Of a stretch of DNA of 64,000 nt, positions 1-64,000 are shown piece by piece. The stretch covers positions 62,001-126,000 of the forward strand of contig NZ_JAHYSS010000007.1 of the NCBI RefSeq assembly GCF_019802255.1. The letters run 5' to 3'. Every line of letters begins with the position of its first letter. The stretch's first letter is position 1. The position numbers were made by a program, and so were the translations under genes. This DNA is from Pedobacter polysacchareus (GTDB taxonomy: Bacteria > Bacteroidota > Bacteroidia > Sphingobacteriales > Sphingobacteriaceae). A model generated the notes under the pieces. It was not told the origin of the DNA. It searched no databases and saw only the letters and a list, made by a program, of their open reading frames with translations.

Positions 1-665
1 CCGCCATTACCTGCTTCAATAAATGAATCCTGCGGACGGGTATAAAAAGCATATTTTCCATCAACAAACTCAGGATGCAGCACTACATTTCGCTGCTGCT
101 GGGAGCTTGTTTTCAGATCCGCCAGGCGTTCCCAGCTCAGTAAATCTTTAGAACGGATAATTCCACATTGTGCCAATGCTGCCGACTGGTCTCCTATCGA
201 TGCGGAAGGATCTCTCCTTTCCGTACAAAATAATCCATACACCCAACCGTCTTCATGCGCAGTTAGCCGTACATCATACACATTGGTATCCGGCAAATCT
301 GTTTCGGGAATCACCACCGGGTATTCCCAGAATTTAAACTGGTCAATCCCATTGTCGCTTTCCGCAATGGCGAAGAAAGATTTCCTGTCGCTGGCCTCTA
401 CTCTGGCCATCAACAGGTACTTATTGTTCCACTTAATCGCACCGGCATTGAAAACGGAGTTGATACCAATCCGTTCCATCAGATAAGGGTTATTTTCTTT
501 GCTCAAATTATAACGCCAGTAAAGGGGCGTATGTGCAGCAGTTAATACTGGATTTTCATAACGGTTGAAAATACCATTTCCTAAGTTTTCAGATTTGTTT
601 TTGCGCGTAATTAAAGACTGATGGGCGCGGCTGAGCTCCTCCAGTCTTTTGTCGTAATCCATCAT
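1..665 (-). CDS. GH130 4-O-beta-D-mannosyl-D-glucose phosphorylase (partial, C-terminus beyond left edge)
   Basis: About 221 N-terminal residues of an enzyme that is usually near 390 residues long. The family splits beta-1,4-mannosyl-glucose with phosphate into mannose 1-phosphate and glucose in the cytoplasm. This is the last step of the intracellular beta-mannan route known from Bacteroides fragilis. Visible signatures are [45 protein letters not shown] and [14 protein letters not shown]. The Asp at residue 131 in the last one matches, from memory, the general acid of the Bacteroides enzyme. Two ATG codons are adjacent (665 and 662). The gene starts 9 nt after the symporter stop, so the two form an operon. 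The subfamily call is firm, but the substrate is inferred from family resemblance. Confidence 0.88.
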
Positions 666-674
666 ATAATTCTA

Positions 675-2504
675 TTAATCTTCGAGTTTATTCCACCAGG
701 TTCTTTTCAGGATGAACACAATCACAGCCAATATGGCAATGGTGATCATCAATGGCATCTTCATCATTAAAATCAGGTACATTGGTAACAGGGTTAAGCA
801 AAGCTGTGCGATAATGCCCAGCAGCACATTGAACATATCCCTGCCAAAATTCTTGTTCGCCTCAAAGGAAGGGTCATCTTTTAAGACCATTTCATGAACG
901 GGCTTCCAGAATCCCCATGGCCTTACGGTCTTATAAAAACTTTTTAAAGTATTTTCATCTGTAGGCGGTGCCATATAGGTCCCGATCACAGATCCAACTA
1001 AGGAAAGCAGGAACAGCAATGGGAAATAGTATAGAAATTCTACACCAGAGAAGAACCTGGTAAATACCAGGGCAGCGACAATACCGGTAAACATGCCCCA
1101 GAAAAATCCGTTGGAATTGAACCTCCACCAATGCCATTTTAACACGTTTGCAGCGATATAGCCACCGTATAGAGCGGATACGATCCATTGCAGCACACTA
1201 TTTACATCTCTGGCAAAAAAGCCCAGGGTGATTCCTACAATAACCACTAATACCCCGGATAGGTAATTCATCGAAATGACCTTTTTATTGGAGGCCTCCG
1301 GATTGATATATTTGAGGTATACATCATTTACAATATAGGCTTGTGCGGCATTTAATGTTCCGGAGAAAGTGCCCATAAAAGCGCCTAACAACCCTGTTAG
1401 CACTAATCCGAACAAGCCAACCGGCACAAAACTGTTGATACTTGCCGGCAAAATCCTTTCGTAATCTATCGCGCCATCCAGCCCTTTTAAGTTCATTTGA
1501 TCGTAGTAAAGAATACCCAAAACAGTGAGTCCTACAATCAGGGAATACCTGATGGGCAGCAATACAATAGAGACAAAACCACTCATTTTACTCGCTTCTT
1601 TTGGCGATTTAGTAGATAAAATCTTTTGCATATCGTAATTCGGCGGTGGGCCAGCCAGTGAAGCGAACACGCCTTTGAAAAGCATCATCATAAAGAAAAT
1701 ACTAAATAAGGAATAACCGTCGCTTTCAATTTTTTTATTGACATCGTCGATGATGCCTGTCCAGTTGAGCTCCAAATGTGTTCCGAAGAAAGGGCTATCC
1801 CAGCCTTTTGGCACATTTAAATGCTGTCCATGCAGGTTAATCATGGCGATCACGGCTATAGAAATACAAACTACCGTCATGATGGCGTACTTGATCATGT
1901 CGCCAAACACGATCCCATGCATTCCTCCAAGAATGGAATAAAACATCGCAAAAAGTGTAAATATGATGCCGTAGAAATGAGGTACATAATGTGGGGATAC
2001 TTCAAAAGGCACATATCCTTTCACAAACTCCCAGGGAATAAAGATTTCAACAAACTTACCAAGTCCTATAAAACCATAAGCTAGGAAGCCCAGACAGCTC
2101 AATAGAGCAAAGGCCACCACAACCTTATGTGAAGCACCAACCCCTCTTCCTTTCAATCCGAACCTGGTGGACAACCATTCGGCGCCGGTAGTCGCATTGG
2201 AACGTCTCAGCCATTTGGACAAATACATCATCAGAAAGACCTGATTAAATACTGGCCATAACCATGGAATCCAAATACTTTTCATGCCGTAAACAAAGCA
2301 AAGGCTCACCATCCACATCGTACCGCTGATATCGAACATATCAGAGGCATCGCTTAAGCCCAGTTTATACCAGGGCAAAGATTTACCTCCCATGATATAA
2401 CTCTGGTTATTTTCTTTGGCCTTTTTGCGGTACCAAAAACCAATAATGATGGTGCTGATCAGATAAGTGATGATAATGAGAACATCAATGAGTTGAAACT
2501 TCAT
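675..2504 (-). CDS. SSS-family sodium/solute symporter, probably for manno-disaccharides
   Basis: A 609-residue polytopic inner-membrane protein with more than a dozen hydrophobic segments. The N-terminal helix LIDVLIIITYLISTIIIGFWYR is followed by YIMGGKSLPWYKLGLS and the SDASDMFDISGTMWMV region typical of the sodium:solute symporter family. The first gene of a two-gene operon, it lies 9 nt upstream of the mannosyl-glucose phosphorylase gene. In Bacteroides the same pairing imports beta-mannobiose or mannosyl-glucose for phosphorolysis, so I infer that substrate. The promoter region is shared with the divergent AraC gene and contains three TACTATTTT repeats. Family membership is clear, but the transported sugar is context only. 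Confidence 0.85.
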   Translation of the reverse strand: MKFQLIDVLIIITYLISTIIIGFWYRKKAKENNQSYIMGGKSLPWYKLGLSDASDMFDISGTMWMVSLCFVYGMKSIWIPWLWPVFNQVFLMMYLSKWLRRSNATTGAEWLSTRFGLKGRGVGASHKVVVAFALLSCLGFLAYGFIGLGKFVEIFIPWEFVKGYVPFEVSPHYVPHFYGIIFTLFAMFYSILGGMHGIVFGDMIKYAIMTVVCISIAVIAMINLHGQHLNVPKGWDSPFFGTHLELNWTGIIDDVNKKIESDGYSLFSIFFMMMLFKGVFASLAGPPPNYDMQKILSTKSPKEASKMSGFVSIVLLPIRYSLIVGLTVLGILYYDQMNLKGLDGAIDYERILPASINSFVPVGLFGLVLTGLLGAFMGTFSGTLNAAQAYIVNDVYLKYINPEASNKKVISMNYLSGVLVVIVGITLGFFARDVNSVLQWIVSALYGGYIAANVLKWHWWRFNSNGFFWGMFTGIVAALVFTRFFSGVEFLYYFPLLFLLSLVGSVIGTYMAPPTDENTLKSFYKTVRPWGFWKPVHEMVLKDDPSFEANKNFGRDMFNVLLGIIAQLCLTLLPMYLILMMKMPLMITIAILAVIVFILKRTWWNKLED

Positions 2505-2517
2505 AAAATCAAAACTA

Positions 2518-2629
2518 TACTATTTTCGCATACAGCTTCAATACTATTTTAACAATTAATTGTATTCACAAAACAAAAAGACTTATTACTATAGTATTAG
2601 TGCTAATTTAGACTAGTACTATTTTAACA
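2518..2629. promoter_or_regulatory. Repeated TACTATTTT operator candidates between symporter and AraC genes
   Basis: TACTATTTT occurs at 2518-2526, 2542-2550 and 2617-2625. The last two extend to the 13-mer TACTATTTTAACA (2542-2554 and 2617-2629). The copies are 24 and 75 nt apart, in the only intergenic region shared by the divergent symporter and AraC genes. AraC proteins usually bind direct repeats, so I infer operator half-sites for the adjacent regulator. Confidence 0.5.
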
Positions 2630-2666
2630 TAAAGCTAATTCATTACGACTCAATTATTATATTTAT

Positions 2667-3545
2667 ATGATGGCCAATAATATAGTCAGGGAAATTACCC
2701 CTTTAACACAAAGTGATTGCTTCACGATCTTTTCCAGGACTAAAAAGGAGTTCGATTTCCCCTTACACTACCATGAGGAGTACGAATTGAACCTGATCCT
2801 TCATGCTAAAGGTGCAAAAAGAATCGTAGGAGATCATATTGAGGTGATCGAAGCTGCAGAACTGGTCTTTATTGGCCCCAATCTATACCATGCCTGGTTT
2901 ACCCATCAATGTAAAAGTGAGGAGATCCTGGAAATCACCATTCAGTTTCACAAAGACCTGTTTGATGATCGCTTACTCAAAAGAAATCAATTGAGTTTCA
3001 TTTCGAACATGTTTGAACGCTCACAAAAGGGGATATTATTTGCTGCGGATACGATTGAACGATTGATTCCACGAATTCTTTCTTTAAATCAGAAAAAAGG
3101 TTTTGACTCGGTATTGGAGCTTTTTTCTATTCTTCACGACTTGTCAATTTCCAGAAATATGCGCAGCTTATCAAATTCCAGTTTCAACAATGAGCAGTTC
3201 AATTACAACAGCAGAAGGATAGAAAAAGCGTTTGATTATATGAACATGAATTACAATCGTGGGGTTTCACTGGAAGAAGTGGCGAAGGCGGCAAGTATGC
3301 CGGAAGTATCTTTCAGCCGGTTCATCAAGAAAAGAACGGGCAGCACCTTTATCGACAGCTTAAATGAAATCCGTCTGGGTCATGCCACAAAAATGCTGAT
3401 TTCGAGTACGCAGACGATTTCTGAAATCGCTTATAAATGTGGCTTCAATAACATTTCCAACTTCAACCGGATTTTCAAAAAGAAGAAAAACTGTACGCCA
3501 AAAGAGTTTAGAGACAGTTTTTCGGGTACACGTTCCTTTATTTAA
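2667..3545 (+). CDS. AraC-family transcriptional regulator (cupin sensor plus AraC HTH)
   Basis: 292 residues. The N-terminal half (~20-150) reads as a cupin ligand-binding domain, with FPLHYHEEYELNLIL as the metal/sugar-binding strand and FIGPNLYHAWF. The C-terminal ~100 residues form the paired AraC helix-turn-helix: SLEEVAKAASMPEVSFSRFIKKRTG, then TISEIAYKCGFNNISNFNRIFKK and the closing CTPKEFRDS. It is divergent from the symporter-GH130 operon with a 162-nt intergenic region full of repeats, so it is very probably that operon's sugar-responsive regulator. Start: ATGATG at 2667; the second ATG (2670) is equally possible. Confidence 0.88.
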   Translation: MMANNIVREITPLTQSDCFTIFSRTKKEFDFPLHYHEEYELNLILHAKGAKRIVGDHIEVIEAAELVFIGPNLYHAWFTHQCKSEEILEITIQFHKDLFDDRLLKRNQLSFISNMFERSQKGILFAADTIERLIPRILSLNQKKGFDSVLELFSILHDLSISRNMRSLSNSSFNNEQFNYNSRRIEKAFDYMNMNYNRGVSLEEVAKAASMPEVSFSRFIKKRTGSTFIDSLNEIRLGHATKMLISSTQTISEIAYKCGFNNISNFNRIFKKKKNCTPKEFRDSFSGTRSFI

Positions 3546-3555
3546 TAAAGCTCAT

Positions 3556-4245
3556 CTAATTGAGGTTGAACTTGTCACTTTTTACTTGTACCACGTTAGA
3601 GGCAGAGATAATCCCGACTACCAAAATTCCGATCAATATGGCCAATGCGATTTGGAGCGTGGAGTAGAGCTTGCTTCTGGACACCATAGATGCTGAACTT
3701 TGAATCAGCTCTTGCCCTACCTGCGTTTGGATGGTCATCAGCTCTGTTAACTGCTGCAAAGTTCTTCTGGAAGTTGCTCTTCCTACCGTCTCATAAAGTT
3801 TTCTTCCATCCTCAATACTATGGCTGTCACTTAAAGCAATCACGTGCTGTTCTGCCGCAATAGAACCAATTAACCTGATTTTCAACTCTTTCAGCTGTTC
3901 CTTTTCCTGTTTCACCAGAAAAGTCTTTTCATATTTTTTCATCAGAGAATCGATCGTCGCATTGAACTTTCCAAATTGCGTTTTCAACAAGCTGACATCC
4001 TTTTTATCCGGATTTCCAGAATACAGAAAACTATCGAGGGTAAATTTTTTCGCAAAGATGTTTTCTGAGATGTAGAAAAGATCAGTTGCAGGAACCAGAC
4101 GGTCGTTATACATGGAAACGAAAGATTCATTCATACTTTTCACACTCTTATCCTCCAGGATTCTGATGAGAATCATACAGGCCATAATCGCAAAAAGGAA
4201 CGTAGCGATTTTCATTTTCTGTTTTAAAGAATAAGCAATTTTCAT
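3556..4245 (-). CDS. Membrane-anchored four-helix-bundle sensor-like protein (MCP-type 4HB), no output domain
   Basis: 229 residues. One transmembrane helix near the N-terminus (IATFLFAIMACMILIRIL), a long helical periplasmic stretch (~30-195), and a second transmembrane helix near the end (LQIALAILIGILVVGIISA). The periplasmic part has the composition and spacing of the 4HB_MCP_1 ligand-binding module of chemoreceptors (SMNESFVSMYNDRLVPATDLFYISE, then a heptad-like helix with LKTQFGKFNATIDSLMKKYEKT). The protein stops about 15 residues after the second membrane helix, so there is no HAMP, kinase or MCP signalling domain. It ends tail to tail with the AraC gene. Function is unknown. Confidence 0.72.
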   Translation of the reverse strand: MKIAYSLKQKMKIATFLFAIMACMILIRILEDKSVKSMNESFVSMYNDRLVPATDLFYISENIFAKKFTLDSFLYSGNPDKKDVSLLKTQFGKFNATIDSLMKKYEKTFLVKQEKEQLKELKIRLIGSIAAEQHVIALSDSHSIEDGRKLYETVGRATSRRTLQQLTELMTIQTQVGQELIQSSASMVSRSKLYSTLQIALAILIGILVVGIISASNVVQVKSDKFNLN

Positions 4246-4272
4246 AGCATACAGTTTTTATAAGCTTTAGAT

Positions 4273-5709
4273 TTAGTCTTCCAAAGGGGTAATGAAAAGG
4301 TTAGGTGCAAAATTTACTAAAAATAATTCTCTTTTTGCCCTGGTGACCCCAGTATATAACCATCGCAGAAAATCCAGGTCGATCATTTCTTCTGTTAAAT
4401 AGCCTTGATCTACGAAAACAGCTTCCCATTGGCCACCCTGTGCTTTGTGACACGTAACCGCATAAGCGAATTTAATTTGCAGTGCATTGTAGTAAGGATC
4501 TTCCTTAATCGCTGCGAAACGTGCTTTTTTATTGGTCAGGTGTTCATATTCAACATTTAGTGCTTCAAACAGTTTATTTCCCAGTTCATAAGAAAGGTTT
4601 GGTGTTTCGGCGGTTAACGTATCTAGCATCACTTTGCAGGAAATTTGTCCGGCATCCGGGAAATCGAGGAATTCCAGGGCTACTTCGGCAAAACGGAAGC
4701 CGAAACGTTCTTCTGTACCCCTCACACGTACGATCTTAGCCATATCGCCATTGGCAATAAAAGCAGCAGATTCATTATCCGGGAGCCAGTAATAATTGTT
4801 CTTCACCACCATGATCTGGTCGCCGCCGGTCAGTTCTTCTTCCCGGTATAGTATCCGCGCGCGGATTTGCTGGTTGTATACATTGGCTGATTTATTAGAC
4901 CGGCACACCACCAGTGTATTTTCCATACCAAATTTACTGTAAGCATATTCCAGCCCTTCGACTAGCTTAAGGCCGGTCATCCTAAAAATGTCTTTATATC
5001 CAGTGGTGATAAATTTAGGCAGTTCAATCTCATCAGCTTCCTCGGATGACCCTTCATTGATCAGTTTCCGCAGCATGGTGGCGTTGGCAAGAATACCGGA
5101 TTCCTTTTCTTGTCGCACGACCTCCTGAAGTTCTACCGCCCGCACTGACATCCCAAAATTGGCCGCTATATAATCTTTGTTTAATGCCGGACTGTCGATA
5201 CTGCCAACCGGTGGCAACTGTGCCGTATCCCCAACAAAAATTGCTGCACAGTTTTTCTGATTGTATACATATTGCATCAGGTCCTTCAAAAATGAAGAAC
5301 TGGTTTGTGTATTCCATTCATCGGCAATCATGGAGGCCTCATCGATAATAAATACCGTATGTTCTGATATATTTGGTGTAATCTGAAAAGACATATCCGT
5401 AGACACCGCAGATTTTTTCCTGTAAATTCTCTTATGAATAGTGAGTGCTTTACGCCCGGTATAGTTGCTCATCACCTTTGCTGCACGTCCTGTAGGCGCC
5501 ATCAGTACCGCTTTGAAGCCAAATTTCGGTAAAGCTTTAACCAGTGCCCCAACAGAAGTGGTCTTTCCCGTACCCGCATATCCCCTCAATATAAAACACT
5601 GATCGTCTAAGTCTTGGCTTAAAAAAGCAGCCATTTCCTGGCAAAAAACCAGCTGTTCGGCAGTCGGTGTAAAGGCGTAAGACTGGGCTATAATTGATGC
5701 TTTATCCAT
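4273..5709 (-). CDS. RecD-like superfamily 1 ATP-dependent DNA helicase
   Basis: 478 residues. The N-terminal AAA_30-type ATPase has Walker A in ILRGYAGTGKTTSVGALVKAL (~residues 40-60) and Walker B in TVFIIDEASMIADEW. FVGDTAQLPPVGS follows as motif III. The C-terminal UvrD_C_2-type end carries FAYAVTCHKAQGGQWEAVFVD and WLYTGVTRAKRELFLV (motifs V/VI). It is shorter than E. coli RecD and has no RecB/RecC neighbours, so it is a stand-alone 5'-3' helicase of the type common in Bacteroidota. Divergent from the DUF3822 gene. Family call is strong; the cellular task (repair or replication restart) is unknown. Confidence 0.85.
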   Translation of the reverse strand: MDKASIIAQSYAFTPTAEQLVFCQEMAAFLSQDLDDQCFILRGYAGTGKTTSVGALVKALPKFGFKAVLMAPTGRAAKVMSNYTGRKALTIHKRIYRKKSAVSTDMSFQITPNISEHTVFIIDEASMIADEWNTQTSSSFLKDLMQYVYNQKNCAAIFVGDTAQLPPVGSIDSPALNKDYIAANFGMSVRAVELQEVVRQEKESGILANATMLRKLINEGSSEEADEIELPKFITTGYKDIFRMTGLKLVEGLEYAYSKFGMENTLVVCRSNKSANVYNQQIRARILYREEELTGGDQIMVVKNNYYWLPDNESAAFIANGDMAKIVRVRGTEERFGFRFAEVALEFLDFPDAGQISCKVMLDTLTAETPNLSYELGNKLFEALNVEYEHLTNKKARFAAIKEDPYYNALQIKFAYAVTCHKAQGGQWEAVFVDQGYLTEEMIDLDFLRWLYTGVTRAKRELFLVNFAPNLFITPLED

Positions 5710-5777
5710 TTAACAAAGATGCAATGGTGATGTTATAGAAAAAAGGATTAATTTTGATCTTAAATAATTAGATACAG

Positions 5778-6608
5778 ATGAGCCATAAAAACAGCATTTT
5801 ATTAGTTGATCCGGAATTTGATCCTAGTACTGCGCCAAACTGCAATTTACTGTTAAAAATTACCGCAGATAGCTTCTCTTACGCCATTATTGACAAAAAC
5901 AGCAACCAGTTAAAAGCGGTTTATGATCAGCAGGAATCCAAAAACATCCCCCATGATCTTGCTGTAAAATTAAAAACCGACAGTTACTTGAATTTGGCTT
6001 TTAAAGACATCAAAGTAGCGGTATACAGTGAAAACTCAATTTCCATCCCAACCGAGTTATTTGATGACAAAAACTTGGACCAGTATGCAAAGTTCTTTAC
6101 AGACGAACAATCGGATAATCTTTATGTGAGGCCATTTGCTAATTATGGATTCACTTCTATTTTTACGCTGCAGCGTTTCATGGATGAGACTTTAGCGGAT
6201 GCATTGCTGAGCTGCAAGTTATTCGACCAGGTAGCGCCAATGCTGGCTATGGTTCCAAATAAAACCAGCAGTACTTTGGTTCTTGATTTTACCGCAGCAT
6301 CTTTTACGGCGGTGCTGACGGAAGGAAAAAAGCTAATTTTTCGCAATTCCTATGAGATAGAGAATTCGGAAGAGTTTAACTATTACCTGTTATTGCTGAT
6401 CAACCAGGTTCACATCGATACCAAAGAGACTGAGGTATTATTGAGTGGCATTGTTCACGAAGATGATGCTTACCATCAATGTCTGGAGAAATACTTCCAG
6501 AAGATAAAATTTAACACACCCTTAAGTGATCAGGTAGATCACAAAATTTTAGAAGACATGCCTGCTCATTATTACAGCAGCTTGCTAGCACTGGATATAT
6601 GCGAATAA
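5778..6608 (+). CDS. DUF3822 family protein
   Basis: 276 residues, no signal peptide or membrane segment. The pattern (LLLKITADSFSYAIIDKNSNQLKAVYD at the N-terminus, STLVLDFTAASFTAVLTEGKKLIFRNSYEI in the middle, EVLLSGIVHEDDAY near the end) is that of DUF3822, a Bacteroidota family with an actin/ASKHA-like repeat of beta-sheet motifs. Its last 10 nt overlap the rsmD start, a gene order often kept in this phylum, so translational coupling is likely. Biochemical role is unknown; context suggests ribosome biogenesis or a cell-envelope scaffold. Confidence 0.8.
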   Translation: MSHKNSILLVDPEFDPSTAPNCNLLLKITADSFSYAIIDKNSNQLKAVYDQQESKNIPHDLAVKLKTDSYLNLAFKDIKVAVYSENSISIPTELFDDKNLDQYAKFFTDEQSDNLYVRPFANYGFTSIFTLQRFMDETLADALLSCKLFDQVAPMLAMVPNKTSSTLVLDFTAASFTAVLTEGKKLIFRNSYEIENSEEFNYYLLLLINQVHIDTKETEVLLSGIVHEDDAYHQCLEKYFQKIKFNTPLSDQVDHKILEDMPAHYYSSLLALDICE

Positions 6609-7138
6609 TTGGCGGTACATTAAAAGGCATTCGTTTCAATGCCCCGGAAAGCTTACCGGTAAGGCCCACTACAGATATGGCCAAAGAAGCTCTTTTTAAC
6701 ATTCTTTACAATACTTACGATTTTGACAGCTGCGATGTGCTGGACCTTTTCTGTGGTACAGGAAATATCAGCTTTGAATTTGCTTCCAGAGGAGCAAAAA
6801 GCGTGACCGCGGTGGATAAACATTCTGGATGCATCTTTTGGGTACAGTCGGTGATTGCCAAACATAAGCTAGACGTGATTGAGGTGCAGAAGGCCGACGT
6901 TTTCAAGTTTTTAGATACCCATAAAAAATCTTATCAGATCATTTTTGCCGATCCTCCTTATGATCTGCCTACGATTCCAAAGATTCCTGAATTGGTGATC
7001 AAAAATGATTTGCTGACTGATAATGGTTTATTGATCGTGGAGCACCCTTCTTTGTTAAAAATGAACAATCAACCCGGCTTTAAAGAGACCAGAAGATATG
7101 GGAATTCGTCCTTTAGCTTCTTTGAAAAAGTAAAATAA
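6599..7138 (+). CDS. rsmD: 16S rRNA (guanine966-N2)-methyltransferase RsmD
   Basis: 179 residues, the normal RsmD size. It transfers a methyl group from S-adenosylmethionine to N2 of G966 in 16S rRNA during 30S assembly. Visible: the N-terminal MRIIGGTLKGIRFNAP hallmark, PVRPTTDMAKEALFNIL, the SAM-binding loop VLDLFCGTGNISFEFASRGA and the catalytic FADPPYDLP (DPPY) typical of N2-guanine/N6-adenine methyltransferases. The ATG at 6599 lies inside the end of the DUF3822 gene (ATATGCGAATAA). A hairpin terminator follows at 7145. Confidence 0.93.
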   Translation: MRIIGGTLKGIRFNAPESLPVRPTTDMAKEALFNILYNTYDFDSCDVLDLFCGTGNISFEFASRGAKSVTAVDKHSGCIFWVQSVIAKHKLDVIEVQKADVFKFLDTHKKSYQIIFADPPYDLPTIPKIPELVIKNDLLTDNGLLIVEHPSLLKMNNQPGFKETRRYGNSSFSFFEKVK

Positions 7139-7144
7139 TCACTT

Positions 7145-7170
7145 CGCCACCTTTTTAAGGGTGGCGATTT
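7145..7170 (+). terminator. Intrinsic terminator after rsmD
   Basis: CGCCACC (7145-7151) pairs with GGTGGCG (7160-7166) over an 8-nt loop and is followed by ATTTTAT. It separates rsmD from coaD, although read-through remains possible because only 18 nt follow before the coaD start. Confidence 0.7.
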
Positions 7171-7188
7171 TATAACTTATATATACTG

Positions 7189-7650
7189 ATGAAAATCGCC
7201 CTGTTCCCAGGATCATTTGATCCGATTACTATCGCCCATGTGGACATCCTGAAACGTGCTTTGCCGCTATTTGATAAAGTGGTAGTGGGTATCGGATTGA
7301 ACAGCTCTAAACAGAGTTATCTATCTGCGGAAAAACGCGAAGAAATTGTAAAAACAGTGTTTGAATCGGAAGCCAAAGTGGAGGTCCAACTTTATGAAGG
7401 ACTGACTGTCGACTTTTGCAGGAAGATAAATGCACAATACATGGTTCGGGGAATCCGTTCAGTGGGTGATTTTGAATATGAGCGTGCCATTGCACAGATC
7501 AACCAGACGATGATGCCGGAAATGGAAACGATCTTTATCTTGAGTAAGCCGGAATATTCGGCAATCAGCTCCACCATCGTCCGTGATATCCTAAGAAATC
7601 ACGGAGATGTGAGTCAGTTTTTACCTCAGGATGCTATCCCGTTCCTCTAA
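7189..7650 (+). CDS. coaD: Phosphopantetheine adenylyltransferase CoaD
   Basis: 153 residues. It catalyses the penultimate step of coenzyme A synthesis, adenylating 4'-phosphopantetheine with ATP. The nucleotidyltransferase N-terminus is ALFPGSFDPITIAHVDILKRA. The usual T/H-x-G-H signature reads T14-I-A16-H17 here, with Ala replacing Gly but the catalytic His kept. Further signatures are YMVRGIRSVGDFEYERAIAQ (YxVRGLR region) and YSAISSTIVRDI (ISSSxVR motif). The last 30 nt overlap the convergent NUDIX gene. Confidence 0.93.
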   Translation: MKIALFPGSFDPITIAHVDILKRALPLFDKVVVGIGLNSSKQSYLSAEKREEIVKTVFESEAKVEVQLYEGLTVDFCRKINAQYMVRGIRSVGDFEYERAIAQINQTMMPEMETIFILSKPEYSAISSTIVRDILRNHGDVSQFLPQDAIPFL

Positions 7651-8253
7651 TAGGGAACCTACTTCCAGCACCTGGATGATAGATGGGTAAGTATTTACGA
7701 GCACAGGAGCCAGATCAGCTTTATTTAACCATTTGGCTTTCGTAATGCCTTCTTCTTTTTGGGGAATCAATTTTGGTTCTCCTTTAACGGTCATGCTGTA
7801 CCATTTGGTTTTCTTTAATACCAATTTGTTACCCATCGGATAAACATGGTAGGTTTTGCAAAGCTTCTCATCGTTGGTGTAAATCGTTACGCCGCATTCC
7901 TCTTCCACTTCTCTCAATCCGGCTTCTCTCATCTTCTCGCCTTTCTCTACTTTCCCTTTTGGCAGATCCCACTTTTTATTCCTGTAGATAAACAGGTAAT
8001 TGCCTTTTGCACTTTTAACGAGTCCGCCGGCAGCTCTAATCAAAATAAGGTTGTTTTTAATTTGCTTAAAAACCGCTTTAGGGTCAGCTACCAAAAGTAG
8101 ATAATCTGCAGCAGCATTTACAGGCAGGTTTTTGTAGAACAATCTGAAATCAAAACCTTCGAGCTCCAATTGCTGAATTTCTTTTTCCTGGGTAGGCTTC
8201 GAATCTGCAATAAACAAGGTATTGTCGTTGATATAAATGCTGTATTTTTTCAT
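7621..8253 (-). CDS. NUDIX hydrolase
   Basis: 210 residues. A complete NUDIX box GX5EX7REVXEEXGV is visible in GKVEKGEKMREAGLREVEEECGV (~residues 105-127), so it should hydrolyse a nucleoside diphosphate linked to another moiety, with a divalent metal. About 75 residues precede the NUDIX fold; they may form a small substrate-selecting domain. Convergent with coaD, with a 30-nt overlap at the 3' ends. Substrate cannot be told from the sequence. Confidence 0.88.
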   Translation of the reverse strand: MKKYSIYINDNTLFIADSKPTQEKEIQQLELEGFDFRLFYKNLPVNAAADYLLLVADPKAVFKQIKNNLILIRAAGGLVKSAKGNYLFIYRNKKWDLPKGKVEKGEKMREAGLREVEEECGVTIYTNDEKLCKTYHVYPMGNKLVLKKTKWYSMTVKGEPKLIPQKEEGITKAKWLNKADLAPVLVNTYPSIIQVLEVGSLLEERDSILR

Positions 8254-8686
8254 GCTTAACGCTTAAAATGCTTTTTATGACGGGCTGTAAAATTTCCTTA
8301 GAAAAAACAGACCCCTTTGAATTGCATTCTAAAGGGGGTTTCAATCAAATTTCTTACAAAATCGCCTGGATGTTTGAGTTTTTAAAATTATAAATATTTA
8401 TCCAATAATCCCCATCAAAAGAATGGAGGATGACTAAAAAAATAGAATCAACAAGAGGCGCCCTCTTATTTTAACAAGGAAAATTCATGCCTTTCCTTGT
8501 TTCCCAACAAATTCCTATTTATTTCCCTGATGTTCAACGACTCAGAAAAAACTACTTTTCTTGCTAACAATAATTACCGACCTTTATGGGACACAAATAA
8601 TTAATTAAACCAGGATTTATTTATTTTGCTCCTCACATTAGCAATTAGTGCTAGGACAAACGTATGAAAATCTGTAATTTTGTAGT
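8254..8686. other. 433-nt intergenic region with three hairpins
   Basis: No convincing coding sequence. Three perfect inverted repeats are seen. (1) 8312-8318 with 8331-8337 (CCCCTTT/AAAGGGG), which read on the minus strand is followed by GTCTGTTTTTTC, like a terminator. (2) 8453-8458 with 8462-8467 (AAGAGG/CCTCTT) followed by ATTTT. (3) 8473-8482 with 8492-8501 (AACAAGGAAA/TTTCCTTGTT). The first would terminate a leftward transcript for which no protein gene is present, so a small RNA on the minus strand is possible. Confidence 0.4.
8675..8682 (+). promoter_or_regulatory. Candidate -7 box for pyrE
   Basis: TAATTTTG matches the Bacteroidota -7 consensus TAnnTTTG exactly and ends 4 nt before the pyrE ATG (8687). 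If used, the transcript would be leaderless or nearly so. No clear -33 TTTG is present at the usual distance. Confidence 0.4.
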
Positions 8687-9346
8687 ATGTATAATAAAAG
8701 TGATATTGAATTAAAGGTAGCTGAATTTTTATTACAAATAAAAGCAATAAAGTTACAACCGAATAACCCGTTTACATGGGCATCAGGCTGGAAATCTCCA
8801 ATTTATTGCGATAATAGAGTTACACTTTCCCATCCCTCAGTAAGAACATACATCAGACAAAAACTGACGCAATTGATCCAGGAAGAATTCGGTTCTGTGG
8901 ACATCATTGCGGGAGTAGCAACGGCTGGTATCCCTCAAGGCGTACTTGTTGCACAAGAATTGGGATTACCTTTTGCTTATGTGAGAGCGAAAGCAAAAGA
9001 ACATGGCACAGGAAGTCTGATTGAAGGAGAAATCGTAGAAGGTCAGCGTGTAGTTGTGGTAGAAGATTTAATTTCTACTGGCAAAAGCAGCTTACAGGCA
9101 GTGGAAGCATTGAGAAATGCGGGACTATCAGTAGCAGGTTTGGTTTCTATTTTCACCTATGGTTTTGACCAGGCTGAAGAAAACTTTAAAGCGGCAAAAT
9201 GTCGTTTCGCCACCCTATCAAATTACAATACATTAATTGAATATGCTGCTGAGCATAGCTTCATCGCTCAAAATGATGTAGATCTATTGACTAAATGGCG
9301 CAGAAACCCTTCAGAGTGGGGAAAAGAATTAGAACAACTAACCTAA
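8687..9346 (+). CDS. pyrE: Orotate phosphoribosyltransferase PyrE
   Basis: 219 residues. It forms orotidine 5'-monophosphate from orotate and PRPP in de novo pyrimidine synthesis. N-terminal hood: LQPNNPFTWASGWKSPIYCDNR, typical of PyrE. Core: IIAGVATAGIPQGVLVAQELGLPFAYVRAKAKEHG with the catalytic Lys region, and the PRPP-binding loop VVVVEDLISTGKSSLQAVEALR. Followed after 7 nt by an SRPBCC gene, so probably co-transcribed. The only ATG that keeps the hood is at 8687. Confidence 0.95.
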   Translation: MYNKSDIELKVAEFLLQIKAIKLQPNNPFTWASGWKSPIYCDNRVTLSHPSVRTYIRQKLTQLIQEEFGSVDIIAGVATAGIPQGVLVAQELGLPFAYVRAKAKEHGTGSLIEGEIVEGQRVVVVEDLISTGKSSLQAVEALRNAGLSVAGLVSIFTYGFDQAEENFKAAKCRFATLSNYNTLIEYAAEHSFIAQNDVDLLTKWRRNPSEWGKELEQLT

Positions 9347-9353
9347 AATCATA

Positions 9354-9752
9354 ATGACAGTTATTGAGAGTACTACTGACATCAACCAACCTGTAGCAAA
9401 AGTCTATACATTTTTAGCTGATATGAACAATCATCAGCAATTGATGCCGGAAAACATCTACAACTGGTCGTCCACTAATGATGAAGCTAGCTTTACCATC
9501 CAAAACATGGCTAAATTAGCGATCAAGATTTCTAATCGTGTAGAAAACCAGGAATTAACTGCTATCCCAACAGAGAAACCTCCGTTTGATTTAGAGTTAA
9601 AATGGACAGTTGCAGACAATGGGAATGGTGGAACTACCGCAACATTGATCATTTCTGCAGACTTGAACATGATGATGAAAATGCTTGCTGCTGGCCCATT
9701 AAAGAAATTGGCTGACCATCAGACTCAAAAACTAGCAGAAATATTGAATTAG
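9354..9752 (+). CDS. SRPBCC (START/polyketide cyclase-like) family protein
   Basis: 132 residues, cytoplasmic. The opening VIESTTDINQPVAKVYTFLADMNNHQQLMP is the standard beginning of the SRPBCC helix-grip fold. A central beta-sheet and a long C-terminal helix (KMLAAGPLKKLADHQTQKLAEIL) complete it. Such proteins bind a hydrophobic ligand in a cavity; no catalytic residues can be pointed to. It sits 7 nt after pyrE in the same operon and is followed by a strong terminator. Ligand unknown. Confidence 0.78.
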   Translation: MTVIESTTDINQPVAKVYTFLADMNNHQQLMPENIYNWSSTNDEASFTIQNMAKLAIKISNRVENQELTAIPTEKPPFDLELKWTVADNGNGGTTATLIISADLNMMMKMLAAGPLKKLADHQTQKLAEILN

Positions 9753-9766
9753 ATTCAACACCTATA

Positions 9767-9805
9767 AAAAAAATAGCCGATCCCTCAAAGACCGGCTATT
9801 TTTTT
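9767..9805 (+). terminator. Intrinsic terminator after the pyrE operon
   Basis: AATAGCCG (9772-9779) pairs with CGGCTATT (9793-9800), and flanking A and T runs extend the stem to about 13 bp. U-rich in both directions, so it can also stop the convergent exonuclease-family transcript. Confidence 0.85.
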
Positions 9806-9850
9806 ATATTCAATTTTCAGCGCTGCCTCGTTTAATCAGCGCTCCCTCCT

Positions 9851-10681
9851 TTAATTTAAAGAGAATTCCAGGTAAACAGGCACATGATCGGAAATTCTCC
9901 GTGCTTCTTTTAAGTCCTCAAATTGGGTGTAAAAAGGAACAATTCCGGTGCTGATCACCTTTAGCTTGTCTCCATGATAAAAGAAATTGTCATATTCTGA
10001 AGCCAGAGATTCCCCTTTGACCACCTTTTGCTTCAAAGAGGTTTTCTGATTTGCCATTGCCGATACATAACCCATGTTCCTTAGTGGATTAAACACAGAA
10101 TGAGATTGCGGCAGGTTGAAGTCTCCACAAAAGATCAGCGTCTCTTTTGGATGCAGATCCGGCAGGAATTTCAGGTATTTGATTTCTGTTTCCGGCTGTT
10201 TCGCCTTTGGCTTTGCATGAAAAGAAACCAGCGTAAATGTTTTCTTTCCGAGCTGAAACCTCCCGAAATAAGGCTCTCGCTCTACTTCCAGCTGGTACTT
10301 TTTCTCCAGCCATGGCTCCCCTATTTTTTTTAGCTTTTTGCTCTTCCACATAAAAGCATAACGTTCTTTACTGTATCTATCGCTGGAAGTACCATGGCTA
10401 AAAACATACTCCCATTGCTCTCCGCTCTTATTTAAGGCCTCCGCTAGCCTGATGACCGCTTTTGGCCCACCATAACCAGCTACTACTTCCTGAATGGCAA
10501 TGACATCAAAACGCTTGACCACATTGGCAATAAAAAGGATATTTTCATCTGTTTTGGACTGGCCAAAATCTTTAAGGTTCCAGGAACCTACACGAACACT
10601 TTGCCCGGAGGCACTAAAAAAACAAACCGCAAACAGCAACAGGAGCGTATTCCTACGCAGCCACAAAAGGGAATTTCTCAA
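9851..10681 (-). CDS. Secreted endonuclease/exonuclease/phosphatase (EEP) family protein
   Basis: 276 residues with an N-terminal signal peptide (LLLLFAVCFFSASGQS). The EEP (DNase I-like) fold is shown by VRVGSWNLKDFGQSK (WNL), DVIAIQEVVAG (QE metal ligand), LIFCGDFNLPQS (GDFN) and RRISDHVPVYLEF (SDH catalytic His). It is probably an extracytoplasmic Mg-dependent phosphodiesterase or nuclease. It lies 7 nt downstream of an MFS transporter gene on the same strand. Substrate (DNA, phospholipid or inositol phosphate) cannot be decided. Confidence 0.85.
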   Translation of the reverse strand: MRNSLLWLRRNTLLLLFAVCFFSASGQSVRVGSWNLKDFGQSKTDENILFIANVVKRFDVIAIQEVVAGYGGPKAVIRLAEALNKSGEQWEYVFSHGTSSDRYSKERYAFMWKSKKLKKIGEPWLEKKYQLEVEREPYFGRFQLGKKTFTLVSFHAKPKAKQPETEIKYLKFLPDLHPKETLIFCGDFNLPQSHSVFNPLRNMGYVSAMANQKTSLKQKVVKGESLASEYDNFFYHGDKLKVISTGIVPFYTQFEDLKEARRISDHVPVYLEFSLN

Positions 10682-10688
10682 AAGATAT

Positions 10689-11921
10689 TTATTTAATGGT
10701 ATTTAATTTCATTCTCTTCATCACGAAAAAGAAGCCGATGGCGGTAAATAATAACACGGCAGCTGTTCCCCACCACAAGGTATTGAAACCATAAATTGCC
10801 GCAATACGGGTTCCCAGAAAAGGGGAAAACACATGTGCGGCAGAAGTACAAAGTGCATTTACGCCCATATAAGCGCCTCGGGTTTGAAGAGTAGAGCGCT
10901 GCAAAGTGACGGTTGCCATAAAAGGCATGGCCAGAATTTCCGCCAGGCAAAGCACGAACATCGCCATATAGAGTACCCATATTCCATGGGCAAGGTTTAA
11001 GATCAGGAAAGAAAAACCGCAAAGTAGCGTCCCCATCACCATGATGTCTCTTGGCGTAAAGCGCTTCTCAGCAATATGTACCAGCAGCATTTCCAAAAGA
11101 AAAACAACAATCCCACTAAAGGCCAGGATGATTCCAATATTTCCTTCCGTCATCTGATACACTTCTCTGTAATATAAAGGCAGTGTGCTCAGCAATTGAA
11201 GGAAGCAGATCGTGAAGATACTGCAAAGCAGGCTGAACAGCATAAATAACAAGTCTTTATAAGGAGATTTCGCCGGGACTGTAGATACTGGATCTTCATG
11301 TACTGCTGCTTTCTCTTGTTCAGCTTTCTCATTTCCTTTTCTATTTCTAAAATAGATGAAAAACAAGATGGCAGAGCAAAAAGCAGCTATGGCATTGCCA
11401 TAAAACAAAAAGGTATAGGAAATCGCCGCCAGGAAACCACCGAGTGCTGGGCCTATAGAAAAACCGAGGTTCATCGCCATGCGGTTTAAAGAAAAAGAAC
11501 GGATGATGTTATCAGGTTTTGAATAGTAGGCAATAGATACAGAGTTTGCGGGTCTGAAAGTCTCGGAAATTACACTCAATATAAATACCCCTACCGCTAA
11601 TTTCAGGACTGTATTCAACTCAGGAAGGAGAAAAAACATAGGCACTGTAAAAATTAAACTAAACAGCTGCACTTTAAAGTGTCCCACCTTATCTGTTAGC
11701 CAGCCGCCGGCAAAAGAACCCGCTACTGCTCCAACCCCAAAACAGCTCAATACTGTTCCGGTATCCTCCAAAGAGAAACTCAAATGATTGATCATGTATA
11801 TCCCCAGAAAAGGGATCACCATGGCACCACTTCTATTGATCAGCATCACCAGTGCCAGCATCCAGGCCGGTGTGGATAGCCCACGATACGCATCTAAATA
11901 TAACCGTAAAAACTCCTTCAT
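10689..11921 (-). CDS. MFS transporter (multidrug-efflux-like)
   Basis: 410 residues with 12 hydrophobic segments. The opening PAWMLALVMLINRSGAMVIPFLGIYM is followed by GSFAGGWLTDKVGHFKVQL, the MFS motif A between helices 2 and 3. A charged loop near residue 200 (RNRKGNEKAEQEKAAVHEDP) separates the halves. I prefer the ATG at 11921 because AAGGAG lies 4 nt upstream; an in-frame ATG at 11945 is also possible. Same operon as the EEP protein. Substrate unknown; resembles MdtH-type exporters. Confidence 0.8.
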   Translation of the reverse strand: MKEFLRLYLDAYRGLSTPAWMLALVMLINRSGAMVIPFLGIYMINHLSFSLEDTGTVLSCFGVGAVAGSFAGGWLTDKVGHFKVQLFSLIFTVPMFFLLPELNTVLKLAVGVFILSVISETFRPANSVSIAYYSKPDNIIRSFSLNRMAMNLGFSIGPALGGFLAAISYTFLFYGNAIAAFCSAILFFIYFRNRKGNEKAEQEKAAVHEDPVSTVPAKSPYKDLLFMLFSLLCSIFTICFLQLLSTLPLYYREVYQMTEGNIGIILAFSGIVVFLLEMLLVHIAEKRFTPRDIMVMGTLLCGFSFLILNLAHGIWVLYMAMFVLCLAEILAMPFMATVTLQRSTLQTRGAYMGVNALCTSAAHVFSPFLGTRIAAIYGFNTLWWGTAAVLLFTAIGFFFVMKRMKLNTIK

Positions 11922-12200
11922 CTCTCTCCTTATTATAAAATTCATCAATATGCCAGGCTTGCGAATTTAAGAAGAATATTGCCTTTAAGACCAATATTTG
12001 GGCATTCTATTTCTAAAATGATGTTGCCGTTGCTAATTATTTATTAGCGCCTTCGATAGATGATTTCAGGATTGCCCGACATAAATTCAGTCGGCCAACA
12101 CCAGACCGGTCATTGTGTCATACTAATCTCATGAAATCAGACAATTTTTCATGAATTTCTTCTAAGAACAATATGGCATTTACTTTGTTTAACAGATGAT

Positions 12201-14795
12201 ATGAACTTCAATAATTTCACTATAAAAGCACAGGAAGCGATTCAACAGGCTTCTGAAATAGCTCAAGGCAACCAGCAACAAGCTATTGAGACAGCGCATA
12301 TACTTAAAGGCCTGCTCACTGTTGATGAAAATGTGGTTTCTTATATTTTAAAGAAATTAAATGTAAATCTAAATGTGGTAAATCAACATTTGGATAGCCA
12401 GATTGCAAAGTTCCCTAAAGTGAGCGGAAGTAGTCCGTATTTAACTTCAGGCAGTAACTCCGCAATTCAAAAGGCGCAATCTTATTTGAAAGAGTTCAAA
12501 GATGAATTCGTTTCAGTAGAGCACCTTTTACTGGGTTTGCTGTCTGTAAACGACAACACTTCTAAGGTATTAAAGGATCAAGGGGTGACTGAGAAAGACC
12601 TTAAAAAAGCCATTGTGGCTTTGAGAGGAGACAACCATGTCACTGATCAAAATGCTGAAGCAACATTTAATGCTTTAAATAAATATGCAAGAAACCTGAA
12701 TGAATATGCAGAATCAGGAAAGCTTGACCCTGTAATTGGTCGTGATGAAGAGATCCGGAGAGTGATCCAGATTCTTTCCAGACGTACCAAGAACAATCCG
12801 ATCCTGATCGGTGAGCCTGGTGTTGGTAAAACTGCCATCGCCGAGGGTATTGCCCACAGGATCATTCAAGGAGATGTTCCTACGAATCTAAAGACAAAAA
12901 CAGTATTCTCTTTAGATATGGGGGCACTGATTGCAGGTGCCAAGTACAAAGGAGAGTTTGAGGAACGGCTAAAAGCAGTGGTTAAGGAGGTGACTCAAAG
13001 CGATGGAGACATCATCCTTTTCATTGATGAGATCCATACTTTGGTGGGTGCCGGCGGTGGAGAAGGCGCAATGGATGCGGCTAATATCCTAAAACCTGCA
13101 TTGGCCAGAGGTGAACTTCGCGCAATCGGAGCCACTACCCTTGATGAGTATCAAAAATATCTTGAAAAAGATAAGGCCCTGGAACGCCGTTTCCAAAAGG
13201 TAATGGTGAATGAGCCGGATACTCAGGATGCGATTTCTATTCTGCGTGGACTGAAAGAAAAATATGAAACCCACCACAAGGTGAGGATAATGGACGAGGC
13301 GATTATTGCCGCGGTAGAGATGTCGCAGCGCTATATTGCCGACCGTTTCTTGCCGGATAAAGCCATCGACTTAATGGACGAGGCCGCTTCTAAACTACGT
13401 TTGGAAATGGACAGTGTTCCGGAAGAAGTAGATGAACTGAACCGCAAGATCATGCAGTTGGAAATTGAACGTGAGGCGATCAAAAGGGAGAATGACGACA
13501 AGAAAGTGAAGTCTCTCGGCGAGGAAATTGCCAATCTATCTGCGGAACGTGATCAGCTGAAAGCCAAATGGCAAGGTGAAAAAGACCTTGTAGATGCGAT
13601 TAACGCAGAAAGTGAACAAATAGAGCATTATAAACTGGAAGCAGACCAGGCGGAACGTGCCGGAGATTACGGTAAAGTAGCGGAAATCCGTTATGGAAAA
13701 ATTAAAGAATCTCAGGACAAAGTTGAGCAACTGAAAGCGAAGCTGGAAGGTCAGCAATCCGAAAGCAGAATGCTGAAAGAAGAAGTGACCGCTGATGATA
13801 TCGCTGGAGTTGTAGGCAGATGGACCGGTATTCCGGTGACAAAACTGATCTCCAGTGAAAGGGAGAAATTGCTGCACCTGGAAGATGAGCTGCACAAGCG
13901 TGTGGCCGGACAGGATGAAGCAATCGAAGCCATTTCTGATGCGATTCGCAGGTCAAGAGCTGGATTACAGGACAAACGCAAGCCAATTGGCTCATTCATC
14001 TTCCTGGGTACTACCGGTGTGGGTAAAACCGAGCTGGCCAAAGCATTGGCAGAGTTCTTATTTAACGATGAGAATGCCATGACCAGGATTGACATGAGTG
14101 AGTATCAGGAGCGTCATGCGGTATCCAGACTGATCGGAGCGCCTCCAGGATATGTGGGTTACGATGAAGGCGGACAATTAACGGAAGCCGTTCGTAGGAA
14201 ACCTTATTCGGTAGTACTGCTGGATGAGATTGAAAAAGCGCATCCGGATGTGTTCAACATCTTGTTGCAGGTATTGGATGATGGCCGTCTAACAGACAAT
14301 AAAGGCCGCATGGTGAACTTTAAAAACACCATCATTATCATGACCTCCAACATTGGAGCACACATGATTCAGGATAATTTCAAAAACCTGAACGAAGGAA
14401 ACCGTGAAGAGGTAATTGCCAAGACGAAGAACGAACTGTTCGAAATCTTGAAACAAACCATCAGACCGGAGTTCTTAAACAGGATTGATGAACTGATCAT
14501 GTTTACCCCGTTGAACCGCAGCGAAATCAGAAACATTGTGAACTTACAGTTCAACCATGTGAAAGAGACGCTTGCTGAGATGGGCATCCAGATCGAAGCG
14601 ACTACAGAAGCTTTAGACTGGTTAGCAGAATTAGGTTATGATCCTCAATTTGGAGCGAGACCGTTAAAACGTGTCATCCAAAAGAGAATTTTAAATGAAT
14701 TGTCTAAAGAGATTCTTGCTGGAAAAATAGACAAAGACAGTAAGATTAAATTAGATATGTTCGACAATAAATTCGTGTTTTTAAACAACAACTAA
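12201..14795 (+). CDS. clpB: ATP-dependent disaggregase ClpB
   Basis: 864 residues, full ClpB length. With DnaK it pulls proteins out of aggregates in the cytoplasm. Clp_N double repeat (1-145). First AAA+ domain with Walker [19 protein letters not shown] and Walker [17 protein letters not shown]. Coiled-coil middle domain (~410-540, rich in Glu, Lys and Gln), which tells ClpB from ClpA/ClpC. Second AAA+ domain with [18 protein letters not shown] and the pore loop [20 protein letters not shown]. Then the C-terminal D2-small domain. Monocistronic, with a terminator after it. No CIRCE element was found in the 250-nt upstream region. Confidence 0.96.
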
Positions 14796-14831
14796 GCGTC
14801 TTCGCTTATTTAATTGCAACCATTGTTAAAT

Positions 14832-14870
14832 AAAAAGCCTTCAGATTATCTCTGAAGGCTTTTTTTATGT
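14832..14870. terminator. Bidirectional terminator between clpB and fsr-like gene
   Basis: AAAAAGCCTTCAGA (14832-14845) and TCTGAAGGCTTTTT (14851-14864) form a perfect 14-bp stem with a 5-nt loop. T run on both strands. Stops clpB and probably the convergent MFS gene. Confidence 0.92.
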
Positions 14871-14915
14871 TTAGTAAATTATATTTAATCGGGATTTTTT
14901 TGAGTAATATAAATT

Positions 14916-16127
14916 TTAGGCCTTCTTTTTACTGCCTTCAATATTTGGCAGGAAACCCGTCAATAAACCGATTAACGGCAAGAAAGAACAGATGTGGAAC
15001 ACATAAGCAATACTGGTACTATCGGCCAGATTACCTAACAATGCAGATCCTATCCCTCCCATTCCGAAGGCGAAACCGAAGAATAATCCGGATACCAGTC
15101 CTACTTTACCAGGAATCAATTCCTGTGCATACACAAGAATTGCAGAGAAAGCAGAAGCCAGAATCACACCGATCGGCACAATCAATACTCCCGTCCAAAA
15201 TAAGTTGGCATAAGGCAGCATCAAAGCAAATGGTGCGGTACCCAGGATTGAAAACCAGATCACGTATTTACGGCCGAAACGATCGCCAATAGGCCCACCG
15301 ATCAATGTTCCTGCCGCTACAGAGAATAAGAACACAAAGAGGTATAACTGGGAAGTCTGCACAGAAACATGGAACTTTTCAATCACATAAAACGTGAAAT
15401 AACTCGTCAGACTGGCCATGTAAAAATATTTAGAGAAAATAAGGATCAATAAAATAGAGACTGCAAAAATCACTTTCTTTTTAGAAAATTGACTGGCAAC
15501 GGTTACTACAGCAGCCCCCTGCTTTGCTTTCTTGATCACGTGTCCTTTATACCACTTACCTACCCTGCTTAAAATCAGGATCGCCAGTAATGCAATCAAA
15601 GAAAACCAGATGACACTAAACTGTCCTTGCGGCACGATAATCCAGGCGGCCAATAGTGGCCCCAAAGAACTGCCTGCATTTCCACCCAATTGGAAAATAG
15701 ATTGCGCCAATCCTCTTCTGCCTCCAGAGGCAGCGTGTGCCATCCTGGATGCTTCCGGATGAAAAATAGAAGACCCTGTACCAATTAAGGCTACAGACAA
15801 TAACATCATATAAAAACCATTAGAAAGGGATAATGTGACCAAACCTATCAAAGTAAAGCCCATTCCTATCGCTAAAGAATAAGGCTGCGGCTTTTTATCA
15901 GTATACATTCCTACAAATGGCTGAAATATAGAGGCCGACATTTGAAACATCAGGGTAATCAGACCAATCTGTGAAAAACTCAGCTTATAACTCTCTTTAA
16001 TTACCGGATAAATGGCAGGAATTAAAGATTGGATCGTGTCATTTAGCAAATGCGAAAAACTGATGGCAAAAAGGATAGGAAATACGGTGTTTTCTACCAT
16101 TTTTCCCGTAGAAGGAACAGAATTCAT
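14916..16127 (-). CDS. fsr: MFS transporter of the fosmidomycin-resistance (Fsr) type
   Basis: 403 residues, 12 transmembrane segments. The diagnostic stretch GTGSSIFHPEASRMAHAASGG plus AQSIFQLGGNAGSSLGP and FSHLLNDTIQSLIPAIYP are the conserved pieces of the Fsr family of drug/proton antiporters. Motif A is FVGMYTDKKPQPYSLAIGM. The family exports fosmidomycin in E. coli; the natural substrate here is unknown. Convergent with clpB, divergent from the GT4 gene at 16249. Confidence 0.85.
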   Translation of the reverse strand: MNSVPSTGKMVENTVFPILFAISFSHLLNDTIQSLIPAIYPVIKESYKLSFSQIGLITLMFQMSASIFQPFVGMYTDKKPQPYSLAIGMGFTLIGLVTLSLSNGFYMMLLSVALIGTGSSIFHPEASRMAHAASGGRRGLAQSIFQLGGNAGSSLGPLLAAWIIVPQGQFSVIWFSLIALLAILILSRVGKWYKGHVIKKAKQGAAVVTVASQFSKKKVIFAVSILLILIFSKYFYMASLTSYFTFYVIEKFHVSVQTSQLYLFVFLFSVAAGTLIGGPIGDRFGRKYVIWFSILGTAPFALMLPYANLFWTGVLIVPIGVILASAFSAILVYAQELIPGKVGLVSGLFFGFAFGMGGIGSALLGNLADSTSIAYVFHICSFLPLIGLLTGFLPNIEGSKKKA

Positions 16128-16248
16128 AATAAAACTATAATTAAGCCCAAAGGTATAAAAAACAATCCCCTTTCATATATGTTGTTAGCAATGAGATCTC
16201 CGCATCTGCAAGAACCCCTATTATTGAAGCTTAAAAACCCATATTATT

Positions 16249-18543
16249 ATGAAAATCGCTTATATTTCTTCTTATCCACCACGAGAATGTGGCATCGCTA
16301 CGTTTAACCATAATCTACTTCGGGCAATTGGATCTGATAAGGTTGCCGTATCCGACGACAGTTTCGTAGTGGCCATGAATGATTCAGAGCATTTGGGTGA
16401 ATATGAATACCCTAAAGAAGTGAAATACGTTATCCGCCAGGAAAATCAAAAAGATTATATCCGCGCGGCAGATTATATCAATACCAGTCTGGCTGATGCC
16501 TGTATTCTGGAGCATGAGTTTGGAATTTATGGCGGTGAAAACGGGATCTATATCCTTCCTTTAATTGCAAGGTTGCAAAAACCGCTGATCACTATTTTCC
16601 ATACTATTTTAAAGGATCCAAATTATTTGCAGCTCACCATCATTAGAGAAATTGCAAAACACTCTTCCAGAGTGGTCGTGATGAGCCATCGTGCAGTAGG
16701 CTTCCTGACTGGAATTTACGGCATTCCTTTTTCAAAAATACAGCTCATTGAGCACGGTGTTCCGGATCTGGAAGCAAAAGTTGAAAACCCGGTGAAACAA
16801 TCACTGGCTTTTAAAAATAAGAAAGTACTGTTTACCTTCGGACTAATCAGTAGAAATAAGGGATTGGAAACTGTGATTGAGGCTCTACCTAAAATTGTAG
16901 CGCAAAATCCGGATGTCATGTATGTGATCCTCGGTACTACCCACCCAGGAGTGATTAAGAACTCCGGAGAAGAATATCGCGATAGCTTAAAAAAGCTGGC
17001 AAAAAAACTGAATGTATCCGACAACCTGACTTTCATCAACAAATTTGTCTCAGAGGAGGAATTGTTTGATTACCTGACTGCCGCAGACATGTACATTACG
17101 CCTTATTTAAACGAGGCACAAATTACCAGTGGCACTTTATCATATGCAGTAGGCTCAGGTGCAGCGGTGATTTCTACCCCCTACTGGCATGCACAAGAAT
17201 TACTTGCCGACAATAGAGGTCGATTATTCGACTTCAGGGATAGCGATGGATTGGCTAACATTGTAAATGAACTGTTCAACGAGAAAGACAAACTAGCACA
17301 ATTACGCTCCAATGCCTATGAATATGGCTTGCATTTACGCTGGCCAAGTACCGGACAGGTATTCATTGATGTATTAGATGAGGCCGTTTCTAAATATCTT
17401 TCCGAAATAGAAAAAGGTGGCAAGCAGATTATAGATCCAGATATGATGCCTGCATTTAGTCTGGCACATGTACAGCGATTAACCGATGACACCGGGATTG
17501 TGCAGCATGCAAAATATGGTATTCCAAATCTTAAAGAAGGCTATTGCTTAGACGACAATTCCAGGGCATTAATTCTGGCCATCCTGGCGTATCAGCAAAA
17601 TAAAAGTAAAGCTGCATTGGAATTGCTGCCCATCTATCTGAGTTTCATTCAATACATGCAATGCGACGATGGAAATTTCAGAAACTTCCTCAGCTTTAAA
17701 CGCGAATACCTGGATGAAGTAGGTTCTGAAGATTCTTTCGGACGTACAGTATGGGCATTAGGCTACCTGATCAGTAATGCACCTAACAATTCATACCGGG
17801 AATTTGGTAAAGATTTATTTTTAAAATCTGCCCCTCATTTCAGCAAACTGACTCATTTGAGGGGAATCGCCAATACAGTGATTGGCTTAGAAAAATATCT
17901 GGAAGCACACCCTTATGACGGCCATATCAAAGAGCAGATGAACATGCTTATTGTACCCTTAAAAGCTGCTTATCAAACCCATCGCAATGAAACATGGCAC
18001 TGGTTTGAAGAAAAAATGACGTACGACAATGGCATTCTTCCCCTCGCTTTACTTTGCCATTATCAGGTGACCAAAGATGAAGAGTCTTTAAGCATAGCAT
18101 TGGAAAGCATGGCGTTCTTATCTAAGCACACCATTTCTGATGGCTATTTAAATCCGGTAGGAAATGATGGTTGGTTATTTAAAGATGGCGGCCAAATGGC
18201 ACTTTATGATCAGCAGGCCATTGAAACCATGGCGATGGTACTGATGTATTTCAAAGCTTATGAGATCACCTTAGATCTGGGGTATATCACGCAAATGTAT
18301 CTGTGTTACCAATGGTTTTTAGGCGAAAACAGCTTGAAACTTCCATTATACGACCATGAGACTAAAGGCTGCGGTGATGGTTTACAGCCACATGGTGTCA
18401 ATAGAAATCAAGGTGCAGAAAGCACATTGGCTTATTGGATTTCACACTTAATTGTACTTCAGGCATTAGAATCTGAGTATGAATACATTCAGAGTGGCGA
18501 ATTATTTAGTGTTCAAAAAGAGGAAAACAAGCGTTTAATATAA
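16249..18543 (+). CDS. GT4 glycosyltransferase fused to an alpha-helical (alpha/alpha-toroid-like) domain
   Basis: 764 residues in two parts. Residues 1-390 form a GT-B glycosyltransferase: ISSYPPRECGIATFNHNLL at the start, LFTFGLISRNKGLETVIEAL as the linker to the nucleotide-sugar domain, and ITPYLNEAQITSGTLSYAVG containing the family 4 donor-site Glu region. Residues ~405-750 are helical, with repeated aromatic/acidic motifs (NLKEGYCLDDNSRALILAIL, ETWHWFEEKMTYDNGILPLAL), resembling an alpha/alpha six-hairpin glycosidase fold. Two nt separate it from a second GT4 gene, and a GH130 gene converges on the pair. This GT4-GT4-GH130 set suggests synthesis and phosphorolytic turnover of a mannoside. 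Product unknown. Confidence 0.78.
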   Translation: MKIAYISSYPPRECGIATFNHNLLRAIGSDKVAVSDDSFVVAMNDSEHLGEYEYPKEVKYVIRQENQKDYIRAADYINTSLADACILEHEFGIYGGENGIYILPLIARLQKPLITIFHTILKDPNYLQLTIIREIAKHSSRVVVMSHRAVGFLTGIYGIPFSKIQLIEHGVPDLEAKVENPVKQSLAFKNKKVLFTFGLISRNKGLETVIEALPKIVAQNPDVMYVILGTTHPGVIKNSGEEYRDSLKKLAKKLNVSDNLTFINKFVSEEELFDYLTAADMYITPYLNEAQITSGTLSYAVGSGAAVISTPYWHAQELLADNRGRLFDFRDSDGLANIVNELFNEKDKLAQLRSNAYEYGLHLRWPSTGQVFIDVLDEAVSKYLSEIEKGGKQIIDPDMMPAFSLAHVQRLTDDTGIVQHAKYGIPNLKEGYCLDDNSRALILAILAYQQNKSKAALELLPIYLSFIQYMQCDDGNFRNFLSFKREYLDEVGSEDSFGRTVWALGYLISNAPNNSYREFGKDLFLKSAPHFSKLTHLRGIANTVIGLEKYLEAHPYDGHIKEQMNMLIVPLKAAYQTHRNETWHWFEEKMTYDNGILPLALLCHYQVTKDEESLSIALESMAFLSKHTISDGYLNPVGNDGWLFKDGGQMALYDQQAIETMAMVLMYFKAYEITLDLGYITQMYLCYQWFLGENSLKLPLYDHETKGCGDGLQPHGVNRNQGAESTLAYWISHLIVLQALESEYEYIQSGELFSVQKEENKRLI

Positions 18544-18545
18544 GT

Positions 18546-19553
18546 ATGAAAATCGCAGTATTAGCGCCCGTAGCCTGGAGAACTCCTCCAAGGCACTACG
18601 GGCCCTGGGAGCAAATGGCTTCAAATTTAACAGAAGGACTGGTTAGAGCTGGTCTGGAAGTCACCTTGTTTGCAACTGGCGATTCGCTGACTTCAGGAAA
18701 ACTGGATGCGGTGATTGGAGCAGGATATGAAGAAAACAGAGATCAGGATGCGAAAGTGGTAGAATGTCTGCACATCAGCAACCTGATGGAAAAAGCGGGA
18801 TCATTTGATTTGATCCACAATCACTATGACTTTCTGCCATTAACGTATACTGGTTTGATAGACACGCCAATGATGACTACCATCCATGGTTTTTCCTCAG
18901 AAAAGATCATTCCCGTGTATCAAAAATACAATTCAAGGGGGCATTATGTGTCGATTAGTAATGCAGACCGGCATCCTGCCCTTCAATACCTTAAAACAGT
19001 TTATAATGGCATAGACCCCACAGGTTTTGAGTTTAATGCAGTTCCTGAAGATTATCTTTTATTTTTTGGGAGGATTCACCCGGATAAAGGAACTGCTGAA
19101 GCGATACAGATTGCCATTCAGAGCAATAAAAAGCTAATTATTGCAGGCATTGTACAGGATCAGGGTTATTTCAATTCACATGTTGCTCCCTTTCTAAACG
19201 GAGATATTGAATTTGTAGGCGCTGCTGGTCCGGAACAAAGAAATCAGTTGTTAAAACAGGCTTCGGCCTTATTACACCCAATAAATTTTGAAGAACCTTT
19301 TGGTTTGAGTGTTGCGGAAGCAATGATTTGCGGAACGCCAGTGATCGCTTTTAACAGAGGATCTATGTCTGAGCTCATCAAAGACCAGGAAACCGGATTT
19401 TTAGTAGCTGATGTGGAAGGAGCCGTAGGTGCAGTACATCAGTTGGATAGTATCCATAGGGAAACCTGCAGGGATTGGGCATTGAGCCAGTTTTCGCAAG
19501 AAAAAATGGTAAAGGACTATATCAGCCTTTACCATCATATTTTAGCTACTTAG
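18546..19553 (+). CDS. GT4 glycosyltransferase
   Basis: 335 residues, GT-B fold. Acceptor side: LAPVAWRTPPRHYGPWEQMASNL, LIHNHYDFLPL and MTTIHGFSS. Donor side: LLFFGRIHPDKGTAEAIQIA and LHPINFEEPFGLSVAEAMICGTPVIAFNRGSMSEL, the E-x7-E type signature of family 4 retaining enzymes. Starts 2 nt after the fused GT4 gene, so translationally coupled. Its last 8 nt overlap the convergent GH130 gene. Probably uses GDP-mannose, by association with GH130; this is inference. Confidence 0.85.
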   Translation: MKIAVLAPVAWRTPPRHYGPWEQMASNLTEGLVRAGLEVTLFATGDSLTSGKLDAVIGAGYEENRDQDAKVVECLHISNLMEKAGSFDLIHNHYDFLPLTYTGLIDTPMMTTIHGFSSEKIIPVYQKYNSRGHYVSISNADRHPALQYLKTVYNGIDPTGFEFNAVPEDYLLFFGRIHPDKGTAEAIQIAIQSNKKLIIAGIVQDQGYFNSHVAPFLNGDIEFVGAAGPEQRNQLLKQASALLHPINFEEPFGLSVAEAMICGTPVIAFNRGSMSELIKDQETGFLVADVEGAVGAVHQLDSIHRETCRDWALSQFSQEKMVKDYISLYHHILAT

Positions 19554-21141
19554 TTTTTTTTTGAATTTCCTTGCCTTGTTCTATAGCAGATGGTGCGGCT
19601 GTGAGTAATTCAGCCTCATTTTTCTCCTCTAACAGGTCAGTTTCCTCTTCATCGCTTTTTCCTCCAGCTTTAATCAGGCAGTCAGAACTTTTCAAACGTG
19701 CTAAAACTAAGTCTATTTTAACAGAAGCGAATGAAGAACAATAATCGGACAAGCCATAAGGAATGATCAATTCACCATTGTGGATGATTGATCCGCAAGA
19801 ATAAAGCACATTAGGCACATAACCCTCCCGCTCATCTGTATTTGGAATAACAAGGGGTTCGTTTAGTCGGCCGATCTCTATTGATGGGTCTTCCAGATTA
19901 AACAAACTCGCACCTAAGCAATATCTGCGCATCGGCCCTACACCATGGGTGATCACCAGCCAGCCATCTTCGGTCTCAATAGGGGAACCGCAATTTCCAA
20001 TCTGTATGAATTCCCAAGGGAACTTTGGCGACTGCAGTTTCACTGGATTGTCCCAAACTGTTAGTTTATCGGAATACATCAGATAATTGTTCCAGCCATC
20101 GATTCTGGACATCATCACATATTTCCCATTGATCTTTCTTGGAAACAATGCCAGATTTTTGTTCTGAGCTCCAATACCATGTAATGGACTCACTTTAAAA
20201 TCGTAAAAATCCGTAGTTTGAAGTAGCTTAGGCATGATCATCGCACCATCAAAAGCAGTATAAGTGGCATAGAAGATAACGGATCCATCAGCTTTCACAA
20301 AGCGTACAAATCTTGCGTCTTCAATTCCTTTCCTTTCAAATTCGGAGATTGGGAAGATCACACGGTCTGAAATATCGGTATCCCTGGAGAAACTGATTTC
20401 ATGATAGGTATCAGAAAGCCATAGAATCTTATCATATTCCAATTTCTTCAATTCATCTTCCTGAAGACTCTTAGTGTCCAGTATGATTCTCCTTAAGGTC
20501 GCATAATCGAATTTATCTTCTAGTTTATGGCCCAGCTCGTCCAGGATCTCGATATCGATCTTCGAATCCGCAGCTTTCTTAAGGAATAGTTTTTTGTTAT
20601 AAACGGCATTTTTAATGACCTCTGCTTCGTCGATATAGTTTCCAGCAGGGATAACAGTAATGTTATTGTCTTTATCGATCAGGGCTCTTCTAAATACGAC
20701 TGAGGAAATGTGTCCCTCTCCCACTGCTCTAAAACTGATGATGACTCTTTTTTCGCCTTCTACTAATTCCGATTGATCCGGATCTTCTACAATAGAAGGG
20801 TTGAAGAAGGCTGCAGATTCTATAGAATATTCATGTGTAAAATAAGAACCGATCAATAAACGTTGGTATTTATCCAGTGATTCAGGATCATGTCCTGCTT
20901 CCTTGATGGCATTCCCCACTTTTTTACAATGCCTGGTCAGGATCTTTGTAATGTTCCTGTGTCTTTTAGAATATTCCTGGAGCAATGGGGAGATGATCCC
21001 AAATACTTCCTGATCAGAAAGCGCCAATACATGTTTGATGACTTCTATTGCCCGCTCTTCGCCATTAAAGAAAAAACGTGCAATCACACGTTTTGGATCG
21101 GGATATACTTTAACCGGTTTTCGTTCTACAGATAATCTCAT
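19546..21141 (-). CDS. GH130 family glycoside phosphorylase/hydrolase (beta-mannoside specific) with N-terminal extension
   Basis: 531 residues, longer than the ~330-390 of simple GH130 enzymes. Residues ~1-110 form a helical N-terminal region, as in the GH130 subgroup that includes beta-1,2-mannobiose phosphorylases. The five-bladed propeller core follows, with ESAAFFNPSIVEDP, FERKGIEDARFVRF (the catalytic Asp region), SRIDGWNNYLMYSDKLTVW, and GNCGSPIETEDGWLVITHGVGPMRRYCLGASLF. The C-terminal ~45 residues are charged and disordered-looking. No signal peptide, so cytoplasmic. Faces the two GT4 genes, with an 8-nt overlap at the 3' ends. Phosphorylase versus hydrolase is not settled. Confidence 0.85.
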   Translation of the reverse strand: MRLSVERKPVKVYPDPKRVIARFFFNGEERAIEVIKHVLALSDQEVFGIISPLLQEYSKRHRNITKILTRHCKKVGNAIKEAGHDPESLDKYQRLLIGSYFTHEYSIESAAFFNPSIVEDPDQSELVEGEKRVIISFRAVGEGHISSVVFRRALIDKDNNITVIPAGNYIDEAEVIKNAVYNKKLFLKKAADSKIDIEILDELGHKLEDKFDYATLRRIILDTKSLQEDELKKLEYDKILWLSDTYHEISFSRDTDISDRVIFPISEFERKGIEDARFVRFVKADGSVIFYATYTAFDGAMIMPKLLQTTDFYDFKVSPLHGIGAQNKNLALFPRKINGKYVMMSRIDGWNNYLMYSDKLTVWDNPVKLQSPKFPWEFIQIGNCGSPIETEDGWLVITHGVGPMRRYCLGASLFNLEDPSIEIGRLNEPLVIPNTDEREGYVPNVLYSCGSIIHNGELIIPYGLSDYCSSFASVKIDLVLARLKSSDCLIKAGGKSDEEETDLLEEKNEAELLTAAPSAIEQGKEIQKKTK

Positions 21142-21181
21142 GTGGTATTAACGTTTTATAGGGGTAAAAAGGTTTATGAAA

Positions 21182-21424
21182 TTATACATTTTTTAAAATA
21201 AATACTGCGGTGTGCAGAATTATTGTTGCGTTGTTGCTGGAATAGCGATTAGGGAAGTCTGACTTGAACAGGCTTTTTGTCAGACTTTGTACAAAAAGGC
21301 ACACAAATAAACCTGACAATCCTACAAAAATAGTCAGGATGAATAACCTATTTTCAGACCCTAAAATGACAATACCCAAGGCTTTGTCACCGGAAAATAA
21401 TAATGAATTATTCCAATAAAACAT
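21182..21424 (-). CDS. Hypothetical small membrane protein (doubtful)
   Basis: 80 residues with one clear hydrophobic segment (LFILTIFVGLSGLFVCLFVQSL) and a weaker hydrophobic start and end. No family recognised. It lies alone in the 420-nt gap between the GH130 gene and the beta-barrel gene, with no visible promoter or ribosome-binding signal. It may be chance coding in an AT-rich gap. The rest of the gap shows nothing I can interpret. Confidence 0.25.
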   Translation of the reverse strand: MFYWNNSLLFSGDKALGIVILGSENRLFILTIFVGLSGLFVCLFVQSLTKSLFKSDFPNRYSSNNATIILHTAVFILKNV

Positions 21425-21561
21425 ATTTGATTATCAATTAAGCACTTACAAAAAACACAGCTTTCTGGCACTGCAGAAAAGATATGCTTTGGCATAAGTG
21501 TTGACTATAGAACGTAAATGGTCAGAAATAAAGGCCAGGTTAATCATTAAAAAACAAGAAA

Positions 21562-22203
21562 ATGAAAAAATTAGTATTATCATTAGTTGCAGTTTCTGCA
21601 TTTGCTTTCAGCACTCAAGCACAAACTGAAAAAGGAAAAATTATTGTAGGTGGTAATGTTGCATTTGATACTCAAAAAAGTGATGCTGCTGGTGCAAAAT
21701 CAAACAGCAATTTTCAAATCGTGCCAAGTGTAGGTTACTTTGTTTCTGACAACATCGCAATCGGTACTGGTATCGGATATGGTTATAGCAAAACAAATGG
21801 CGTAGCAGGTGCTGACAACACTACAGCACAATTTGGTAATAAAAACACTTCATTTGTCGTAAATCCTTTTGGACGTTACTATGCGAACTTATCTGAGTCT
21901 TTTAAATTCTTCGGACAATTATCAGTTCCAATGGCATTCGGTAAAGACAAAGCAGTAGATGCAGCAGGTAACACAGGTGCAAAAACAGGTACTACTACTG
22001 AAATCGGTGTAGCTTTATCTCCAGGTTTTGCTTTCTACCCTACTAAGAAAATCGGTATTGAATTCGCATTAAACGGATTAAACTACAACACATTACGTAA
22101 AGAAGGCGTGAATGACGAAAAATTAAAAGGTCAAGGTTATGATGAGTTTAGCTTCGGTGCGAACTTCTTCTCTCCAAAAATCGGTGTTCAGTTCCATTTC
22201 TAA
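21562..22203 (+). CDS. Outer-membrane beta-barrel protein (porin-family, OmpA/OmpX-like size)
   Basis: 213 residues with a clean signal peptide (LVLSLVAVSAFAFSTQAQ) and about eight amphipathic strands alternating with short turns (GYFVSDNIAIGTGIGYGYS, SFVVNPFGRYYANLSESFKFFGQ). It ends in an aromatic residue (VQFHF), the usual outer-membrane targeting signal. Codon use is strongly biased, as for an abundant protein. Monocistronic, with a terminator downstream. Role is probably structural; no ligand can be assigned. Confidence 0.85.
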   Translation: MKKLVLSLVAVSAFAFSTQAQTEKGKIIVGGNVAFDTQKSDAAGAKSNSNFQIVPSVGYFVSDNIAIGTGIGYGYSKTNGVAGADNTTAQFGNKNTSFVVNPFGRYYANLSESFKFFGQLSVPMAFGKDKAVDAAGNTGAKTGTTTEIGVALSPGFAFYPTKKIGIEFALNGLNYNTLRKEGVNDEKLKGQGYDEFSFGANFFSPKIGVQFHF

Positions 22204-22229
22204 GCACGCTACTTAATTTAGTTTTTTTT

Positions 22230-22262
22230 AAAGGCCTGGGGAAATTCTCCGGGCCTTTCTGC
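22230..22262 (+). terminator. Terminator after the beta-barrel gene
   Basis: AAAGGCC (22230-22236) pairs with GGCCTTT (22252-22258), and the inner TGGGGA/TCTCC lengthens the stem. A T run follows. Confidence 0.8.
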
Positions 22263-22372
22263 TTTGCAAAGTTTAACAATTTTCAATGGCTTCTATTTTA
22301 CGCACATTTGTTTTATTGATTTTCGTTAATTTAGCTCTTGATTTAGCGCCTAACTAACCTAACTTATTATAC

Positions 22373-23476
22373 ATGAAAAAAATATTTCTAATTGCCTGCG
22401 GTATCGGCTTCGGCTTTTCTCTGTATGCGCAGGAAATCCCTTTAAAAAAGATTAAAGACAATGCGGCAACGTCCGTAAAAAACCAAGGTCAGTCTGGCAC
22501 TTGCTGGAACTACTCTACCACATCGCTGATAGAATCTGAAGAAATGCGCAAGGGAATGGGCGAGTTTAACCTTTCAGAGATGTTTCCCGCTAGAAATATC
22601 TATATCGAGAAAGCAAAAAATTATGTACTTCGTCAGGGGAAAGCGCAATTTGGAGAAGGTGGCCTAGGTCATGACCTGATCCGGGCAATTGCCCTGTACG
22701 GCGCTATGCCACAAGAAGCTTTTCAAGGAGTTAGTGGAGAAATCCCAGACCATACCGGCCTGGAACAAGCGCTAAAAAGCTACCTGGATACGGTATTGAC
22801 AAAACGTCCGATTGCAGACAACTGGTTAGCTGGTTACGAGGCAATTTTAGATCAGAAATTAGGTACTCCCCCTGCAAATTTCGATTATAAAGGGAAAAAT
22901 TATACGCCAAAAACCTTTGCTAAAGAGGTATTAAAATTTGATGCCAACGACTATGTAAACATCTCTTCTTTTACACACCATCCGTATTATTCTACTTTCG
23001 TACTGGAAGCTCCGGATAATTTTGCCAATGGTTCTTTTTATAACTTACCGCTGGAGGAGATGGTAAACCTGACAAAAACTGCCGTTAAAAATGGGTACAC
23101 CGTGATGTGGGATGCCGATGTGAGCAGCAAAAATTTTCAGCAGAAAAAAGGTTATGCGATGCTGTTTGCTGATGATGCAGATGTGAAAGCGGAAAAGTTA
23201 AATCCTAACGCGAAAGAAAAAGCATATTCCCCAGAATTGCGTCAGAAATTGTATGAGGATTTGACTACACAGGACGACCATTTGATGCATTTGATTGGTC
23301 TGGATCAGTCTAGTGATGGCAAGTACTTTTTTAAAGTAAAAAACTCCTGGGGTGATGTAGGCCCGTTCAAAGGATATATTGAAGTATCGGAACCTTACTT
23401 TGCGATTAATACCGTGAGTTTAGTGGTACCAAAAGCAGCGCTTTCTTCGGAATTGAAAAAGAAACTAGGAATTTAA
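22373..23476 (+). CDS. Secreted C1 (papain/bleomycin hydrolase-like) cysteine peptidase
   Basis: 367 residues with a signal peptide (IFLIACGIGFGFSLYAQ). Papain-fold catalytic residues are visible: oxyanion Gln38 and nucleophile Cys44 in KNQGQSGTCWNYSTTS, His306 in HLMHLIGLD, and Asn324 in FKVKNSWGD. Spacing and the ...NSWGDVGPFKGYIEV ending match the C1B aminopeptidase C/bleomycin hydrolase branch, which Bacteroidota often export to the periplasm. Monocistronic, followed by a two-storey hairpin terminator. Probably cuts short peptides from their N-terminus; specificity is inferred. Confidence 0.87.
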   Translation: MKKIFLIACGIGFGFSLYAQEIPLKKIKDNAATSVKNQGQSGTCWNYSTTSLIESEEMRKGMGEFNLSEMFPARNIYIEKAKNYVLRQGKAQFGEGGLGHDLIRAIALYGAMPQEAFQGVSGEIPDHTGLEQALKSYLDTVLTKRPIADNWLAGYEAILDQKLGTPPANFDYKGKNYTPKTFAKEVLKFDANDYVNISSFTHHPYYSTFVLEAPDNFANGSFYNLPLEEMVNLTKTAVKNGYTVMWDADVSSKNFQQKKGYAMLFADDADVKAEKLNPNAKEKAYSPELRQKLYEDLTTQDDHLMHLIGLDQSSDGKYFFKVKNSWGDVGPFKGYIEVSEPYFAINTVSLVVPKAALSSELKKKLGI

Positions 23477-23493
23477 TCTAGAAAATCTTAAAG

Positions 23494-23564
23494 GCCTGTG
23501 TGCTTTAACCGCAGTAAATCTTAAATGATAAGATTCAGATGGTTAAAGTGCGCAGGCTTTTTTA
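23494..23564 (+). terminator. Composite terminator after the C1 peptidase gene
   Basis: Outer stem 23494-23510 with 23541-23557 (17 bp, with G-T pairs), followed by a T run. Inside its loop a second perfect stem AATCTTA (23517-23523) pairs with TAAGATT (23529-23535). Confidence 0.8.
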
Positions 23565-23800
23565 TGATGTCTTTAAGGTGCAGGATTAATGTTATAGTAA
23601 CCCTGCCTGTTTATTGATATCAGTACCCATAAACATCAAGGTTATTGGCATCAACATACATTTACATCAATATATCTTAACATCTATATATCAAAACATC
23701 TCATTCTAACTTATAAATTCATTTTCATAAACAGGGTTTTACACACAACGCCATACACACTCAAACAATTATAAACCAATGGTTTAAATTGATTTTTTTT
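23565..23800. other. AT-rich intergenic region before site A
   Basis: No coding signal. Contains several loosely repeated short strings around 23630-23705 (ATCAACAT / ATCAATAT / AACATCTA). No other feature recognised. The promoter palindrome A begins at its right end. Confidence 0.4.
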
Positions 23801-23845
23801 GAGACATTTGACCCTAAAAAATATTAGAATTGTTCTCTATATTAA
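23801..23845 (+). promoter_or_regulatory. Site A: GGGTCATTTGACCC-like palindrome plus -7 box before GT2 gene
   Basis: GAGACATTTGACCC at 23801-23814, then 23 nt, then TATATTAA (23838-23845) as a weak -7 box. The gene starts at 23865. One of seven related sites in this window; the palindrome centre falls about 41 nt before the predicted transcription start. Confidence 0.6.
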
Positions 23846-23864
23846 TCATGAAATAAGATATAAT

Positions 23865-24581
23865 ATGAAAGTGAAAAAAAACTACCCTTTAATTTCTTGT
23901 ATATGTATTAGCCAGAACCGACCCCAGCAATTACTTCGGGCAATCGTAAATTTTGAACAGCAAAGCTATCCTAATAAAGAACTGGTGGTCTCCTATCCTA
24001 GCCATGATCTCGACACCAAAAAACTAATGGATAGGATATTGAAAATTTCTCATTTGAAAATCGTCATTCTCTGCAGGGAAAATCATGGATCACTGGGTAG
24101 GATCAGGAATCAGGCCGTTGCTGCAGCACATGGAAGTTATATATGTACTTGGGACGATGACGATTGGTATCATCCTGAAAGGCTAAAACACCAAATGGCC
24201 CTCCTTCAAAACTCAAAACTCATCTATCAGGCTTGTGTATTACGAGAAATTATCTTGTACGACCGCAATCATAAAACCGCCTTCCTTTCGGCAGCTTACA
24301 ATTGGAGTGGCACGCTTTTATGCAAGAAAGATGTAGTGATCCAATATCCTTATCAGGACACCAATAGACTAGAAGATAGCCCATTAATTGAGCATTTAGA
24401 AACTCAAAAACTGCTCTTGCCCATCAAAGGATCTTACTACTTATATGTATATATCTATCATGGCAGCAATGTAATTGATGATATTCATTTCAAATATTTC
24501 ACTAGAAATGGACCTCAATTAGATCTCAAAACCACGCAGAATATCATTCAGAATGTAGAAGCATCTTATGAAATAAACTGA
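23865..24581 (+). CDS. GT2 family glycosyltransferase (type II subgroup)
   Basis: 238 residues from the ATG at 23865. A longer in-frame start at 23799 would place the promoter palindrome inside the gene and adds no conserved sequence. GT-A fold: PLISCICISQNRPQQLLRAIVNF at the start, NHGSLGRIRNQAVAAAHG for donor binding, and the metal-binding ICTWDDDDWYHPERL. Closest in this window to the enzyme at 36474 (same SYP.HD and WDDDDW patterns, same length). No membrane segment. It stands alone between peptidase genes but carries promoter site A, so I place it in the same regulon as the 36-39 kb genes. Sugar and acceptor unknown. Confidence 0.85.
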   Translation: MKVKKNYPLISCICISQNRPQQLLRAIVNFEQQSYPNKELVVSYPSHDLDTKKLMDRILKISHLKIVILCRENHGSLGRIRNQAVAAAHGSYICTWDDDDWYHPERLKHQMALLQNSKLIYQACVLREIILYDRNHKTAFLSAAYNWSGTLLCKKDVVIQYPYQDTNRLEDSPLIEHLETQKLLLPIKGSYYLYVYIYHGSNVIDDIHFKYFTRNGPQLDLKTTQNIIQNVEASYEIN

Positions 24582-24728
24582 CCATTTTAGTTGATTTATC
24601 ATGATAGCCTGGTTAAAACTATTAGCTCTCTTCTCTGATTAGAATCTCTAACCTCTCATTTGGCAGCACATCACCTCCCCCCTAATAGACCATCCTTTAA
24701 TTTTAGTAGTACCAGTTTTTGCGCATAA

Positions 24729-24801
24729 AAAAGCCCGAAAGCTTTGAATACCTGCAAATCTTTCATTCAAAGATTTGAGTACAAAAAGAATCCGGGCTTT
24801 T
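24729..24801 (-). terminator. Composite terminator after the S9 peptidase gene
   Basis: AAAAGCCCG (24729-24737) pairs with CGGGCTTTT (24793-24801). The enclosed AAATCTTT (24756-24763) pairs with AAAGATTT (24769-24776). Ends the leftward peptidase transcript and may also stop the GT2 transcript. The rest of 24582-24728 shows nothing else. Confidence 0.8.
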
Positions 24802-24812
24802 AAAAATTAAAA

Positions 24813-27311
24813 CTACTTTTTTGGTTCCAGCTCCATTCCAGTCACATCAACCTCTCCTGTTTGCGAAAAATCCCCAATCAGGTATTTATTGAAATGATCT
24901 GCTAGCTTCCAGAACGTATATTCAGTGAGGTCGCCAAAACCATGACGCTGACCAGGAACGATTACAAACTCGAATCTTTTCCCAGCTCTCATCAATGCAT
25001 TTGCGACTCTAATTGTATTTGCGGGGTGAACATTGTTGTCAATATCACCTGTCATCAACATCAAATGACCTTTCAGGTTTTTAGCCAGATCAGGATTTTT
25101 ATCAATGCTATATTTGAAAGTCGTATCGCCTTTGGCAGAAATCACTTCCTTTACACCATGGTGTTTCTCACTCCACCAACGGTTATAAATGCTGTTATCA
25201 TGGTTACCCGCATTAGATACCGCAGCCTTAAAGAAATCAGGATAAACCAACATCGCCGCTGTAGACATAAATCCACCACCAGAGTGACCGGTGATTCCTA
25301 CTTTAGTGGCATCGATAAACTTATTTTTATCTGCCAATTGCTCCACTGCAGCTTTTTTATCAGCCAAGCCATAATCACGCAGGTTGCCATAACCGAAAGT
25401 ATGGTACCATTTAGAACGGGCAGGGTTTCCACCTCTGTTACCAACAGTAATCACGATATAACCAAATTGTGCCAATCGCTCTGTCCTATCCATGCTTTTG
25501 CTGAAAGCTTTGTTTACAGCTTCTGTCTGAGGACCTGGATACACATACTCGATGATTGGATACTTTTTATTTGGATCGAAATCAAAGGGCTTGTACATCA
25601 CACCATAAATATCGGTAATCCCATCATCTGCTTTCACTTTAAAAGGCTCAGGGAATTTGTATCCCGTAGCCATTAGCAATGATAAATCTGTGGTTTCAAG
25701 ATTCATAACAACCCTTCCATTGTTGTCCATCACTACTGCTTTGGGTGCTGTGTTTACTCTGGAGAAATTGTCTACAAAAAACTTCGCTTCGTCATTCATA
25801 CTGATGGCATGGTCAAAATCACCTTGATTTAACAGTTTCATACCTGAGCCATCGAAATTAATGCGGTACAAGTGCAGGTAATAAGGATCTTCTTTACTTT
25901 CTTTACCGTTGGCAGTAAAATAAAGCACCCTATTTTTCTGGTCTATATTTACGATCTCCTCGCAATGGAAAGCGCCTTTAGTAATTTGATTTTTTAATTT
26001 TCCTGCGGCATCGAACAGGTAAAAATGTCCCCATCCATCGCGCTCTGACCAATGAATCATTTCTTTACCATCATTCACTAATCCTGGACGGTTTAGCTCT
26101 ACGTAAGTATTGAAACGTTCCTCAATTAATGGCGTAACTGTACCCGTTTGAATGTCTACCGCGCACACATCTACACGTTTCAAATCTCTGCTGGTACGTC
26201 CAAAATAAATCTTGTTATTGGTACCCAACCAGATTGAAGGTCTGAACTCATTATCCCTGTCCTTATTCAGACTTGGCGCTGGCCATACTGATAAATTCTG
26301 ATCTTTAAAGGCGGCTGTATTCAGCTTTTTATAGGTTTTGGCTGCGAAATTAAACAACAGCATCTCATCAATAGGTGCTTCAGCTTCACCAGGCATCTGG
26401 TATTTATAGGTTTCTAAAGTTGGTCTTCCTGGAGCAACATTATTGATCACCCAAAGGTCTTTAACTTTACGGCTATCGGATCTGTTCAACACAAAATGTT
26501 TCGCATCCGGCGACCACAATACAAAGGCTCTTCTTCTCTTTTTATTGTTCTTTTCATTCTCTTCATTGTTCTCTCCGTCACCATTGCTGCCGTAAGAATA
26601 GAACTTCTGACCGTCTTTTGTTAGCTGATTTTCTACAATTGTACTGTCTTCCTCATTCTTAACCGCCTTTTTATAGTTTTCTTTATCCATCCAGTACAAG
26701 TTGTAATTTCTGGTAAAGATGATGGCAGAAGAATCCGGAGCTACAGCACCCCAGGTTGGTTTCGCCTTCGGTTTCGTATAATTAGGCACTTCTGTCAACT
26801 TTGCTGTGGACATTACATAGTTGAAAAAGAAAATCTTTTTCTGCAGAGAATCCGCTGCTTTTTTATCTTTTCTATCTTTCTTTAGCTCATCAATCGTGCT
26901 TTTCACTTCAAAAGTAATCGCCTTCTCATCAGCGGAGAACTTCAAATTCTCTAATGGCAGGTGCTGTGCATCAAAAGGATCGCGCATGATTGTGGTGATT
27001 TCTGCAGCCAGTTTAGCATTATCAAAAATCTTCTTTTTTGTTTTCGCTGATGGATCAACCAGGTACCATTCTTTGCCTGCTGGTGTTTCATATTCATACC
27101 AGAATCTGTTGCTCAGCTTTAGCCAATGTGGATCTACAGCCGTAGAATAGACTAGCTTTTTAAGCTTAGCCGGTGAAAATCTCGCTGCCAACTGGTAATT
27201 GGCTTTCGGAGCTGGCGTAGTAGACTCTGTAATGGTAAAAGTTTTGGTTTGCGCCATCGCAGCATAACTCATAACAAACGAGAGTAAAAGAGGAGTATAA
27301 AGTTTCTTCAT
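24813..27311 (-). CDS. Secreted S9 family peptidase (dipeptidyl peptidase IV/prolyl oligopeptidase type)
   Basis: 832 residues. Signal peptide (LLLSFVMSYAAMAQT), a long N-terminal beta-propeller region (~40-570) with repeated WSPDAKHFVL and FGRTSRDLKRVDV-like blades, then an alpha/beta hydrolase domain. Catalytic triad: Ser in GITGHSGGGFMSTAAM, Asp in TGDIDNNVHPANT, His in PGQRHGFGD. A charged insert (EENEKNNKKRRR) interrupts the propeller. Acts in the periplasm or at the surface, removing dipeptides. Monocistronic. Specificity (Pro, Ala or other at P1) is not visible. Confidence 0.9.
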   Translation of the reverse strand: MKKLYTPLLLSFVMSYAAMAQTKTFTITESTTPAPKANYQLAARFSPAKLKKLVYSTAVDPHWLKLSNRFWYEYETPAGKEWYLVDPSAKTKKKIFDNAKLAAEITTIMRDPFDAQHLPLENLKFSADEKAITFEVKSTIDELKKDRKDKKAADSLQKKIFFFNYVMSTAKLTEVPNYTKPKAKPTWGAVAPDSSAIIFTRNYNLYWMDKENYKKAVKNEEDSTIVENQLTKDGQKFYSYGSNGDGENNEENEKNNKKRRRAFVLWSPDAKHFVLNRSDSRKVKDLWVINNVAPGRPTLETYKYQMPGEAEAPIDEMLLFNFAAKTYKKLNTAAFKDQNLSVWPAPSLNKDRDNEFRPSIWLGTNNKIYFGRTSRDLKRVDVCAVDIQTGTVTPLIEERFNTYVELNRPGLVNDGKEMIHWSERDGWGHFYLFDAAGKLKNQITKGAFHCEEIVNIDQKNRVLYFTANGKESKEDPYYLHLYRINFDGSGMKLLNQGDFDHAISMNDEAKFFVDNFSRVNTAPKAVVMDNNGRVVMNLETTDLSLLMATGYKFPEPFKVKADDGITDIYGVMYKPFDFDPNKKYPIIEYVYPGPQTEAVNKAFSKSMDRTERLAQFGYIVITVGNRGGNPARSKWYHTFGYGNLRDYGLADKKAAVEQLADKNKFIDATKVGITGHSGGGFMSTAAMLVYPDFFKAAVSNAGNHDNSIYNRWWSEKHHGVKEVISAKGDTTFKYSIDKNPDLAKNLKGHLMLMTGDIDNNVHPANTIRVANALMRAGKRFEFVIVPGQRHGFGDLTEYTFWKLADHFNKYLIGDFSQTGEVDVTGMELEPKK

Positions 27312-27499
27312 TCGTGGGTTTAAATAAACCGCCTAAATTATTGAATAAAGATGGTAAGAATGAGCGCTGCTATGTAATAAAAGCGATAGTTTTGAAGATA
27401 GACTACCTCTATCTTCAACGTCCAGCATATTGGACGAGCTTTAGACATTCAGGCATTGCAAATATTATGAGTAAATCAGGATTGATTTTTTAGTTTTGT

Positions 27500-28402
27500 A
27501 TGAAATACTTATTTATGAAACATACCTTCCTACCTATTCTAGCAGCAGCAGTCTTGTTTACGGCTGCATGCCAGTCGAAATCACAGACCAATGGTGCTGG
27601 CGACAACAAAAAAGACTCTTTAACTACGACAACTGCTGAAGGTGCCGTGGCAGCGGATCAAAGTCCGACGTCAACCACAGACATCTCCAAAATCAAGGTT
27701 GCAGATGCTAAAACCATTCTTGCACGCAAACAAGTCCCTATTTTATGTTACCATCAAGTGCGCGACTGGAGAGAAAAAGACTCGAAAGCAGCCAAAGATT
27801 ATATCATTCCTATTGCAACTTTCAAAGACCATATGAAAATGCTGGCAGATAGTGGTTACCATACCATTCTTCCTGATCAGCTGTATGACTACTTAAATAA
27901 CGGCACAGCATTGCCAAGTAAGCCAATCATGCTGACTTTTGATGATACCGACCTGGATCAGTTTACCATTGCAGCACCAGAAATGAAAAAATATGGTTTC
28001 AAAGGCGTGTTTTTCGTGATGACAGTTTCCCTTGGAAGACCAAACTATATGAGCAGAGATCAGGTGAAACAACTTTCCGATATGGGCCATGTGATTGGTT
28101 CTCATACCTGGGATCACCACAATGTGAAAAAATATCAAGGCCAGGATTGGGTAACACAAATTGAAAAACCTACCAAAACTTTGGAAGAAATCACAGGAAA
28201 AAAGATTCAACATTTCGCTTATCCGTTTGGATTGTGGAACCCAGAGGCAATTCCAGAGCTTAAGAAAAGAGGGATGAAATCTGCCTATATTTTAGCGACT
28301 AAACGTGACGAGAATGATCCTTTGTATACGATCAGAAGAATTATTGCCAGCGGTTATTGGTCTTCAAAAACATTAAGCAATAGCATCAAAAACAGCTTCT
28401 AA
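27500..28402 (+). CDS. Polysaccharide deacetylase (NodB) family lipoprotein, copy 1
   Basis: 300 residues. Lipoprotein signal with lipobox near ...FTAACQS, then a Ser/Thr-rich linker. NodB homology domain: PILCYHQVRDW, motif 1 as MLTFDDTDLDQ (Thr-Asp in place of the more usual Gly), motif 2 as GSHTWDHH with the two zinc His, and FAYPFGLW for motif 3. Likely removes acetyl groups from N-acetylated cell-wall or surface glycan outside the cytoplasm. Start may also be the ATG at 27515. Followed after 8 nt by a paralogue, so a tandem duplication in one operon. Confidence 0.85.
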   Translation: MKYLFMKHTFLPILAAAVLFTAACQSKSQTNGAGDNKKDSLTTTTAEGAVAADQSPTSTTDISKIKVADAKTILARKQVPILCYHQVRDWREKDSKAAKDYIIPIATFKDHMKMLADSGYHTILPDQLYDYLNNGTALPSKPIMLTFDDTDLDQFTIAAPEMKKYGFKGVFFVMTVSLGRPNYMSRDQVKQLSDMGHVIGSHTWDHHNVKKYQGQDWVTQIEKPTKTLEEITGKKIQHFAYPFGLWNPEAIPELKKRGMKSAYILATKRDENDPLYTIRRIIASGYWSSKTLSNSIKNSF

Positions 28403-28410
28403 GGATAAAC

Positions 28411-29286
28411 ATGAGAAATATATTGTTCACACTGACCGGAGTTTCGGTCTTATTTTTTTCTTCTTGTGTGGAGAATACTAAAGCTGAAATAGAGCGCGCT
28501 ATTGAAGCTGAAAACGGATCTTCTGCTATTGGGACTTCTTCATCTTCTACGGATACTGCTGGTGTTGGCACTGCTAAAAAATCGACCGCAGCAGAAGTAT
28601 TGGCAAAAAAAGAAGTGCCCGTGCTTTGTTACCATCAGATCAGGGACTGGAAAGCGACTGATTCAAAGCGTGCGCATGATGATATTATTCCACCAGCAAG
28701 TTTTAGTCAGCATATAAAGATGCTGGCTGATAGTGGCTACCATACCATTTTGCCGGATGAGTTGTATGATTACCTGAATTATGGAAAAAAGCTTCCTGAA
28801 AAGCCGATTATGATCACTTTTGATGATACCGATCTTGATCAATATACGGTAGGTGCTAAAGAGCTGAAGAAATATGGCTTTAAAGGTGTTTTCTTTATCA
28901 TGACGGTATCCATCGGCAGACCAAGATATATGAGCAAAGCGCAGATTAAGGAACTTTCCGATGATGGCCATGTGATTGCCAGTCATACCTGGAACCATAA
29001 AAATTTCGCAGAGTTTACAGATGAAGATTGGGAAATTCAAATCGATAAGCCAACTAAAACTTTGGAAACGATCACCGGAAAAAAGGTGGAGTATTTCGCC
29101 TACCCTTACGGGGTTTCTAAAGCAGCAAACTTACATAAGTTACAAGAACATGGTTTTAAAGCAGCCTTTATCTTATCGACAAAGAGAGATGCTGAGTATC
29201 CCTTGTTTACGATACGCAGGATTATTGATCCGGGAACGTATACTGCTAAAAACCTGTACAACAGCATTAATAAAAGTTTTAAATAA
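28411..29286 (+). CDS. Polysaccharide deacetylase (NodB) family lipoprotein, copy 2
   Basis: 291 residues, similar to the preceding gene across the whole NodB domain (VLCYHQIRDWKATDSKRAHDD, HIKMLADSGYHTILPDELYDYL, MITFDDTDLDQYTVGAKELKKYG). Lipobox near FFSSCVE. The zinc ligands are kept (Asp of TFDD, His of ASHTWNHKN), as is FAYPYGVS. The N-terminal linker and the loop after motif 3 differ most between the copies, which may mean separate substrates or anchoring. Second gene of the operon; terminator at 29309. Confidence 0.85.
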   Translation: MRNILFTLTGVSVLFFSSCVENTKAEIERAIEAENGSSAIGTSSSSTDTAGVGTAKKSTAAEVLAKKEVPVLCYHQIRDWKATDSKRAHDDIIPPASFSQHIKMLADSGYHTILPDELYDYLNYGKKLPEKPIMITFDDTDLDQYTVGAKELKKYGFKGVFFIMTVSIGRPRYMSKAQIKELSDDGHVIASHTWNHKNFAEFTDEDWEIQIDKPTKTLETITGKKVEYFAYPYGVSKAANLHKLQEHGFKAAFILSTKRDAEYPLFTIRRIIDPGTYTAKNLYNSINKSFK

Positions 29287-29308
29287 TAGCTATTGTCGAA
29301 ATTAAATT

Positions 29309-29347
29309 GGCATTGCTTGCTTTTATCGGTAAGCAATGCCGCTTTTT
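29309..29347. terminator. Terminator between deacetylase operon and GT-A-like gene
   Basis: GGCATTGCTT (29309-29318) pairs perfectly with AAGCAATGCC (29331-29340), followed by GCTTTTTG. Confidence 0.85.
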
Positions 29348-29391
29348 GTTAATGAACACTTTTCATATTACTCTTTTATCTTCCCGTTCAA

Positions 29392-30102
29392 TCAGTGTCT
29401 AATACGGGCAGCCCAAAGCGGGAAAGGAGCTCCATCTTTTTCAAAATCTTCATAATAAGTTTCATCGGGAATGATTTCTGCGCCATGAGTCTTGAGCAAC
29501 ACACTCCATATACTTTGGTCATGACGATGTGCGACAAATTCAGGATGTTGAATGTCATTATTCATATTATCAGTAAACAAATCCGGATTTTTTTCAACCG
29601 TATCATACCAAAGGTCAACCATTTTTATGGAATGATCACATTTTTTAAGTAAAACCACAGTCGCCACCAGCTGGCCAGAATTAATTACATCAAGAGAGGT
29701 ATCAAAATAATCAAACACCTCCCTTTTAGTATATTTATACTCTTTATGTATCATCTGAAAAACGAGGATCCCTGTTTCTGATTGGGTCAATAATTGCAAG
29801 TATTCATCAAATCTTTCTTTGCCTAATTTATTGATGTGACAACCTGCATCACAGTAAAATAAAACATCACCATGATTCATTTGCTGCAGCTCTTTTTTTA
29901 TGAAATAAGGCTTCCAAATAAAACCTCCACCTCTTGTAAATTGGAGAACCTTATAGAACTGATTTACAAATTGTAAATCAAGATCATTGTATCTAAATAA
30001 AGTGATCTTATCGAAAAAAGAAGAAGCTACTGCGACTGCTTTAAAGTCTTCAAGTCTCTTGTCGTACTTCTGATCTCCGAAACTGATGAGGTGTATTTTC
30101 AT
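29392..30102 (-). CDS. Probable GT-A-fold glycosyltransferase
   Basis: 236 residues, no signal peptide. MKIHLISFGDQKYDKRLEDFKAVA starts the Rossmann-like half. RGGGFIWKPYFIKKELQQMNHGDVLFYCDAGCHI gives a DxG/DAG metal-binding site with the Trp-Lys-Pro that precedes it in several capsule transferases. EFVAHRHDQSIWSVLLKTHGAEIIPDE is the acceptor-side end (RHDQS). I do not know a firm CAZy family. Divergent from the GT2 gene at 30236. Promoter palindrome B lies between them, 69 nt from this start, and could serve both. Confidence 0.6.
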   Translation of the reverse strand: MKIHLISFGDQKYDKRLEDFKAVAVASSFFDKITLFRYNDLDLQFVNQFYKVLQFTRGGGFIWKPYFIKKELQQMNHGDVLFYCDAGCHINKLGKERFDEYLQLLTQSETGILVFQMIHKEYKYTKREVFDYFDTSLDVINSGQLVATVVLLKKCDHSIKMVDLWYDTVEKNPDLFTDNMNNDIQHPEFVAHRHDQSIWSVLLKTHGAEIIPDETYYEDFEKDGAPFPLWAARIRH

Positions 30103-30170
30103 AGGTAAAAGATTATTTAATCATCTAAAGTATAGCTTTCTAGAAATCAATAATAATCCGCTAACATTTT

Positions 30171-30214
30171 GGGTCATATGTCCCCATTTGCTCATTCCAA
30201 ATCCTATAAATTCG
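30171..30214 (+). promoter_or_regulatory. Site B: GGGTCATATGTCCC palindrome plus -7 box
   Basis: GGGTCATATGTCCC at 30171-30184. A -7-like box TATAAATT (30205-30212) or TAAATTCG (30207-30214) begins 20-22 nt later. The GT2 gene starts at 30236. The site lies between divergent transferase genes. Confidence 0.6.
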
Positions 30215-30235
30215 TATTCAACAAATACTTAGCGC

Positions 30236-31030
30236 ATGAATCACATCCACGACACCATCGATTTTAAAGACTTTGACATCTCTGTTGTCATGTCATTTTA
30301 CAAAAAAATGAAAGACTTTAGAAGGGTATTACCCGTAAACGCACCTTACTTCCAAAGAAACGGCATAGAAGTCATCATCGCATTAGATGAACCTACAGAA
30401 TGCGAAGAATTACTTGAATTTATAAAGAAATATCCAGGGATAAATTGGAGGGTCATTGTAAATCGAGATGATCATGATTGGCGCAACCCTTGCAAAGCCT
30501 GGAATGTAGGAATCAGGCATGCTACGAAAAAATACATTTTAGTCGTTGACCCAGAATGTGAATTTTTGACTGATGTTATTTATCACTTAAAATACGCTGC
30601 GGAAACTTATGACAATTACTTTTATGTTGGTCAGGTTGCCTTTGTTGATTACAACTATACACCTACTACAGAGGCACTTGAAACCACAAATTTCTCAACT
30701 TATGGAAGTTTTTTAGCAAAAAAAGAGCATATTGAACAAGTAGATGGTTATACTGAAGCTTTCAGTATTTGGGGGGGCGAAGATGATAACCTACGTGCAA
30801 AACTAGAGATGAAGGGAATCAAAAAAGCGAGAGTAGCCTCAGCCCTTATCCTACATCGTGAAGATGAACCTAATGGAGAAGCATTAAGAGCGGATAAATC
30901 TTTAGCCCTCCCCCTTGAATTAAATCACAAAGCATTTATACCCGATGAGCAGGACTTTATTAATCCAAATTGGGGAAGAGATTTTTCAGAAGTTTGTTAC
31001 GATTATCTAAATAAAAATCAGAACGGCTAA
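30236..31030 (+). CDS. GT2 family glycosyltransferase with GT7-like C-terminal part
   Basis: 264 residues. ISVVMSFYKKMKDFRRVLP opens the GT-A fold, WRNPCKAWNVGIRHATKKYILVVDPECEFLTD includes the D-x-E metal site, and FSIWGGEDDNLRAKLEMKG is the WGxEDxDL-type motif typical of galactosyltransferase-like GT7/GT2 enzymes, containing the probable catalytic base. No membrane segment. Controlled by site B. Its last 4 nt overlap the end of the convergent GreA-like gene. Belongs by family and promoter to the same glycosylation regulon; the sugar is unknown. Confidence 0.82.
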   Translation: MNHIHDTIDFKDFDISVVMSFYKKMKDFRRVLPVNAPYFQRNGIEVIIALDEPTECEELLEFIKKYPGINWRVIVNRDDHDWRNPCKAWNVGIRHATKKYILVVDPECEFLTDVIYHLKYAAETYDNYFYVGQVAFVDYNYTPTTEALETTNFSTYGSFLAKKEHIEQVDGYTEAFSIWGGEDDNLRAKLEMKGIKKARVASALILHREDEPNGEALRADKSLALPLELNHKAFIPDEQDFINPNWGRDFSEVCYDYLNKNQNG

Positions 31031-31479
31031 ATAATTTCTTTAATAAGATAATTCTTACCATTAAAATCAAAGGAAGTGCCTTTTTCTTTTCCAATCAATA
31101 AGTTACCAATTGGAGAAACCGCAGAAATAGCATACACATTCTCGTTATCTAATTTCAACTGTCCGGCACTGATGCTGATGTAAAAGATTCCCTCAGAAGT
31201 ATAGACTAAATTTCCATTTCTTACTTTGTCTTTTAAGGGCATGTCTTTGATGGAATTTAGTAAAACCAGATTTTGCTGCGCATCCATCAACAGTCTTTTG
31301 TTCCTGCTGATGTCTTGCTGCATCATTTCTCGTGTAGTTTCAAATTTATCTCCAGCACTGCTCTTCGTATCATCGTTACTCGCTTCACGTGCCTGCTCCA
31401 ATGCTGTCTCAGCAGTATGTATCCTTTGCTCTATAAAGTTTAAACAGAGACTATATAGCTTTTCTTTAATATCTTCCAT
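31027..31479 (-). CDS. GreA/GreB-like elongation-factor-type protein
   Basis: 150 residues from ATG 31479. An in-frame ATG at 31497 would overlap the nitroreductase stop. N-terminal coiled coil (~1-75: LNFIEQRIHTAETALEQAREA, KFETTREMMQQDISRNKRLL), then a small beta domain with AVSPIGNLLIGKEKGTSFDFNG, the SPLGRALLGK-like motif of the GreA C-terminal domain. Bacteroidota databases often misname this family 3-oxoacyl-ACP synthase. Whether it binds RNA polymerase is not known. It is 2 nt downstream of the nitroreductase gene, so in one operon. Confidence 0.72.
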   Translation of the reverse strand: MEDIKEKLYSLCLNFIEQRIHTAETALEQAREASNDDTKSSAGDKFETTREMMQQDISRNKRLLMDAQQNLVLLNSIKDMPLKDKVRNGNLVYTSEGIFYISISAGQLKLDNENVYAISAVSPIGNLLIGKEKGTSFDFNGKNYLIKEII

Positions 31480-31481
31480 AA

Positions 31482-32060
31482 TTACGATTCTACCCATTTC
31501 ACTTTATCTTCTATCGGACTTCTCTTCGCTGCTCTCGGTGCTTCATTATGGTAGCCCATATAAAAAAGACCAAAACATTTTTCATTCTTTTCCAGGTTTA
31601 AAAAGTCACCCAGCGCATCAATCATACCAGGAGAGCTCCAATAAGCCCCAATATTTAATGCCTCTGCAGTCAATGCCATATTCTGCACCGCACATGCCAA
31701 TGCGGCCAATTCTTCCCATTCAGGAATTTTATCAGAATGTAAAGCCGCATTTAAGGTGATAATGCAATTTGCCTGTGCTGCTTTTTCCAGGATACTGTCG
31801 TATTTCTTTTGAAGGAATTGATGGTCAGGAATCGTTTCTTTGTATAATCTGGCCAACTCCTCACCCAGTTTCATTTTACCTTCGTTTCTGAAGACAATGA
31901 AACGCCACGGCTCCGTCAGTTTATGAGTAGGTGCATAATTTGCACTTTCCAACACCTGTTTTATCAATGCTACTGGTATCTCTTGTGCGGTGTAACTTAT
32001 TGGGAAAATACTTCGACGACGCTGAATAATATTGGTTAATATATCTATTTCTTTTTCCAT
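31482..32060 (-). CDS. Nitroreductase family protein
   Basis: 192 residues from the ATG at 32060; the upstream extension has no family similarity. FMN-dependent NAD(P)H oxidoreductase fold. RRRSIFPISYTAQEIP holds the FMN-phosphate Arg cluster, SANYAPTHKLTEPWRFIVFRNEGK is the conserved xNxxPTxxxEPWRF segment, and NIGAYWSSPGMIDALGDFL follows. Closest to the YdjA-like short branch. Followed after 2 nt by the GreA-like gene. Natural substrate unknown. Confidence 0.85.
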   Translation of the reverse strand: MEKEIDILTNIIQRRRSIFPISYTAQEIPVALIKQVLESANYAPTHKLTEPWRFIVFRNEGKMKLGEELARLYKETIPDHQFLQKKYDSILEKAAQANCIITLNAALHSDKIPEWEELAALACAVQNMALTAEALNIGAYWSSPGMIDALGDFLNLEKNEKCFGLFYMGYHNEAPRAAKRSPIEDKVKWVES

Positions 32061-32120
32061 GAATCTTTGATGTGATATAACTATTGGCAAAAATAACAAT
32101 ATCAGCTCCCCTTTTGTTAG

Positions 32121-32720
32121 CTAGATCATATTGTTTTCAGGCTTAATCTTTTTAAGCTGCTTTTTCACCTGTTTGGCCCTTCCAAAAAAGGCTATACTTT
32201 CCAAATCTTCTAAATGGGCAATGGTTTCTAACAATTCATCTTTTATCCATGGATACCTCGGTGCAAGATTGGCTAAGGCCTGCATGGCATGAACTTTTGT
32301 AGCCACCAGTACCTTTTCATTAATCAGCCAATCGAACATTAAACCGATGAGTGGTTCAAAATCAATCTTTTCCAGTTGTCCTGGCTGCAAACCTCTTGCC
32401 TGTTTCCCGGTAAGAAAAGCGAGGATTTTCCCGTAGTGCCGCATTGGTCCGGGATGCATTTGCTGTGAAAAACGACTTAAAAAATCTTCCAGATGATCTC
32501 CCAAACAATAATACTTAAAAAAGATATGCTCCAGGAGCCATGCCGCCCTGAAAGCCAGGTCTTTCCGGGCGTGAAAGGTCAAATCAATCACATCTTTAAC
32601 CGTAAAATCATTTTTAGCACCATGGTACAAATTCCGGTTATCGGCAATTTCCGAGATTACCTTTACCATTTTAGCCTCCATAGCAGCACCTAACCGGGTT
32701 GTTAATTCCTCCTTCGTCAC
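32121..32720 (-). CDS. Conserved all-helical (HEAT-like) protein, function unknown
   Basis: 199 residues, no signal peptide, predicted helical throughout, with helix pairs reminiscent of HEAT repeats (DVIDLTFHARKDLAFRAAWLLEHIF; VHAMQALANLAPRYPWIKDELLETIAHL). A basic C-terminus (KQVKKQLKKIKP). I know this type from Bacteroidota genomes, where it is sometimes labelled adenylosuccinate lyase without support. Divergent from the ABC-F gene with ~90 nt between starts. No function assigned. Confidence 0.65.
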   Translation of the reverse strand: MTKEELTTRLGAAMEAKMVKVISEIADNRNLYHGAKNDFTVKDVIDLTFHARKDLAFRAAWLLEHIFFKYYCLGDHLEDFLSRFSQQMHPGPMRHYGKILAFLTGKQARGLQPGQLEKIDFEPLIGLMFDWLINEKVLVATKVHAMQALANLAPRYPWIKDELLETIAHLEDLESIAFFGRAKQVKKQLKKIKPENNMI

Positions 32721-32784
32721 GTTATTGAAATTTAATTACTCAAAACTAATCAATCCCTATTCAAATCATTTTATAAATTATGAC

Positions 32785-32792
32785 TACCTTTG
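32785..32792 (+). promoter_or_regulatory. -7 promoter box for the ABC-F gene
   Basis: TACCTTTG is an exact TAnnTTTG match, ending 19 nt before the ATG at 32812. It supports that start over the longer reading frame beginning at 32725, which would include the promoter. Confidence 0.6.
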
Positions 32793-32811
32793 CGGCTTAT
32801 TTTTCAGCAAT

Positions 32812-34434
32812 ATGATTTCAGTTTCTAACTTATCCCTCCGTTACGGGAAACGTACCTTATTTGAAGATGTGAACCTAAAATTCACACATGGCAATTGCTA
32901 TGGTGTAATTGGGGCAAACGGCGCAGGTAAATCTACCTTCCTTAAAATTCTTTCAGGAGAAGTAAACCAAACTTCAGGTAGTGTGGCTTTTACTCCAGGC
33001 GAGCGCATGGCAGTTTTAAAGCAAAATCACTATGAGTTTGATGAATTCCCGGTGATTGAAACGGTGATGATGGGTCACAAGGAATTGTACGACATCATGA
33101 AGGAAAAGGACGCCATTTATATGAAGGAAGATTTTACCGATAAAGACGGTGAACGTGCTGGTGAATTGGAAAATAGGTTTGCAGAAATGGATGGCTGGAA
33201 CATGGAAAGCAATGCTGCGACCATGTTGAGCAACTTAGGAATTAAAGAAGAACATCACTATAAACTACTAAAAGAACTGGATGGTACTCAAAAAGTACGT
33301 GTATTATTGGCACAGGCTTTATTTGGCAATCCAGATGTTTTACTATTAGATGAGCCTACCAACGATTTGGACATTGAAACCATCGCCTGGTTAGAGAACT
33401 TCCTTGCTGATTATCAAACTATCGTATTGGTGGTATCCCACGATAGACACTTTTTAGATGCGGTATGTACGCATATTGTTGATATTGATTTCAGCAAAAT
33501 GAGCATTTACTCTGGTAACTATACTTTCTGGTATGAGTCTAGCCAACTTGCTTTGAAACAACGCGGTGATCAAAATAAGAAACTGGAAGAAAAAGTTAAA
33601 GAGCTTCAGGAATTTATTCAGCGCTTTAGTGCGAATGCTTCGAAATCGAAACAAGCGACTTCCCGTAAGAAAGCTTTAGATAAAATTGATATCTCAGAAA
33701 TTAAGGCTTCTAGTAGAAAATATCCTGCAATTTTATTCAATAATTTGGGTAGAGAAGCTGGTGATCAGATTCTGCAGGTTGAAAATCTTTCTTGCACTTT
33801 AAATGGAGATGTGATGTTTAAAAACATCAGCTTCATGGTGAATAAAGGGGATAAAGTAGCTATTCTTTCTCAAAATAGTTTAGCAACCACTGCATTTTAC
33901 AATGTGCTCACTGGTCGTGAGCAAAACTATACCGGTGAGTTTAAGTTTGGTATTACCATCAGTATGGCAGACATCCCTAACGACAACACGCCTTACTTCG
34001 AAGGTAAAGATGAAAACCTGGTAGACTGGTTACGTGAGTACTCAGGTACAGAAATGGATGAGCAATTTGTAAGAAGTTTCTTAGGTAGAATGCTGTTCTC
34101 TGGTGAAGAGGTATTGAAAAACGTAAAAGTGTTATCAGGTGGTGAGAAAATGCGTTGTATGTTCTCTCAAATGATGTTAAAACATGCAAACTTGTTGTTA
34201 TTGGATGAGCCTACGAATCACTTGGATTTAGAGTCGATTACGGCATTAAACAACGGATTAAAGGATTTCAGAGGTACTGCTTTGTTTACTTCACGAGATC
34301 ATGCTTTAACTGAGTCGGTAGCTACGAGAATCATAGAATTGACGCCTAAAGGCACAATTGATAAGATGATGACTTACGACGATTATATTACAAGCGAAGA
34401 AGTTGCTCAACTAAGAGCAGAAATGTATAAATAA
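32812..34434 (+). CDS. ABC-F ATPase, YbiT type, with degenerate second ATP site
   Basis: 540 residues, similar to E. coli YbiT over its length, so a ribosome-associated ABC-F translation factor. NBD1: Walker A GANGAGKST (34-42), Walker B LLLDEPTNDLD, switch SHDRHF. The linker between the domains carries RFSANASKSKQATSRKKALDKI, as in YbiT. NBD2: Walker B LLLDEPTNHLD and signature LSGGEKMR are intact. Its Walker A reads SQNSLATTA (353-361), so the P-loop glycines and Lys are lost (Thr at 359), and the switch is SRDHAL. The NBD1 signature is LDGTQ. One composite ATP site is thus canonical and the other degenerate. Terminator downstream. Confidence 0.9.
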   Translation: MISVSNLSLRYGKRTLFEDVNLKFTHGNCYGVIGANGAGKSTFLKILSGEVNQTSGSVAFTPGERMAVLKQNHYEFDEFPVIETVMMGHKELYDIMKEKDAIYMKEDFTDKDGERAGELENRFAEMDGWNMESNAATMLSNLGIKEEHHYKLLKELDGTQKVRVLLAQALFGNPDVLLLDEPTNDLDIETIAWLENFLADYQTIVLVVSHDRHFLDAVCTHIVDIDFSKMSIYSGNYTFWYESSQLALKQRGDQNKKLEEKVKELQEFIQRFSANASKSKQATSRKKALDKIDISEIKASSRKYPAILFNNLGREAGDQILQVENLSCTLNGDVMFKNISFMVNKGDKVAILSQNSLATTAFYNVLTGREQNYTGEFKFGITISMADIPNDNTPYFEGKDENLVDWLREYSGTEMDEQFVRSFLGRMLFSGEEVLKNVKVLSGGEKMRCMFSQMMLKHANLLLLDEPTNHLDLESITALNNGLKDFRGTALFTSRDHALTESVATRIIELTPKGTIDKMMTYDDYITSEEVAQLRAEMYK

Positions 34435-34439
34435 TTCGA

Positions 34440-34465
34440 AAGGGGGCCTTACAGCCCCCTTTTTC
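34440..34465 (+). terminator. Terminator after the ABC-F gene
   Basis: AAGGGGGC (34440-34447) pairs with GCCCCCTT (34454-34461), followed by TTT. Also positioned to end the convergent GT10 transcript. Confidence 0.88.
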
Positions 34466-34477
34466 ATGGACGTCTGA

Positions 34478-35347
34478 TTAAACATCGGTGTTGATGAGCT
34501 CTTTGAGTAAGCGATACAGATTTCGCTGCTGAAAGTATCTATCCTTGTTATTGTCCATTTCTTGTCCCGGTGCAGGGTTTTTAATAATTTCTTTAATGTC
34601 TTCTATGATAGTTGGGCTGTCCAGGTCCAGGGTATGGAAATACTTTTCGTTGTATACTTCTGCAATATTTGGTGCGCCACAATAGATTGGAATGGTATTA
34701 CAGATGGCGCAGTCTACAAACTTTTCAGTGATGTAGTTTTTTTCGTTGGAGTTCTCAATGGCTATAGAGTATTCATAAGGTAGTAAAGCAGTATGCTTAT
34801 ATTCAACAAAGCCCTTGTATCGTGGATCGGAGATATTAAACCCCTTGCCATAAATATCAATATCCAGATCAGAGGAGAGGATGCTACGAAGCAGTTTCAT
34901 ACGTTTAGTGTAATTCCCTATATTAAAGCTTAGGGAAGACACAATCATAGAGAGCTTTTTAGGCTTCTGGATCGATTTCTTCTCTGTAAACAAGGATTTG
35001 TCTACATGATCATGAAAAAACATATAAGAAGGCTGCTCAATAACCTTATTGCCTAATTTGATGTGATGCGTATCTTCAAATAATTGCTGATCATGAACGA
35101 TCAAATAGTCACTATCTGTTAAAAAGGCGGTATTACTATGAGCTGGACTCCAGGAAGGCTCTTGAATAACAGTAATGATTTTTGCTTTAATATTAATACC
35201 TTCTTTAGTACTATTAAATACTACTGCATAATCATATTCATCTCCAATAGTAAAGCTTAGTTCGTTATCATAAATTTCATAATTGGCTTTGAATCTTTTC
35301 AAAAGATCTTCCGAACGATCATAATTTGCGAAAAATTTAACTATCAT
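34478..35347 (-). CDS. GT10 family (alpha-1,3/4-fucosyltransferase-like) glycosyltransferase
   Basis: 289 residues from ATG 35347. The frame is open to 35470, but that start would overlap the upstream gene and contain promoter palindrome C. The C-terminal donor domain has YSIAIENSNEKNYITEKFVD followed by CNTIPIYCGAPNI, the hallmark of family 10 fucosyltransferases (FxxENS..YxTEK...PIYxG), where Glu/Lys hold the nucleotide sugar. LSMIVSSLSFNIGNYTKRMKLL precedes it. Cytoplasmic or peripheral. Likely adds fucose or a related deoxysugar from a GDP donor to a surface glycan. The sugar is inferred from family. Confidence 0.82.
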   Translation of the reverse strand: MIVKFFANYDRSEDLLKRFKANYEIYDNELSFTIGDEYDYAVVFNSTKEGINIKAKIITVIQEPSWSPAHSNTAFLTDSDYLIVHDQQLFEDTHHIKLGNKVIEQPSYMFFHDHVDKSLFTEKKSIQKPKKLSMIVSSLSFNIGNYTKRMKLLRSILSSDLDIDIYGKGFNISDPRYKGFVEYKHTALLPYEYSIAIENSNEKNYITEKFVDCAICNTIPIYCGAPNIAEVYNEKYFHTLDLDSPTIIEDIKEIIKNPAPGQEMDNNKDRYFQQRNLYRLLKELINTDV

Positions 35348-35419
35348 ATTTTTGGTGATTTTTTTTGATATTTCGAAGGTAATTACAAAGAAATGCTTTG
35401 ATAAATTATCGTTAATTAT

Positions 35420-35433
35420 GGGACATTTGTCCT
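35420..35433 (-). promoter_or_regulatory. Site C: palindrome before the GT10 gene
   Basis: AGGACAAATGTCCC read leftwards (35433-35420) begins right at the stop codon of the upstream gene, 72 nt before the preferred GT10 start. Unlike the other sites, no good TAnnTTTN box lies 22 nt on (AGCATTTC there), so activity is less sure. Confidence 0.45.
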
Positions 35434-36050
35434 CATAGCATTCCTTTAACATATTCATAACCAAACTCAAAACGTTCTTCTGAGATACCTAAAACTACCT
35501 CCAACTCGCAGTTCTTTAGATTTGAATGTTTTTCGAGAAACAACAACTGATATAAACTAATTAGCCTGCCATTTCCCTCAATAATGACAAATGGTCCTGC
35601 CCTTCCACAAGAAAGGAGCGTAATGCCAGTCCATTGAAGAGCTTTACTCCCATTTTTCGCAGCTTGTTTAATTTCAGCAATTCGGGTATTCGAATATGGA
35701 TATTGATACAATTGCTTAGCTGCATCTGAAAGCTGGCAAGTATTGTTAGATATTTCCTCAAACTCAGGAACACGGAGCGTTTGTAATTTATTAAATTCTT
35801 GAATTGTCAGCTCTAGTCCTGCTAAATACCAAGTAACTTTTGTTGGCAAGCAATTTAGAAGAGATAAATGTTGTGGTTTTAAGACGCTATATATTCCCTC
35901 TTTCACGAAACTCATCTCATTTGAATAGAGTAATTGTAATAACCTTTGAGGAATAGCTTCACTCATGGTCGCCATATGTTCTACATAAACTTCCGAAATT
36001 GCCCAACGACGCATCATTTCTTGCTTTTTGATTTTTCTAATTAATCTCAT
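35433..36050 (-). CDS. Hypothetical protein of the glycosyltransferase neighbourhood
   Basis: 205 residues, no signal peptide or membrane segment. Mixed helical N-terminus (MRRWAISEVYVEHMATMSEAIPQRLLQLL), then GPFVIIEGNGRLISLYQLLFLE followed by ELEVVLGIS. The IEGNGRL element recalls the DGNHRL-type turn of ParB/sulfiredoxin-like folds, but that is weak evidence. Upstream of GT10 on the same strand. Divergent from the small-protein/GT2 operon at 36199, with sites D and C on either side. I cannot assign a function. Confidence 0.55.
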   Translation of the reverse strand: MRLIRKIKKQEMMRRWAISEVYVEHMATMSEAIPQRLLQLLYSNEMSFVKEGIYSVLKPQHLSLLNCLPTKVTWYLAGLELTIQEFNKLQTLRVPEFEEISNNTCQLSDAAKQLYQYPYSNTRIAEIKQAAKNGSKALQWTGITLLSCGRAGPFVIIEGNGRLISLYQLLFLEKHSNLKNCELEVVLGISEERFEFGYEYVKGML

Positions 36051-36132
36051 AAGCGATAATCCTGTTTATTTATTTCTATTAATTGTTCAAGTTATCAATA
36101 GATATGATCCCCGTCATAAATGACTGAATTTT

Positions 36133-36176
36133 GGGTCATTTGACCCTATTTCGAAATGTATAGATCAGTAATTTTA
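36133..36176 (+). promoter_or_regulatory. Site D: perfect GGGTCATTTGACCC palindrome plus -7 box
   Basis: GGGTCATTTGACCC (36133-36146), exactly 22 nt, then TAATTTTA (36169-36176). The first gene of the operon starts at 36199. Arms GGGTCA/TGACCC are perfect inverted repeats around TT. A second imperfectly related palindrome, GTCATAAATGAC, lies at 36113-36124 towards the divergent gene. Confidence 0.7.
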
Positions 36177-36198
36177 GACACAACAAAATCTAAATGCA

Positions 36199-36456
36199 AT
36201 GGCTAAATCATGGTATGTTTTTATGGGTAGTGGAGACCCTACACTATTTTCCAACTACATGAAAATAACGGTTAAACATTCCTGCTTATGTGGAAATCAT
36301 ATTTGCGCCATCTATTCAGAAGGTGACGACAAACAACCAGAAAATCCTCTATCTCCCCAATTACAGGAATATATTAAAAAAGCAATGATCACTGGACAAC
36401 TACAACCAGACTACCCTCTTGGTGCTAAAAAGTATGTGTATTTAAGGTATAAATAA
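36199..36456 (+). CDS. Small cysteine-containing protein, member 1 of a local family
   Basis: 85 residues, no signal peptide. It shares the plan of the proteins at 39007, 39481 and 39945: an N-terminal WY aromatic pair, GSGDPTLFSNYMK (compare GVGDPxLPGSYxK), a Cys segment CLCGNHICAIYS (Cys29, 31, 36), a proline-rich middle, a helix LQEYIKKAMI and a C-terminal KKYVYLRYK (compare RFVYVKN). First gene of an operon with three GT2 genes and the divergent member at 38561, driven by site D. No known family recognised. It could be a substrate, chaperone or signal for the linked transferases; all are guesses. Confidence 0.75.
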   Translation: MAKSWYVFMGSGDPTLFSNYMKITVKHSCLCGNHICAIYSEGDDKQPENPLSPQLQEYIKKAMITGQLQPDYPLGAKKYVYLRYK

Positions 36457-36473
36457 CCATAAACTATTTGATT

Positions 36474-37163
36474 ATGACACTATCCTCTCCACTAATCTCT
36501 TGTATCTGTATTACAGACAATAGACCTGAGCTCCTTCAGAAAGCAATTAATTGTTTCAAATCGCAAAATTATCTAAATAAAGAATTGGTAATTTCTTATC
36601 CAAAAAATGACCATCTCAGCAAAAAGGTAATTTCCAATGAACAAAATACCACGCTCAAAATTATGAGTATAGAAAGAGAGGAAGACTGTTCATTAGGAGA
36701 AGCTAGAAATCAAGCCATAAAAAAATCCAATGGAGAATATGTATGCACCTGGGATGATGATGATTGGCATCACCCCAGTCGGATTTCCTATCAATACAAT
36801 AGTATTGAAAATAAGGGGGAAGGTTATCAGGCCAGTATCCTAACACGCATATTGTTATATGATGAAATCAAAAACGAAACCTACTATTCTTTCAACTATA
36901 CATGGGAAGGAACGATACTCTGTAGAAAAGTTATTCTCCTTCAAAATCAATATCGCCATAGTAATCAAGGTGAAGATTCCCATGTGATTGGTTTTCTCCG
37001 CAGCAAAAAACAATTGCTATTGCTGGATCAGGCACCCTTTTTATACATCTATATCCATCATGGTAAAAATACCTGGAACTATGACCGCTTTAAATTTTTC
37101 ATGTCCAATAGCCTCCTGCTAAAAGGAGAAGAAAAAGAACAAGTACTTAGTTTCATGAATTAA
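36474..37163 (+). CDS. GT2 family glycosyltransferase (type II subgroup)
   Basis: 229 residues from ATG 36474 (a TTG two codons earlier is in frame). PLISCICITDNRPELLQKAINCF, then REEDCSLGEARNQAIKKSNGEYVCTWDDDDWHHP, the metal-binding segment. Very like the enzyme at 23865, with shared SYPKND/SYPSHD, WEGTILC/WSGTLLC and LFIYIHHG/YLYVYIYHG patterns. Second gene of the site D operon, 17 nt after the small protein. Soluble. Sugar and acceptor unknown. Confidence 0.85.
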   Translation: MTLSSPLISCICITDNRPELLQKAINCFKSQNYLNKELVISYPKNDHLSKKVISNEQNTTLKIMSIEREEDCSLGEARNQAIKKSNGEYVCTWDDDDWHHPSRISYQYNSIENKGEGYQASILTRILLYDEIKNETYYSFNYTWEGTILCRKVILLQNQYRHSNQGEDSHVIGFLRSKKQLLLLDQAPFLYIYIHHGKNTWNYDRFKFFMSNSLLLKGEEKEQVLSFMN

Positions 37164-37197
37164 ATCAATCTCACTCCTTTCACTTAATGTATTTATT

Positions 37198-37860
37198 ATG
37201 ATTTTACCATTAGTCAGCTGTATCATGCCAACGGCCAACAGACAAAAATTTATTCCATTGGCCATTGAATATTTTAAAGCGCAAGATTATGCAAATGCAG
37301 AACTTGTCATTATTGATGACGGCATAGCGCCTGCTACACATTTAATACCTGATGATCCTAAAATCAGATACTTTTATACTGAGCCCTTAGGCACTATTGG
37401 TGTAAAACGAAATTATGCTTGTGAACAAGCAAACGGGGAAATTATTATGCATTGGGATGATGATGATTGGTATGCCCCAGACTGGATTACCAGACAAGTC
37501 GTTGCTTTGAACACTTCTGCTGCCGACATCACCGGATTGAATCAAGTCATATTCTATTCTCCCTCCGTAGAGAAACGCTGGCTCTATCAAGATTTAGATT
37601 TAGAGAAACCATGGATATGCGGTGCAACAATGGCTTATCATAAATCATTTTGGCAAGAACACCCATTTTTAGACATTCAGGTAGGAGAAGACTATGATTT
37701 TGTTTGGAATACTGGTGCCAGAACTTTTGCTATGGGATATATGAACGGCTTTGTTGCCATCCTTCATGCCCACAATACCAGCATAAAACCCGTAGAGGAT
37801 ATCCGTCATAAAAAAAATGGAACCAGATGGCAATCCTCAGATAAAACACCCACATCATGA
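37198..37860 (+). CDS. GT2 family glycosyltransferase (type I subgroup)
   Basis: 220 residues. VSCIMPTANRQKFIPLAIEYFKAQDY, AELVIIDDG (first nucleotide-sugar Asp pair), IGVKRNYACEQANGEIIMHWDDDDWYAPDW (Asp87-90 metal site), and GEDYDFVWNTGA towards the C-terminus as the likely catalytic-base ED. Short for GT2 and without a membrane helix. It shares a 50-nt stretch of identical DNA with the next gene (37438-37487 and 38097-38146), so the two are a recent duplication or have exchanged sequence. Overlaps the next start by 4 nt (ATGA). Confidence 0.85.
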   Translation: MILPLVSCIMPTANRQKFIPLAIEYFKAQDYANAELVIIDDGIAPATHLIPDDPKIRYFYTEPLGTIGVKRNYACEQANGEIIMHWDDDDWYAPDWITRQVVALNTSAADITGLNQVIFYSPSVEKRWLYQDLDLEKPWICGATMAYHKSFWQEHPFLDIQVGEDYDFVWNTGARTFAMGYMNGFVAILHAHNTSIKPVEDIRHKKNGTRWQSSDKTPTS

Positions 37861-38549
37861 GTAATCCCTATGTTTCCTGTATTATGCCTACGGCGAATAG
37901 AGCTAAATTTATTCCTTTAGCAATTGATAATTTTTTAAATCAAGATTATCGCAATGCGGAACTCATCATTATTGATGATGGAAAGGAACCTGTGGAGAGC
38001 CTAGTCACTAAAAACCATCGAATCAGATACTTTTATCAAGAAAGAGTTACCTCGATTGGCCTAAAACGCAATTTTGCATGTGAGAAAGCAAAAGGAGAAA
38101 TTATTATGCATTGGGATGATGATGATTGGTATGCCCCAGACTGGATCACTAAACAATTAGTCGCAATTGAATCTTCAGGAGCTGACATCTGTGGCTTAAA
38201 TAATATTTTATTTTTTTCACCACTAGTTGGAAAATTCTGGAGGGCAACTGATCAAAAAACAGAACAGCCCTGGCTGGCTGGTGCAACAATGGTTTATAAA
38301 AAGAAGTTTTGGCAACAGCATCCATTTAAAGATCTACAAATTGGAGAAGATTATGACTACATCTGGAATACCGGAGCAAGCATCTTTGCCCATGATTATA
38401 TAGATGGATTCATCGCAACTCTCCATGCCCACAATACTACTTTAAAACCTTTCGAAGATGCAAGGCATAAAAAACATGCTTCTGCATTGATGAATGTTAC
38501 GTATGAGGGGAAAGCTGAAAACCCAGAAAAGAGTAAGCCTAATCATTAA
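37857..38549 (+). CDS. GT2 family glycosyltransferase (type I subgroup), paralogue
   Basis: 230 residues, same plan as its neighbour: VSCIMPTANRAKFIPLAIDNF, AELIIIDDG, IGLKRNFACEKAKGEIIMHWDDDDWYAPDW, GEDYDYIWNTGA. Its ATG overlaps the stop of the preceding gene (ATGA). The C-terminal tail after HNTTLKPFEDARHKKH differs. Fourth gene of the operon from site D. The pair may add successive sugars to one acceptor; that is inference. Confidence 0.85.
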   Translation: MSNPYVSCIMPTANRAKFIPLAIDNFLNQDYRNAELIIIDDGKEPVESLVTKNHRIRYFYQERVTSIGLKRNFACEKAKGEIIMHWDDDDWYAPDWITKQLVAIESSGADICGLNNILFFSPLVGKFWRATDQKTEQPWLAGATMVYKKKFWQQHPFKDLQIGEDYDYIWNTGASIFAHDYIDGFIATLHAHNTTLKPFEDARHKKHASALMNVTYEGKAENPEKSKPNH

Positions 38550-38560
38550 AAAACACTTTT

Positions 38561-38857
38561 ATGCCTTGGTATCAACTTATCAATAATGAACTGGACATCT
38601 GTAGCCCGGAGAGTTACAAAATATTAGACACTGTACCTGAAACTGTTGACGGACCATATCTATCTGCAATTTTTGCTGATGAGATCCCTAATGATCCAGA
38701 TCGCAAACCAGACCTGGAAGGCACTCCTGGCCTATTATTTTACATCATTCGGGCGTTGGCTAGACAAAAAGGACAGCCTGTTTCTGTATTTCCTCCAGTT
38801 CCTTTAGAAGTGAGGATGTCTATACAACCTGCATGTGGAAAAATTGAAGAAAAATAA
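38561..38857 (+). CDS. Small protein, probable divergent member of the local Cys-protein family
   Basis: 98 residues, no signal peptide. MPWYQLINN at the start, SPESYKIL, GPYLSAIFADEIPNDP and LLFYIIRALARQ line up in order with WYxY, PGSYxK, ICAIYLDDxxxxP and VLTYIANA of the proteins at 39007-40190. The paired cysteines are absent from the core; the Cys residues are at 13 and near the end. Last gene of the site D operon, 11 nt after a GT2 gene, and followed at 38871 by site E. Homology is my visual alignment and needs a profile test. Confidence 0.55.
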   Translation: MPWYQLINNELDICSPESYKILDTVPETVDGPYLSAIFADEIPNDPDRKPDLEGTPGLLFYIIRALARQKGQPVSVFPPVPLEVRMSIQPACGKIEEK

Positions 38858-38870
38858 TTAATTCATGTTT

Positions 38871-38914
38871 GGGTCATTTGGCCCTATCTCTAAAATAAAC
38901 AACATGTAAATTAG
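38871..38914 (+). promoter_or_regulatory. Site E: GGGTCATTTGGCCC palindrome plus -7 box
   Basis: GGGTCATTTGGCCC (38871-38884), 22 nt, then TAAATTAG (38907-38914). It precedes the three tandem small-protein genes, with a long leader (~85 nt) before the first start at 39007. Confidence 0.65.
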
Positions 38915-38920
38915 TATAAG

Positions 38921-39006
38921 AATTAAGGGAGGTCCGAAAACCCTGAACAGAGTAGGATTAAAATAAAGTTTTTATTGTTTTTTGATATATAAAAACATTA
39001 TAGATT
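38921..39006 (+). repeat. Leader repeat copy 1 (structured 5' UTR)
   Basis: First of three related leaders, each placed directly before a small-protein gene. Shared blocks: GGxCCGAAAA, AACAGAGTAGG, AAGTTTTTATTG and a terminal hairpin. Here the hairpin is TGTTTTT (38976-38982) with AAAAACA (38991-38997), 9 nt before the ATG. AGGG (38926-38929) can pair with CCCT (38941-38944) around the CCGAAAA block. Confidence 0.6.
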
Positions 39007-39252
39007 ATGCCAAATTGGTATGCTTACAATGGGTTTGGAGACCCCTCTCTTCCTGGAAGTTACATTAAAACTAATGCTAAAATAAACTGCTTAACAGGAG
39101 GATGTATGATATGTGCAATCTATTTAGATGATACAGCAAATGTTCCCAGCAGTGTATCTGCCGTTTTAACTTACATAGCGAACACATTAGTGAGTTTAAC
39201 GCCTCAACCAGCTGAAGGAATACCTTTTGTTTATGTAAAAAACTGCTTTTAG
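39007..39252 (+). CDS. Small cysteine-containing protein, member 2
   Basis: 81 residues, no signal peptide. NWYAYNGFGDPSLPGSYIK, then Cys28, Cys33 and Cys36 in CLTGGCMICAIYLDDTANVP, a helix SAVLTYIANTLV, and a C-terminal VYVKNCF with a fourth Cys. Differs from members 3 and 4 by the two extra cysteines. First of three tandem copies of a leader-plus-gene unit of about 470 nt, apparently under site E. No known family. It has no double-Gly leader or core peptide layout, so a typical RiPP precursor is unlikely. Confidence 0.75.
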   Translation: MPNWYAYNGFGDPSLPGSYIKTNAKINCLTGGCMICAIYLDDTANVPSSVSAVLTYIANTLVSLTPQPAEGIPFVYVKNCF

Positions 39253-39282
39253 CATATTCTTTCCATTGAACAAAACTAAATC

Positions 39283-39309
39283 ATTTGCTATCCGATATCC
39301 ATAGCAAAT
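39283..39309 (+). other. Perfect hairpin between small-protein genes 2 and 3
   Basis: ATTTGCTAT (39283-39291) pairs with ATAGCAAAT (39301-39309) around a 9-nt loop. No T run follows, so it is more likely an RNA processing or stabilising element than a terminator. Confidence 0.5.
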
Positions 39310-39364
39310 TATCAACTCCTGTTTAAATCTAAAATTTGTCTGCAGCATATGATTAAGATTAAAA

Positions 39365-39480
39365 AAAGAGTAACGATAGTCAGCTAGTAACTGACAAAAG
39401 GAGGATACCGAAAATCCCTAACAGAGTAGGTAAAATTGAAAGTTTTTATTGCTTTTTGATTTATAAAAGCATTACATATT
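39365..39480 (+). repeat. Leader repeat copy 2 (structured 5' UTR)
   Basis: Near-identical to copy 3. GTCAG/CTGAC hairpin (39379-39394 region), AAAGGAGGATACCGAAAATCC, AACAGAGTAGG, then TGCTTTT (39450-39456) paired with AAAAGCA (39465-39471), 9 nt before the ATG. Relative to copy 1 the terminal stem has changed T-A to C-G while keeping pairing. Confidence 0.65.
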
Positions 39481-39732
39481 ATGGCTAATTGGTATTCTTA
39501 CGACGGAGTTGGAGACCCAGCTCTTCCCGGTAGTTATTACAAAATGGCAGTCAATCCAAACTGTCTTTCAGGTGGTAGTATTATTTGTGCTATTTATTTA
39601 GATGATACTGCAAATGTTCCAAGCAATATTTCTGCGGTTTTAACTTATATCGCTAATGCACAGGCTACACTGGTTTCTCAACCTCCAGGTGCAGATCGTC
39701 GTTTTGTTTACGTTAAAAATTTAACTTCTTAA
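39481..39732 (+). CDS. Small cysteine-containing protein, member 3
   Basis: 83 residues. NWYSYDGVGDPALPGSYYKMAVNPN, then Cys28 and Cys36 in CLSGGSIICAIYLDDTANVP, SAVLTYIANAQATLVSQPP, and RRFVYVKNLTS. About 85% identical by eye to member 4, and to member 2 outside the Cys region. No signal peptide or membrane helix. The conserved Cys pair seven residues apart could form a disulfide, bind metal or be modified. Preceded by leader copy 2. Confidence 0.75.
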   Translation: MANWYSYDGVGDPALPGSYYKMAVNPNCLSGGSIICAIYLDDTANVPSNISAVLTYIANAQATLVSQPPGADRRFVYVKNLTS

Positions 39733-39829
39733 AGATTATTGTGATTTGTTTTTTATTAACAAACACCACAAAACATCAATGCGCGCTATATATACAAATT
39801 CTGTATGTAGCAAGTGATTAAGATTTAAA

Positions 39830-39944
39830 AAGAGTAAAGATAGTCAGTTAGTAACTGGCAAAAGGAGGAGACCGAAAATCCTTAACAGAGTAGGTAAAAA
39901 TGAAAGTTTTTATTGCTTTTTGATTTATAAAAGCATTATTCATT
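39830..39944 (+). repeat. Leader repeat copy 3 (structured 5' UTR)
   Basis: Same blocks as copy 2. AAGGA and TCCTT flank the GGAGACCGAAAA segment with 5-bp pairing. The terminal hairpin TGCTTTT (39914-39920) with AAAAGCA (39929-39935) ends 9 nt before the ATG at 39945. The 39733-39829 gap before it contains TTTGTT...AACAAA (about 39747-39765) as a weak hairpin and nothing else. Confidence 0.65.
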
Positions 39945-40190
39945 ATGGCTAATTGGTTTGCTTACAATGGAGTTGGAGATCCCACTCTACCTGGTAGTTA
40001 TTACAAAATGGCAGTCAATCCAAACTGTCTTACAGGCGGTAGCATTATTTGTGCTATTTATTTAGATGATAGTGCAAATGTTCCAAGCAGTGTTTCTGCG
40101 GTTTTAACTTATATCGCTAATGCACAAGCTACGCTGGTCTCTCAACCTGCTGATGGATTCCAACGCTTTGTTTACGTTAAAGATCTGTAG
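39945..40190 (+). CDS. Small cysteine-containing protein, member 4
   Basis: 81 residues. NWFAYNGVGDPTLPGSYYK, Cys28 and Cys36 in CLTGGSIICAIYLDDSANVP, SAVLTYIANAQATLVSQPA, and RFVYVKDL. Closest to member 3. Tandem duplication has copied the leader as well as the coding part, which suggests that the leader matters for expression. Ends before a strong terminator at 40223. Function unknown; the association with GT2 genes through promoter sites D and E is the only clue. Confidence 0.75.
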   Translation: MANWFAYNGVGDPTLPGSYYKMAVNPNCLTGGSIICAIYLDDSANVPSSVSAVLTYIANAQATLVSQPADGFQRFVYVKDL

Positions 40191-40222
40191 TAATTAACGA
40201 TTGTATTTATTAAAATCGAACT

Positions 40223-40258
40223 CCCGGGAAATTACCTTTCCCGGGTTTATTGTTTTTA
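40223..40258 (+). terminator. Terminator closing the small-protein array
   Basis: CCCGGGAAA (40223-40231) pairs with TTTCCCGGG (40237-40245), loop TTACC, then TTTATTGTTTTT. Confidence 0.9.
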
Positions 40259-40282
40259 TACAAAAAATACATAATTTTATTC

Positions 40283-40861
40283 ATGACCTCCTATCATTCA
40301 TTTTCAGACTTCGAGTTAACCACTTTATTAAAAAAGGGCGACCTAATCGCTTTTAATGAAATATATGGGCGGTTTCAAGGTCTATTATATATCTATGCCT
40401 GCAAAATTGTTAAAAACAACGATGATGCGGAAGATATAGTGCAAGAGGTTTTTTTGTATCTATGGGATAAAAGATTTACCATTACCATTAATAATTCAAT
40501 CTCCGTTTACCTATATAAAGCTGTACAATATAAATTCATGAATTTGCTGGATCATAAAAAAGTAAGGTCCGACTACAATGAGTCATTAAATAAATTTATT
40601 GATCAAGGTGAATTTATTACAGACTTTCACATTAGACAAAAAGAATTTAGCAAAATAATTGAACAGGAAATAGCCGCTTTACCTGAAAAAATGCGGGAAA
40701 TCTTTGAGCTGAGTAGAAAAGCTAATTTATCAAGAAAGGAAATAGCAGAAAAACTAAACCTCTCGGAAAAAACAGTTAAAAATCAAATCAACAATGCATT
40801 AAAGATATTAAGAAGTAGATTGACCCTTTTCGCGTTCTTACTGTTATTACTCAATAAATAA
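40283..40861 (+). CDS. ECF sigma factor (FecI/SusC-associated type)
   Basis: 192 residues from ATG 40283; the frame is open from 40250, but those extra codons overlap the terminator tail. Sigma region 2: FNEIYGRFQGLLYIYACKIVKNNDDAEDIVQEVFLYLWDKR. Region 4: LPEKMREIFELSRKANLSRKEIAEKLNLSEKTVKNQINNALKILRS. A hydrophobic tail (LTLFAFLLLLLNK) is common in the Bacteroidota group. It is followed by a FecR anti-sigma gene and SusC/SusD, the standard trans-envelope signalling arrangement. Expected to turn on the downstream operon when substrate is bound. Confidence 0.9.
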   Translation: MTSYHSFSDFELTTLLKKGDLIAFNEIYGRFQGLLYIYACKIVKNNDDAEDIVQEVFLYLWDKRFTITINNSISVYLYKAVQYKFMNLLDHKKVRSDYNESLNKFIDQGEFITDFHIRQKEFSKIIEQEIAALPEKMREIFELSRKANLSRKEIAEKLNLSEKTVKNQINNALKILRSRLTLFAFLLLLLNK

Positions 40862-40925
40862 TTTTTTTTTTTTCATCTGGGCCTTTATACCATTTAAACT
40901 TACTTAGTTATATAAAGGGGGTTTA

Positions 40926-42062
40926 ATGAAAAAATATAAGCCAGAAGAACTAATTCATAATTATCTAAATGGTACTGCTTCAAACGAAGAACGTATTATC
41001 GTGGAAAGTTGGCATATTCAAGATATAAAAGACAGCGAATACCTTCCTTCCAAAGAACATATTACGGATGCTCATAAAAGAATTTGGGACAAAATAGACT
41101 CCCGAATTCATAGAGATCAGCGTAAAGTGGTCTCCAAAAAACTACGGTCAAGAGTTGCAATTGCAGCATCCTTAGTTCTTATCAGTTCGATCGTAACATA
41201 TAATTATTTAAAACCGCTTCCAAAATCATCAGATCACATTATCATACAAAATGATGTCCTAGCAGGTGGGAATAGGGCAATTCTTACTTTAAATAATGGC
41301 CAAAGAATTATTCTGAACCAAACTAGTAAAGAATTGATAGCTGTTCAAGGGGGAATAAGCATTAGAAAATCAAATGGTTTACTAATTTACGATCTACACA
41401 AAAAAAATAGTACATATAATAGTACAAGTATAAACAGACTGGAAACACCAAGAGGAGGTAAATACCAGATTCTCTTGCCTGATGGAACCAAAGTATGGTT
41501 AAACTCGGCTTCAATTCTAACTTATCCGAATTCATTTAAAGGTTCAGAACGAAAGGTAAGCCTGAAAGGCGAGGCTTATTTTGAAGTGGCAAGAGATAAG
41601 AAGAGGACCTTTAAAGTAGTCTGCGAAAGCCAAACAATAGAAGTCCTCGGTACCCATTTCAACATTAAATCTTACGAGGATGAATATCAAACCCAAACTA
41701 CATTAGCAAAAGGAAAGGTTAAAATCTTAAAAGGACTACAATATAAAATACTAAAGCCAGGACAAGCCGCATTTACTTCTAAAAATTCAAAAACTATTCA
41801 AATTGAGAGTACTGACCTGGAAAAAGATCTTGCATGGAAAAATAATGAATTCATTTTTAATGGAGATGACTTGATGAGCATCATGAGAGAAGTATCTAGA
41901 TGGTACGATGTAAAAGTTATTTACAAAGGGGATTTTAATGAACAAAAATATTTTGGAGTAGTATCCAGATCAAAAAACATATCAGAAGTACTAAAAATGC
42001 TCCAACTCACTGGTAAAATCAATTTCAAAATAGAAGGAAGGAGGATTACACTTATGAATTAA
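40926..42062 (+). CDS. FecR-family anti-sigma factor
   Basis: 378 residues. Cytoplasmic N-terminal ~85 residues (YLNGTASNEERIIVESWH), one membrane helix (VAIAASLVLISSIVTYNYL), and a periplasmic part containing the FecR signature RLETPRGGKYQILLPDGTKVWLNSASILTYP, EAYFEVARDKKRTFKVVCE and IEVLGTHFNI. The DUF4974-like C-terminal end is VSRWYDVKVIY...KMLQLTGKINFKIEGRRI. It binds the ECF sigma from 40283 and receives the signal from the STN domain of the SusC protein. Spacing of 64 nt to the sigma gene. Strong call. Confidence 0.92.
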   Translation: MKKYKPEELIHNYLNGTASNEERIIVESWHIQDIKDSEYLPSKEHITDAHKRIWDKIDSRIHRDQRKVVSKKLRSRVAIAASLVLISSIVTYNYLKPLPKSSDHIIIQNDVLAGGNRAILTLNNGQRIILNQTSKELIAVQGGISIRKSNGLLIYDLHKKNSTYNSTSINRLETPRGGKYQILLPDGTKVWLNSASILTYPNSFKGSERKVSLKGEAYFEVARDKKRTFKVVCESQTIEVLGTHFNIKSYEDEYQTQTTLAKGKVKILKGLQYKILKPGQAAFTSKNSKTIQIESTDLEKDLAWKNNEFIFNGDDLMSIMREVSRWYDVKVIYKGDFNEQKYFGVVSRSKNISEVLKMLQLTGKINFKIEGRRITLMN

Positions 42063-42173
42063 CTATACCTTATTTATCATAAAGCATAAAAAAACCGGAG
42101 GTGTCTACCCCCCGGCAAAATTCGGCTTTAATCAAGAAAATCAACTTAACCACTGCCTGGTACCCGTCGGTTC

Positions 42174-45100
42174 ATGGACAATAATAGTACCTGGCATAAA
42201 ACCAAACGTACCAAATGTATGAAATTTAATTCAAAATTATCATATAGGCAATCCACCTATATGACTAAATTTCTGTTCGTTATGAAACTGATTATTGTTT
42301 TAATGACTACAGTATTTCTTCAGATCAGCCTCGCATCAGAAGCTCAAAAAGTAACTTTATCTGAAAAAAACGCTTCCTTGGAAAGTATTTTCAAAAAAAT
42401 AAGAACTCAAACCGGTTATGATTTTTTTGGAGATATAAATTTGCTAAAAAATGCTAAAAAAGTTAACATTAATGTAAACAATGTATCTCTGGAACAGGCC
42501 TTAGCAAATTGCCTTAAAGATCAGAATTTAACTTATGTGATCAGTAGCAAAATAATTGTCATAAGGCAGGGAGTACAAAACCAGTCCAACCTGGATGCTG
42601 TTTTGGCTCAGGACGTAACGATTTATGGAAAAGTACTAGATGAAGAAAATAAGCCATTGGTTGGAGCCACAGTGACCATAAAGAAGACAAATAAATCTAC
42701 TAAAACAAATAAAGATGGTGTATTTAGCCTGCAAGTAGCCCCTAATGATGTCATCATTTTTTCATATGTTGGCTATGAAAGTCAGGAAGTTAAAGTTGTC
42801 AATATAAAAGAAAGTGTTCCATTCATAATTACGCTTCAATCAAGTACTGCCAAGCTAAAACAGGTAGAAGTTGTAAATACAGGTTACCAAATTTTACCAA
42901 AAGAAAGAGCTACAGGTTCATTCCAAACGATTACAGCTAAACAACTGGAACACAGCACTAGTCCAAACCTCTTAAGAAGATTAGAGGGCATTACTACCGG
43001 TCTCGACTTTAACAATAATTTACCACAAAATCCTACTAATTCTTCTAAATTTAGAGTACCTACACTAAGTGCGTTAACTATTCGGGGGAAAAACAATCTA
43101 AATCCTGCTCCTAGCACTGACCCAAATGTCGTAAGTGGACAACCATTAGTCGTAATTGATGGAATACCTAGTCCATATTCTATAGATAAACTAAATCCAA
43201 ATGATGTCGAAAGTGTTAATATTCTGCAAGATGCTGCTTCCGCTTCTATCTGGGGATCTAGAGCTGCCAATGGAGTAATTGTCGTGACAACAAAAAAAGG
43301 ACGTTTTCAAACACCGACCTCTATTTCCTTCGATGCCAATTTAGCAATTAGCGATAAAATGGATCTTTTTTATCGGAAAGTGATGAGTACATCAGATTTT
43401 ATTGATGCGCAATTGGCACAACTGAATTACAATTTTAGTATAGATGGACAAACTGTTCCTGATCCACAAATACCTAATCAGCCGGATTATACTATTGCTC
43501 AATCTGCCATTTCACCAGTTGCTGAAATATGGAATTCATGGAAAAGAAATAAAATCACTGATGCACAGTATAAAAATCAAATTGATGCCTTACGAAACAA
43601 TGACATTAGAAATGATTATTCAAAATACTTTCTACGAAATGCGGTTGCTCAAAACTATAATCTAAGCGCTTCTGGAGGTATCAAAAATTATGCCTATCGT
43701 TTATCAGGCAACTACGGCAAAACACTAAACAATACCCAACAGTCTGATGCTAATCGAATGTCTATCATTTACAATGCTTCTCTGAAGCCTGTTAAGAATA
43801 TGAGTTTAGATGCCAGCATTAATTATAACCAGCAAAACCAAAATGAGCAAGGTGGTGGGGCACTTGCTATAACAGGAGATGGCCTTTATCCTTATTCTAG
43901 ATTAGTAGACGATGCCGGAAACCCAATTGCTGTACCTAAATCATATAGGAAAGCCTTTCTAGATTCTTTAACCAAAAAATATGGAGACAAAGTACTGGAT
44001 ATGTCTTTTAAACCACTTGAAGATATGAAACAAGGCTATTTGAGGACTAAAAACCAGCTCATGAATATCAATTTGAGTGCTGCTTATCAATTCAGTCCTG
44101 TTATTTCAGCTTCCATCACTTACAACAATGCCTGGGGACTAAATGAACAAAACCAACTCAGAGGACAAAAATCCTTTTACATGAGGGAGCTCATCAATAG
44201 ATTCACAGATCCAAGTACTTTGGCAAGAGTAATTCCCTTAGGCGGTTTTTACATACCTAGTAATGGAAAATCGAACAATCAGACCTTACGGGCTCAGGTA
44301 AGTGCAAATAAAATATGGGGAGATAAACATGAACTCAATGCCATTGCTGGAGTTGAAGGATCTCAAAATTACAGTAACCTAACTACCAACTGGTTGTATG
44401 GATACAATGAACAATCAAAAAATGTGAATAATGCTTTACCCTTTGGTGTTTCTATTCCATTTCTATTTATAGACCCAAGTGTTGGAACAGTAGGAGGTAT
44501 TATCCCATATGTATCAAATTATTCTGATTTTCGAGTACGCGCTTTTAGTTTATATTCCAATGCAGCGTATACCTACGATAAACGCTACACCCTATCCGCT
44601 AGTATAAGAAATGATTACTCTAGTATATTTGGAGAGGGTACTAACAACCATGGTGCACTCTATTTTTCAGTTGGTGGAAAATGGGACATCAGCAAAGAGA
44701 AGTTTTATAGTTTATCCTGGCTTCCTTCCTTAGGACTAAAAGCTACATTTGGTTATAATGGCAATCAAAATGCATCTGTAAGTCCTCGCCCATTAGTTAC
44801 CTATTCTCCCCCTGCTTTTGTTGGCTACAGATTACCTTATGCTTCAGTGACTGGTGCCACCAATCGAGATTTAAGACCCGAAAAAGCTGCGTTTTTAAAT
44901 CTCGCCCTTAACTTTGCAACCAAAAACAACCGAATTATAGGTAATCTGGAATACTACATCAGAAAAACTACAGATCTAATTACTAATACTTCTTTAGATC
45001 CAAGTACTGGCTTTTCAACCCTATTCTATAATGCTGCTGATTTAAGGAGTACCGGAGTAGATTTCAGTTTGAACACTTTAAATCTTCAGCTCAAAGAATT

Positions 45101-45881
45101 TAGTTGGAGAAGTACCTTCCTCATGAGCTACAACCGGGTTAAAGTGACTGACTTATTCACGGACAAACCAAACACGGCAGGACAACAAATTTCTAATAAT
45201 CCACCATTCAATAAAGGTGCAGATCTTTCCAGACTATACGCTTACAGATGGGCTGGATTAGATCCACAAACAGGTGATCCAATGGGTTATGTGGATGGTC
45301 AAGCAGTGAGAGTAACAGGTGACCTTAACGTTTACAACAAGATTTACAATGCACCGATATCAACTGCTCACTATTTTGGTTCTGCTGTTCCTGTTTATTA
45401 TGGCTCTTTCATCAATACGTTTAGTTACGGCAATTTTTCAGCCTCCCTTAATTTCATGTATAAACTCGGTTACTATTTCCGAAGATCACCTTATGATGTA
45501 TTAAGATATTCTCAATTGCTCAATACCAACATGATCCAAGGTGAAGAATATGCACGTCGCTGGAAAAATCCAGGAGATGAAAAATTCACTAATGTTCCTT
45601 CAATGATCTTCCCTATTTCTCCAGGTGGAATTACAGATAACAGAGACAGCTTTTACTACAATTCTGAAATAAATGTACTTAAAGGAGATCATGTACGTCT
45701 TCAGGAGATTAATTTATCATATACACTAAAAAGTATTTGGGCGATAAAAAGTCCGAGGATTTATGCTAATGTAAACAATTTAGGGATCGTATGGAGAGCA
45801 AACAAATTGGGAATTGATCCAGATATCAATGATTACCCAAATCCACGAACTTATAGTATTGGTTTAAGTGCAAGTTTTTAA
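42174..45881 (+). CDS. SusC/RagA-family TonB-dependent outer-membrane transporter with STN domain
   Basis: 1235 residues; the ATG at 42219 is an equally good start. Signal sequence (LFVMKLIIVLMTTVFLQISLASEAQ), STN signalling domain (~60-120), carboxypeptidase-D-like beta domain (VTIYGKVLDEENKPLVGATVTI), then plug with PLVVIDGIPSPYSIDKLNPNDVESVNILQDAASASIWGSRAANGVIVV, and a long barrel ending in IGLSASF. The STN domain fits control by the FecI/FecR pair upstream. It works with the SusD partner to take up a large ligand. No glycoside hydrolase follows; a TlpA-like protein does, so the ligand may not be a polysaccharide. A CCGG-rich hairpin lies at ~42094-42116 in the leader. Confidence 0.93.
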   Translation: MDNNSTWHKTKRTKCMKFNSKLSYRQSTYMTKFLFVMKLIIVLMTTVFLQISLASEAQKVTLSEKNASLESIFKKIRTQTGYDFFGDINLLKNAKKVNINVNNVSLEQALANCLKDQNLTYVISSKIIVIRQGVQNQSNLDAVLAQDVTIYGKVLDEENKPLVGATVTIKKTNKSTKTNKDGVFSLQVAPNDVIIFSYVGYESQEVKVVNIKESVPFIITLQSSTAKLKQVEVVNTGYQILPKERATGSFQTITAKQLEHSTSPNLLRRLEGITTGLDFNNNLPQNPTNSSKFRVPTLSALTIRGKNNLNPAPSTDPNVVSGQPLVVIDGIPSPYSIDKLNPNDVESVNILQDAASASIWGSRAANGVIVVTTKKGRFQTPTSISFDANLAISDKMDLFYRKVMSTSDFIDAQLAQLNYNFSIDGQTVPDPQIPNQPDYTIAQSAISPVAEIWNSWKRNKITDAQYKNQIDALRNNDIRNDYSKYFLRNAVAQNYNLSASGGIKNYAYRLSGNYGKTLNNTQQSDANRMSIIYNASLKPVKNMSLDASINYNQQNQNEQGGGALAITGDGLYPYSRLVDDAGNPIAVPKSYRKAFLDSLTKKYGDKVLDMSFKPLEDMKQGYLRTKNQLMNINLSAAYQFSPVISASITYNNAWGLNEQNQLRGQKSFYMRELINRFTDPSTLARVIPLGGFYIPSNGKSNNQTLRAQVSANKIWGDKHELNAIAGVEGSQNYSNLTTNWLYGYNEQSKNVNNALPFGVSIPFLFIDPSVGTVGGIIPYVSNYSDFRVRAFSLYSNAAYTYDKRYTLSASIRNDYSSIFGEGTNNHGALYFSVGGKWDISKEKFYSLSWLPSLGLKATFGYNGNQNASVSPRPLVTYSPPAFVGYRLPYASVTGATNRDLRPEKAAFLNLALNFATKNNRIIGNLEYYIRKTTDLITNTSLDPSTGFSTLFYNAADLRSTGVDFSLNTLNLQLKEFSWRSTFLMSYNRVKVTDLFTDKPNTAGQQISNNPPFNKGADLSRLYAYRWAGLDPQTGDPMGYVDGQAVRVTGDLNVYNKIYNAPISTAHYFGSAVPVYYGSFINTFSYGNFSASLNFMYKLGYYFRRSPYDVLRYSQLLNTNMIQGEEYARRWKNPGDEKFTNVPSMIFPISPGGITDNRDSFYYNSEINVLKGDHVRLQEINLSYTLKSIWAIKSPRIYANVNNLGIVWRANKLGIDPDINDYPNPRTYSIGLSASF

Positions 45882-45899
45882 ACAAAAACACCTAGAAAA

Positions 45900-47393
45900 A
45901 TGAAAATCTTTAAAATATTCTTCCCCATATTATTGCTCAGCATATGTATGGTTTCTTGTCAAAAATTTCTAGACATCAAAAAGAGCAATGATCAATCGTT
46001 TATGAGTACTGCTAGTGATTGCCAGTTGCTACTCGATAATTACGAAAAAATGAACACAAATTATCCTACAGACGCTGAGGTTTCTGCGGATGATTATTTT
46101 ATCAGTTCAGTAAGTGCCCAGCTCTCTAGTATTCCACAAGAGGAAAAGGATTTGTACAACTGGAATACCAATGCCCAAAGAATTTCTGCCTCACCAAATT
46201 GGGTAAATCCGTATAATGTGGTCAACAATGCCAACCTGGTTCTACAAACGCTGGACAAATTAAAGGGTGGAAATGATGATCCTGCGTTATTAAATGCGTT
46301 AAGAGGGGCGGCATTATTTTACAGAGCTTATTGCTTTTGGACAGTTGCACAAATGTATGCCAAACCATATTCAACCAACACTGCAAATCAAGACCCCGGA
46401 ATTCCATTAAGACTTGATCCAGATATCAATGGTAAGTCTACTCGTGGTACCGTGCAAGAAACTTATAACCGAATCATACAGGATTTAAAAGAAGCACTTA
46501 GCTTATTACCAAATACATCAGCCTATACCACCAGGCCAAATAAAATTGCCGCTTATGCCATGTTAGCACGTACTTACTTGTCTATGCAAGATTATCCAAA
46601 TGCTTTAATTAATGCCAATGCAGCCTTAGAGATAAAAAAAGACTTATTGGACTATAACACTATAAGTAAATCCTCGCCTGTTCCTTTTGCGCGTTTTAAT
46701 AAAGAAGTTATATTCCATACTATTAGCAGATATAGTGCCAATGCAGTTGGTGCGATATTAGTTATAGGAAATGTACTACCAAATAGTTGCATAGCTAGAA
46801 TAAATCCGGACTTAGTAGATTCTTATGCTACCAATGATTTAAGACGCTCCATATTTTTGAAAGAAAATAGCATCAGTGTCAGTTTAGACAATGGAAGCGG
46901 AGGAAAAACACCTGTAACCTTTCCAGATGGAACTTTCAGGTTCTCTGGAAATTACGAACCCTTTGTACTCCCCACTTTCTTTACTGGTCTTGCAGTAGAT
47001 GAAATATTACTGATCCGTTCAGAATGCTATGCAAGAGCTGGTAATATTGCCTTAGCTGCCAATGACCTCAATTACTTGTTGACTACACGCTATGCCACCA
47101 ATTCATATGTAAACATGAGTGCTCAAACTCCACCTGATGTCGCATTGAACACTATACTTACGGAAAGAAGAAAAGAACTATTGATGAGAGGATTAAGGTG
47201 GAGTGATTTACGCAGACTTAACAAAGCTGCAATCAGAAAGACTAAGGATGTCACCTTTACAGGAACAACTACTACTCCAGTAAAAGTGGAAAATATCAGC
47301 ACCTCAACATTACCTGCCAATGATCCAAGATTCACTCTATTAATTCCAAAAGAAGTGATGGACAACAGCAGTATACCACAAAATAATAGATAA
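45900..47393 (+). CDS. SusD/RagB-family surface lipoprotein
   Basis: 497 residues. Lipobox in LLLSICMVSCQKFLDI. SusD helical TPR-like core: NALRGAALFYRAYCFWTVAQMYAKPY, GIPLRLDPDINGKSTRGTVQETYNRIIQDLKEALSLLP and AYAMLARTYLSMQDYPNALINANAAL. C-terminal ligand side: DEILLIRSECYARAGNIALAANDLNYL and ILTERRKELLMRGLRWSDLRRLN. Covers the SusC barrel at the cell surface. 18 nt after SusC. Ligand not known. Confidence 0.92.
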   Translation: MKIFKIFFPILLLSICMVSCQKFLDIKKSNDQSFMSTASDCQLLLDNYEKMNTNYPTDAEVSADDYFISSVSAQLSSIPQEEKDLYNWNTNAQRISASPNWVNPYNVVNNANLVLQTLDKLKGGNDDPALLNALRGAALFYRAYCFWTVAQMYAKPYSTNTANQDPGIPLRLDPDINGKSTRGTVQETYNRIIQDLKEALSLLPNTSAYTTRPNKIAAYAMLARTYLSMQDYPNALINANAALEIKKDLLDYNTISKSSPVPFARFNKEVIFHTISRYSANAVGAILVIGNVLPNSCIARINPDLVDSYATNDLRRSIFLKENSISVSLDNGSGGKTPVTFPDGTFRFSGNYEPFVLPTFFTGLAVDEILLIRSECYARAGNIALAANDLNYLLTTRYATNSYVNMSAQTPPDVALNTILTERRKELLMRGLRWSDLRRLNKAAIRKTKDVTFTGTTTTPVKVENISTSTLPANDPRFTLLIPKEVMDNSSIPQNNR

Positions 47394-47401
47394 AACAGAT
47401 C

Positions 47402-48019
47402 ATGATTACAAGTTACAAATGGACAATATTTGCTGGCCTAATTCTGTTCAGGTTATCAGGTTATTCTCAAGATACAAAGGGTGCTCCAAGCGAGCATCCT
47501 TTAAGTCAATTTGATGGCCAAAAACCTGTATTCAAATTAAAAGGAGAGCAATTAATTAATAAAAATCGACATCTGAGTTTTTATGCTCTTACAGGATATC
47601 GTGATGGCGTGGAACCCATTACTTCTGCGTACAACCTAAATTTCTTAGCCCAAAAAGATTCAATACAAGGAACACATCGAATAAAAATGTATAACCTTTC
47701 CATTACAGATATGCTTACCTACGGTCTAACAAAATCAGATGAAGTAATTCTGGAAGTAAAGGATCCATCCAAATATAGATATGATCCAAAATATGGCAAT
47801 AAAAAGGAGTGGCTTCGCAAAAATGCCCATTGTTATGAAATCTTACTGCCAGAAAACGTATTGAAAGACATGGACCTGGTCCGTAACCATTTGAGCTATT
47901 TATTTAATGTAAAATGTGGTTATCAAAAACGTCTGATCAAAACCATAATGCATAAAAATGGAGTCAGTCAGGAAAGTAAGATAGAAAAAGAGGTTTTTGT
48001 CATCACCGAAATTAAATAA
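47402..48019 (+). CDS. Secreted protein sharing a domain with the TlpA-like protein downstream
   Basis: 205 residues with a signal peptide (WTIFAGLILFRLSGYSQ). Its central and C-terminal part (KSDEVILEVKDPSKYRYDP, KKEWLRKNAHCYEILLP, DMDLVRNHLSYLFNVKCGYQKR) aligns with the C-terminal half of the next gene product (NEILWEVKDPNKYKYLAG, QADWIRKNGICFESCYP, DLDHLLGLKVGWEKR). So the module occurs alone here and fused to a thioredoxin fold there. Known only to me as an unnamed accessory region of SusC/D-linked TlpA-type proteins in Pedobacter-like genomes. 8 nt after SusD. Function unknown. Confidence 0.65.
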   Translation: MITSYKWTIFAGLILFRLSGYSQDTKGAPSEHPLSQFDGQKPVFKLKGEQLINKNRHLSFYALTGYRDGVEPITSAYNLNFLAQKDSIQGTHRIKMYNLSITDMLTYGLTKSDEVILEVKDPSKYRYDPKYGNKKEWLRKNAHCYEILLPENVLKDMDLVRNHLSYLFNVKCGYQKRLIKTIMHKNGVSQESKIEKEVFVITEIK

Positions 48020-48022
48020 ATT

Positions 48023-49366
48023 ATGAAAAGATACTTTCTTTTAATCATTTCTACTCTTTTTGTTCAACAACTAAACGCACAAAATAGTTTGAATATTGGA
48101 GATTCCTTACCTGTTTTCCACATTCAAAAGTTGATTAATCCTGATCAGAAAAACATCAGTATAACCAACTTTAACAACAACCTACTGATCATCGATTTTT
48201 GGTCCATCTACTGTTCAGGCTGTGTAGCTGCATTACCCAAGATGCAGCAGCTACAAGAGGAGTTTGGCAATAAAATTAGAATTCTACCTGCTACAAATGA
48301 ACCTGAAAAATTGGTGAAAGCATTTTGGGAAAAGAATAAACTAACTAAAAATCTTTCACTGCCTTCCGTAGTCGAAGATACTTTACTCCATAAATATTTC
48401 AAACACCTTGGCGTACCTCATGAGGTTTGGATCTTTAAAAATAAGGTAATCGCGATTACCGATGGAGAATATGTAAATGCGGTTAATGTAAAAAAGGTTT
48501 TGGATGGCGAAGAGATCAATTGGCCTATTAAATATGATTTCGATCAATTTGATGCTACAAAAAATCCACTGTTTCAGATTGATGATCGTCAAATCAACCT
48601 TAAAACTACCCCCATACAATATGCTGCAATAAGCGACTACAACGATAGTATAAACAGTAAGGATGGCTTAAGTGGTGGATCAGGCATTATAAGAAATAAA
48701 GCAAAAAAAACGGTAAGGACATTCTTTTTAAATACTCCAATATACTCTCTATACTATTTAAATCTAAATAAAATCACAAAGTATGGAACATTAAATACAC
48801 CCAGTAAATCTGGATCCGGTCCAAACGAAATTTTGTGGGAAGTCAAAGATCCGAATAAGTATAAATACCTAGCAGGCGCTGTATATCAAGCTGACTGGAT
48901 CAGAAAAAATGGAATCTGTTTCGAATCTTGCTATCCGGATACCGGACAGGACGATCTAGAAATTGCCAGATCTGTTCTAAAAGATTTAGATCATTTGTTA
49001 GGTTTAAAGGTGGGTTGGGAAAAAAGAAAAGAAAAAGTATACTTCCTCCGTAGAGTTAACAAGAATATCCCCTTACTTACAAAAGGTCCATTAAGCGATT
49101 CGGAGAGCACAATGAGTACTATAGGAAACTTACATAAACTCCGAGACACACCATTATCGACTTTAGTTTATAGAATGAATCATGAAGCTGAAAATCCCTA
49201 TATTTTTGATCAATCAGGGTATTCAGGTAAAGTAGATCTCCTCTTACAATTCAATTCATGGACTGATCTGCCTGCTATAAAAAAAGCACTTCAAGCCTAT
49301 GGATTGGATTTAATAGAAGAAAATCAAATAGTAGATAAACTCGTTTTTAAAGAAATCAACAACTAA
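48023..49366 (+). CDS. TlpA-like thioredoxin-fold protein with C-terminal accessory domain
   Basis: 447 residues, signal peptide (YFLLIISTLFVQQLNAQ). Redoxin/TlpA domain ~25-160 with active site CSGC in IDFWSIYCSGCVAALPKMQQ and the cis-Pro region GVPHEVWIF. The C-terminal ~250 residues hold the VKDPNKYKY...WIRKNGICFES module shared with the preceding protein. This architecture is frequent behind SusC/SusD pairs in Sphingobacteriaceae. Periplasmic or surface thiol-disulfide reductase is expected; the partner may be the SusC ligand or the envelope proteins of this operon. 3 nt after the previous gene. Confidence 0.8.
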   Translation: MKRYFLLIISTLFVQQLNAQNSLNIGDSLPVFHIQKLINPDQKNISITNFNNNLLIIDFWSIYCSGCVAALPKMQQLQEEFGNKIRILPATNEPEKLVKAFWEKNKLTKNLSLPSVVEDTLLHKYFKHLGVPHEVWIFKNKVIAITDGEYVNAVNVKKVLDGEEINWPIKYDFDQFDATKNPLFQIDDRQINLKTTPIQYAAISDYNDSINSKDGLSGGSGIIRNKAKKTVRTFFLNTPIYSLYYLNLNKITKYGTLNTPSKSGSGPNEILWEVKDPNKYKYLAGAVYQADWIRKNGICFESCYPDTGQDDLEIARSVLKDLDHLLGLKVGWEKRKEKVYFLRRVNKNIPLLTKGPLSDSESTMSTIGNLHKLRDTPLSTLVYRMNHEAENPYIFDQSGYSGKVDLLLQFNSWTDLPAIKKALQAYGLDLIEENQIVDKLVFKEINN

Positions 49367-49377
49367 ACCATAAAAAA

Positions 49378-50541
49378 ATGAAAAAAATGAAACTAACCTA
49401 TTTATTGATGACAATTTTAGCATTCAGTAGTTGTAAAAAAATGATGAATGTAGCGCCCACAGTGGAAAAAGAATTGGTAGTCACTGCATTTGTAGGCGCA
49501 AATGCTCCGGCCTTCCAAGATGGTGTAGGTGAAAGCACTGCATTTGCCCGACCTAACTCAATAGCGATAGATGCTGCCGGAAATATCTTTGTTGCCGATC
49601 GATCTAATGCGAGAGTTAGAAAAGTAACTCCAGCTGGAGAAGTCAGTACATTTGTAGGTTCTGGAATTGGTGGTTACCAAGACGGAACGGGAATCGCTGC
49701 AAAAATCGAAACTGGAAATAATGCAATAACTATTGATGCGCAAAATAATCTTTACCTAGCAGACCAAAAAAACACATGTATCCGGAAGATCACACCAGCA
49801 GGAGTTGTTAGTACACTTGTTGGAGCACCTGGACGGAGTAATATTGATGGCCCAATTAATATAGCTGGTGTTGACTTCACAGATCAACCAGACATAACTA
49901 TTGACGCCTCAAACAACATTTATTTTCTTGATAGAAAAGGTATTAGAAAAATAAGTGCAGATGGGATTGTCAGTACAATTGTAAAAACTGGAAATTCTAC
50001 TTTCACGGGACCTATTGCAACCGCAGTTATTGCTAATCCACTAAATATCTGCACAGATAAAGCCGGAAACATTTATGTATCGGCTCAAGGATTTAACGAT
50101 AATTCAATTGTTAAAGTAAGTACTGATGGAATAGTTAGTATTTACGCAGGGGCTCCAGCATCAGGGTTCGGTTACAATATAGGTCTTGCTGTAACTGCAC
50201 AATTCAATAATACAAGAGGCATGAGTGCTGATAAGGAAGGAAATATCTATGTAGTAGACAATAACCATGTCATTGTAAAGATTACTACAGATGGCTTTGT
50301 TAGACTAGTAGCAGGAGTTCCATATAAGGGTGGTGCAGTACCTTTTGTTCCTGGCACAGCAACAAAAGCTGTATTTTCGGATCTGGTAGATGTTGCTGTT
50401 GCACCAGATGGGACTATTTATGCATCAGAATACATCGCAAGCTCCATTCGTAAAATTGCACTTGTAGACAAGCCAACCACCCCTCCTACCCAAACCGAAA
50501 TAGACAAAGCCAACTGGAATAAACCAACCAACTGGAAATAA
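49378..50541 (+). CDS. NHL-repeat beta-propeller lipoprotein
   Basis: 387 residues. Lipobox at ILAFSSCKKMM. About six NHL repeats of the form FARPNSIAIDAAGNIFVADRSNARVRKVTPAGEVSTFVG, recurring roughly every 50 residues (IDAQNNLYLADQKNTCIRKITP, IDASNNIYFLDRKGIRKIS, ADKEGNIYVVDNNHVIVKIT), so a propeller is formed. Such surface propellers bind glycans or proteins. Last or next to last gene of the SusC/D operon, 11 nt after the TlpA-like gene. A short Pro/Thr-rich tail ends it. Ligand unknown. Confidence 0.85.
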   Translation: MKKMKLTYLLMTILAFSSCKKMMNVAPTVEKELVVTAFVGANAPAFQDGVGESTAFARPNSIAIDAAGNIFVADRSNARVRKVTPAGEVSTFVGSGIGGYQDGTGIAAKIETGNNAITIDAQNNLYLADQKNTCIRKITPAGVVSTLVGAPGRSNIDGPINIAGVDFTDQPDITIDASNNIYFLDRKGIRKISADGIVSTIVKTGNSTFTGPIATAVIANPLNICTDKAGNIYVSAQGFNDNSIVKVSTDGIVSIYAGAPASGFGYNIGLAVTAQFNNTRGMSADKEGNIYVVDNNHVIVKITTDGFVRLVAGVPYKGGAVPFVPGTATKAVFSDLVDVAVAPDGTIYASEYIASSIRKIALVDKPTTPPTQTEIDKANWNKPTNWK

Positions 50542-50574
50542 AACTAAAACCAACCACTACATAAACTCAACAAA

Positions 50575-51129
50575 ATGAAAAAAACAATACTTACCATACT
50601 TGTTTGCGCCGTATCTGCATTATCAGTAAACGCGCAAACAACTACAACAATGACAACCAACAAAAAAGACACCACTGCCTACCAAATGAAAAACGAATTC
50701 AGGATCAGCATCGGCCTCGACGAAGGAATACCGACCGCTTACGTATCCAAATTCTCCTCATTCGTTATGGGTGCTTCTTTACAAGGAGAATACATGGCTC
50801 TTAAAGAACTGGGTGTTACCCTAAGTGCCAACTACCTTTACTACCTGGGTAAAGACGGCGGAGACGGCCTATCCATGTTACCGGCAATGGCTGGTGTAAA
50901 CTATTACATCACGCCAAAAATTTTCCTTTCCGCTCAAGCAGGCGCAGCCTGGTACATCGGTAAAGATAGCGACAACAGCACTTATTTCAGCTATGCACAA
51001 GGGATTGGTTACCAACCTTCAAAGCGTATCAGCTTATTAGCGAAATATGAAGGAATCAATGTTGGTCCATCTAAGACCTACTCCTTTGCTGGACTACGTG
51101 TTGCCTACAAATTTTACAAAAGAAAATAA
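50575..51129 (+). CDS. Outer-membrane beta-barrel protein
   Basis: 184 residues, signal peptide (ILTILVCAVSALSVNAQ), then alternating strands (FRISIGLDEGIPTAYVSKF, LGVTLSANYLYYLG, YYITPKIFLSAQAGAAWYIG, ISLLAKYEGINVG) and the ending LRVAYKFYKRK. Eight-stranded OmpX/OmpW-like size. Its codons are more C-rich than those of the SusC/D genes just upstream, so it may have another origin or expression level. 33 nt after the NHL gene. Ends just before the structured RNA block. Confidence 0.75.
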   Translation: MKKTILTILVCAVSALSVNAQTTTTMTTNKKDTTAYQMKNEFRISIGLDEGIPTAYVSKFSSFVMGASLQGEYMALKELGVTLSANYLYYLGKDGGDGLSMLPAMAGVNYYITPKIFLSAQAGAAWYIGKDSDNSTYFSYAQGIGYQPSKRISLLAKYEGINVGPSKTYSFAGLRVAYKFYKRK

Positions 51130-51787
51130 GCAATATTGAAGTCTCTCCCGGAGCAAAGCCATTAAAGCCTAGCTTCGGTAATTTTGAAATACTGAATAAA
51201 AATGGTTCTGTATGTGGCGATATTTTTTCCTTAAGCCTTGCAAAAAATAAGCAAAATTGAACCGACGAACTTGTCACGTCTGCTTATAGTTGCAATTAAA
51301 AATCGCCGCTACATGAACTAATAATCTGAGGAAATGAAAAATGGTGTCTAAGTCAATCTCGTTTCCAGGAGTATATCCGGGACAAAGCTTTCCGCAAGGC
51401 AGAGTCCCGGTAACTCCAAAAAATTGGTTCTGTGCATGGCGATATTTTTATGTGCGGGTTTCTAACTATATAAACTGAATTGAACCGACGAAATAGTCAA
51501 GGTCGCTTATAGTTGCTATTAAAAATTCGCCACCACATGAACCATTAATGAATTAGAAAATGAACAATGAGTATTAAGTTTTCAAGTTCGCTTTCATAGA
51601 GGATAACCGGAACGAGGCTTCCCTCAGGGCCAAGTTCCGGTAACTCTAAAATAGTACCACAAACAGCATTAAAAAAAATCATCTTAGAGCAAACCCGGGG
51701 CGAGGTAATTCAGTAAGGGCCGAACCCCGGTAACTCTAAGTATTCAAATAATTATTTTTCTAACCACCTAAAGAAATTCATATAAAT
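51130..51787 (+). ncRNA. Block of repeated structured RNA elements (unidentified)
   Basis: 658 nt without a plausible gene. Four hairpins share the plan outer stem - A-rich bulge - 7-bp CCGG stem - loop - TAA bulge - outer stem. H1 51148-51154/51172-51178 (CCGGAGC/GCTTCGG). H2 51377-51383/51404-51410 (CCGGGAC/GTCCCGG) with outer GGAGT/ACTCC. H3 51606-51613/51634-51641 (ACCGGAAC/GTTCCGGT) with outer TAGAG/CTCTA. H4 51695-51700/51725-51730 (CCGGGG/CCCCGG) with outer TTAGAG/CTCTAA. Arms change in step. Between H1-H2 and H2-H3 lies a ~229-nt unit repeated twice, with GGTTCTG..GGCGAT and ATCGCC..GAAC ends that can pair. No known riboswitch class recognised. Confidence 0.65.
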
Positions 51788-53068
51788 ATGAATCAACATC
51801 CCCTAATTGTCAGCGCAACATTCAAATGCGAGGATAATATCATGAAAAGGATGTGGACTACTGGATATAAGGGTATTCAGCAGTTAGCTTCCAAAATCTG
51901 CTATGACGCAGCTTACTTTGAGCAACTTCCATACACTGGTGATACCAGAATACAGGCATTGCAAGCCTTGTACCTCTCCGGCGATGACAAGCTCATCAAA
52001 AAGGCCATTATGGATTTTTACAATTCAAAAACACCGGAATACATGACAAACACCCGCACATTGGGCGGGCGACTAAAAATTATCCCAACCTTTTCTCTCT
52101 ACTGGATTTGTATGATCTATGATTATTGGATGCACAGAAACGATGACGCATTTATCGAGATACTCCTCCCTTCTATCCATGGGATTTTAGATTGGTACGA
52201 AAGGCAACTCATGGGAGATCAGGAAATGTTAGGTGCCATAAAATGGTGGAATTTTGTAGACTGGGATAAATACAACGGCTGGGGAATTTCTCCTGATCCG
52301 GAAAATGGTAAATCTGCAATCATGTCTTTCCAATATGCTTATACTTTAAAACTCGCAGCCAAACTATTCAACGCCTATGGTGATCCTGATTGCGCTAAAA
52401 AGTATAATATCCTGGCGGACGAAATTAGCAGAGATACCCTCAGATTATGTTTTAATGAAGAGCAATTCTTAATTGCCGATAATCCTGACCAGAATTCCTT
52501 TAGTCAATACACCAATATATGGGCAATTTTAAGTGGTGCCGTAGAAGATAAAAAAGCAATTGAAATCATGTACCACCTGCTTTACAACCGTCAAATCATT
52601 CAGGTTTCCAATTTTTATAAGTTCTACCTCAACCAAGCTTTAAAAATAGTGAACATGGCAGATCAATATCAAAGACAACTTGCTTCATGGCAACGCTTGC
52701 GTAATATGGATTTCAAGCCCGACGTTGATCCTACTGAGCCCATACTGGCAGAACGTAACGGCTGGAGCAAATTTCCAAATTACGAATTCCTGGCTACCAT
52801 TTGCGGCATCACCTCGGCTGCACCTGGATTTAATAAAATAATGATTAAACCAGCTCTAGGTGATTTAACCAATATAGAGGCTAGTATGCCTCATCCAAAT
52901 GGCACAATTAATATCAGACTAATGAAAACTAGTAAAGAAAGTATCACTGCAGAAATAACCCTTCCCCCAGAAACAGAAGGCTTTTTTATTTGGAGCAAGA
53001 AAGTATATAACCTAAAAAGTGGATTTCAACGATTAGTATCTATAGTCTTTAACGGCTCCTTATCATGA
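51788..53068 (+). CDS. Alpha-L-rhamnosidase-like (GH78-type six-hairpin) protein lacking N-terminal domains
   Basis: 426 residues, no signal peptide. The catalytic (alpha/alpha)6 domain is recognisable: FKCEDNIMKRMWTTGYKGIQQL, then CYDAAYFEQLPYTGDTRIQALQALYLSGD (normally DCPYYEQLQYxGDTRIQ, general-acid Glu kept, DCP changed to DAA), IIPTFSLYWICMIYDYW, WWNFVDWDKYNGWG, and the C-terminal beta-sandwich with IEASMPHPNGTINIRLM. Family members are usually 700-900 residues, with beta-sandwiches before the catalytic part. Here the protein begins directly at that domain, and the DNA before it is the RNA repeat block. Overlaps the next gene by 4 nt. It may be a trimmed cytoplasmic enzyme or a decayed one. 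Confidence 0.72.
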   Translation: MNQHPLIVSATFKCEDNIMKRMWTTGYKGIQQLASKICYDAAYFEQLPYTGDTRIQALQALYLSGDDKLIKKAIMDFYNSKTPEYMTNTRTLGGRLKIIPTFSLYWICMIYDYWMHRNDDAFIEILLPSIHGILDWYERQLMGDQEMLGAIKWWNFVDWDKYNGWGISPDPENGKSAIMSFQYAYTLKLAAKLFNAYGDPDCAKKYNILADEISRDTLRLCFNEEQFLIADNPDQNSFSQYTNIWAILSGAVEDKKAIEIMYHLLYNRQIIQVSNFYKFYLNQALKIVNMADQYQRQLASWQRLRNMDFKPDVDPTEPILAERNGWSKFPNYEFLATICGITSAAPGFNKIMIKPALGDLTNIEASMPHPNGTINIRLMKTSKESITAEITLPPETEGFFIWSKKVYNLKSGFQRLVSIVFNGSLS

Positions 53069-54357
53069 TAAATCGGTATCGACCATTCGTCTCCTGCATC
53101 ATGATCGCAGGTAATAATCTACAAATGATTAGAAATAGCATCAGTTATTTTATAGATCAGAACTACGCTTATAAAGAATTAATTATTATTGATGATGGTG
53201 GTACCTGCTTAAAAAACAAAATACAAACTCATCCAAATGTGCTGTATTTCCAACTGGACAAAGCTGCTTCCAATGCATCAAAAAGGAATTTCGGCATTGA
53301 GCAGTCTCAGGGCGAAATCATCATGCATTGGGATGATCAGGACTGGTATGCCTCAGATTGGATTCGTCGCCAAAGTAATGCATTGCTGTTTAGCCAAATC
53401 CACATCAGTGGACTAAATATAGAGTCAAAGGAAAGGTCTCAAGAAAGTTATTACCAACGGTTATATGGTCAATCCAAAGTACAAATTTACTCCATGGTGA
53501 CCTCCACACTTTGCTACCTCCGATCTTTTTGGGATAAATATCCGATCAAAGATATATTAACCATGGAAGATGCCGACTTCGTCAGGAATTCAGGTGGCTT
53601 AGTTTATTGCCATACTTATTCCGCAGGATACCTGGAGTCATTTCATGGAGCTGATAAAAATAGCTCGCTTGAAAATCCGGAGGAGAGGATGAAAATGATC
53701 CACTCTAGAAAAGAAAACCCGCAGCCTTATCAAAAACCTGCGATTAAAGTCCCCAATGAATATTCCTGGGTAATCCCAGTTTCCTGTATTTTATGCAGCC
53801 ATAATGGAGAACAACACCTCCCGAATGCCATTGGAAACTTAATGCATCAGGACTATTTAGATGTGGAACTGCTCATTGTAGAAGCTGGCCCGGGTGTATG
53901 TTTAGAAATGATTCCGTACCACAGCAATATCAGCTACATTCCTTATGCACCTTCCGCCACTATCGGAGAAATGAAAAATATGGCTTGTGAAAAAGCGAAT
54001 GGGCAAATCATCATGCACTGGGATGAGCAAGATACCTATTCTTATGATTGGGTGACGCATCAGGTTACCGCATTGCTTAGTTTGGGAGCTGACGCTTCCG
54101 GACTAGACAAATTTATCGTTCATAAAAACAACACCGAAAAAACTTTAATGGTCAAAGATCCCATCCATACCAAAGGTTGGGTATATAGTCCTACGCTTGT
54201 TTATTGGAAAAAACTATGGAAAACGTTCAAATTTAGCGCTTTACAAATGGGTGAAGACGATGAATTCCTCCACAGATCAAAGGCTTATGTATCCCCACAT
54301 GATTACACCAATGGTTTTATTGCTAATATCACTGAAAGCAGCCAAAGTCATTTATAA
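53065..54357 (+). CDS. Tandem GT2-domain protein with altered metal-binding motifs
   Basis: 430 residues built of two copies of the type I GT2 domain (~1-215 and ~235-430). Domain 1 keeps IIIDDGG, but the WDDDDW motif is WDDQDW (Asp90-Asp93). Domain 2 has IVEAG in place of IIDDG and WDEQDTY (320-325) in place of WDDDDWY. Both keep the C-terminal ED (MEDADFVRNSGG; MGEDDEFLHRSKA). Domain 2 therefore probably binds no nucleotide sugar and may be structural or acceptor-binding. ATGA overlap with the rhamnosidase-like gene means translational coupling. Terminator at 54391. Confidence 0.8.
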   Translation: MINRYRPFVSCIMIAGNNLQMIRNSISYFIDQNYAYKELIIIDDGGTCLKNKIQTHPNVLYFQLDKAASNASKRNFGIEQSQGEIIMHWDDQDWYASDWIRRQSNALLFSQIHISGLNIESKERSQESYYQRLYGQSKVQIYSMVTSTLCYLRSFWDKYPIKDILTMEDADFVRNSGGLVYCHTYSAGYLESFHGADKNSSLENPEERMKMIHSRKENPQPYQKPAIKVPNEYSWVIPVSCILCSHNGEQHLPNAIGNLMHQDYLDVELLIVEAGPGVCLEMIPYHSNISYIPYAPSATIGEMKNMACEKANGQIIMHWDEQDTYSYDWVTHQVTALLSLGADASGLDKFIVHKNNTEKTLMVKDPIHTKGWVYSPTLVYWKKLWKTFKFSALQMGEDDEFLHRSKAYVSPHDYTNGFIANITESSQSHL

Positions 54358-54390
54358 CGTTCAACATCCCTCCCACGCTCTCCTTCCTCC

Positions 54391-54418
54391 AAAGCTGCAC
54401 CCTGTGCAGCTTTTCTTG
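54391..54418 (+). terminator. Terminator after the tandem GT2 gene
   Basis: AAAGCTGCAC (54391-54400) and GTGCAGCTTT (54404-54413) form a perfect 10-bp stem with a 3-nt loop, then TCTTG. Confidence 0.85.
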
Positions 54419-54610
54419 TATTTGCTTCGTTGTTAACACTGAACAAAAAACTGTAAAACAAGCCGTAATCATGCTGTAAACCCCGCACAATCTACCTTCA
54501 GGCCCAAATTAGCAGCATTTGTTTTGGTAATTTAGTGTGGTAATCTTTCGCAGATTTCATTGTATTTATTTTCTACATCCGTATTTTTTAATCATCCGAA
54601 TCATAATCAC

Positions 54611-55180
54611 ATGGAAAATGAACGTTTTTTTAAAGCGCTGTCCCGCCAGCGAAATCCAACACATGAACTCAAAACACATTTTAACAGAATGCTCAAAAGA
54701 GAAGTTCATCAAAGCCATACCAGGATCTTAGACGCCGGAGAAGTTTGCAATAAGATGTGGTTTATTGTAGAGGGTTCCGCCATGGCTTATGTTGCTAAAA
54801 AGGGAAAGAAAGTTCCCTATTGGTTCTGGAATGAAAATGAAGTCATGGTGCCTGTACATAGTTTTTTTAAACAGGTTCCTACAGATGGATACATAGAAGT
54901 AATGGAGAAAAGCACCCTTCTCAGCATCTCCTATCAGGGAGTAAGGACACTCATAGAAAAATTTCCTGATTTCAATTTTCTCTTGATGGACCTGATGGAA
55001 GATTTTCAATATTCCGCAGAGAAGCGGATTTGCAGCCTCACCTCTAATGAACCCAGCGAACGCTATGAATTGCTCCTGAAAGAATCCACGTTTATCGCCA
55101 GAAAAGCACCTGTAGAAGCCATCGCTTTCTACATAGGAGTGTCCAGAAAAACGTTAAACAGGATCCGAACTAAAAGATAA
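54611..55180 (+). CDS. Crp/Fnr-family transcriptional regulator
   Basis: 189 residues from ATG 54611; the upstream extension to 54560 is not conserved-looking. Cyclic-nucleotide-binding-like beta barrel ~20-125 (HTRILDAGEVCNKMWFIVEGSAMAY, EVMEKSTLLSISYQGVRTLIEKFPDF), dimer helix, and a short C-terminal HTH (APVEAIAFYIGVSRKTLNRIRTKR), as in many Bacteroidota members. The phosphate-binding arginine cassette of true cAMP receptors is not evident, so the effector is unknown. The palindrome of site F begins 13 nt after its stop, so it is my first candidate for the protein that binds sites A-G. Confidence 0.85.
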   Translation: MENERFFKALSRQRNPTHELKTHFNRMLKREVHQSHTRILDAGEVCNKMWFIVEGSAMAYVAKKGKKVPYWFWNENEVMVPVHSFFKQVPTDGYIEVMEKSTLLSISYQGVRTLIEKFPDFNFLLMDLMEDFQYSAEKRICSLTSNEPSERYELLLKESTFIARKAPVEAIAFYIGVSRKTLNRIRTKR

Positions 55181-55192
55181 ATATTTGAATTT

Positions 55193-55237
55193 GGGTCATT
55201 TGACCCTCCTTCCTAAGACAAACCCGATGTAACTTTA
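55193..55237 (+). promoter_or_regulatory. Site F: perfect GGGTCATTTGACCC palindrome plus -7 box
   Basis: GGGTCATTTGACCC (55193-55206), 23 nt, then TAACTTTA (55230-55237). The MauE-like gene starts at 55274. It lies between the Crp/Fnr gene and its neighbour. Confidence 0.7.
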
Positions 55238-55273
55238 ATTCAGCATTTTAACATTAAAAAACCGACGAAACTT

Positions 55274-55696
55274 ATGAACACTTATCCATTTGTTATTATT
55301 ATCAGCGTCATCCTCATCATCATGTGGGCCTATGCTGCCATTTCAAAACTGATAGAACTGGAGCAATTCAAGCAATCACTCGCTACCCAGGTTTTTCCAG
55401 CATGGATAGGGAAGATTTTAGTATGGGTATTGCCAATTGTGGAGTTAGGGATTGTCGCTTTATTACTGTTTAAAAACACACAAATCATCGGAATGTATGC
55501 TTCCTTTGCCATGATGCTGCTCTTCACCCTATATGTAGGTGGTGCTGTATATAATATTTATGAACGTCACCCTTGTGCCTGCGGCGGATTATTTGCCAAG
55601 CTGGGATGGAAAAAGCATTTTAGGGTAAATGTATTTTTTACGCTATTATCAATTATTGGAGTCTTGCTTTTGGAGAATAATAACCAGTTCATGTAA
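55274..55696 (+). CDS. MauE/DoxX-like four-helix membrane protein
   Basis: 140 residues, four transmembrane helices (IIISVILIIMWAYAAISKLI; ILVWVLPIVELGIVALLLF; YASFAMMLLFTLYVGGAVYNIY; FRVNVFFTLLSIIGVLLL). The loop HPCACGGLFAKLGWKKHF carries the Cys-x-Cys-Gly-Gly typical of Bacteroidota MauE-like proteins, which are thought to pass electrons or fold disulfides for exported proteins. Controlled by site F. A thiol-active membrane protein in the same regulon as small Cys proteins is suggestive, but the link is only inferred. Confidence 0.8.
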   Translation: MNTYPFVIIISVILIIMWAYAAISKLIELEQFKQSLATQVFPAWIGKILVWVLPIVELGIVALLLFKNTQIIGMYASFAMMLLFTLYVGGAVYNIYERHPCACGGLFAKLGWKKHFRVNVFFTLLSIIGVLLLENNNQFM

Positions 55697-55744
55697 AGGT
55701 GCCGCCGGAAAATCAACTGATGAACCGGCGCCCTTTATTTTTAA

Positions 55745-56380
55745 TTAATGATCATGACCATCCGCTTCAACAGGATGCAGTTCAAATTTCAAGTCCAATT
55801 CGTTCGCTCCGGAAAACTTAAGCGCAAAACCAGGTTCATTCCAGTCTGCAGCAGTAATTCCAGCTTTTACACCTGAATTCAAATGGCGCAATACATACCG
55901 AAATGTAAATCCTGCAGAAGCCTCATCTACGGTGAGATATCCAGTTACCCCAACATTTATCTTCTTATTGTCTTTGTCGCGGTCTGCATAGGCATAAGTC
56001 AAAATTCCTGTCGGAGCACCCAAAATAAAGGCCTGATGCAGCTCATGCTGATCTAAAAATCTTTGCTGCAGTTCCTTACCAGCAGCATCAAATGACCGTA
56101 AACTCAATTTATATGTTTTTCCTTCCTGCAAATGGGCATGTGTCCCTGCAGGAGGCAATCCTTTACTATCAAATGTAATCACCAATGGCTTTGCAGCAGC
56201 TATGGTATTGTAATGAAAATGATCTCCATGTGCTTCCCGCTCTACTTCTAAAAAAGTAAGCTCTGATTTTCCTTTTTCCTCTTCCGGTGATTCAGGTTGA
56301 GGATCTTTCTTACAGGCGTTAAAAGTTAACGCAATCAGCGCGACTAAAATGGCTAGGGAATACTGACGTAATTTGTTCAT
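55745..56380 (-). CDS. His-rich lipoprotein of the zinc cluster
   Basis: 211 residues. Lipobox in LIALTFNACKKD. His-containing metal-site candidates are REAHGDHFHYN, AGTHAHLQEG and the C-terminal EADGHDH. The remainder is a beta-rich domain. Divergent from the MerC-domain gene, with a 148-nt region holding two candidate Zur boxes between them. I infer a zinc-binding periplasmic or surface protein taking the place of the ZrgA-type (DUF2796) binding protein of Vibrio and Pseudomonas clusters. No named family recognised. Confidence 0.68.
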   Translation of the reverse strand: MNKLRQYSLAILVALIALTFNACKKDPQPESPEEEKGKSELTFLEVEREAHGDHFHYNTIAAAKPLVITFDSKGLPPAGTHAHLQEGKTYKLSLRSFDAAGKELQQRFLDQHELHQAFILGAPTGILTYAYADRDKDNKKINVGVTGYLTVDEASAGFTFRYVLRHLNSGVKAGITAADWNEPGFALKFSGANELDLKFELHPVEADGHDH

Positions 56381-56445
56381 GGTTGTTTTTGTTAAGTATT
56401 AAAATTTGTAAGCTATTGATGTTCCTGGCCAGGTTTCTCATCTTA

Positions 56446-56462
56446 TTGCAATCATGTTGCAA
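56446..56462. promoter_or_regulatory. Candidate Zur box 1
   Basis: TTGCAA-TCATG-TTGCAA, a 6-5-6 inverted repeat in the divergent promoter region of the His-rich lipoprotein and MerC genes. It lies 66 nt from the lipoprotein start. Confidence 0.5.
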
Positions 56463-56483
56463 ATATATCTCAATAAATTACAA

Positions 56484-56509
56484 ATGCAACTATATTGCTT
56501 TTATATTTG
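56484..56509 (+). promoter_or_regulatory. Candidate Zur box 2 abutting the merC-like promoter
   Basis: ATGCAA-CTATA-TTGCTT (56484-56500), the same 6-5-6 plan as box 1. It ends 1 nt before a perfect -7 box TATATTTG (56502-56509). A repressor bound here would block RNA polymerase. The gene starts at 56529. Confidence 0.6.
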
Positions 56510-56528
56510 TAACCTTAATATTTATAAC

Positions 56529-56930
56529 ATGATCAAAGCCCCTAACAAAAAAACACTATTGAACTCTGCCCATTTAGACCAGTTTGGCATCACCGCCTCT
56601 GTCGCCTGCGCCATTCATTGCGCCGCCCTCCCCTTCCTCATCACTTTTTTGCCGCTCTGGGGTTTGAGTTTCCTTGCTCAGCCATGGGTCGAATTCAGTA
56701 TGATTGGCTTATCGCTTTTGATTGGCACCTGGTCTTTGGCACATTCCTATCCTAAGCACAAAAGAATCATTCCTATCCTGGTATTAATTATTGGATTTAT
56801 GCTGATCGGAACCGGACATTACAGTTTTCATTTTTTAGAAGCTGTATTGATTCCTTTAGGGGGATTCAGTATCGCACTCGCACACTTTCTCAATTGGAAA
56901 TATACACGAAACTGCACCCATCAATCCTAA
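56529..56930 (+). CDS. MerC-domain membrane protein
   Basis: 133 residues from ATG 56529; earlier in-frame ATGs lie within the promoter. Four hydrophobic helices with the MerC-type start LDQFGITASVACAIHCAALPFLITFLPLWG, containing the Cys pair (C-A-I-H-C) in the first helix, then LLIGTWSLAHSYPKHKRIIPI and a C-terminal helix with HFLNWKY. MerC proteins import mercury. In zinc-regulated settings like this one, related proteins are thought to carry Zn. First gene of the plus-strand cluster under Zur box 2. Confidence 0.82.
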   Translation: MIKAPNKKTLLNSAHLDQFGITASVACAIHCAALPFLITFLPLWGLSFLAQPWVEFSMIGLSLLIGTWSLAHSYPKHKRIIPILVLIIGFMLIGTGHYSFHFLEAVLIPLGGFSIALAHFLNWKYTRNCTHQS

Positions 56931-56967
56931 CCTTCATGCAGTAGCAAATACTTTACAACCAAAGCAC

Positions 56968-56996
56968 TTGCAATCTTATGGCATTTACTACTTTTG
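56968..56996 (+). promoter_or_regulatory. Candidate Zur box 3 and -7 box before the zinc ABC operon
   Basis: TTGCAA-TCTTA-TGGCAT (56968-56984), then 4 nt, then TACTTTTG (56989-56996), an exact TAnnTTTG. The small lipoprotein gene starts at 57010. The arrangement repeats that of box 2. Confidence 0.55.
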
Positions 56997-57009
56997 TAAC
57001 TACACAAAA

Positions 57010-57150
57010 ATGAACAGAAAACTAATATTCGGCGTATTTTTACTCTTTGTGAGTATGATCAATCCAGGCTGCAATCACCCGCATCCAAATGGAAAACAGC
57101 TCTACTTAAAGTATTTAAAAAGTCGCGTAATAAATACCAAACATTTATGA
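57010..57150 (+). CDS. Very small lipoprotein (46 residues)
   Basis: MNRKLIFGVFLLFVSMINPGCNHPHPNG: a signal peptide with lipobox (NPGC), then a short His/Pro and Lys/Tyr-rich tail of ~25 residues. Start at 57010 because the frame upstream runs through the promoter. Its end overlaps the ABC ATPase start by 4 nt (ATGA), and it sits right after Zur box 3, so it is probably real and translationally coupled. The two His after the lipid Cys could touch metal. No family known. Confidence 0.55.
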   Translation: MNRKLIFGVFLLFVSMINPGCNHPHPNGKQLYLKYLKSRVINTKHL

Positions 57151-57776
57151 TCTCTTTAAACTCTGTAGCTCATCAATATACCCCTCAGCAAGACATTCGT
57201 TTTGAGGATTGGGAAATCGATGCCGGATCCCAATGGCTGCTTCTTGGAGCATCAGGAAGTGGCAAATCAACCTTACTTCACATCCTGACGGGAATTTTGA
57301 AACCTGCACAAGGTAAGGTAACCATCAAAGGAACTTCCATCTATGACCTATCTGCTAAAGAACTAGACCAGTTTAGAGGCCGGAACATCGGGATCATTTT
57401 TCAACGTCCACACTTGATTAAAAGCCTGAGTATTTCAGAAAATTTAATCATAGCTCAAAGTTTTGCGAATTTACCTACAGATCTGAAAAGAGTAAATGAA
57501 GTGTTAGAAGCTTTAGGCATTGCCGATAAGAAAAACTCGTATCCTGATCAATTGAGTCAAGGACAGTTACAGCGGGTATCCATTGCCCGGGCAGTGATCA
57601 ATAAACCTGCTTTGCTAATTGCTGATGAGCCCACCTCCAGTCTTGACGACAACAATGCGCAGATTGTACTGGAGCTATTGATGCAGCAATCAGGTGCAAA
57701 TCAGGCCACATTAGTTGTGGCTACGCACGACAAAAGAGTAAAAGACGCGTTTAAAAATACCTACGAACTATCATGA
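57147..57776 (+). CDS. ABC transporter ATP-binding protein (LolD/MacB type, zinc cluster)
   Basis: 209 residues. Walker A GASGSGKST (34-42), Q-loop FQRPHLI, signature LSQGQLQRVSIARAV, Walker B LLIADEPTSSLDD and switch VVATHD are all intact. Pairs with the FtsX-like permease that begins in its last 4 nt. Order ATPase - permease - DUF3299 matches PA4064-PA4066 of Pseudomonas aeruginosa and the zrg genes of Vibrio cholerae, both zinc-repressed. It energises transfer of zinc or a zinc-loaded partner across or out of the inner membrane. Assignment by synteny. Confidence 0.88.
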   Translation: MISLNSVAHQYTPQQDIRFEDWEIDAGSQWLLLGASGSGKSTLLHILTGILKPAQGKVTIKGTSIYDLSAKELDQFRGRNIGIIFQRPHLIKSLSISENLIIAQSFANLPTDLKRVNEVLEALGIADKKNSYPDQLSQGQLQRVSIARAVINKPALLIADEPTSSLDDNNAQIVLELLMQQSGANQATLVVATHDKRVKDAFKNTYELS

Positions 57777-59014
57777 GCCCTATAAAGATCAGCTGGAAGA
57801 GCCTATGGTCTAAGCCACTTTCTTCCGCATTAAACATGATGCTCATTGCCTTTGGTACTGGAATATTGACCATATTATTATTAGCATCCCATCAGATTTC
57901 ACAAAAGCTGGACAACAACTCGAAAGACATTGACCTGGTAGTGGGTGCGAAAGGCAGTCCGCTGCAATTGATTTTGAGCAGTATTTACTATATAGATTTT
58001 CCTACCGGAAACATCCCGCTTAAAGCAGCAAAAGAGTTGTCGCGCAGTCCGTTTGTGAAAAGAGCCGTGCCCCTTGCTTTGGGCGACAATTACAATGGAA
58101 CCCGAATTGTGGGTACAGACAGTAATTTTGTAGCCTTATATCAGTTGAAATTACAAGATGGAAAGTTCTGGAACAATGATTTTGAAGCCACTATAGGCGC
58201 TGGAGTAGCAAAAGAGCAGCAGCTGAAAATTGGCGATACCTTTTATGGTGCGCATGGATTAAGCAGTACGAGTGATGTTCATAAAAGCCATCCATATACG
58301 GTTTCAGGAATTATGGAATCCCAGGGAAATGTAACAGACAACCTGATTTTAACCAATATTGCCAGTGTATGGAAGATGCACGATGATCATGAAGATGACC
58401 ATAAAGATGAGGCAGGAGACCAGCATAATGATCATCAGCATGATACTTCAAAACATGTAGACAATGATGACGATAAAGAATTGACTTCTTTACTGATCCA
58501 ATACCGCTCCCCAATGTCTGTAGCTATTTTCCCTAGAATGGTAAATGAAACTACAAATATGCAGGCAGCCTCACCTGCACAGGAAAGTACCAGACTATTC
58601 TCTTTAATTGGGGTTGGTGTAGAAACGCTGCAATGGTTCGCAGTTTTAATCATGCTCATCGCAGCAATCAGCGTGTTCGTGAACCTTTACAATTCATTAA
58701 AAGAACGTCAATATGACCTGGCGATCATGCGTACACTAGGTGCTTCCAGAGGAAAACTCTTCCTGATTGTCATCATAGAAGGAGTCATTCTTACCTTTGT
58801 GGGTACGATTATTGGGGTAGCACTAGGCCACTTTGCTTTACAATTTATCGGTAATTATCAGGAAAGCAATCAGGCCCGCCTTACCGGAATCATCTTCCTG
58901 AAGGAGGAAATATATTTATTTGTTGCTGGCTTGGCGATTGGTATATTTGCGGCTATCATCCCTGCAATACAGGCTTACAAATCCAATATTTCTAAAATAT
59001 TGTCTAAAAATTAA
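57773..59014 (+). CDS. FtsX/MacB-like ABC permease with His/Asp-rich loop (zinc cluster)
   Basis: 413 residues. N-terminal membrane helix (LNMMLIAFGTGILTILLLASHQI), large periplasmic domain (~45-290), and three C-terminal helices in the FtsX pattern (FAVLIMLIAAISVFVNLYNSLKERQYDLAIMRTLGAS; IVIIEGVILTFVGTIIGVALG; FVAGLAIGIFAAIIPAIQAY). Residues ~203-235 form a loop with alternating His and Asp (MHDDHEDDHKDEAG, HNDHQHDTSKH), a very likely zinc-binding stretch. Overlaps the ATPase gene by 4 nt. Confidence 0.88.
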   Translation: MSPIKISWKSLWSKPLSSALNMMLIAFGTGILTILLLASHQISQKLDNNSKDIDLVVGAKGSPLQLILSSIYYIDFPTGNIPLKAAKELSRSPFVKRAVPLALGDNYNGTRIVGTDSNFVALYQLKLQDGKFWNNDFEATIGAGVAKEQQLKIGDTFYGAHGLSSTSDVHKSHPYTVSGIMESQGNVTDNLILTNIASVWKMHDDHEDDHKDEAGDQHNDHQHDTSKHVDNDDDKELTSLLIQYRSPMSVAIFPRMVNETTNMQAASPAQESTRLFSLIGVGVETLQWFAVLIMLIAAISVFVNLYNSLKERQYDLAIMRTLGASRGKLFLIVIIEGVILTFVGTIIGVALGHFALQFIGNYQESNQARLTGIIFLKEEIYLFVAGLAIGIFAAIIPAIQAYKSNISKILSKN

Positions 59015-59030
59015 CACTAATACAAAAGAA

Positions 59031-59468
59031 ATGAAACGATTCCTGCTCGCTATTTTACTCTTTACCGGATTTGCGGTAAAAGCCCAGCACAATCCTGATG
59101 ATCAGATCCTGTCCGACAACTGGGATGTGGTAGGTGGTGTAGACTTTAAGATTGTTAAAGACTCAGAAATGTATGCGGTTTATTCGCCTGAAATTAAAAA
59201 ACATGCAAATAAAACTTTTGAATTGGAAGGATACATCGTTCCAATTAAGGATGGCATGAAACAAACTAAGTTCATGCTTTCTACCTTGCCAATTAATCAA
59301 TGTTTTTACTGCGGAAAAAATGGCGTTCCGATCATGGTACTGGTAGAAATGACAGAACCGATTAAGTTCACCTACAAAACAATTGTCGTAAAAGGCACGT
59401 TGAAATTAAATACAGGAAATGCAATGGACAACCCACCAATTTCCCTGATCAACGCAAAAACGATATAA
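59031..59468 (+). CDS. DUF3299-type secreted protein of the zinc cluster
   Basis: 145 residues from ATG 59031; the frame is open further upstream inside the permease gene. Signal peptide (FLLAILLFTGFAVKAQ). Core: FELEGYIVPIKDGMKQTKFMLSTLPINQCFYCGKNGVPIMVLVEM, with the QCFYCG cysteines and a following single beta-domain, matching what I know of DUF3299 (PA4066-like). Periplasmic. The CxxC may bind zinc. 16 nt after the permease and 2 nt before the Fur-family gene. Confidence 0.75.
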   Translation: MKRFLLAILLFTGFAVKAQHNPDDQILSDNWDVVGGVDFKIVKDSEMYAVYSPEIKKHANKTFELEGYIVPIKDGMKQTKFMLSTLPINQCFYCGKNGVPIMVLVEMTEPIKFTYKTIVVKGTLKLNTGNAMDNPPISLINAKTI

Positions 59469-59470
59469 GT

Positions 59471-59905
59471 ATGAAACTAGATCCTGTAAATATTTTAAAA
59501 GAACACGACCTTAAACATACCAAACAAAGGGTACGTGTGCTGGAAGAAATTGCGCTGGATACGGTAGCAATCTCCCAGCCTGAGCTGGAAAAAAAACTAG
59601 GTAAAGAGATCGATCGCGTTACGCTGTATAGAATCCTCAATACCTACGAAGAAAAAGGAATCGTACACCGGATTATGGACCTCAATGGCACCGCAAACTA
59701 TGCGTTGTGTTCTTCTGCCTGCTCTGAAGACCACCATCATGATGAACATGTGCATTTCAACTGTACCACTTGCGGTAAGATCTATTGCCTTGAAGTAACG
59801 GTGCCTAAAATTAAAATGCCGAATGGCTTTACTGCTAAAACAGTCAACACGACAGCTTATGGCACCTGCGAAAAATGCAACGCACTCATGCCAGTGTCCG
59901 CATAA
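59471..59905 (+). CDS. zur: Fur-family metalloregulator, probably Zur
   Basis: 144 residues. Winged helix ~10-75 (HTKQRVRVLEEIAL; ISQPELEKKLGKEIDRVTLYRILNTYEEKGIVHRI), then metal-binding/dimer part: SEDHHHDEHVHFNCTTCGKIYCLE, with Cys98-x2-Cys101, and GTCEKCNA with Cys133-x2-Cys136 (structural zinc). The His cluster HHHDEHVHF is the regulatory site. Zur, rather than Fur or PerR, is inferred from the neighbours. Last gene of the cluster, which it may autoregulate. Strong terminator follows. Confidence 0.82.
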   Translation: MKLDPVNILKEHDLKHTKQRVRVLEEIALDTVAISQPELEKKLGKEIDRVTLYRILNTYEEKGIVHRIMDLNGTANYALCSSACSEDHHHDEHVHFNCTTCGKIYCLEVTVPKIKMPNGFTAKTVNTTAYGTCEKCNALMPVSA

Positions 59906-59929
59906 AAACAAGAGGCTTTATCCAGCATA

Positions 59930-59970
59930 AAAAAACCGGAAACTTCCATTCGAAGGTTCCGGTTTTTTAT
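59930..59970. terminator. Terminator after the zinc cluster
   Basis: AAAAAACCGGAA (59930-59941) pairs with TTCCGGTTTTTT (59957-59968), and inner CTTC/GAAG extends it. Bidirectional with the convergent dipeptidase gene. Confidence 0.9.
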
Positions 59971-60010
59971 TTTTATCCTGTATTTGAATAGAAATACAGC
60001 TTCAAAAAAT

Positions 60011-61081
60011 CTAGGCCCAGGCTTTATACAAAAAGTTCAGCCAGTTCTTATGAAAAATCAGTTCCAGATCTGCGGCCGAATATCCTTTGGCAGCAAACAT
60101 GGCGACCATCTTTTGCAAGTCGGAGATCGTATCCAGGTCAAAAGGCGATTGCTCTGTTCCAAAAGCGCCATCCAAATCTGATCCGATACCAATATGCCTG
60201 GCATTACCTGCCAACTGGCAGATATGATCCGCATGTTCCACTACTTTTTCTAATCCACAGTTCATTCCTTTTGGTGTAGATACTCCTCTTTGCCAATCAG
60301 GAACAATCATCCAGGCATCTAAAGCCCCACCAATAACGGCTCCTCTATTGATCAATGCCAGAATCTGCTCATCGCTATATTGTCTGTTGTGGTTTACAAA
60401 TGTCCGGCAATTGTTATGACTCGCCCAAACCGGTCCAGAGAAATGATCCAGGGCCTGCCAGAACGCATCATCACATAAATGAGTCGCATCCAGAATGAAG
60501 TTTAACCGCTCCATTTCCTTTAATAAATCCAAGCCCATCTGCCCCATCTTTCCAGTAGCATCGGTTCCATTTGCATATCTGCCGGGACCATAGTGCGCAG
60601 GACCGATAGCTCTTAATCCATATTGATGGGCACGCTCCAGGTAAGAAATGTCGACAATGGAATCTGCCCCCTCTAAGCTTAAAATATAACCGATCGCTTT
60701 CTGATCATTTGAAGTCCCGTCATTCCATAGCTCATAATGGCTTTTCAATTGCTGCGCGTTCCTGATCTGAAACAGTTCACCCGCTTCTTCCATCGCTTTA
60801 TACCAGGCCAGTTGCCCTTGAGTTTGCGCCCAGGCCTGTTCCGGCGAATTCCAGCCAGGAATTAAACTATCAGGTTTCACATATCTCGCAATCTGCGTAG
60901 CCACAACAACCCCAATATTTCCTTTCCTAAGTTCCGGAAATGATACAGTAGACTTTTCACGGTCGGGCTTATCCTTCATCCCTTTTTCTAAAGTTCTGAT
61001 CGTAGTGACTGGCAATCTCAAATCCCTGTTCCATTCCATGGCATTCATGCTAAGGTCCAGGTGGGCATCGATTATAAACAT
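60011..61081 (-). CDS. M19 family membrane dipeptidase
   Basis: 356 residues, no signal peptide. Zinc dipeptidase of the renal dipeptidase family: IIDAHLDLSMN (first metal HxD), SLEGADSIVDI (bridging Glu region), FILDATHLCDDAFWQAL and PVWASHNNCRTF (His ligands), and HIGIGSDLDGAFG (Asp). Cleaves dipeptides, often those containing a D-residue. 12 nt downstream of a RidA-family gene, so co-transcribed. With an Ala-Glu epimerase-like gene nearby (63708) it hints at peptidoglycan-peptide recycling. Confidence 0.9.
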   Translation of the reverse strand: MFIIDAHLDLSMNAMEWNRDLRLPVTTIRTLEKGMKDKPDREKSTVSFPELRKGNIGVVVATQIARYVKPDSLIPGWNSPEQAWAQTQGQLAWYKAMEEAGELFQIRNAQQLKSHYELWNDGTSNDQKAIGYILSLEGADSIVDISYLERAHQYGLRAIGPAHYGPGRYANGTDATGKMGQMGLDLLKEMERLNFILDATHLCDDAFWQALDHFSGPVWASHNNCRTFVNHNRQYSDEQILALINRGAVIGGALDAWMIVPDWQRGVSTPKGMNCGLEKVVEHADHICQLAGNARHIGIGSDLDGAFGTEQSPFDLDTISDLQKMVAMFAAKGYSAADLELIFHKNWLNFLYKAWA

Positions 61082-61093
61082 AGGTTCTAATGG

Positions 61094-61561
61094 TTAAAAT
61101 AATTCAAAAACTGCTTCTACTTCTACTGGGATATTATCCGGCAAAGAGCCCATTCCTACTGCACTTCTTACGCCAATTCCGTTCTCCTGGCCCCAGACCG
61201 CCGCAAATAATTCACTGCAGCCGTTGATAATGTAAGGATGTTTTTCAAAATCTGCAGAGCAATTGACCATTCCCAAAACTTTGATCACTCTTTTCACCAC
61301 ATCAAGACTCCCAAAATTAGTCACAATCGTAGACAACATGGTCAAGCCAACCTGGCGTGCAGCAAGTTTTCCAGCTTCGAGATCCATATCCTCGCCAATC
61401 CTTCCTATAATCAGCGACTGATCTGGCTGCACTGGCCCATGACCTGATAAATATAAATATTTACCATCTACTAAAAACGGTTTATAAATCCCCAACGGTT
61501 TTGGTGCGGGCGGCAATACGAGTTCTAATTTTAAAAATGCTTCTTGGGCTGATAAATTCAT
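61094..61561 (-). CDS. RidA (YjgF/YER057c) family protein
   Basis: 155 residues of the RidA fold with an N-terminal extension: YKPFLVDGKYLYLSGHGPVQPDQSLIIGRIGEDMDLEAGKLAARQVGLTMLSTI carries the family order, and VRSAVGMGSLPDNIPVEVEAVFEL is the conserved C-terminal end. The usual catalytic Arg (RSAVGV.. type) is present. RidA enzymes deaminate reactive enamine/imine intermediates. First gene of an operon with the M19 dipeptidase. Confidence 0.88.
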   Translation of the reverse strand: MNLSAQEAFLKLELVLPPAPKPLGIYKPFLVDGKYLYLSGHGPVQPDQSLIIGRIGEDMDLEAGKLAARQVGLTMLSTIVTNFGSLDVVKRVIKVLGMVNCSADFEKHPYIINGCSELFAAVWGQENGIGVRSAVGMGSLPDNIPVEVEAVFELF

Positions 61562-61775
61562 GGTAATTCAGATAATATTTTCAATTAAAATATGCTTATA
61601 TATAGATAGCAGCGATGGATTAGCTAACCATATCAAATATAGAGTTGTTTTAGAAAAGAACGCGAATTTATTGCAATTATTTTTGCAAAACAAAAAAAAT
61701 CAAACTACAAACATTACTAAAAGCAAACAAAAAAAAGAATTAACACAATAATTTGCAAAAATTATGCACAAAAAA

Positions 61776-61807
61776 AAAGAGGGCATCCTATTCAGGATAC
61801 CCTCTTT
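61776..61807. terminator. Terminator downstream of the SlyD-like gene
   Basis: AAAGAGGG (61776-61783) pairs with CCCTCTTT (61800-61807), and inner ATCCT/AGGAT closes a 4-nt loop. A and T runs on both sides. The remaining 61562-61775 gap is AT-rich, with a TTGCAA-N6-TTGCAA near-match to the Zur boxes at 61671-61688. Confidence 0.88.
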
Positions 61808-61825
61808 CATATCAATTAAGATCTA

Positions 61826-62326
61826 CTAGTGACCTTGGTGACCATCTGCACCGTGTGCATGGCCATGACTTAATTCTTCTTCAGTAGCTTCACGTACAGA
61901 AAGGATTTTACCTGCAAAAATCAGGTTTTTACCAGCCATTGGGTGATTCAAATCTACAGAAACAGTAGTTTCGTGGATTGCAGTTACACCAGCTCTGAAA
62001 TGGTTACCTTGGTTATCTTGCAAAGGAATTACATCACCTACAGCAGGTAATCCAGCTTCTTTGAACATATCGATAGGTAAATCAGCAAAAGCTCCCGGAT
62101 CTAAATCACCGTAACCATCAGCTGCAGAAAGCTCAAAGCTATACTCATCACCAACATTTAATCCAGCCAAATGCTCTTCAAACTTAGGCAACATCATTCC
62201 TGTACCATATAAAAACACAAGCGCATTTTGCTCATCTGCTTTTTCTACGAAAACTTGTTGTCCTTCTTCATTAGTCGTATGCAATTCGTACGTTAATGAT
62301 ACTACTGTATTGGGTTTAATACTCAT
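61826..62326 (-). CDS. SlyD-like FKBP-type peptidyl-prolyl isomerase
   Basis: 166 residues. FKBP domain with the inserted IF (chaperone) flap: VVSLTYELHTTNEEGQQVF, LYGTGMMLPKFEEHLAGLNVGDEYSFELSAADGYGD, FADLPIDMF, VSVDLNHPMAGKNLIFAGKI. The C-terminal tail SHGHAHGADGHQGH is His-rich, as in metal-binding SlyD. Cytoplasmic foldase and possible nickel or zinc chaperone. Monocistronic. A striking pair of palindromes lies 47-87 nt upstream of its start. Confidence 0.9.
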   Translation of the reverse strand: MSIKPNTVVSLTYELHTTNEEGQQVFVEKADEQNALVFLYGTGMMLPKFEEHLAGLNVGDEYSFELSAADGYGDLDPGAFADLPIDMFKEAGLPAVGDVIPLQDNQGNHFRAGVTAIHETTVSVDLNHPMAGKNLIFAGKILSVREATEEELSHGHAHGADGHQGH

Positions 62327-62372
62327 TATGATGTTATTTTAGTTATCAATTTTAATGTTTCATTACCTGTTT

Positions 62373-62413
62373 TTATGCCAAATGGCATATCGGCATTATG
62401 CCATTTGGCATAA
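62373..62413. promoter_or_regulatory. Paired palindromes upstream of the slyD-like gene
   Basis: TTATGCCAAATGGCATA (62373-62389) and its exact reverse complement TATGCCATTTGGCATAA (62397-62413) are separated by 7 nt. Each is itself a palindrome (TATGCCA-2 nt-TGGCATA). This gives either two dimer operators or one 17-bp stem. No T run, so not a terminator. The rest of the 62327-62715 gap shows nothing else. Confidence 0.65.
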
Positions 62414-62715
62414 TTAGTTGGCAAATATAACCAGATTTTTAATATACCTGCTTTGTTTAATCGTCAGGGAATAGAATCTGATTTAAATCCAACAATTAAA
62501 ATGCCTTTATTGTTCGATACAGGCGGTTTAAAAATTTCGCCATCGTACTAAATCCAGGACCAACATCATCGAAAAAAATGATGAATTCATTACCTTAAAA
62601 CAACCTGCGAAAGTGCTTATTAGAATCACTAAGTTTTTGTCTCAGATAAATAACAGAAAAAGCCATAGATGCCCTTATCTTTAACCACAATTAAGAGCCG
62701 ATAATAACATATATC

Positions 62716-62898
62716 ATGATCAGATTAAACAACGACACCCCATCAGAAGTACTTCAAGAAGTAAAAAAGGGAGATTTAGTAACCGATACATTTAGCAAAA
62801 CCGGCCTTGTAGAAGAGATAGAAACCTCTGATGATGGCTTATACAGGATTTATACTTTCCATCTAGTTACTGGCAGAACTATTACCATCAAAAAGTAA
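62716..62898 (+). CDS. Small conserved-looking hypothetical protein
   Basis: 60 residues, no signal peptide. Reads as a small beta-barrel: VLQEVKKGDLVTDTFSKTGLVEEIETSDDGLYRIYTFHLVTGRTITIKK, with alternating hydrophobic strands and Gly turns similar to SH3-like or KOW-like folds. Amino-acid makeup and a clean ATG make it credible. No promoter signature visible. Family unknown. Confidence 0.5.
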   Translation: MIRLNNDTPSEVLQEVKKGDLVTDTFSKTGLVEEIETSDDGLYRIYTFHLVTGRTITIKK

Positions 62899-62961
62899 TT
62901 CCTATTCGCTAAATGAACAATATCCTGCTGAAAATAGAGTTGATTCTGGGGTACATAAAGG

Positions 62962-63615
62962 TTATTCTTGCGAGCCTGCTAGCTTTTCCAACTGCAACTT
63001 CTCTCTAGGATTTTCAAAAGGCGTCATGACCAGATTCTGTGTATGTAAAATACCCAAATACCCCTCCGTATAATCATGTGCAAACACTTTAGCACCGCTG
63101 TTCAACACAAAGTCATTGTCTTCTCCAGTCTGAAAACTTCCAAACGGATGTTCTAGCCAAAATGACTTATTATAAGCCATAGTAGCACCATAAACCCATG
63201 GAGCCGCATTTTTATCGTCTATAAAAGTTTCTCGTTTCCTCAATGCCGGAGCATAAAAATTCACTTGATTTAAGCCGCAAATATCCGCTCCGGAACTTTG
63301 CAAAGCAGTAACCTGCTTCGTTACCCAGTCTTCCGCATACCAATCATCATCGTCCCAATGCACAATAATTTCTCCTTTTGCATGCTGACAAGCCAAATTT
63401 CTGAGTAAGCCAATCGTATGTAAAGGTGCTACCTTAAAATACCTTAGCCTATTTCTATTTAATAAATCTTTCTCTATCGCTATTTCCCCATCATCAACAA
63501 TCACCAATTCCAGGTTTCTATAATCCTGGTGGAGAAAATAATCAATCGCATACTTAACAAAATGAGGGCGGTTTGCTGTTGGCATAATGCAGGAAACCAA
63601 AGGAGAGTTGATCAT
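62962..63615 (-). CDS. GT2 family glycosyltransferase (type I subgroup)
   Basis: 217 residues from ATG 63615. The frame is open to 63699, but that stretch contains the -7 box and palindrome of site G. Same plan as the enzymes at 37198 and 37857: LVSCIMPTANRPHFVKYAIDYFLHQDYRNLELVIVDDG, IGLLRNLACQHAKGEIIVHWDDDDWYAEDW, GEDNDFVLNSGA, LHTQNLVMTPFENPREK. Isolated from other transferase genes but under the same type of promoter. Sugar and acceptor unknown. Confidence 0.85.
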   Translation of the reverse strand: MINSPLVSCIMPTANRPHFVKYAIDYFLHQDYRNLELVIVDDGEIAIEKDLLNRNRLRYFKVAPLHTIGLLRNLACQHAKGEIIVHWDDDDWYAEDWVTKQVTALQSSGADICGLNQVNFYAPALRKRETFIDDKNAAPWVYGATMAYNKSFWLEHPFGSFQTGEDNDFVLNSGAKVFAHDYTEGYLGILHTQNLVMTPFENPREKLQLEKLAGSQE

Positions 63616-63629
63616 TATCGTCGTTTTCC

Positions 63630-63673
63630 TAAAAATAAAAAGAAAGGCATGGCCGGATAGGGACAAATGACAC
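63630..63673 (-). promoter_or_regulatory. Site G: GTGTCATTTGTCCC palindrome plus -7 box (minus strand)
   Basis: Read leftwards, GTGTCATTTGTCCC (63673-63660), 22 nt, then TATTTTTA (63637-63630). The GT2 gene starts at 63615. On the plus strand, TAATTTTA (63682-63689) could be the -7 box for the divergent epimerase gene. Confidence 0.65.
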
Positions 63674-63707
63674 AAAATCGGTAATTTTAAGAAAAACAAG
63701 GACCGCC

Positions 63708-64000
63708 ATGAAGATCAGCCATACAGAAATATATCGCTTTAGCATCCCTATGATCCCATTTGTGATTGCCACTGGGACTATGGATTTCGCACAAAATGTG
63801 CTGATCAGGATCCATACAGATACTGGAATTTACGGAGTGGGCGAATGCTCCGCCTTTCCAATGATTGTAGGGGAAACTCAGGAAACTTGTCTGGCCATGG
63901 CAAAAGTCTTTGCTAAAATACTAATTGGGAAAGATCCACTGGACATCCCAGAGAGAATGAACGATTTGATGGGTTATGCCCACAATGGAACCATCAAAAG
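63708..64000 (+). CDS. Enolase-superfamily (mandelate racemase/dipeptide epimerase-like) protein, partial
   Basis: The first 97 residues are visible; the gene runs off the right edge. MKISHTEIYRFSIPMIPFVIATGTMDFAQNVLIRIHTDTGIYGVGECSAFPMIVGETQETCL is the capping N-terminal domain of the muconate lactonising/mandelate racemase group (GxGE, SAFPxxxGET). The catalytic barrel is outside the window. L-Ala-D/L-Glu (dipeptide) epimerase is the most likely branch, and the nearby M19 dipeptidase agrees with peptide recycling. Divergent from the GT2 gene, sharing the region of site G. Confidence 0.75.
   Translation, partial: MKISHTEIYRFSIPMIPFVIATGTMDFAQNVLIRIHTDTGIYGVGECSAFPMIVGETQETCLAMAKVFAKILIGKDPLDIPERMNDLMGYAHNGTIK

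Follow-up and report, generated by a model that had tools for sequence, protein, structure and literature searches.

A single-locus structured element in a Pedobacter sugar-uptake gene cluster, probably born from a truncated GH78 gene

INTRODUCTION

What is the block of hairpins that separates an outer-membrane protein gene from a shortened rhamnosidase gene in Pedobacter polysacchareus, where did it come from, and what may it do? The block occupies positions 51130–51787 of the window, by which we mean the whole 64,000-nt stretch of DNA that was analysed. It sits inside a sugar-uptake gene cluster, with the OMP gene on its 5′ side and GH78C, a shortened GH78 rhamnosidase gene, on its 3′ side. 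The original prediction described four hairpins and a duplicated unit of about 229 nt, called them an unidentified structured RNA, and offered two readings, a tandem riboswitch array and a multicopy RNA element. Here we describe the architecture of the block, its distribution in Pedobacter, the evidence for helices kept through compensatory change, and its probable origin.

RESULTS

Hairpins and tandem long stems between two genes

The genes upstream of the OMP gene encode a TonB-dependent receptor (SusC-like), a SusD-like protein, a 205-aa unassigned protein, a thioredoxin-like protein and an NHL-repeat protein. The OMP gene itself (50575–51129, + strand) is an open reading frame for an outer-membrane beta-barrel protein of 184 aa, which scores 26.4 bits against PF13505, below the Pfam cut-off of 28.7, and it marks the upstream boundary of the block. 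Downstream, GH78C (51788–53068, + strand, 426 aa) has only the six-hairpin and C-terminal domains and lacks the N-terminal half and the signal-like start. Its end is overlapped by the open reading frame of a family 2 glycosyltransferase gene (GT2; 53065–54357, + strand, 430 aa). GH78C is under purifying selection, with dN/dS of 0.06–0.11 in the four of ten pairs that gave a computable dS, which was high (1.3–2.3).

All elements of the block are read on the + strand, in the order H1-A-H2-B-H3-H4. Hairpin H1 (51142–51187), identified from sequence and folding, is followed by copy A of a long stem, L (51204–51319), hairpin H2 (51366–51419), copy B of the long stem (51426–51543), and hairpins H3 (51596–51649) and H4 (51683–51740). 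An A+T-rich stretch of 47 nt (51741–51787) leads from the last helix to the GH78C start codon. The two copies of L were placed by folding, a helix alignment and the covariance model R2, and H2–H4 by repeat comparison and folding. Elsewhere in the window, two + strand copies of the DUF805b RNA motif (Rfam RF02914) lie at 39398–39432 and 39862–39896, about 460 nt apart.

Sequence and folding confirmed both the hairpins and the tandem units that had been predicted. The arms pair with the compensations described, namely CCGGAGC/GCTTCGG, which includes one G-U, CCGGGAC/GTCCCGG, CCGGAAC/GTTCCGG and CCGGGG/CCCCGG. H2–H4 have the outer stems and the common GGTAACTC ends that had been predicted; H1 has no such outer stem. 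The duplicated unit of about 229 nt appears as tandem copies spaced by 222–232 nt, and H3 is separated from H4 by a spacing of 90 nt.

The folding energy of the whole block corresponds to z = −6.1 against 30 dinucleotide shuffles, and to −6.4 in a repeat with 100 shuffles; background stretches ranged from −3.5 to +1.8 (21 stretches of 411 nt, 20 shuffles each). With 200 shuffles each, z was −5.4 for H2, −3.7 for H3, −2.4 for H4, −3.65 for unit A, −2.9 for unit B and −3.85 for the second hairpin-plus-long-stem (H-L) unit. The folding energies of H1 alone (z = −0.34) and of the first H-L unit (z = −1.48) were not significant against dinucleotide shuffles. Among six H copies, four from the window and two from strain PLR, two-sided change is seen in three of 15 pairs, where shuffles gave 1.5 on average; as 69 of 500 shuffles reached the same two-sided count, the covariation of the H hairpins alone is modest. 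One position shows A-U, G-C and G-U, the next G-C and A-U, and the hairpins hold six G-U cells against three A-C cells.

The block is confined to one locus

Rfam 15 has no family that reaches its curated threshold anywhere in the block (four matches at E ≤ 10 stay below threshold, none of them with more than 18 bits), and none reaches threshold in the related loci L021, L022 and L007. A scan of the block for tRNA and tmRNA found none, and searches of open-licence literature showed no description of the element. The designation as an unidentified structured RNA is upheld, and it gains further support from the six additional species described below.

At the DNA level, the window genome contains one full match and three chance-like ones (17–35 nt, E 0.5–1). 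A search of 98 other relatives, in which few candidates per genome were scored, returned only a 30-nt match in genome G083, which falls in an open frame of 264 codons; the short DNA matches in G083, G006 and G720 all lie within open frames. Plasmids and phages gave no match to the block at E ≤ 1e-5, and among 395 genomes of the class the exact loop pattern is confined to the locus under study.

Covariance models of the hairpin (R1) and of the long unit were searched against 145 genomes of the genus, with stricter filters under which some weak matches are lost. Convincing copies were found only in the window species and in strain PLR, at a single locus. Of the four off-locus matches of R1 (E 3e-4 to 0.04), two in G755 lie inside open frames of 1018 and 517 codons. 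The other two, weak matches in G719 (L058:1501–1542, E 7e-4) and G688 (L059:1501–1567, E 0.04), lie in no frame of at least 150 codons.

The many intergenic matches that had been anticipated thus did not appear, but further covariation did. The lack of convincing copies elsewhere speaks against a riboswitch array and against a dispersed repeat, and neither the tandem riboswitch array nor the multicopy element of the original prediction survives these searches. A dispersed repeat or MITE would have more than one copy, at sites unrelated to each other, and we saw no such set. A riboswitch class would recur before a number of genes or across many genomes, and apart from the weak extra matches we saw neither. 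By these searches the block is a single-locus structured element.

Synteny in seven Pedobacter species

Matches to the OMP gene at E ≤ 1e-25 occur in 11 of the 145 genus genomes, the window genome included. In seven of the 145, the OMP gene is followed by a gap of 363–658 nt and then by the shortened GH78 gene. These carriers are the window species, PLR (G697), KBW06 (G737), P. steynii DSM 19110 (G755), P. caeni DSM 16990 (G059), G712 and G756; the identity of the named records with these handles was checked by gap sequence agreement for three. The other four OMP carriers (G753, G722, G013 and G019) have neither such a gap nor an adjoining GH78 gene. There the OMP gene is followed by a gene of 280 or 281 aa, and in G013 and G019 a GH78 gene of 794 aa lies about 10 kb from the OMP gene. 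The shortened GH78 protein, which lacks both the signal-like start and the N-terminal domains, is conserved in the seven loci; perhaps cytoplasmic, and encoded next to a glycosyltransferase, it is a candidate for a changed function.

The first strong helix of the gap is a hairpin in all seven species. It lies 18–27 nt after the OMP stop in six species (18 nt to the main arm of H1 in the window) and 49 nt after it in PLR. At the other end, the 3′ arm of the basal helix ends 28–45 nt before GH78C in five species, and in the window H4 ends 48 nt before it. The PLR gap contains H1, one long stem, an H3-type hairpin and, as judged by eye, a degenerate second stem of 53 nt; its full stem ends 218 nt before GH78C, with H3 and the degenerate stem in between. 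The remaining five species carry one unit each, arms being counted once per gap. This suggests that the H-L-H-L-H-H array is a product of tandem copying within the lineage of the window species and PLR. Identity shifts smoothly across the gap borders and so offers no hint that the gap by itself was transferred recently. The folding energy of the whole block is lower on the + strand in five of the seven species and on the − strand in the window species and P. caeni.

A basal helix kept in all seven species

Sequences that correspond to the start (GGTTCTGTATGTGGCGAT) and the end (ATCGCCGCTACATGAACT) of the unit are present in all seven species (for example, GGTCCAGCATGCGGTGGA and TTCACCGCAGCATGGACC). 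They form a basal helix of 17 pairs, which we compared over eight units, window A and B plus the six other species. Of its 136 cells, 124 are paired. When the 3′ arms were dealt among the units, a mean of 113.8 cells paired, and a fraction of 0.0009 of 20,000 permutations reached the observed number. Eight of the 17 pairs changed on both sides; this count was reached by fractions of 0.096 of row permutations and 0.044 of column shuffles, so the significance of the helix lies in the fraction paired. The helix contains 11 G-U cells against one A-C cell, with G-U in six columns and partly by common descent, which suggests an RNA of the + strand. Model R2, built from window A, window B and PLR, found the G756 locus (L045:2200–2384, E 4.9e-5) with G756 itself absent from the model. 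The long stem is not continuous but contains bulges.

For this helix and for the P4–P7 domain described next, independent species show more compensatory change than chance would give. The alignments show that the basal helix has been kept through compensatory changes across seven species, and the conserved stretch of DNA probably makes a folded RNA.

A branched domain in four species

KBW06, P. steynii, G712 and P. caeni share a fuller architecture. P1 is the hairpin behind the OMP stop, P2 is a long-range helix, and P3 is the basal helix, which the consensus fold extends to about 42 pairs. The sequence GTCTATGAG lies in a loop of P4–P7 and is invariant in these four species and in G756. The latter was left out of the four-species alignment because it aligns poorly beyond the basal helix, and the P4-like arms that it has stand in a non-homologous place.

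In the four-species alignment, 94.8% of the cells of the 64 named pairs are paired. Both sides differ in eight of these pairs, compared with 2.0 on average after shuffling; none of 500 shuffles reached this count, and slid versions gave 1–3. All eight fall in P4–P7. P1, P2 and P3 show no two-sided change in this alignment, and three of the seven P2 pairs are broken in P. caeni. G712 served as the template for the structure and P. caeni alone supplies the two-sided changes, so the test is close to one independent comparison. RNAalifold found two-sided change in 11 of 111 predicted pairs, with a slightly unfavourable covariation term (+1.25 kcal/mol).

A model of P4–P7, searched against 301 genomes drawn from the family, matched only G712, an already known carrier; the three other carriers were evidently outside this draw, as they are missing from a same-sized draw. 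The model had no match to the window, PLR or G756.

Conservation without coding

The gaps of KBW06, P. steynii and G712 are 84–86% identical, and the 4-fold degenerate sites of OMP and GH78C are 46–59% identical among the same three species. Since gaps are often conserved at these loci, conservation alone is weak evidence: between KBW06 and P. steynii, two other gaps of the same loci are more conserved (94% and 89%) than the gap under study (85%), and two further ones are 60% and 58% identical. As an observation in its own right, the gap upstream of a gene for a cNMP-binding regulator (L041:9830–10093 and its equivalents in L042 and L043) is 86–94% identical in the three species, more than the block studied here. 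Between the window species and PLR, the whole gap is 57% identical and the 4-fold sites are 51–60% identical. Window A matches PLR at 38 of 46 stem positions and 33 of 64 loop positions; the difference is less clear for window B (34 of 46 and 42 of 67).

An open frame of 115–122 codons spans the gap in KBW06, P. steynii and G712. A third-position pattern in the GPACGGLFN stretch prompted a reading as protein, which is opposed by the codon-position count: the differences are spread evenly over positions 1/2/3 (19/17/17, 14/19/16 and 17/18/13), without the third-position excess of a protein-coding gene in the three species. By this count the block is non-coding.

The gap stands in place of a lost GH78 N-terminal half

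Full-length GH78 relatives are about 800 aa long, with GPARGDLFNW near residue 100 and, as judged by eye, a signal-like start. The short GH78 genes begin about 380 residues into these relatives. In one frame, the gap of G756 reads CKGPARGELFNWV, and this relic scores 23.1 bits against an N-terminal GH78 profile, a score reached by none of 13,800 shuffled segments. The corresponding scores were 6.6 bits in G712 (reached by 1 of 13,800) and 2.2 bits in P. steynii (15 of 13,800), and the profile found nothing above chance in the window, PLR, KBW06 and P. caeni. Just before the short gene of P. steynii, the frame reads NEPLILKHMNGMTIGYPL, which by eye resembles DDPLILNDIYGMKTGYPL of an intact gene. 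A relic of the lost GH78 N-terminal half is thus present in the gap, clear in one species and weak in two. From the relics and the likeness of the frame, it follows that the block occupies the place of the former 5′ half of the GH78 gene, which had been missed in the original prediction.

The 5′ arm of long stem A aligns with the relic of the GPARGDLF codons in other species; the link of the window and PLR to GH78 is made by the helix alignment and model R2. In nine intact GH78 genes, pairing of the GPARGD codons with the KF.PLW codons yields only −10.2 to −14.6 kcal/mol; the matching arms in five units, which were picked because they pair, give −22.9 to −33.5 kcal/mol. The nine are drawn from 11 full-length genes (without L011 and L012) and were also used for the relic scores above; the first relic comparison used eight of ten. 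This weak pairing in the intact genes suggests that the helix is younger than the GH78 truncation. A derivation of the 3′ arm from the KFRPLW codons is unsupported: in the consensus fold about 42 pairs join the 3′ side to the 5′ side, which makes inverted copying an equally likely source. Taken together, the element was probably born from dead coding DNA and then copied in tandem in the window lineage.

DISCUSSION

Our leading reading, which we hold tentatively and with less than even confidence, is that the block is a cis-acting, locus-specific RNA segment with an intercistronic processing or insulating role, born from a truncated GH78 gene. In a small Pedobacter lineage, it would part the SusC/SusD-thioredoxin-NHL-OMP genes from the GH78C-GT2 genes. 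A full-length GH78 gene would have lost its 5′ half, part of the remnant would have become a long helix, and a hairpin-plus-long-stem unit would later have been copied in tandem in the window lineage. Assuming a joint transcript across both gene groups, the hairpin by the OMP stop would shield the upstream message at its 3′ end, and the long duplex would be cut as a substrate of the RNase III type. The cut would set the upstream and downstream genes at different expression levels and leave the GH78C start region largely unfolded. RNase III accepts double strands of 11–20 bp, according to one report (PMC8687705), and a long helix between co-directional genes, as expected of an RNase III-processed intercistronic element, is present here, albeit bulged. 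Such spacing, together with the first hairpin and the predicted long duplex, would suit an intercistronic element that ends or protects the upstream message and is itself cut. The block may separate the expression of its flanking genes.

The origin can be read further. It is possible, though somewhat doubtful, that the locus records how a structured regulatory RNA arose de novo, from GH78 remnant to long helix to selection to at least two architectures. The long helix would have come from the GH78 remnant by inverted copying or mutation and then been held by selection. One architecture would be the single unit, with the branched P4–P7 in four species, and the other the tandem H-L-H-L-H-H array; both would keep the basal helix and the hairpin behind the OMP stop.

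An alternative function is that of a regulatory leader of GH78C-GT2, an RNA that folds round a ligand or protein and controls downstream transcription or translation. The block does lie directly 5′ of GH78C in all seven syntenic loci, and a branched P4–P7 domain in four species, with GTCTATGAG invariant in these and in G756, would suit a leader. Known riboswitch classes, however, recur before several genes, and the 145 genus genomes hold no convincing second locus; nor did the P4–P7 model reach beyond one known carrier (G712) among the 301 family genomes drawn, or match the window, PLR and G756. The 3′ end of the gap is unpaired in the consensus fold. A scan of window positions 50900–51900, which span the block, found no intrinsic terminator (a G+C-rich hairpin with a T run). 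In strain PLR, moreover, GH78C is present with no glycosyltransferase frame behind it. We consider such a leader unlikely.

The block could instead be an independent gene for a trans-acting sRNA, whose promoter would sit in the 3′-terminal part of the OMP gene and whose product would be cut from the long duplex. Just before the OMP stop, five of the seven species have TTTG-N19-TAnnTTTT, one mismatch from the Bacteroidetes promoter consensus. A precedent is CJnc190 of Campylobacter, which is processed from a long duplex that its own two ends form (PMC8687705). Yet the promoter-like sequence falls within codons for conserved OMP residues and can be explained by coding constraint; in the window and P. 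caeni it is missing at the one-mismatch limit. Sigma-70 promoter and terminator scans gave site counts about equal to those of shuffles. There is no clear + strand terminator in the scans of the window and L041, the only one in L041:6400–7100 being on the − strand inside the OMP gene, and the P4–P7 domain is not common to all species. An sRNA gene appears distinctly unlikely.

The structure might also be a non-functional remnant, decaying GH78 DNA whose inverted and tandem copies came about by replication slippage and template switching. Quasi-palindrome correction can make arms match, and the arms here could have been matched in this way. The GH78 relics in the gap, the variation of copy number and architecture, the tandem copies, and a divergence of the whole gap between the window and PLR that is near that of 4-fold sites all agree with such decay. 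Against it stand the G-U intermediates of the basal helix (11 G-U to one A-C), the two-sided changes in P4–P7, the 84–86% gap identity in three species, and the stems that are more conserved than the loops between window A and PLR, less clearly so for window B. We regard a mere remnant as quite improbable. Continued coding for a protein or small peptide is hardly credible, as the frame of 115–122 codons that is open across the gap in three species shows even differences over codon positions, is shortened in P. caeni and is not open across the gap in G756, PLR and the window.

If the intercistronic processing or insulating role is correct, the block may show how genes of one sugar-uptake cluster in Bacteroidota come to be expressed unequally. 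Structured bacterial RNAs usually come to light already complete and reveal little about where they came from. At this locus the recognisable parent half, the intact downstream half, the unaffected full-length relatives and what appear to be several RNA stages all occur in closely related species, two of the carriers being type strains, so that the origin and reshaping of such an RNA could be put to the test one step at a time.

Among known systems, RNase III-processed intercistronic long hairpins are processing signals in polycistronic messages. The block resembles them in having a long helix between co-directional genes and little structure before the downstream start; it differs in that it was probably born from a dismantled gene and is tandem in one lineage. 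With CJnc190 of Campylobacter jejuni, it shares a long intramolecular duplex formed from the two sides of the RNA; CJnc190 is a tested trans-acting sRNA with its own promoters (PMC8687705). Like candidate structured RNAs from comparative genomics, such as the 104 motifs of PMC2864571, it is intergenic and covarying, with no function assigned. It differs from them in being known from a single locus in seven Pedobacter species and in having no Rfam model at threshold. Compared with GH78 alpha-L-rhamnosidase genes, finally, the gap stands in the place of the N-terminal half, with the GPARGDLF relic clear in G756; the C-terminal half is intact downstream, and the gap itself is non-coding and structured.
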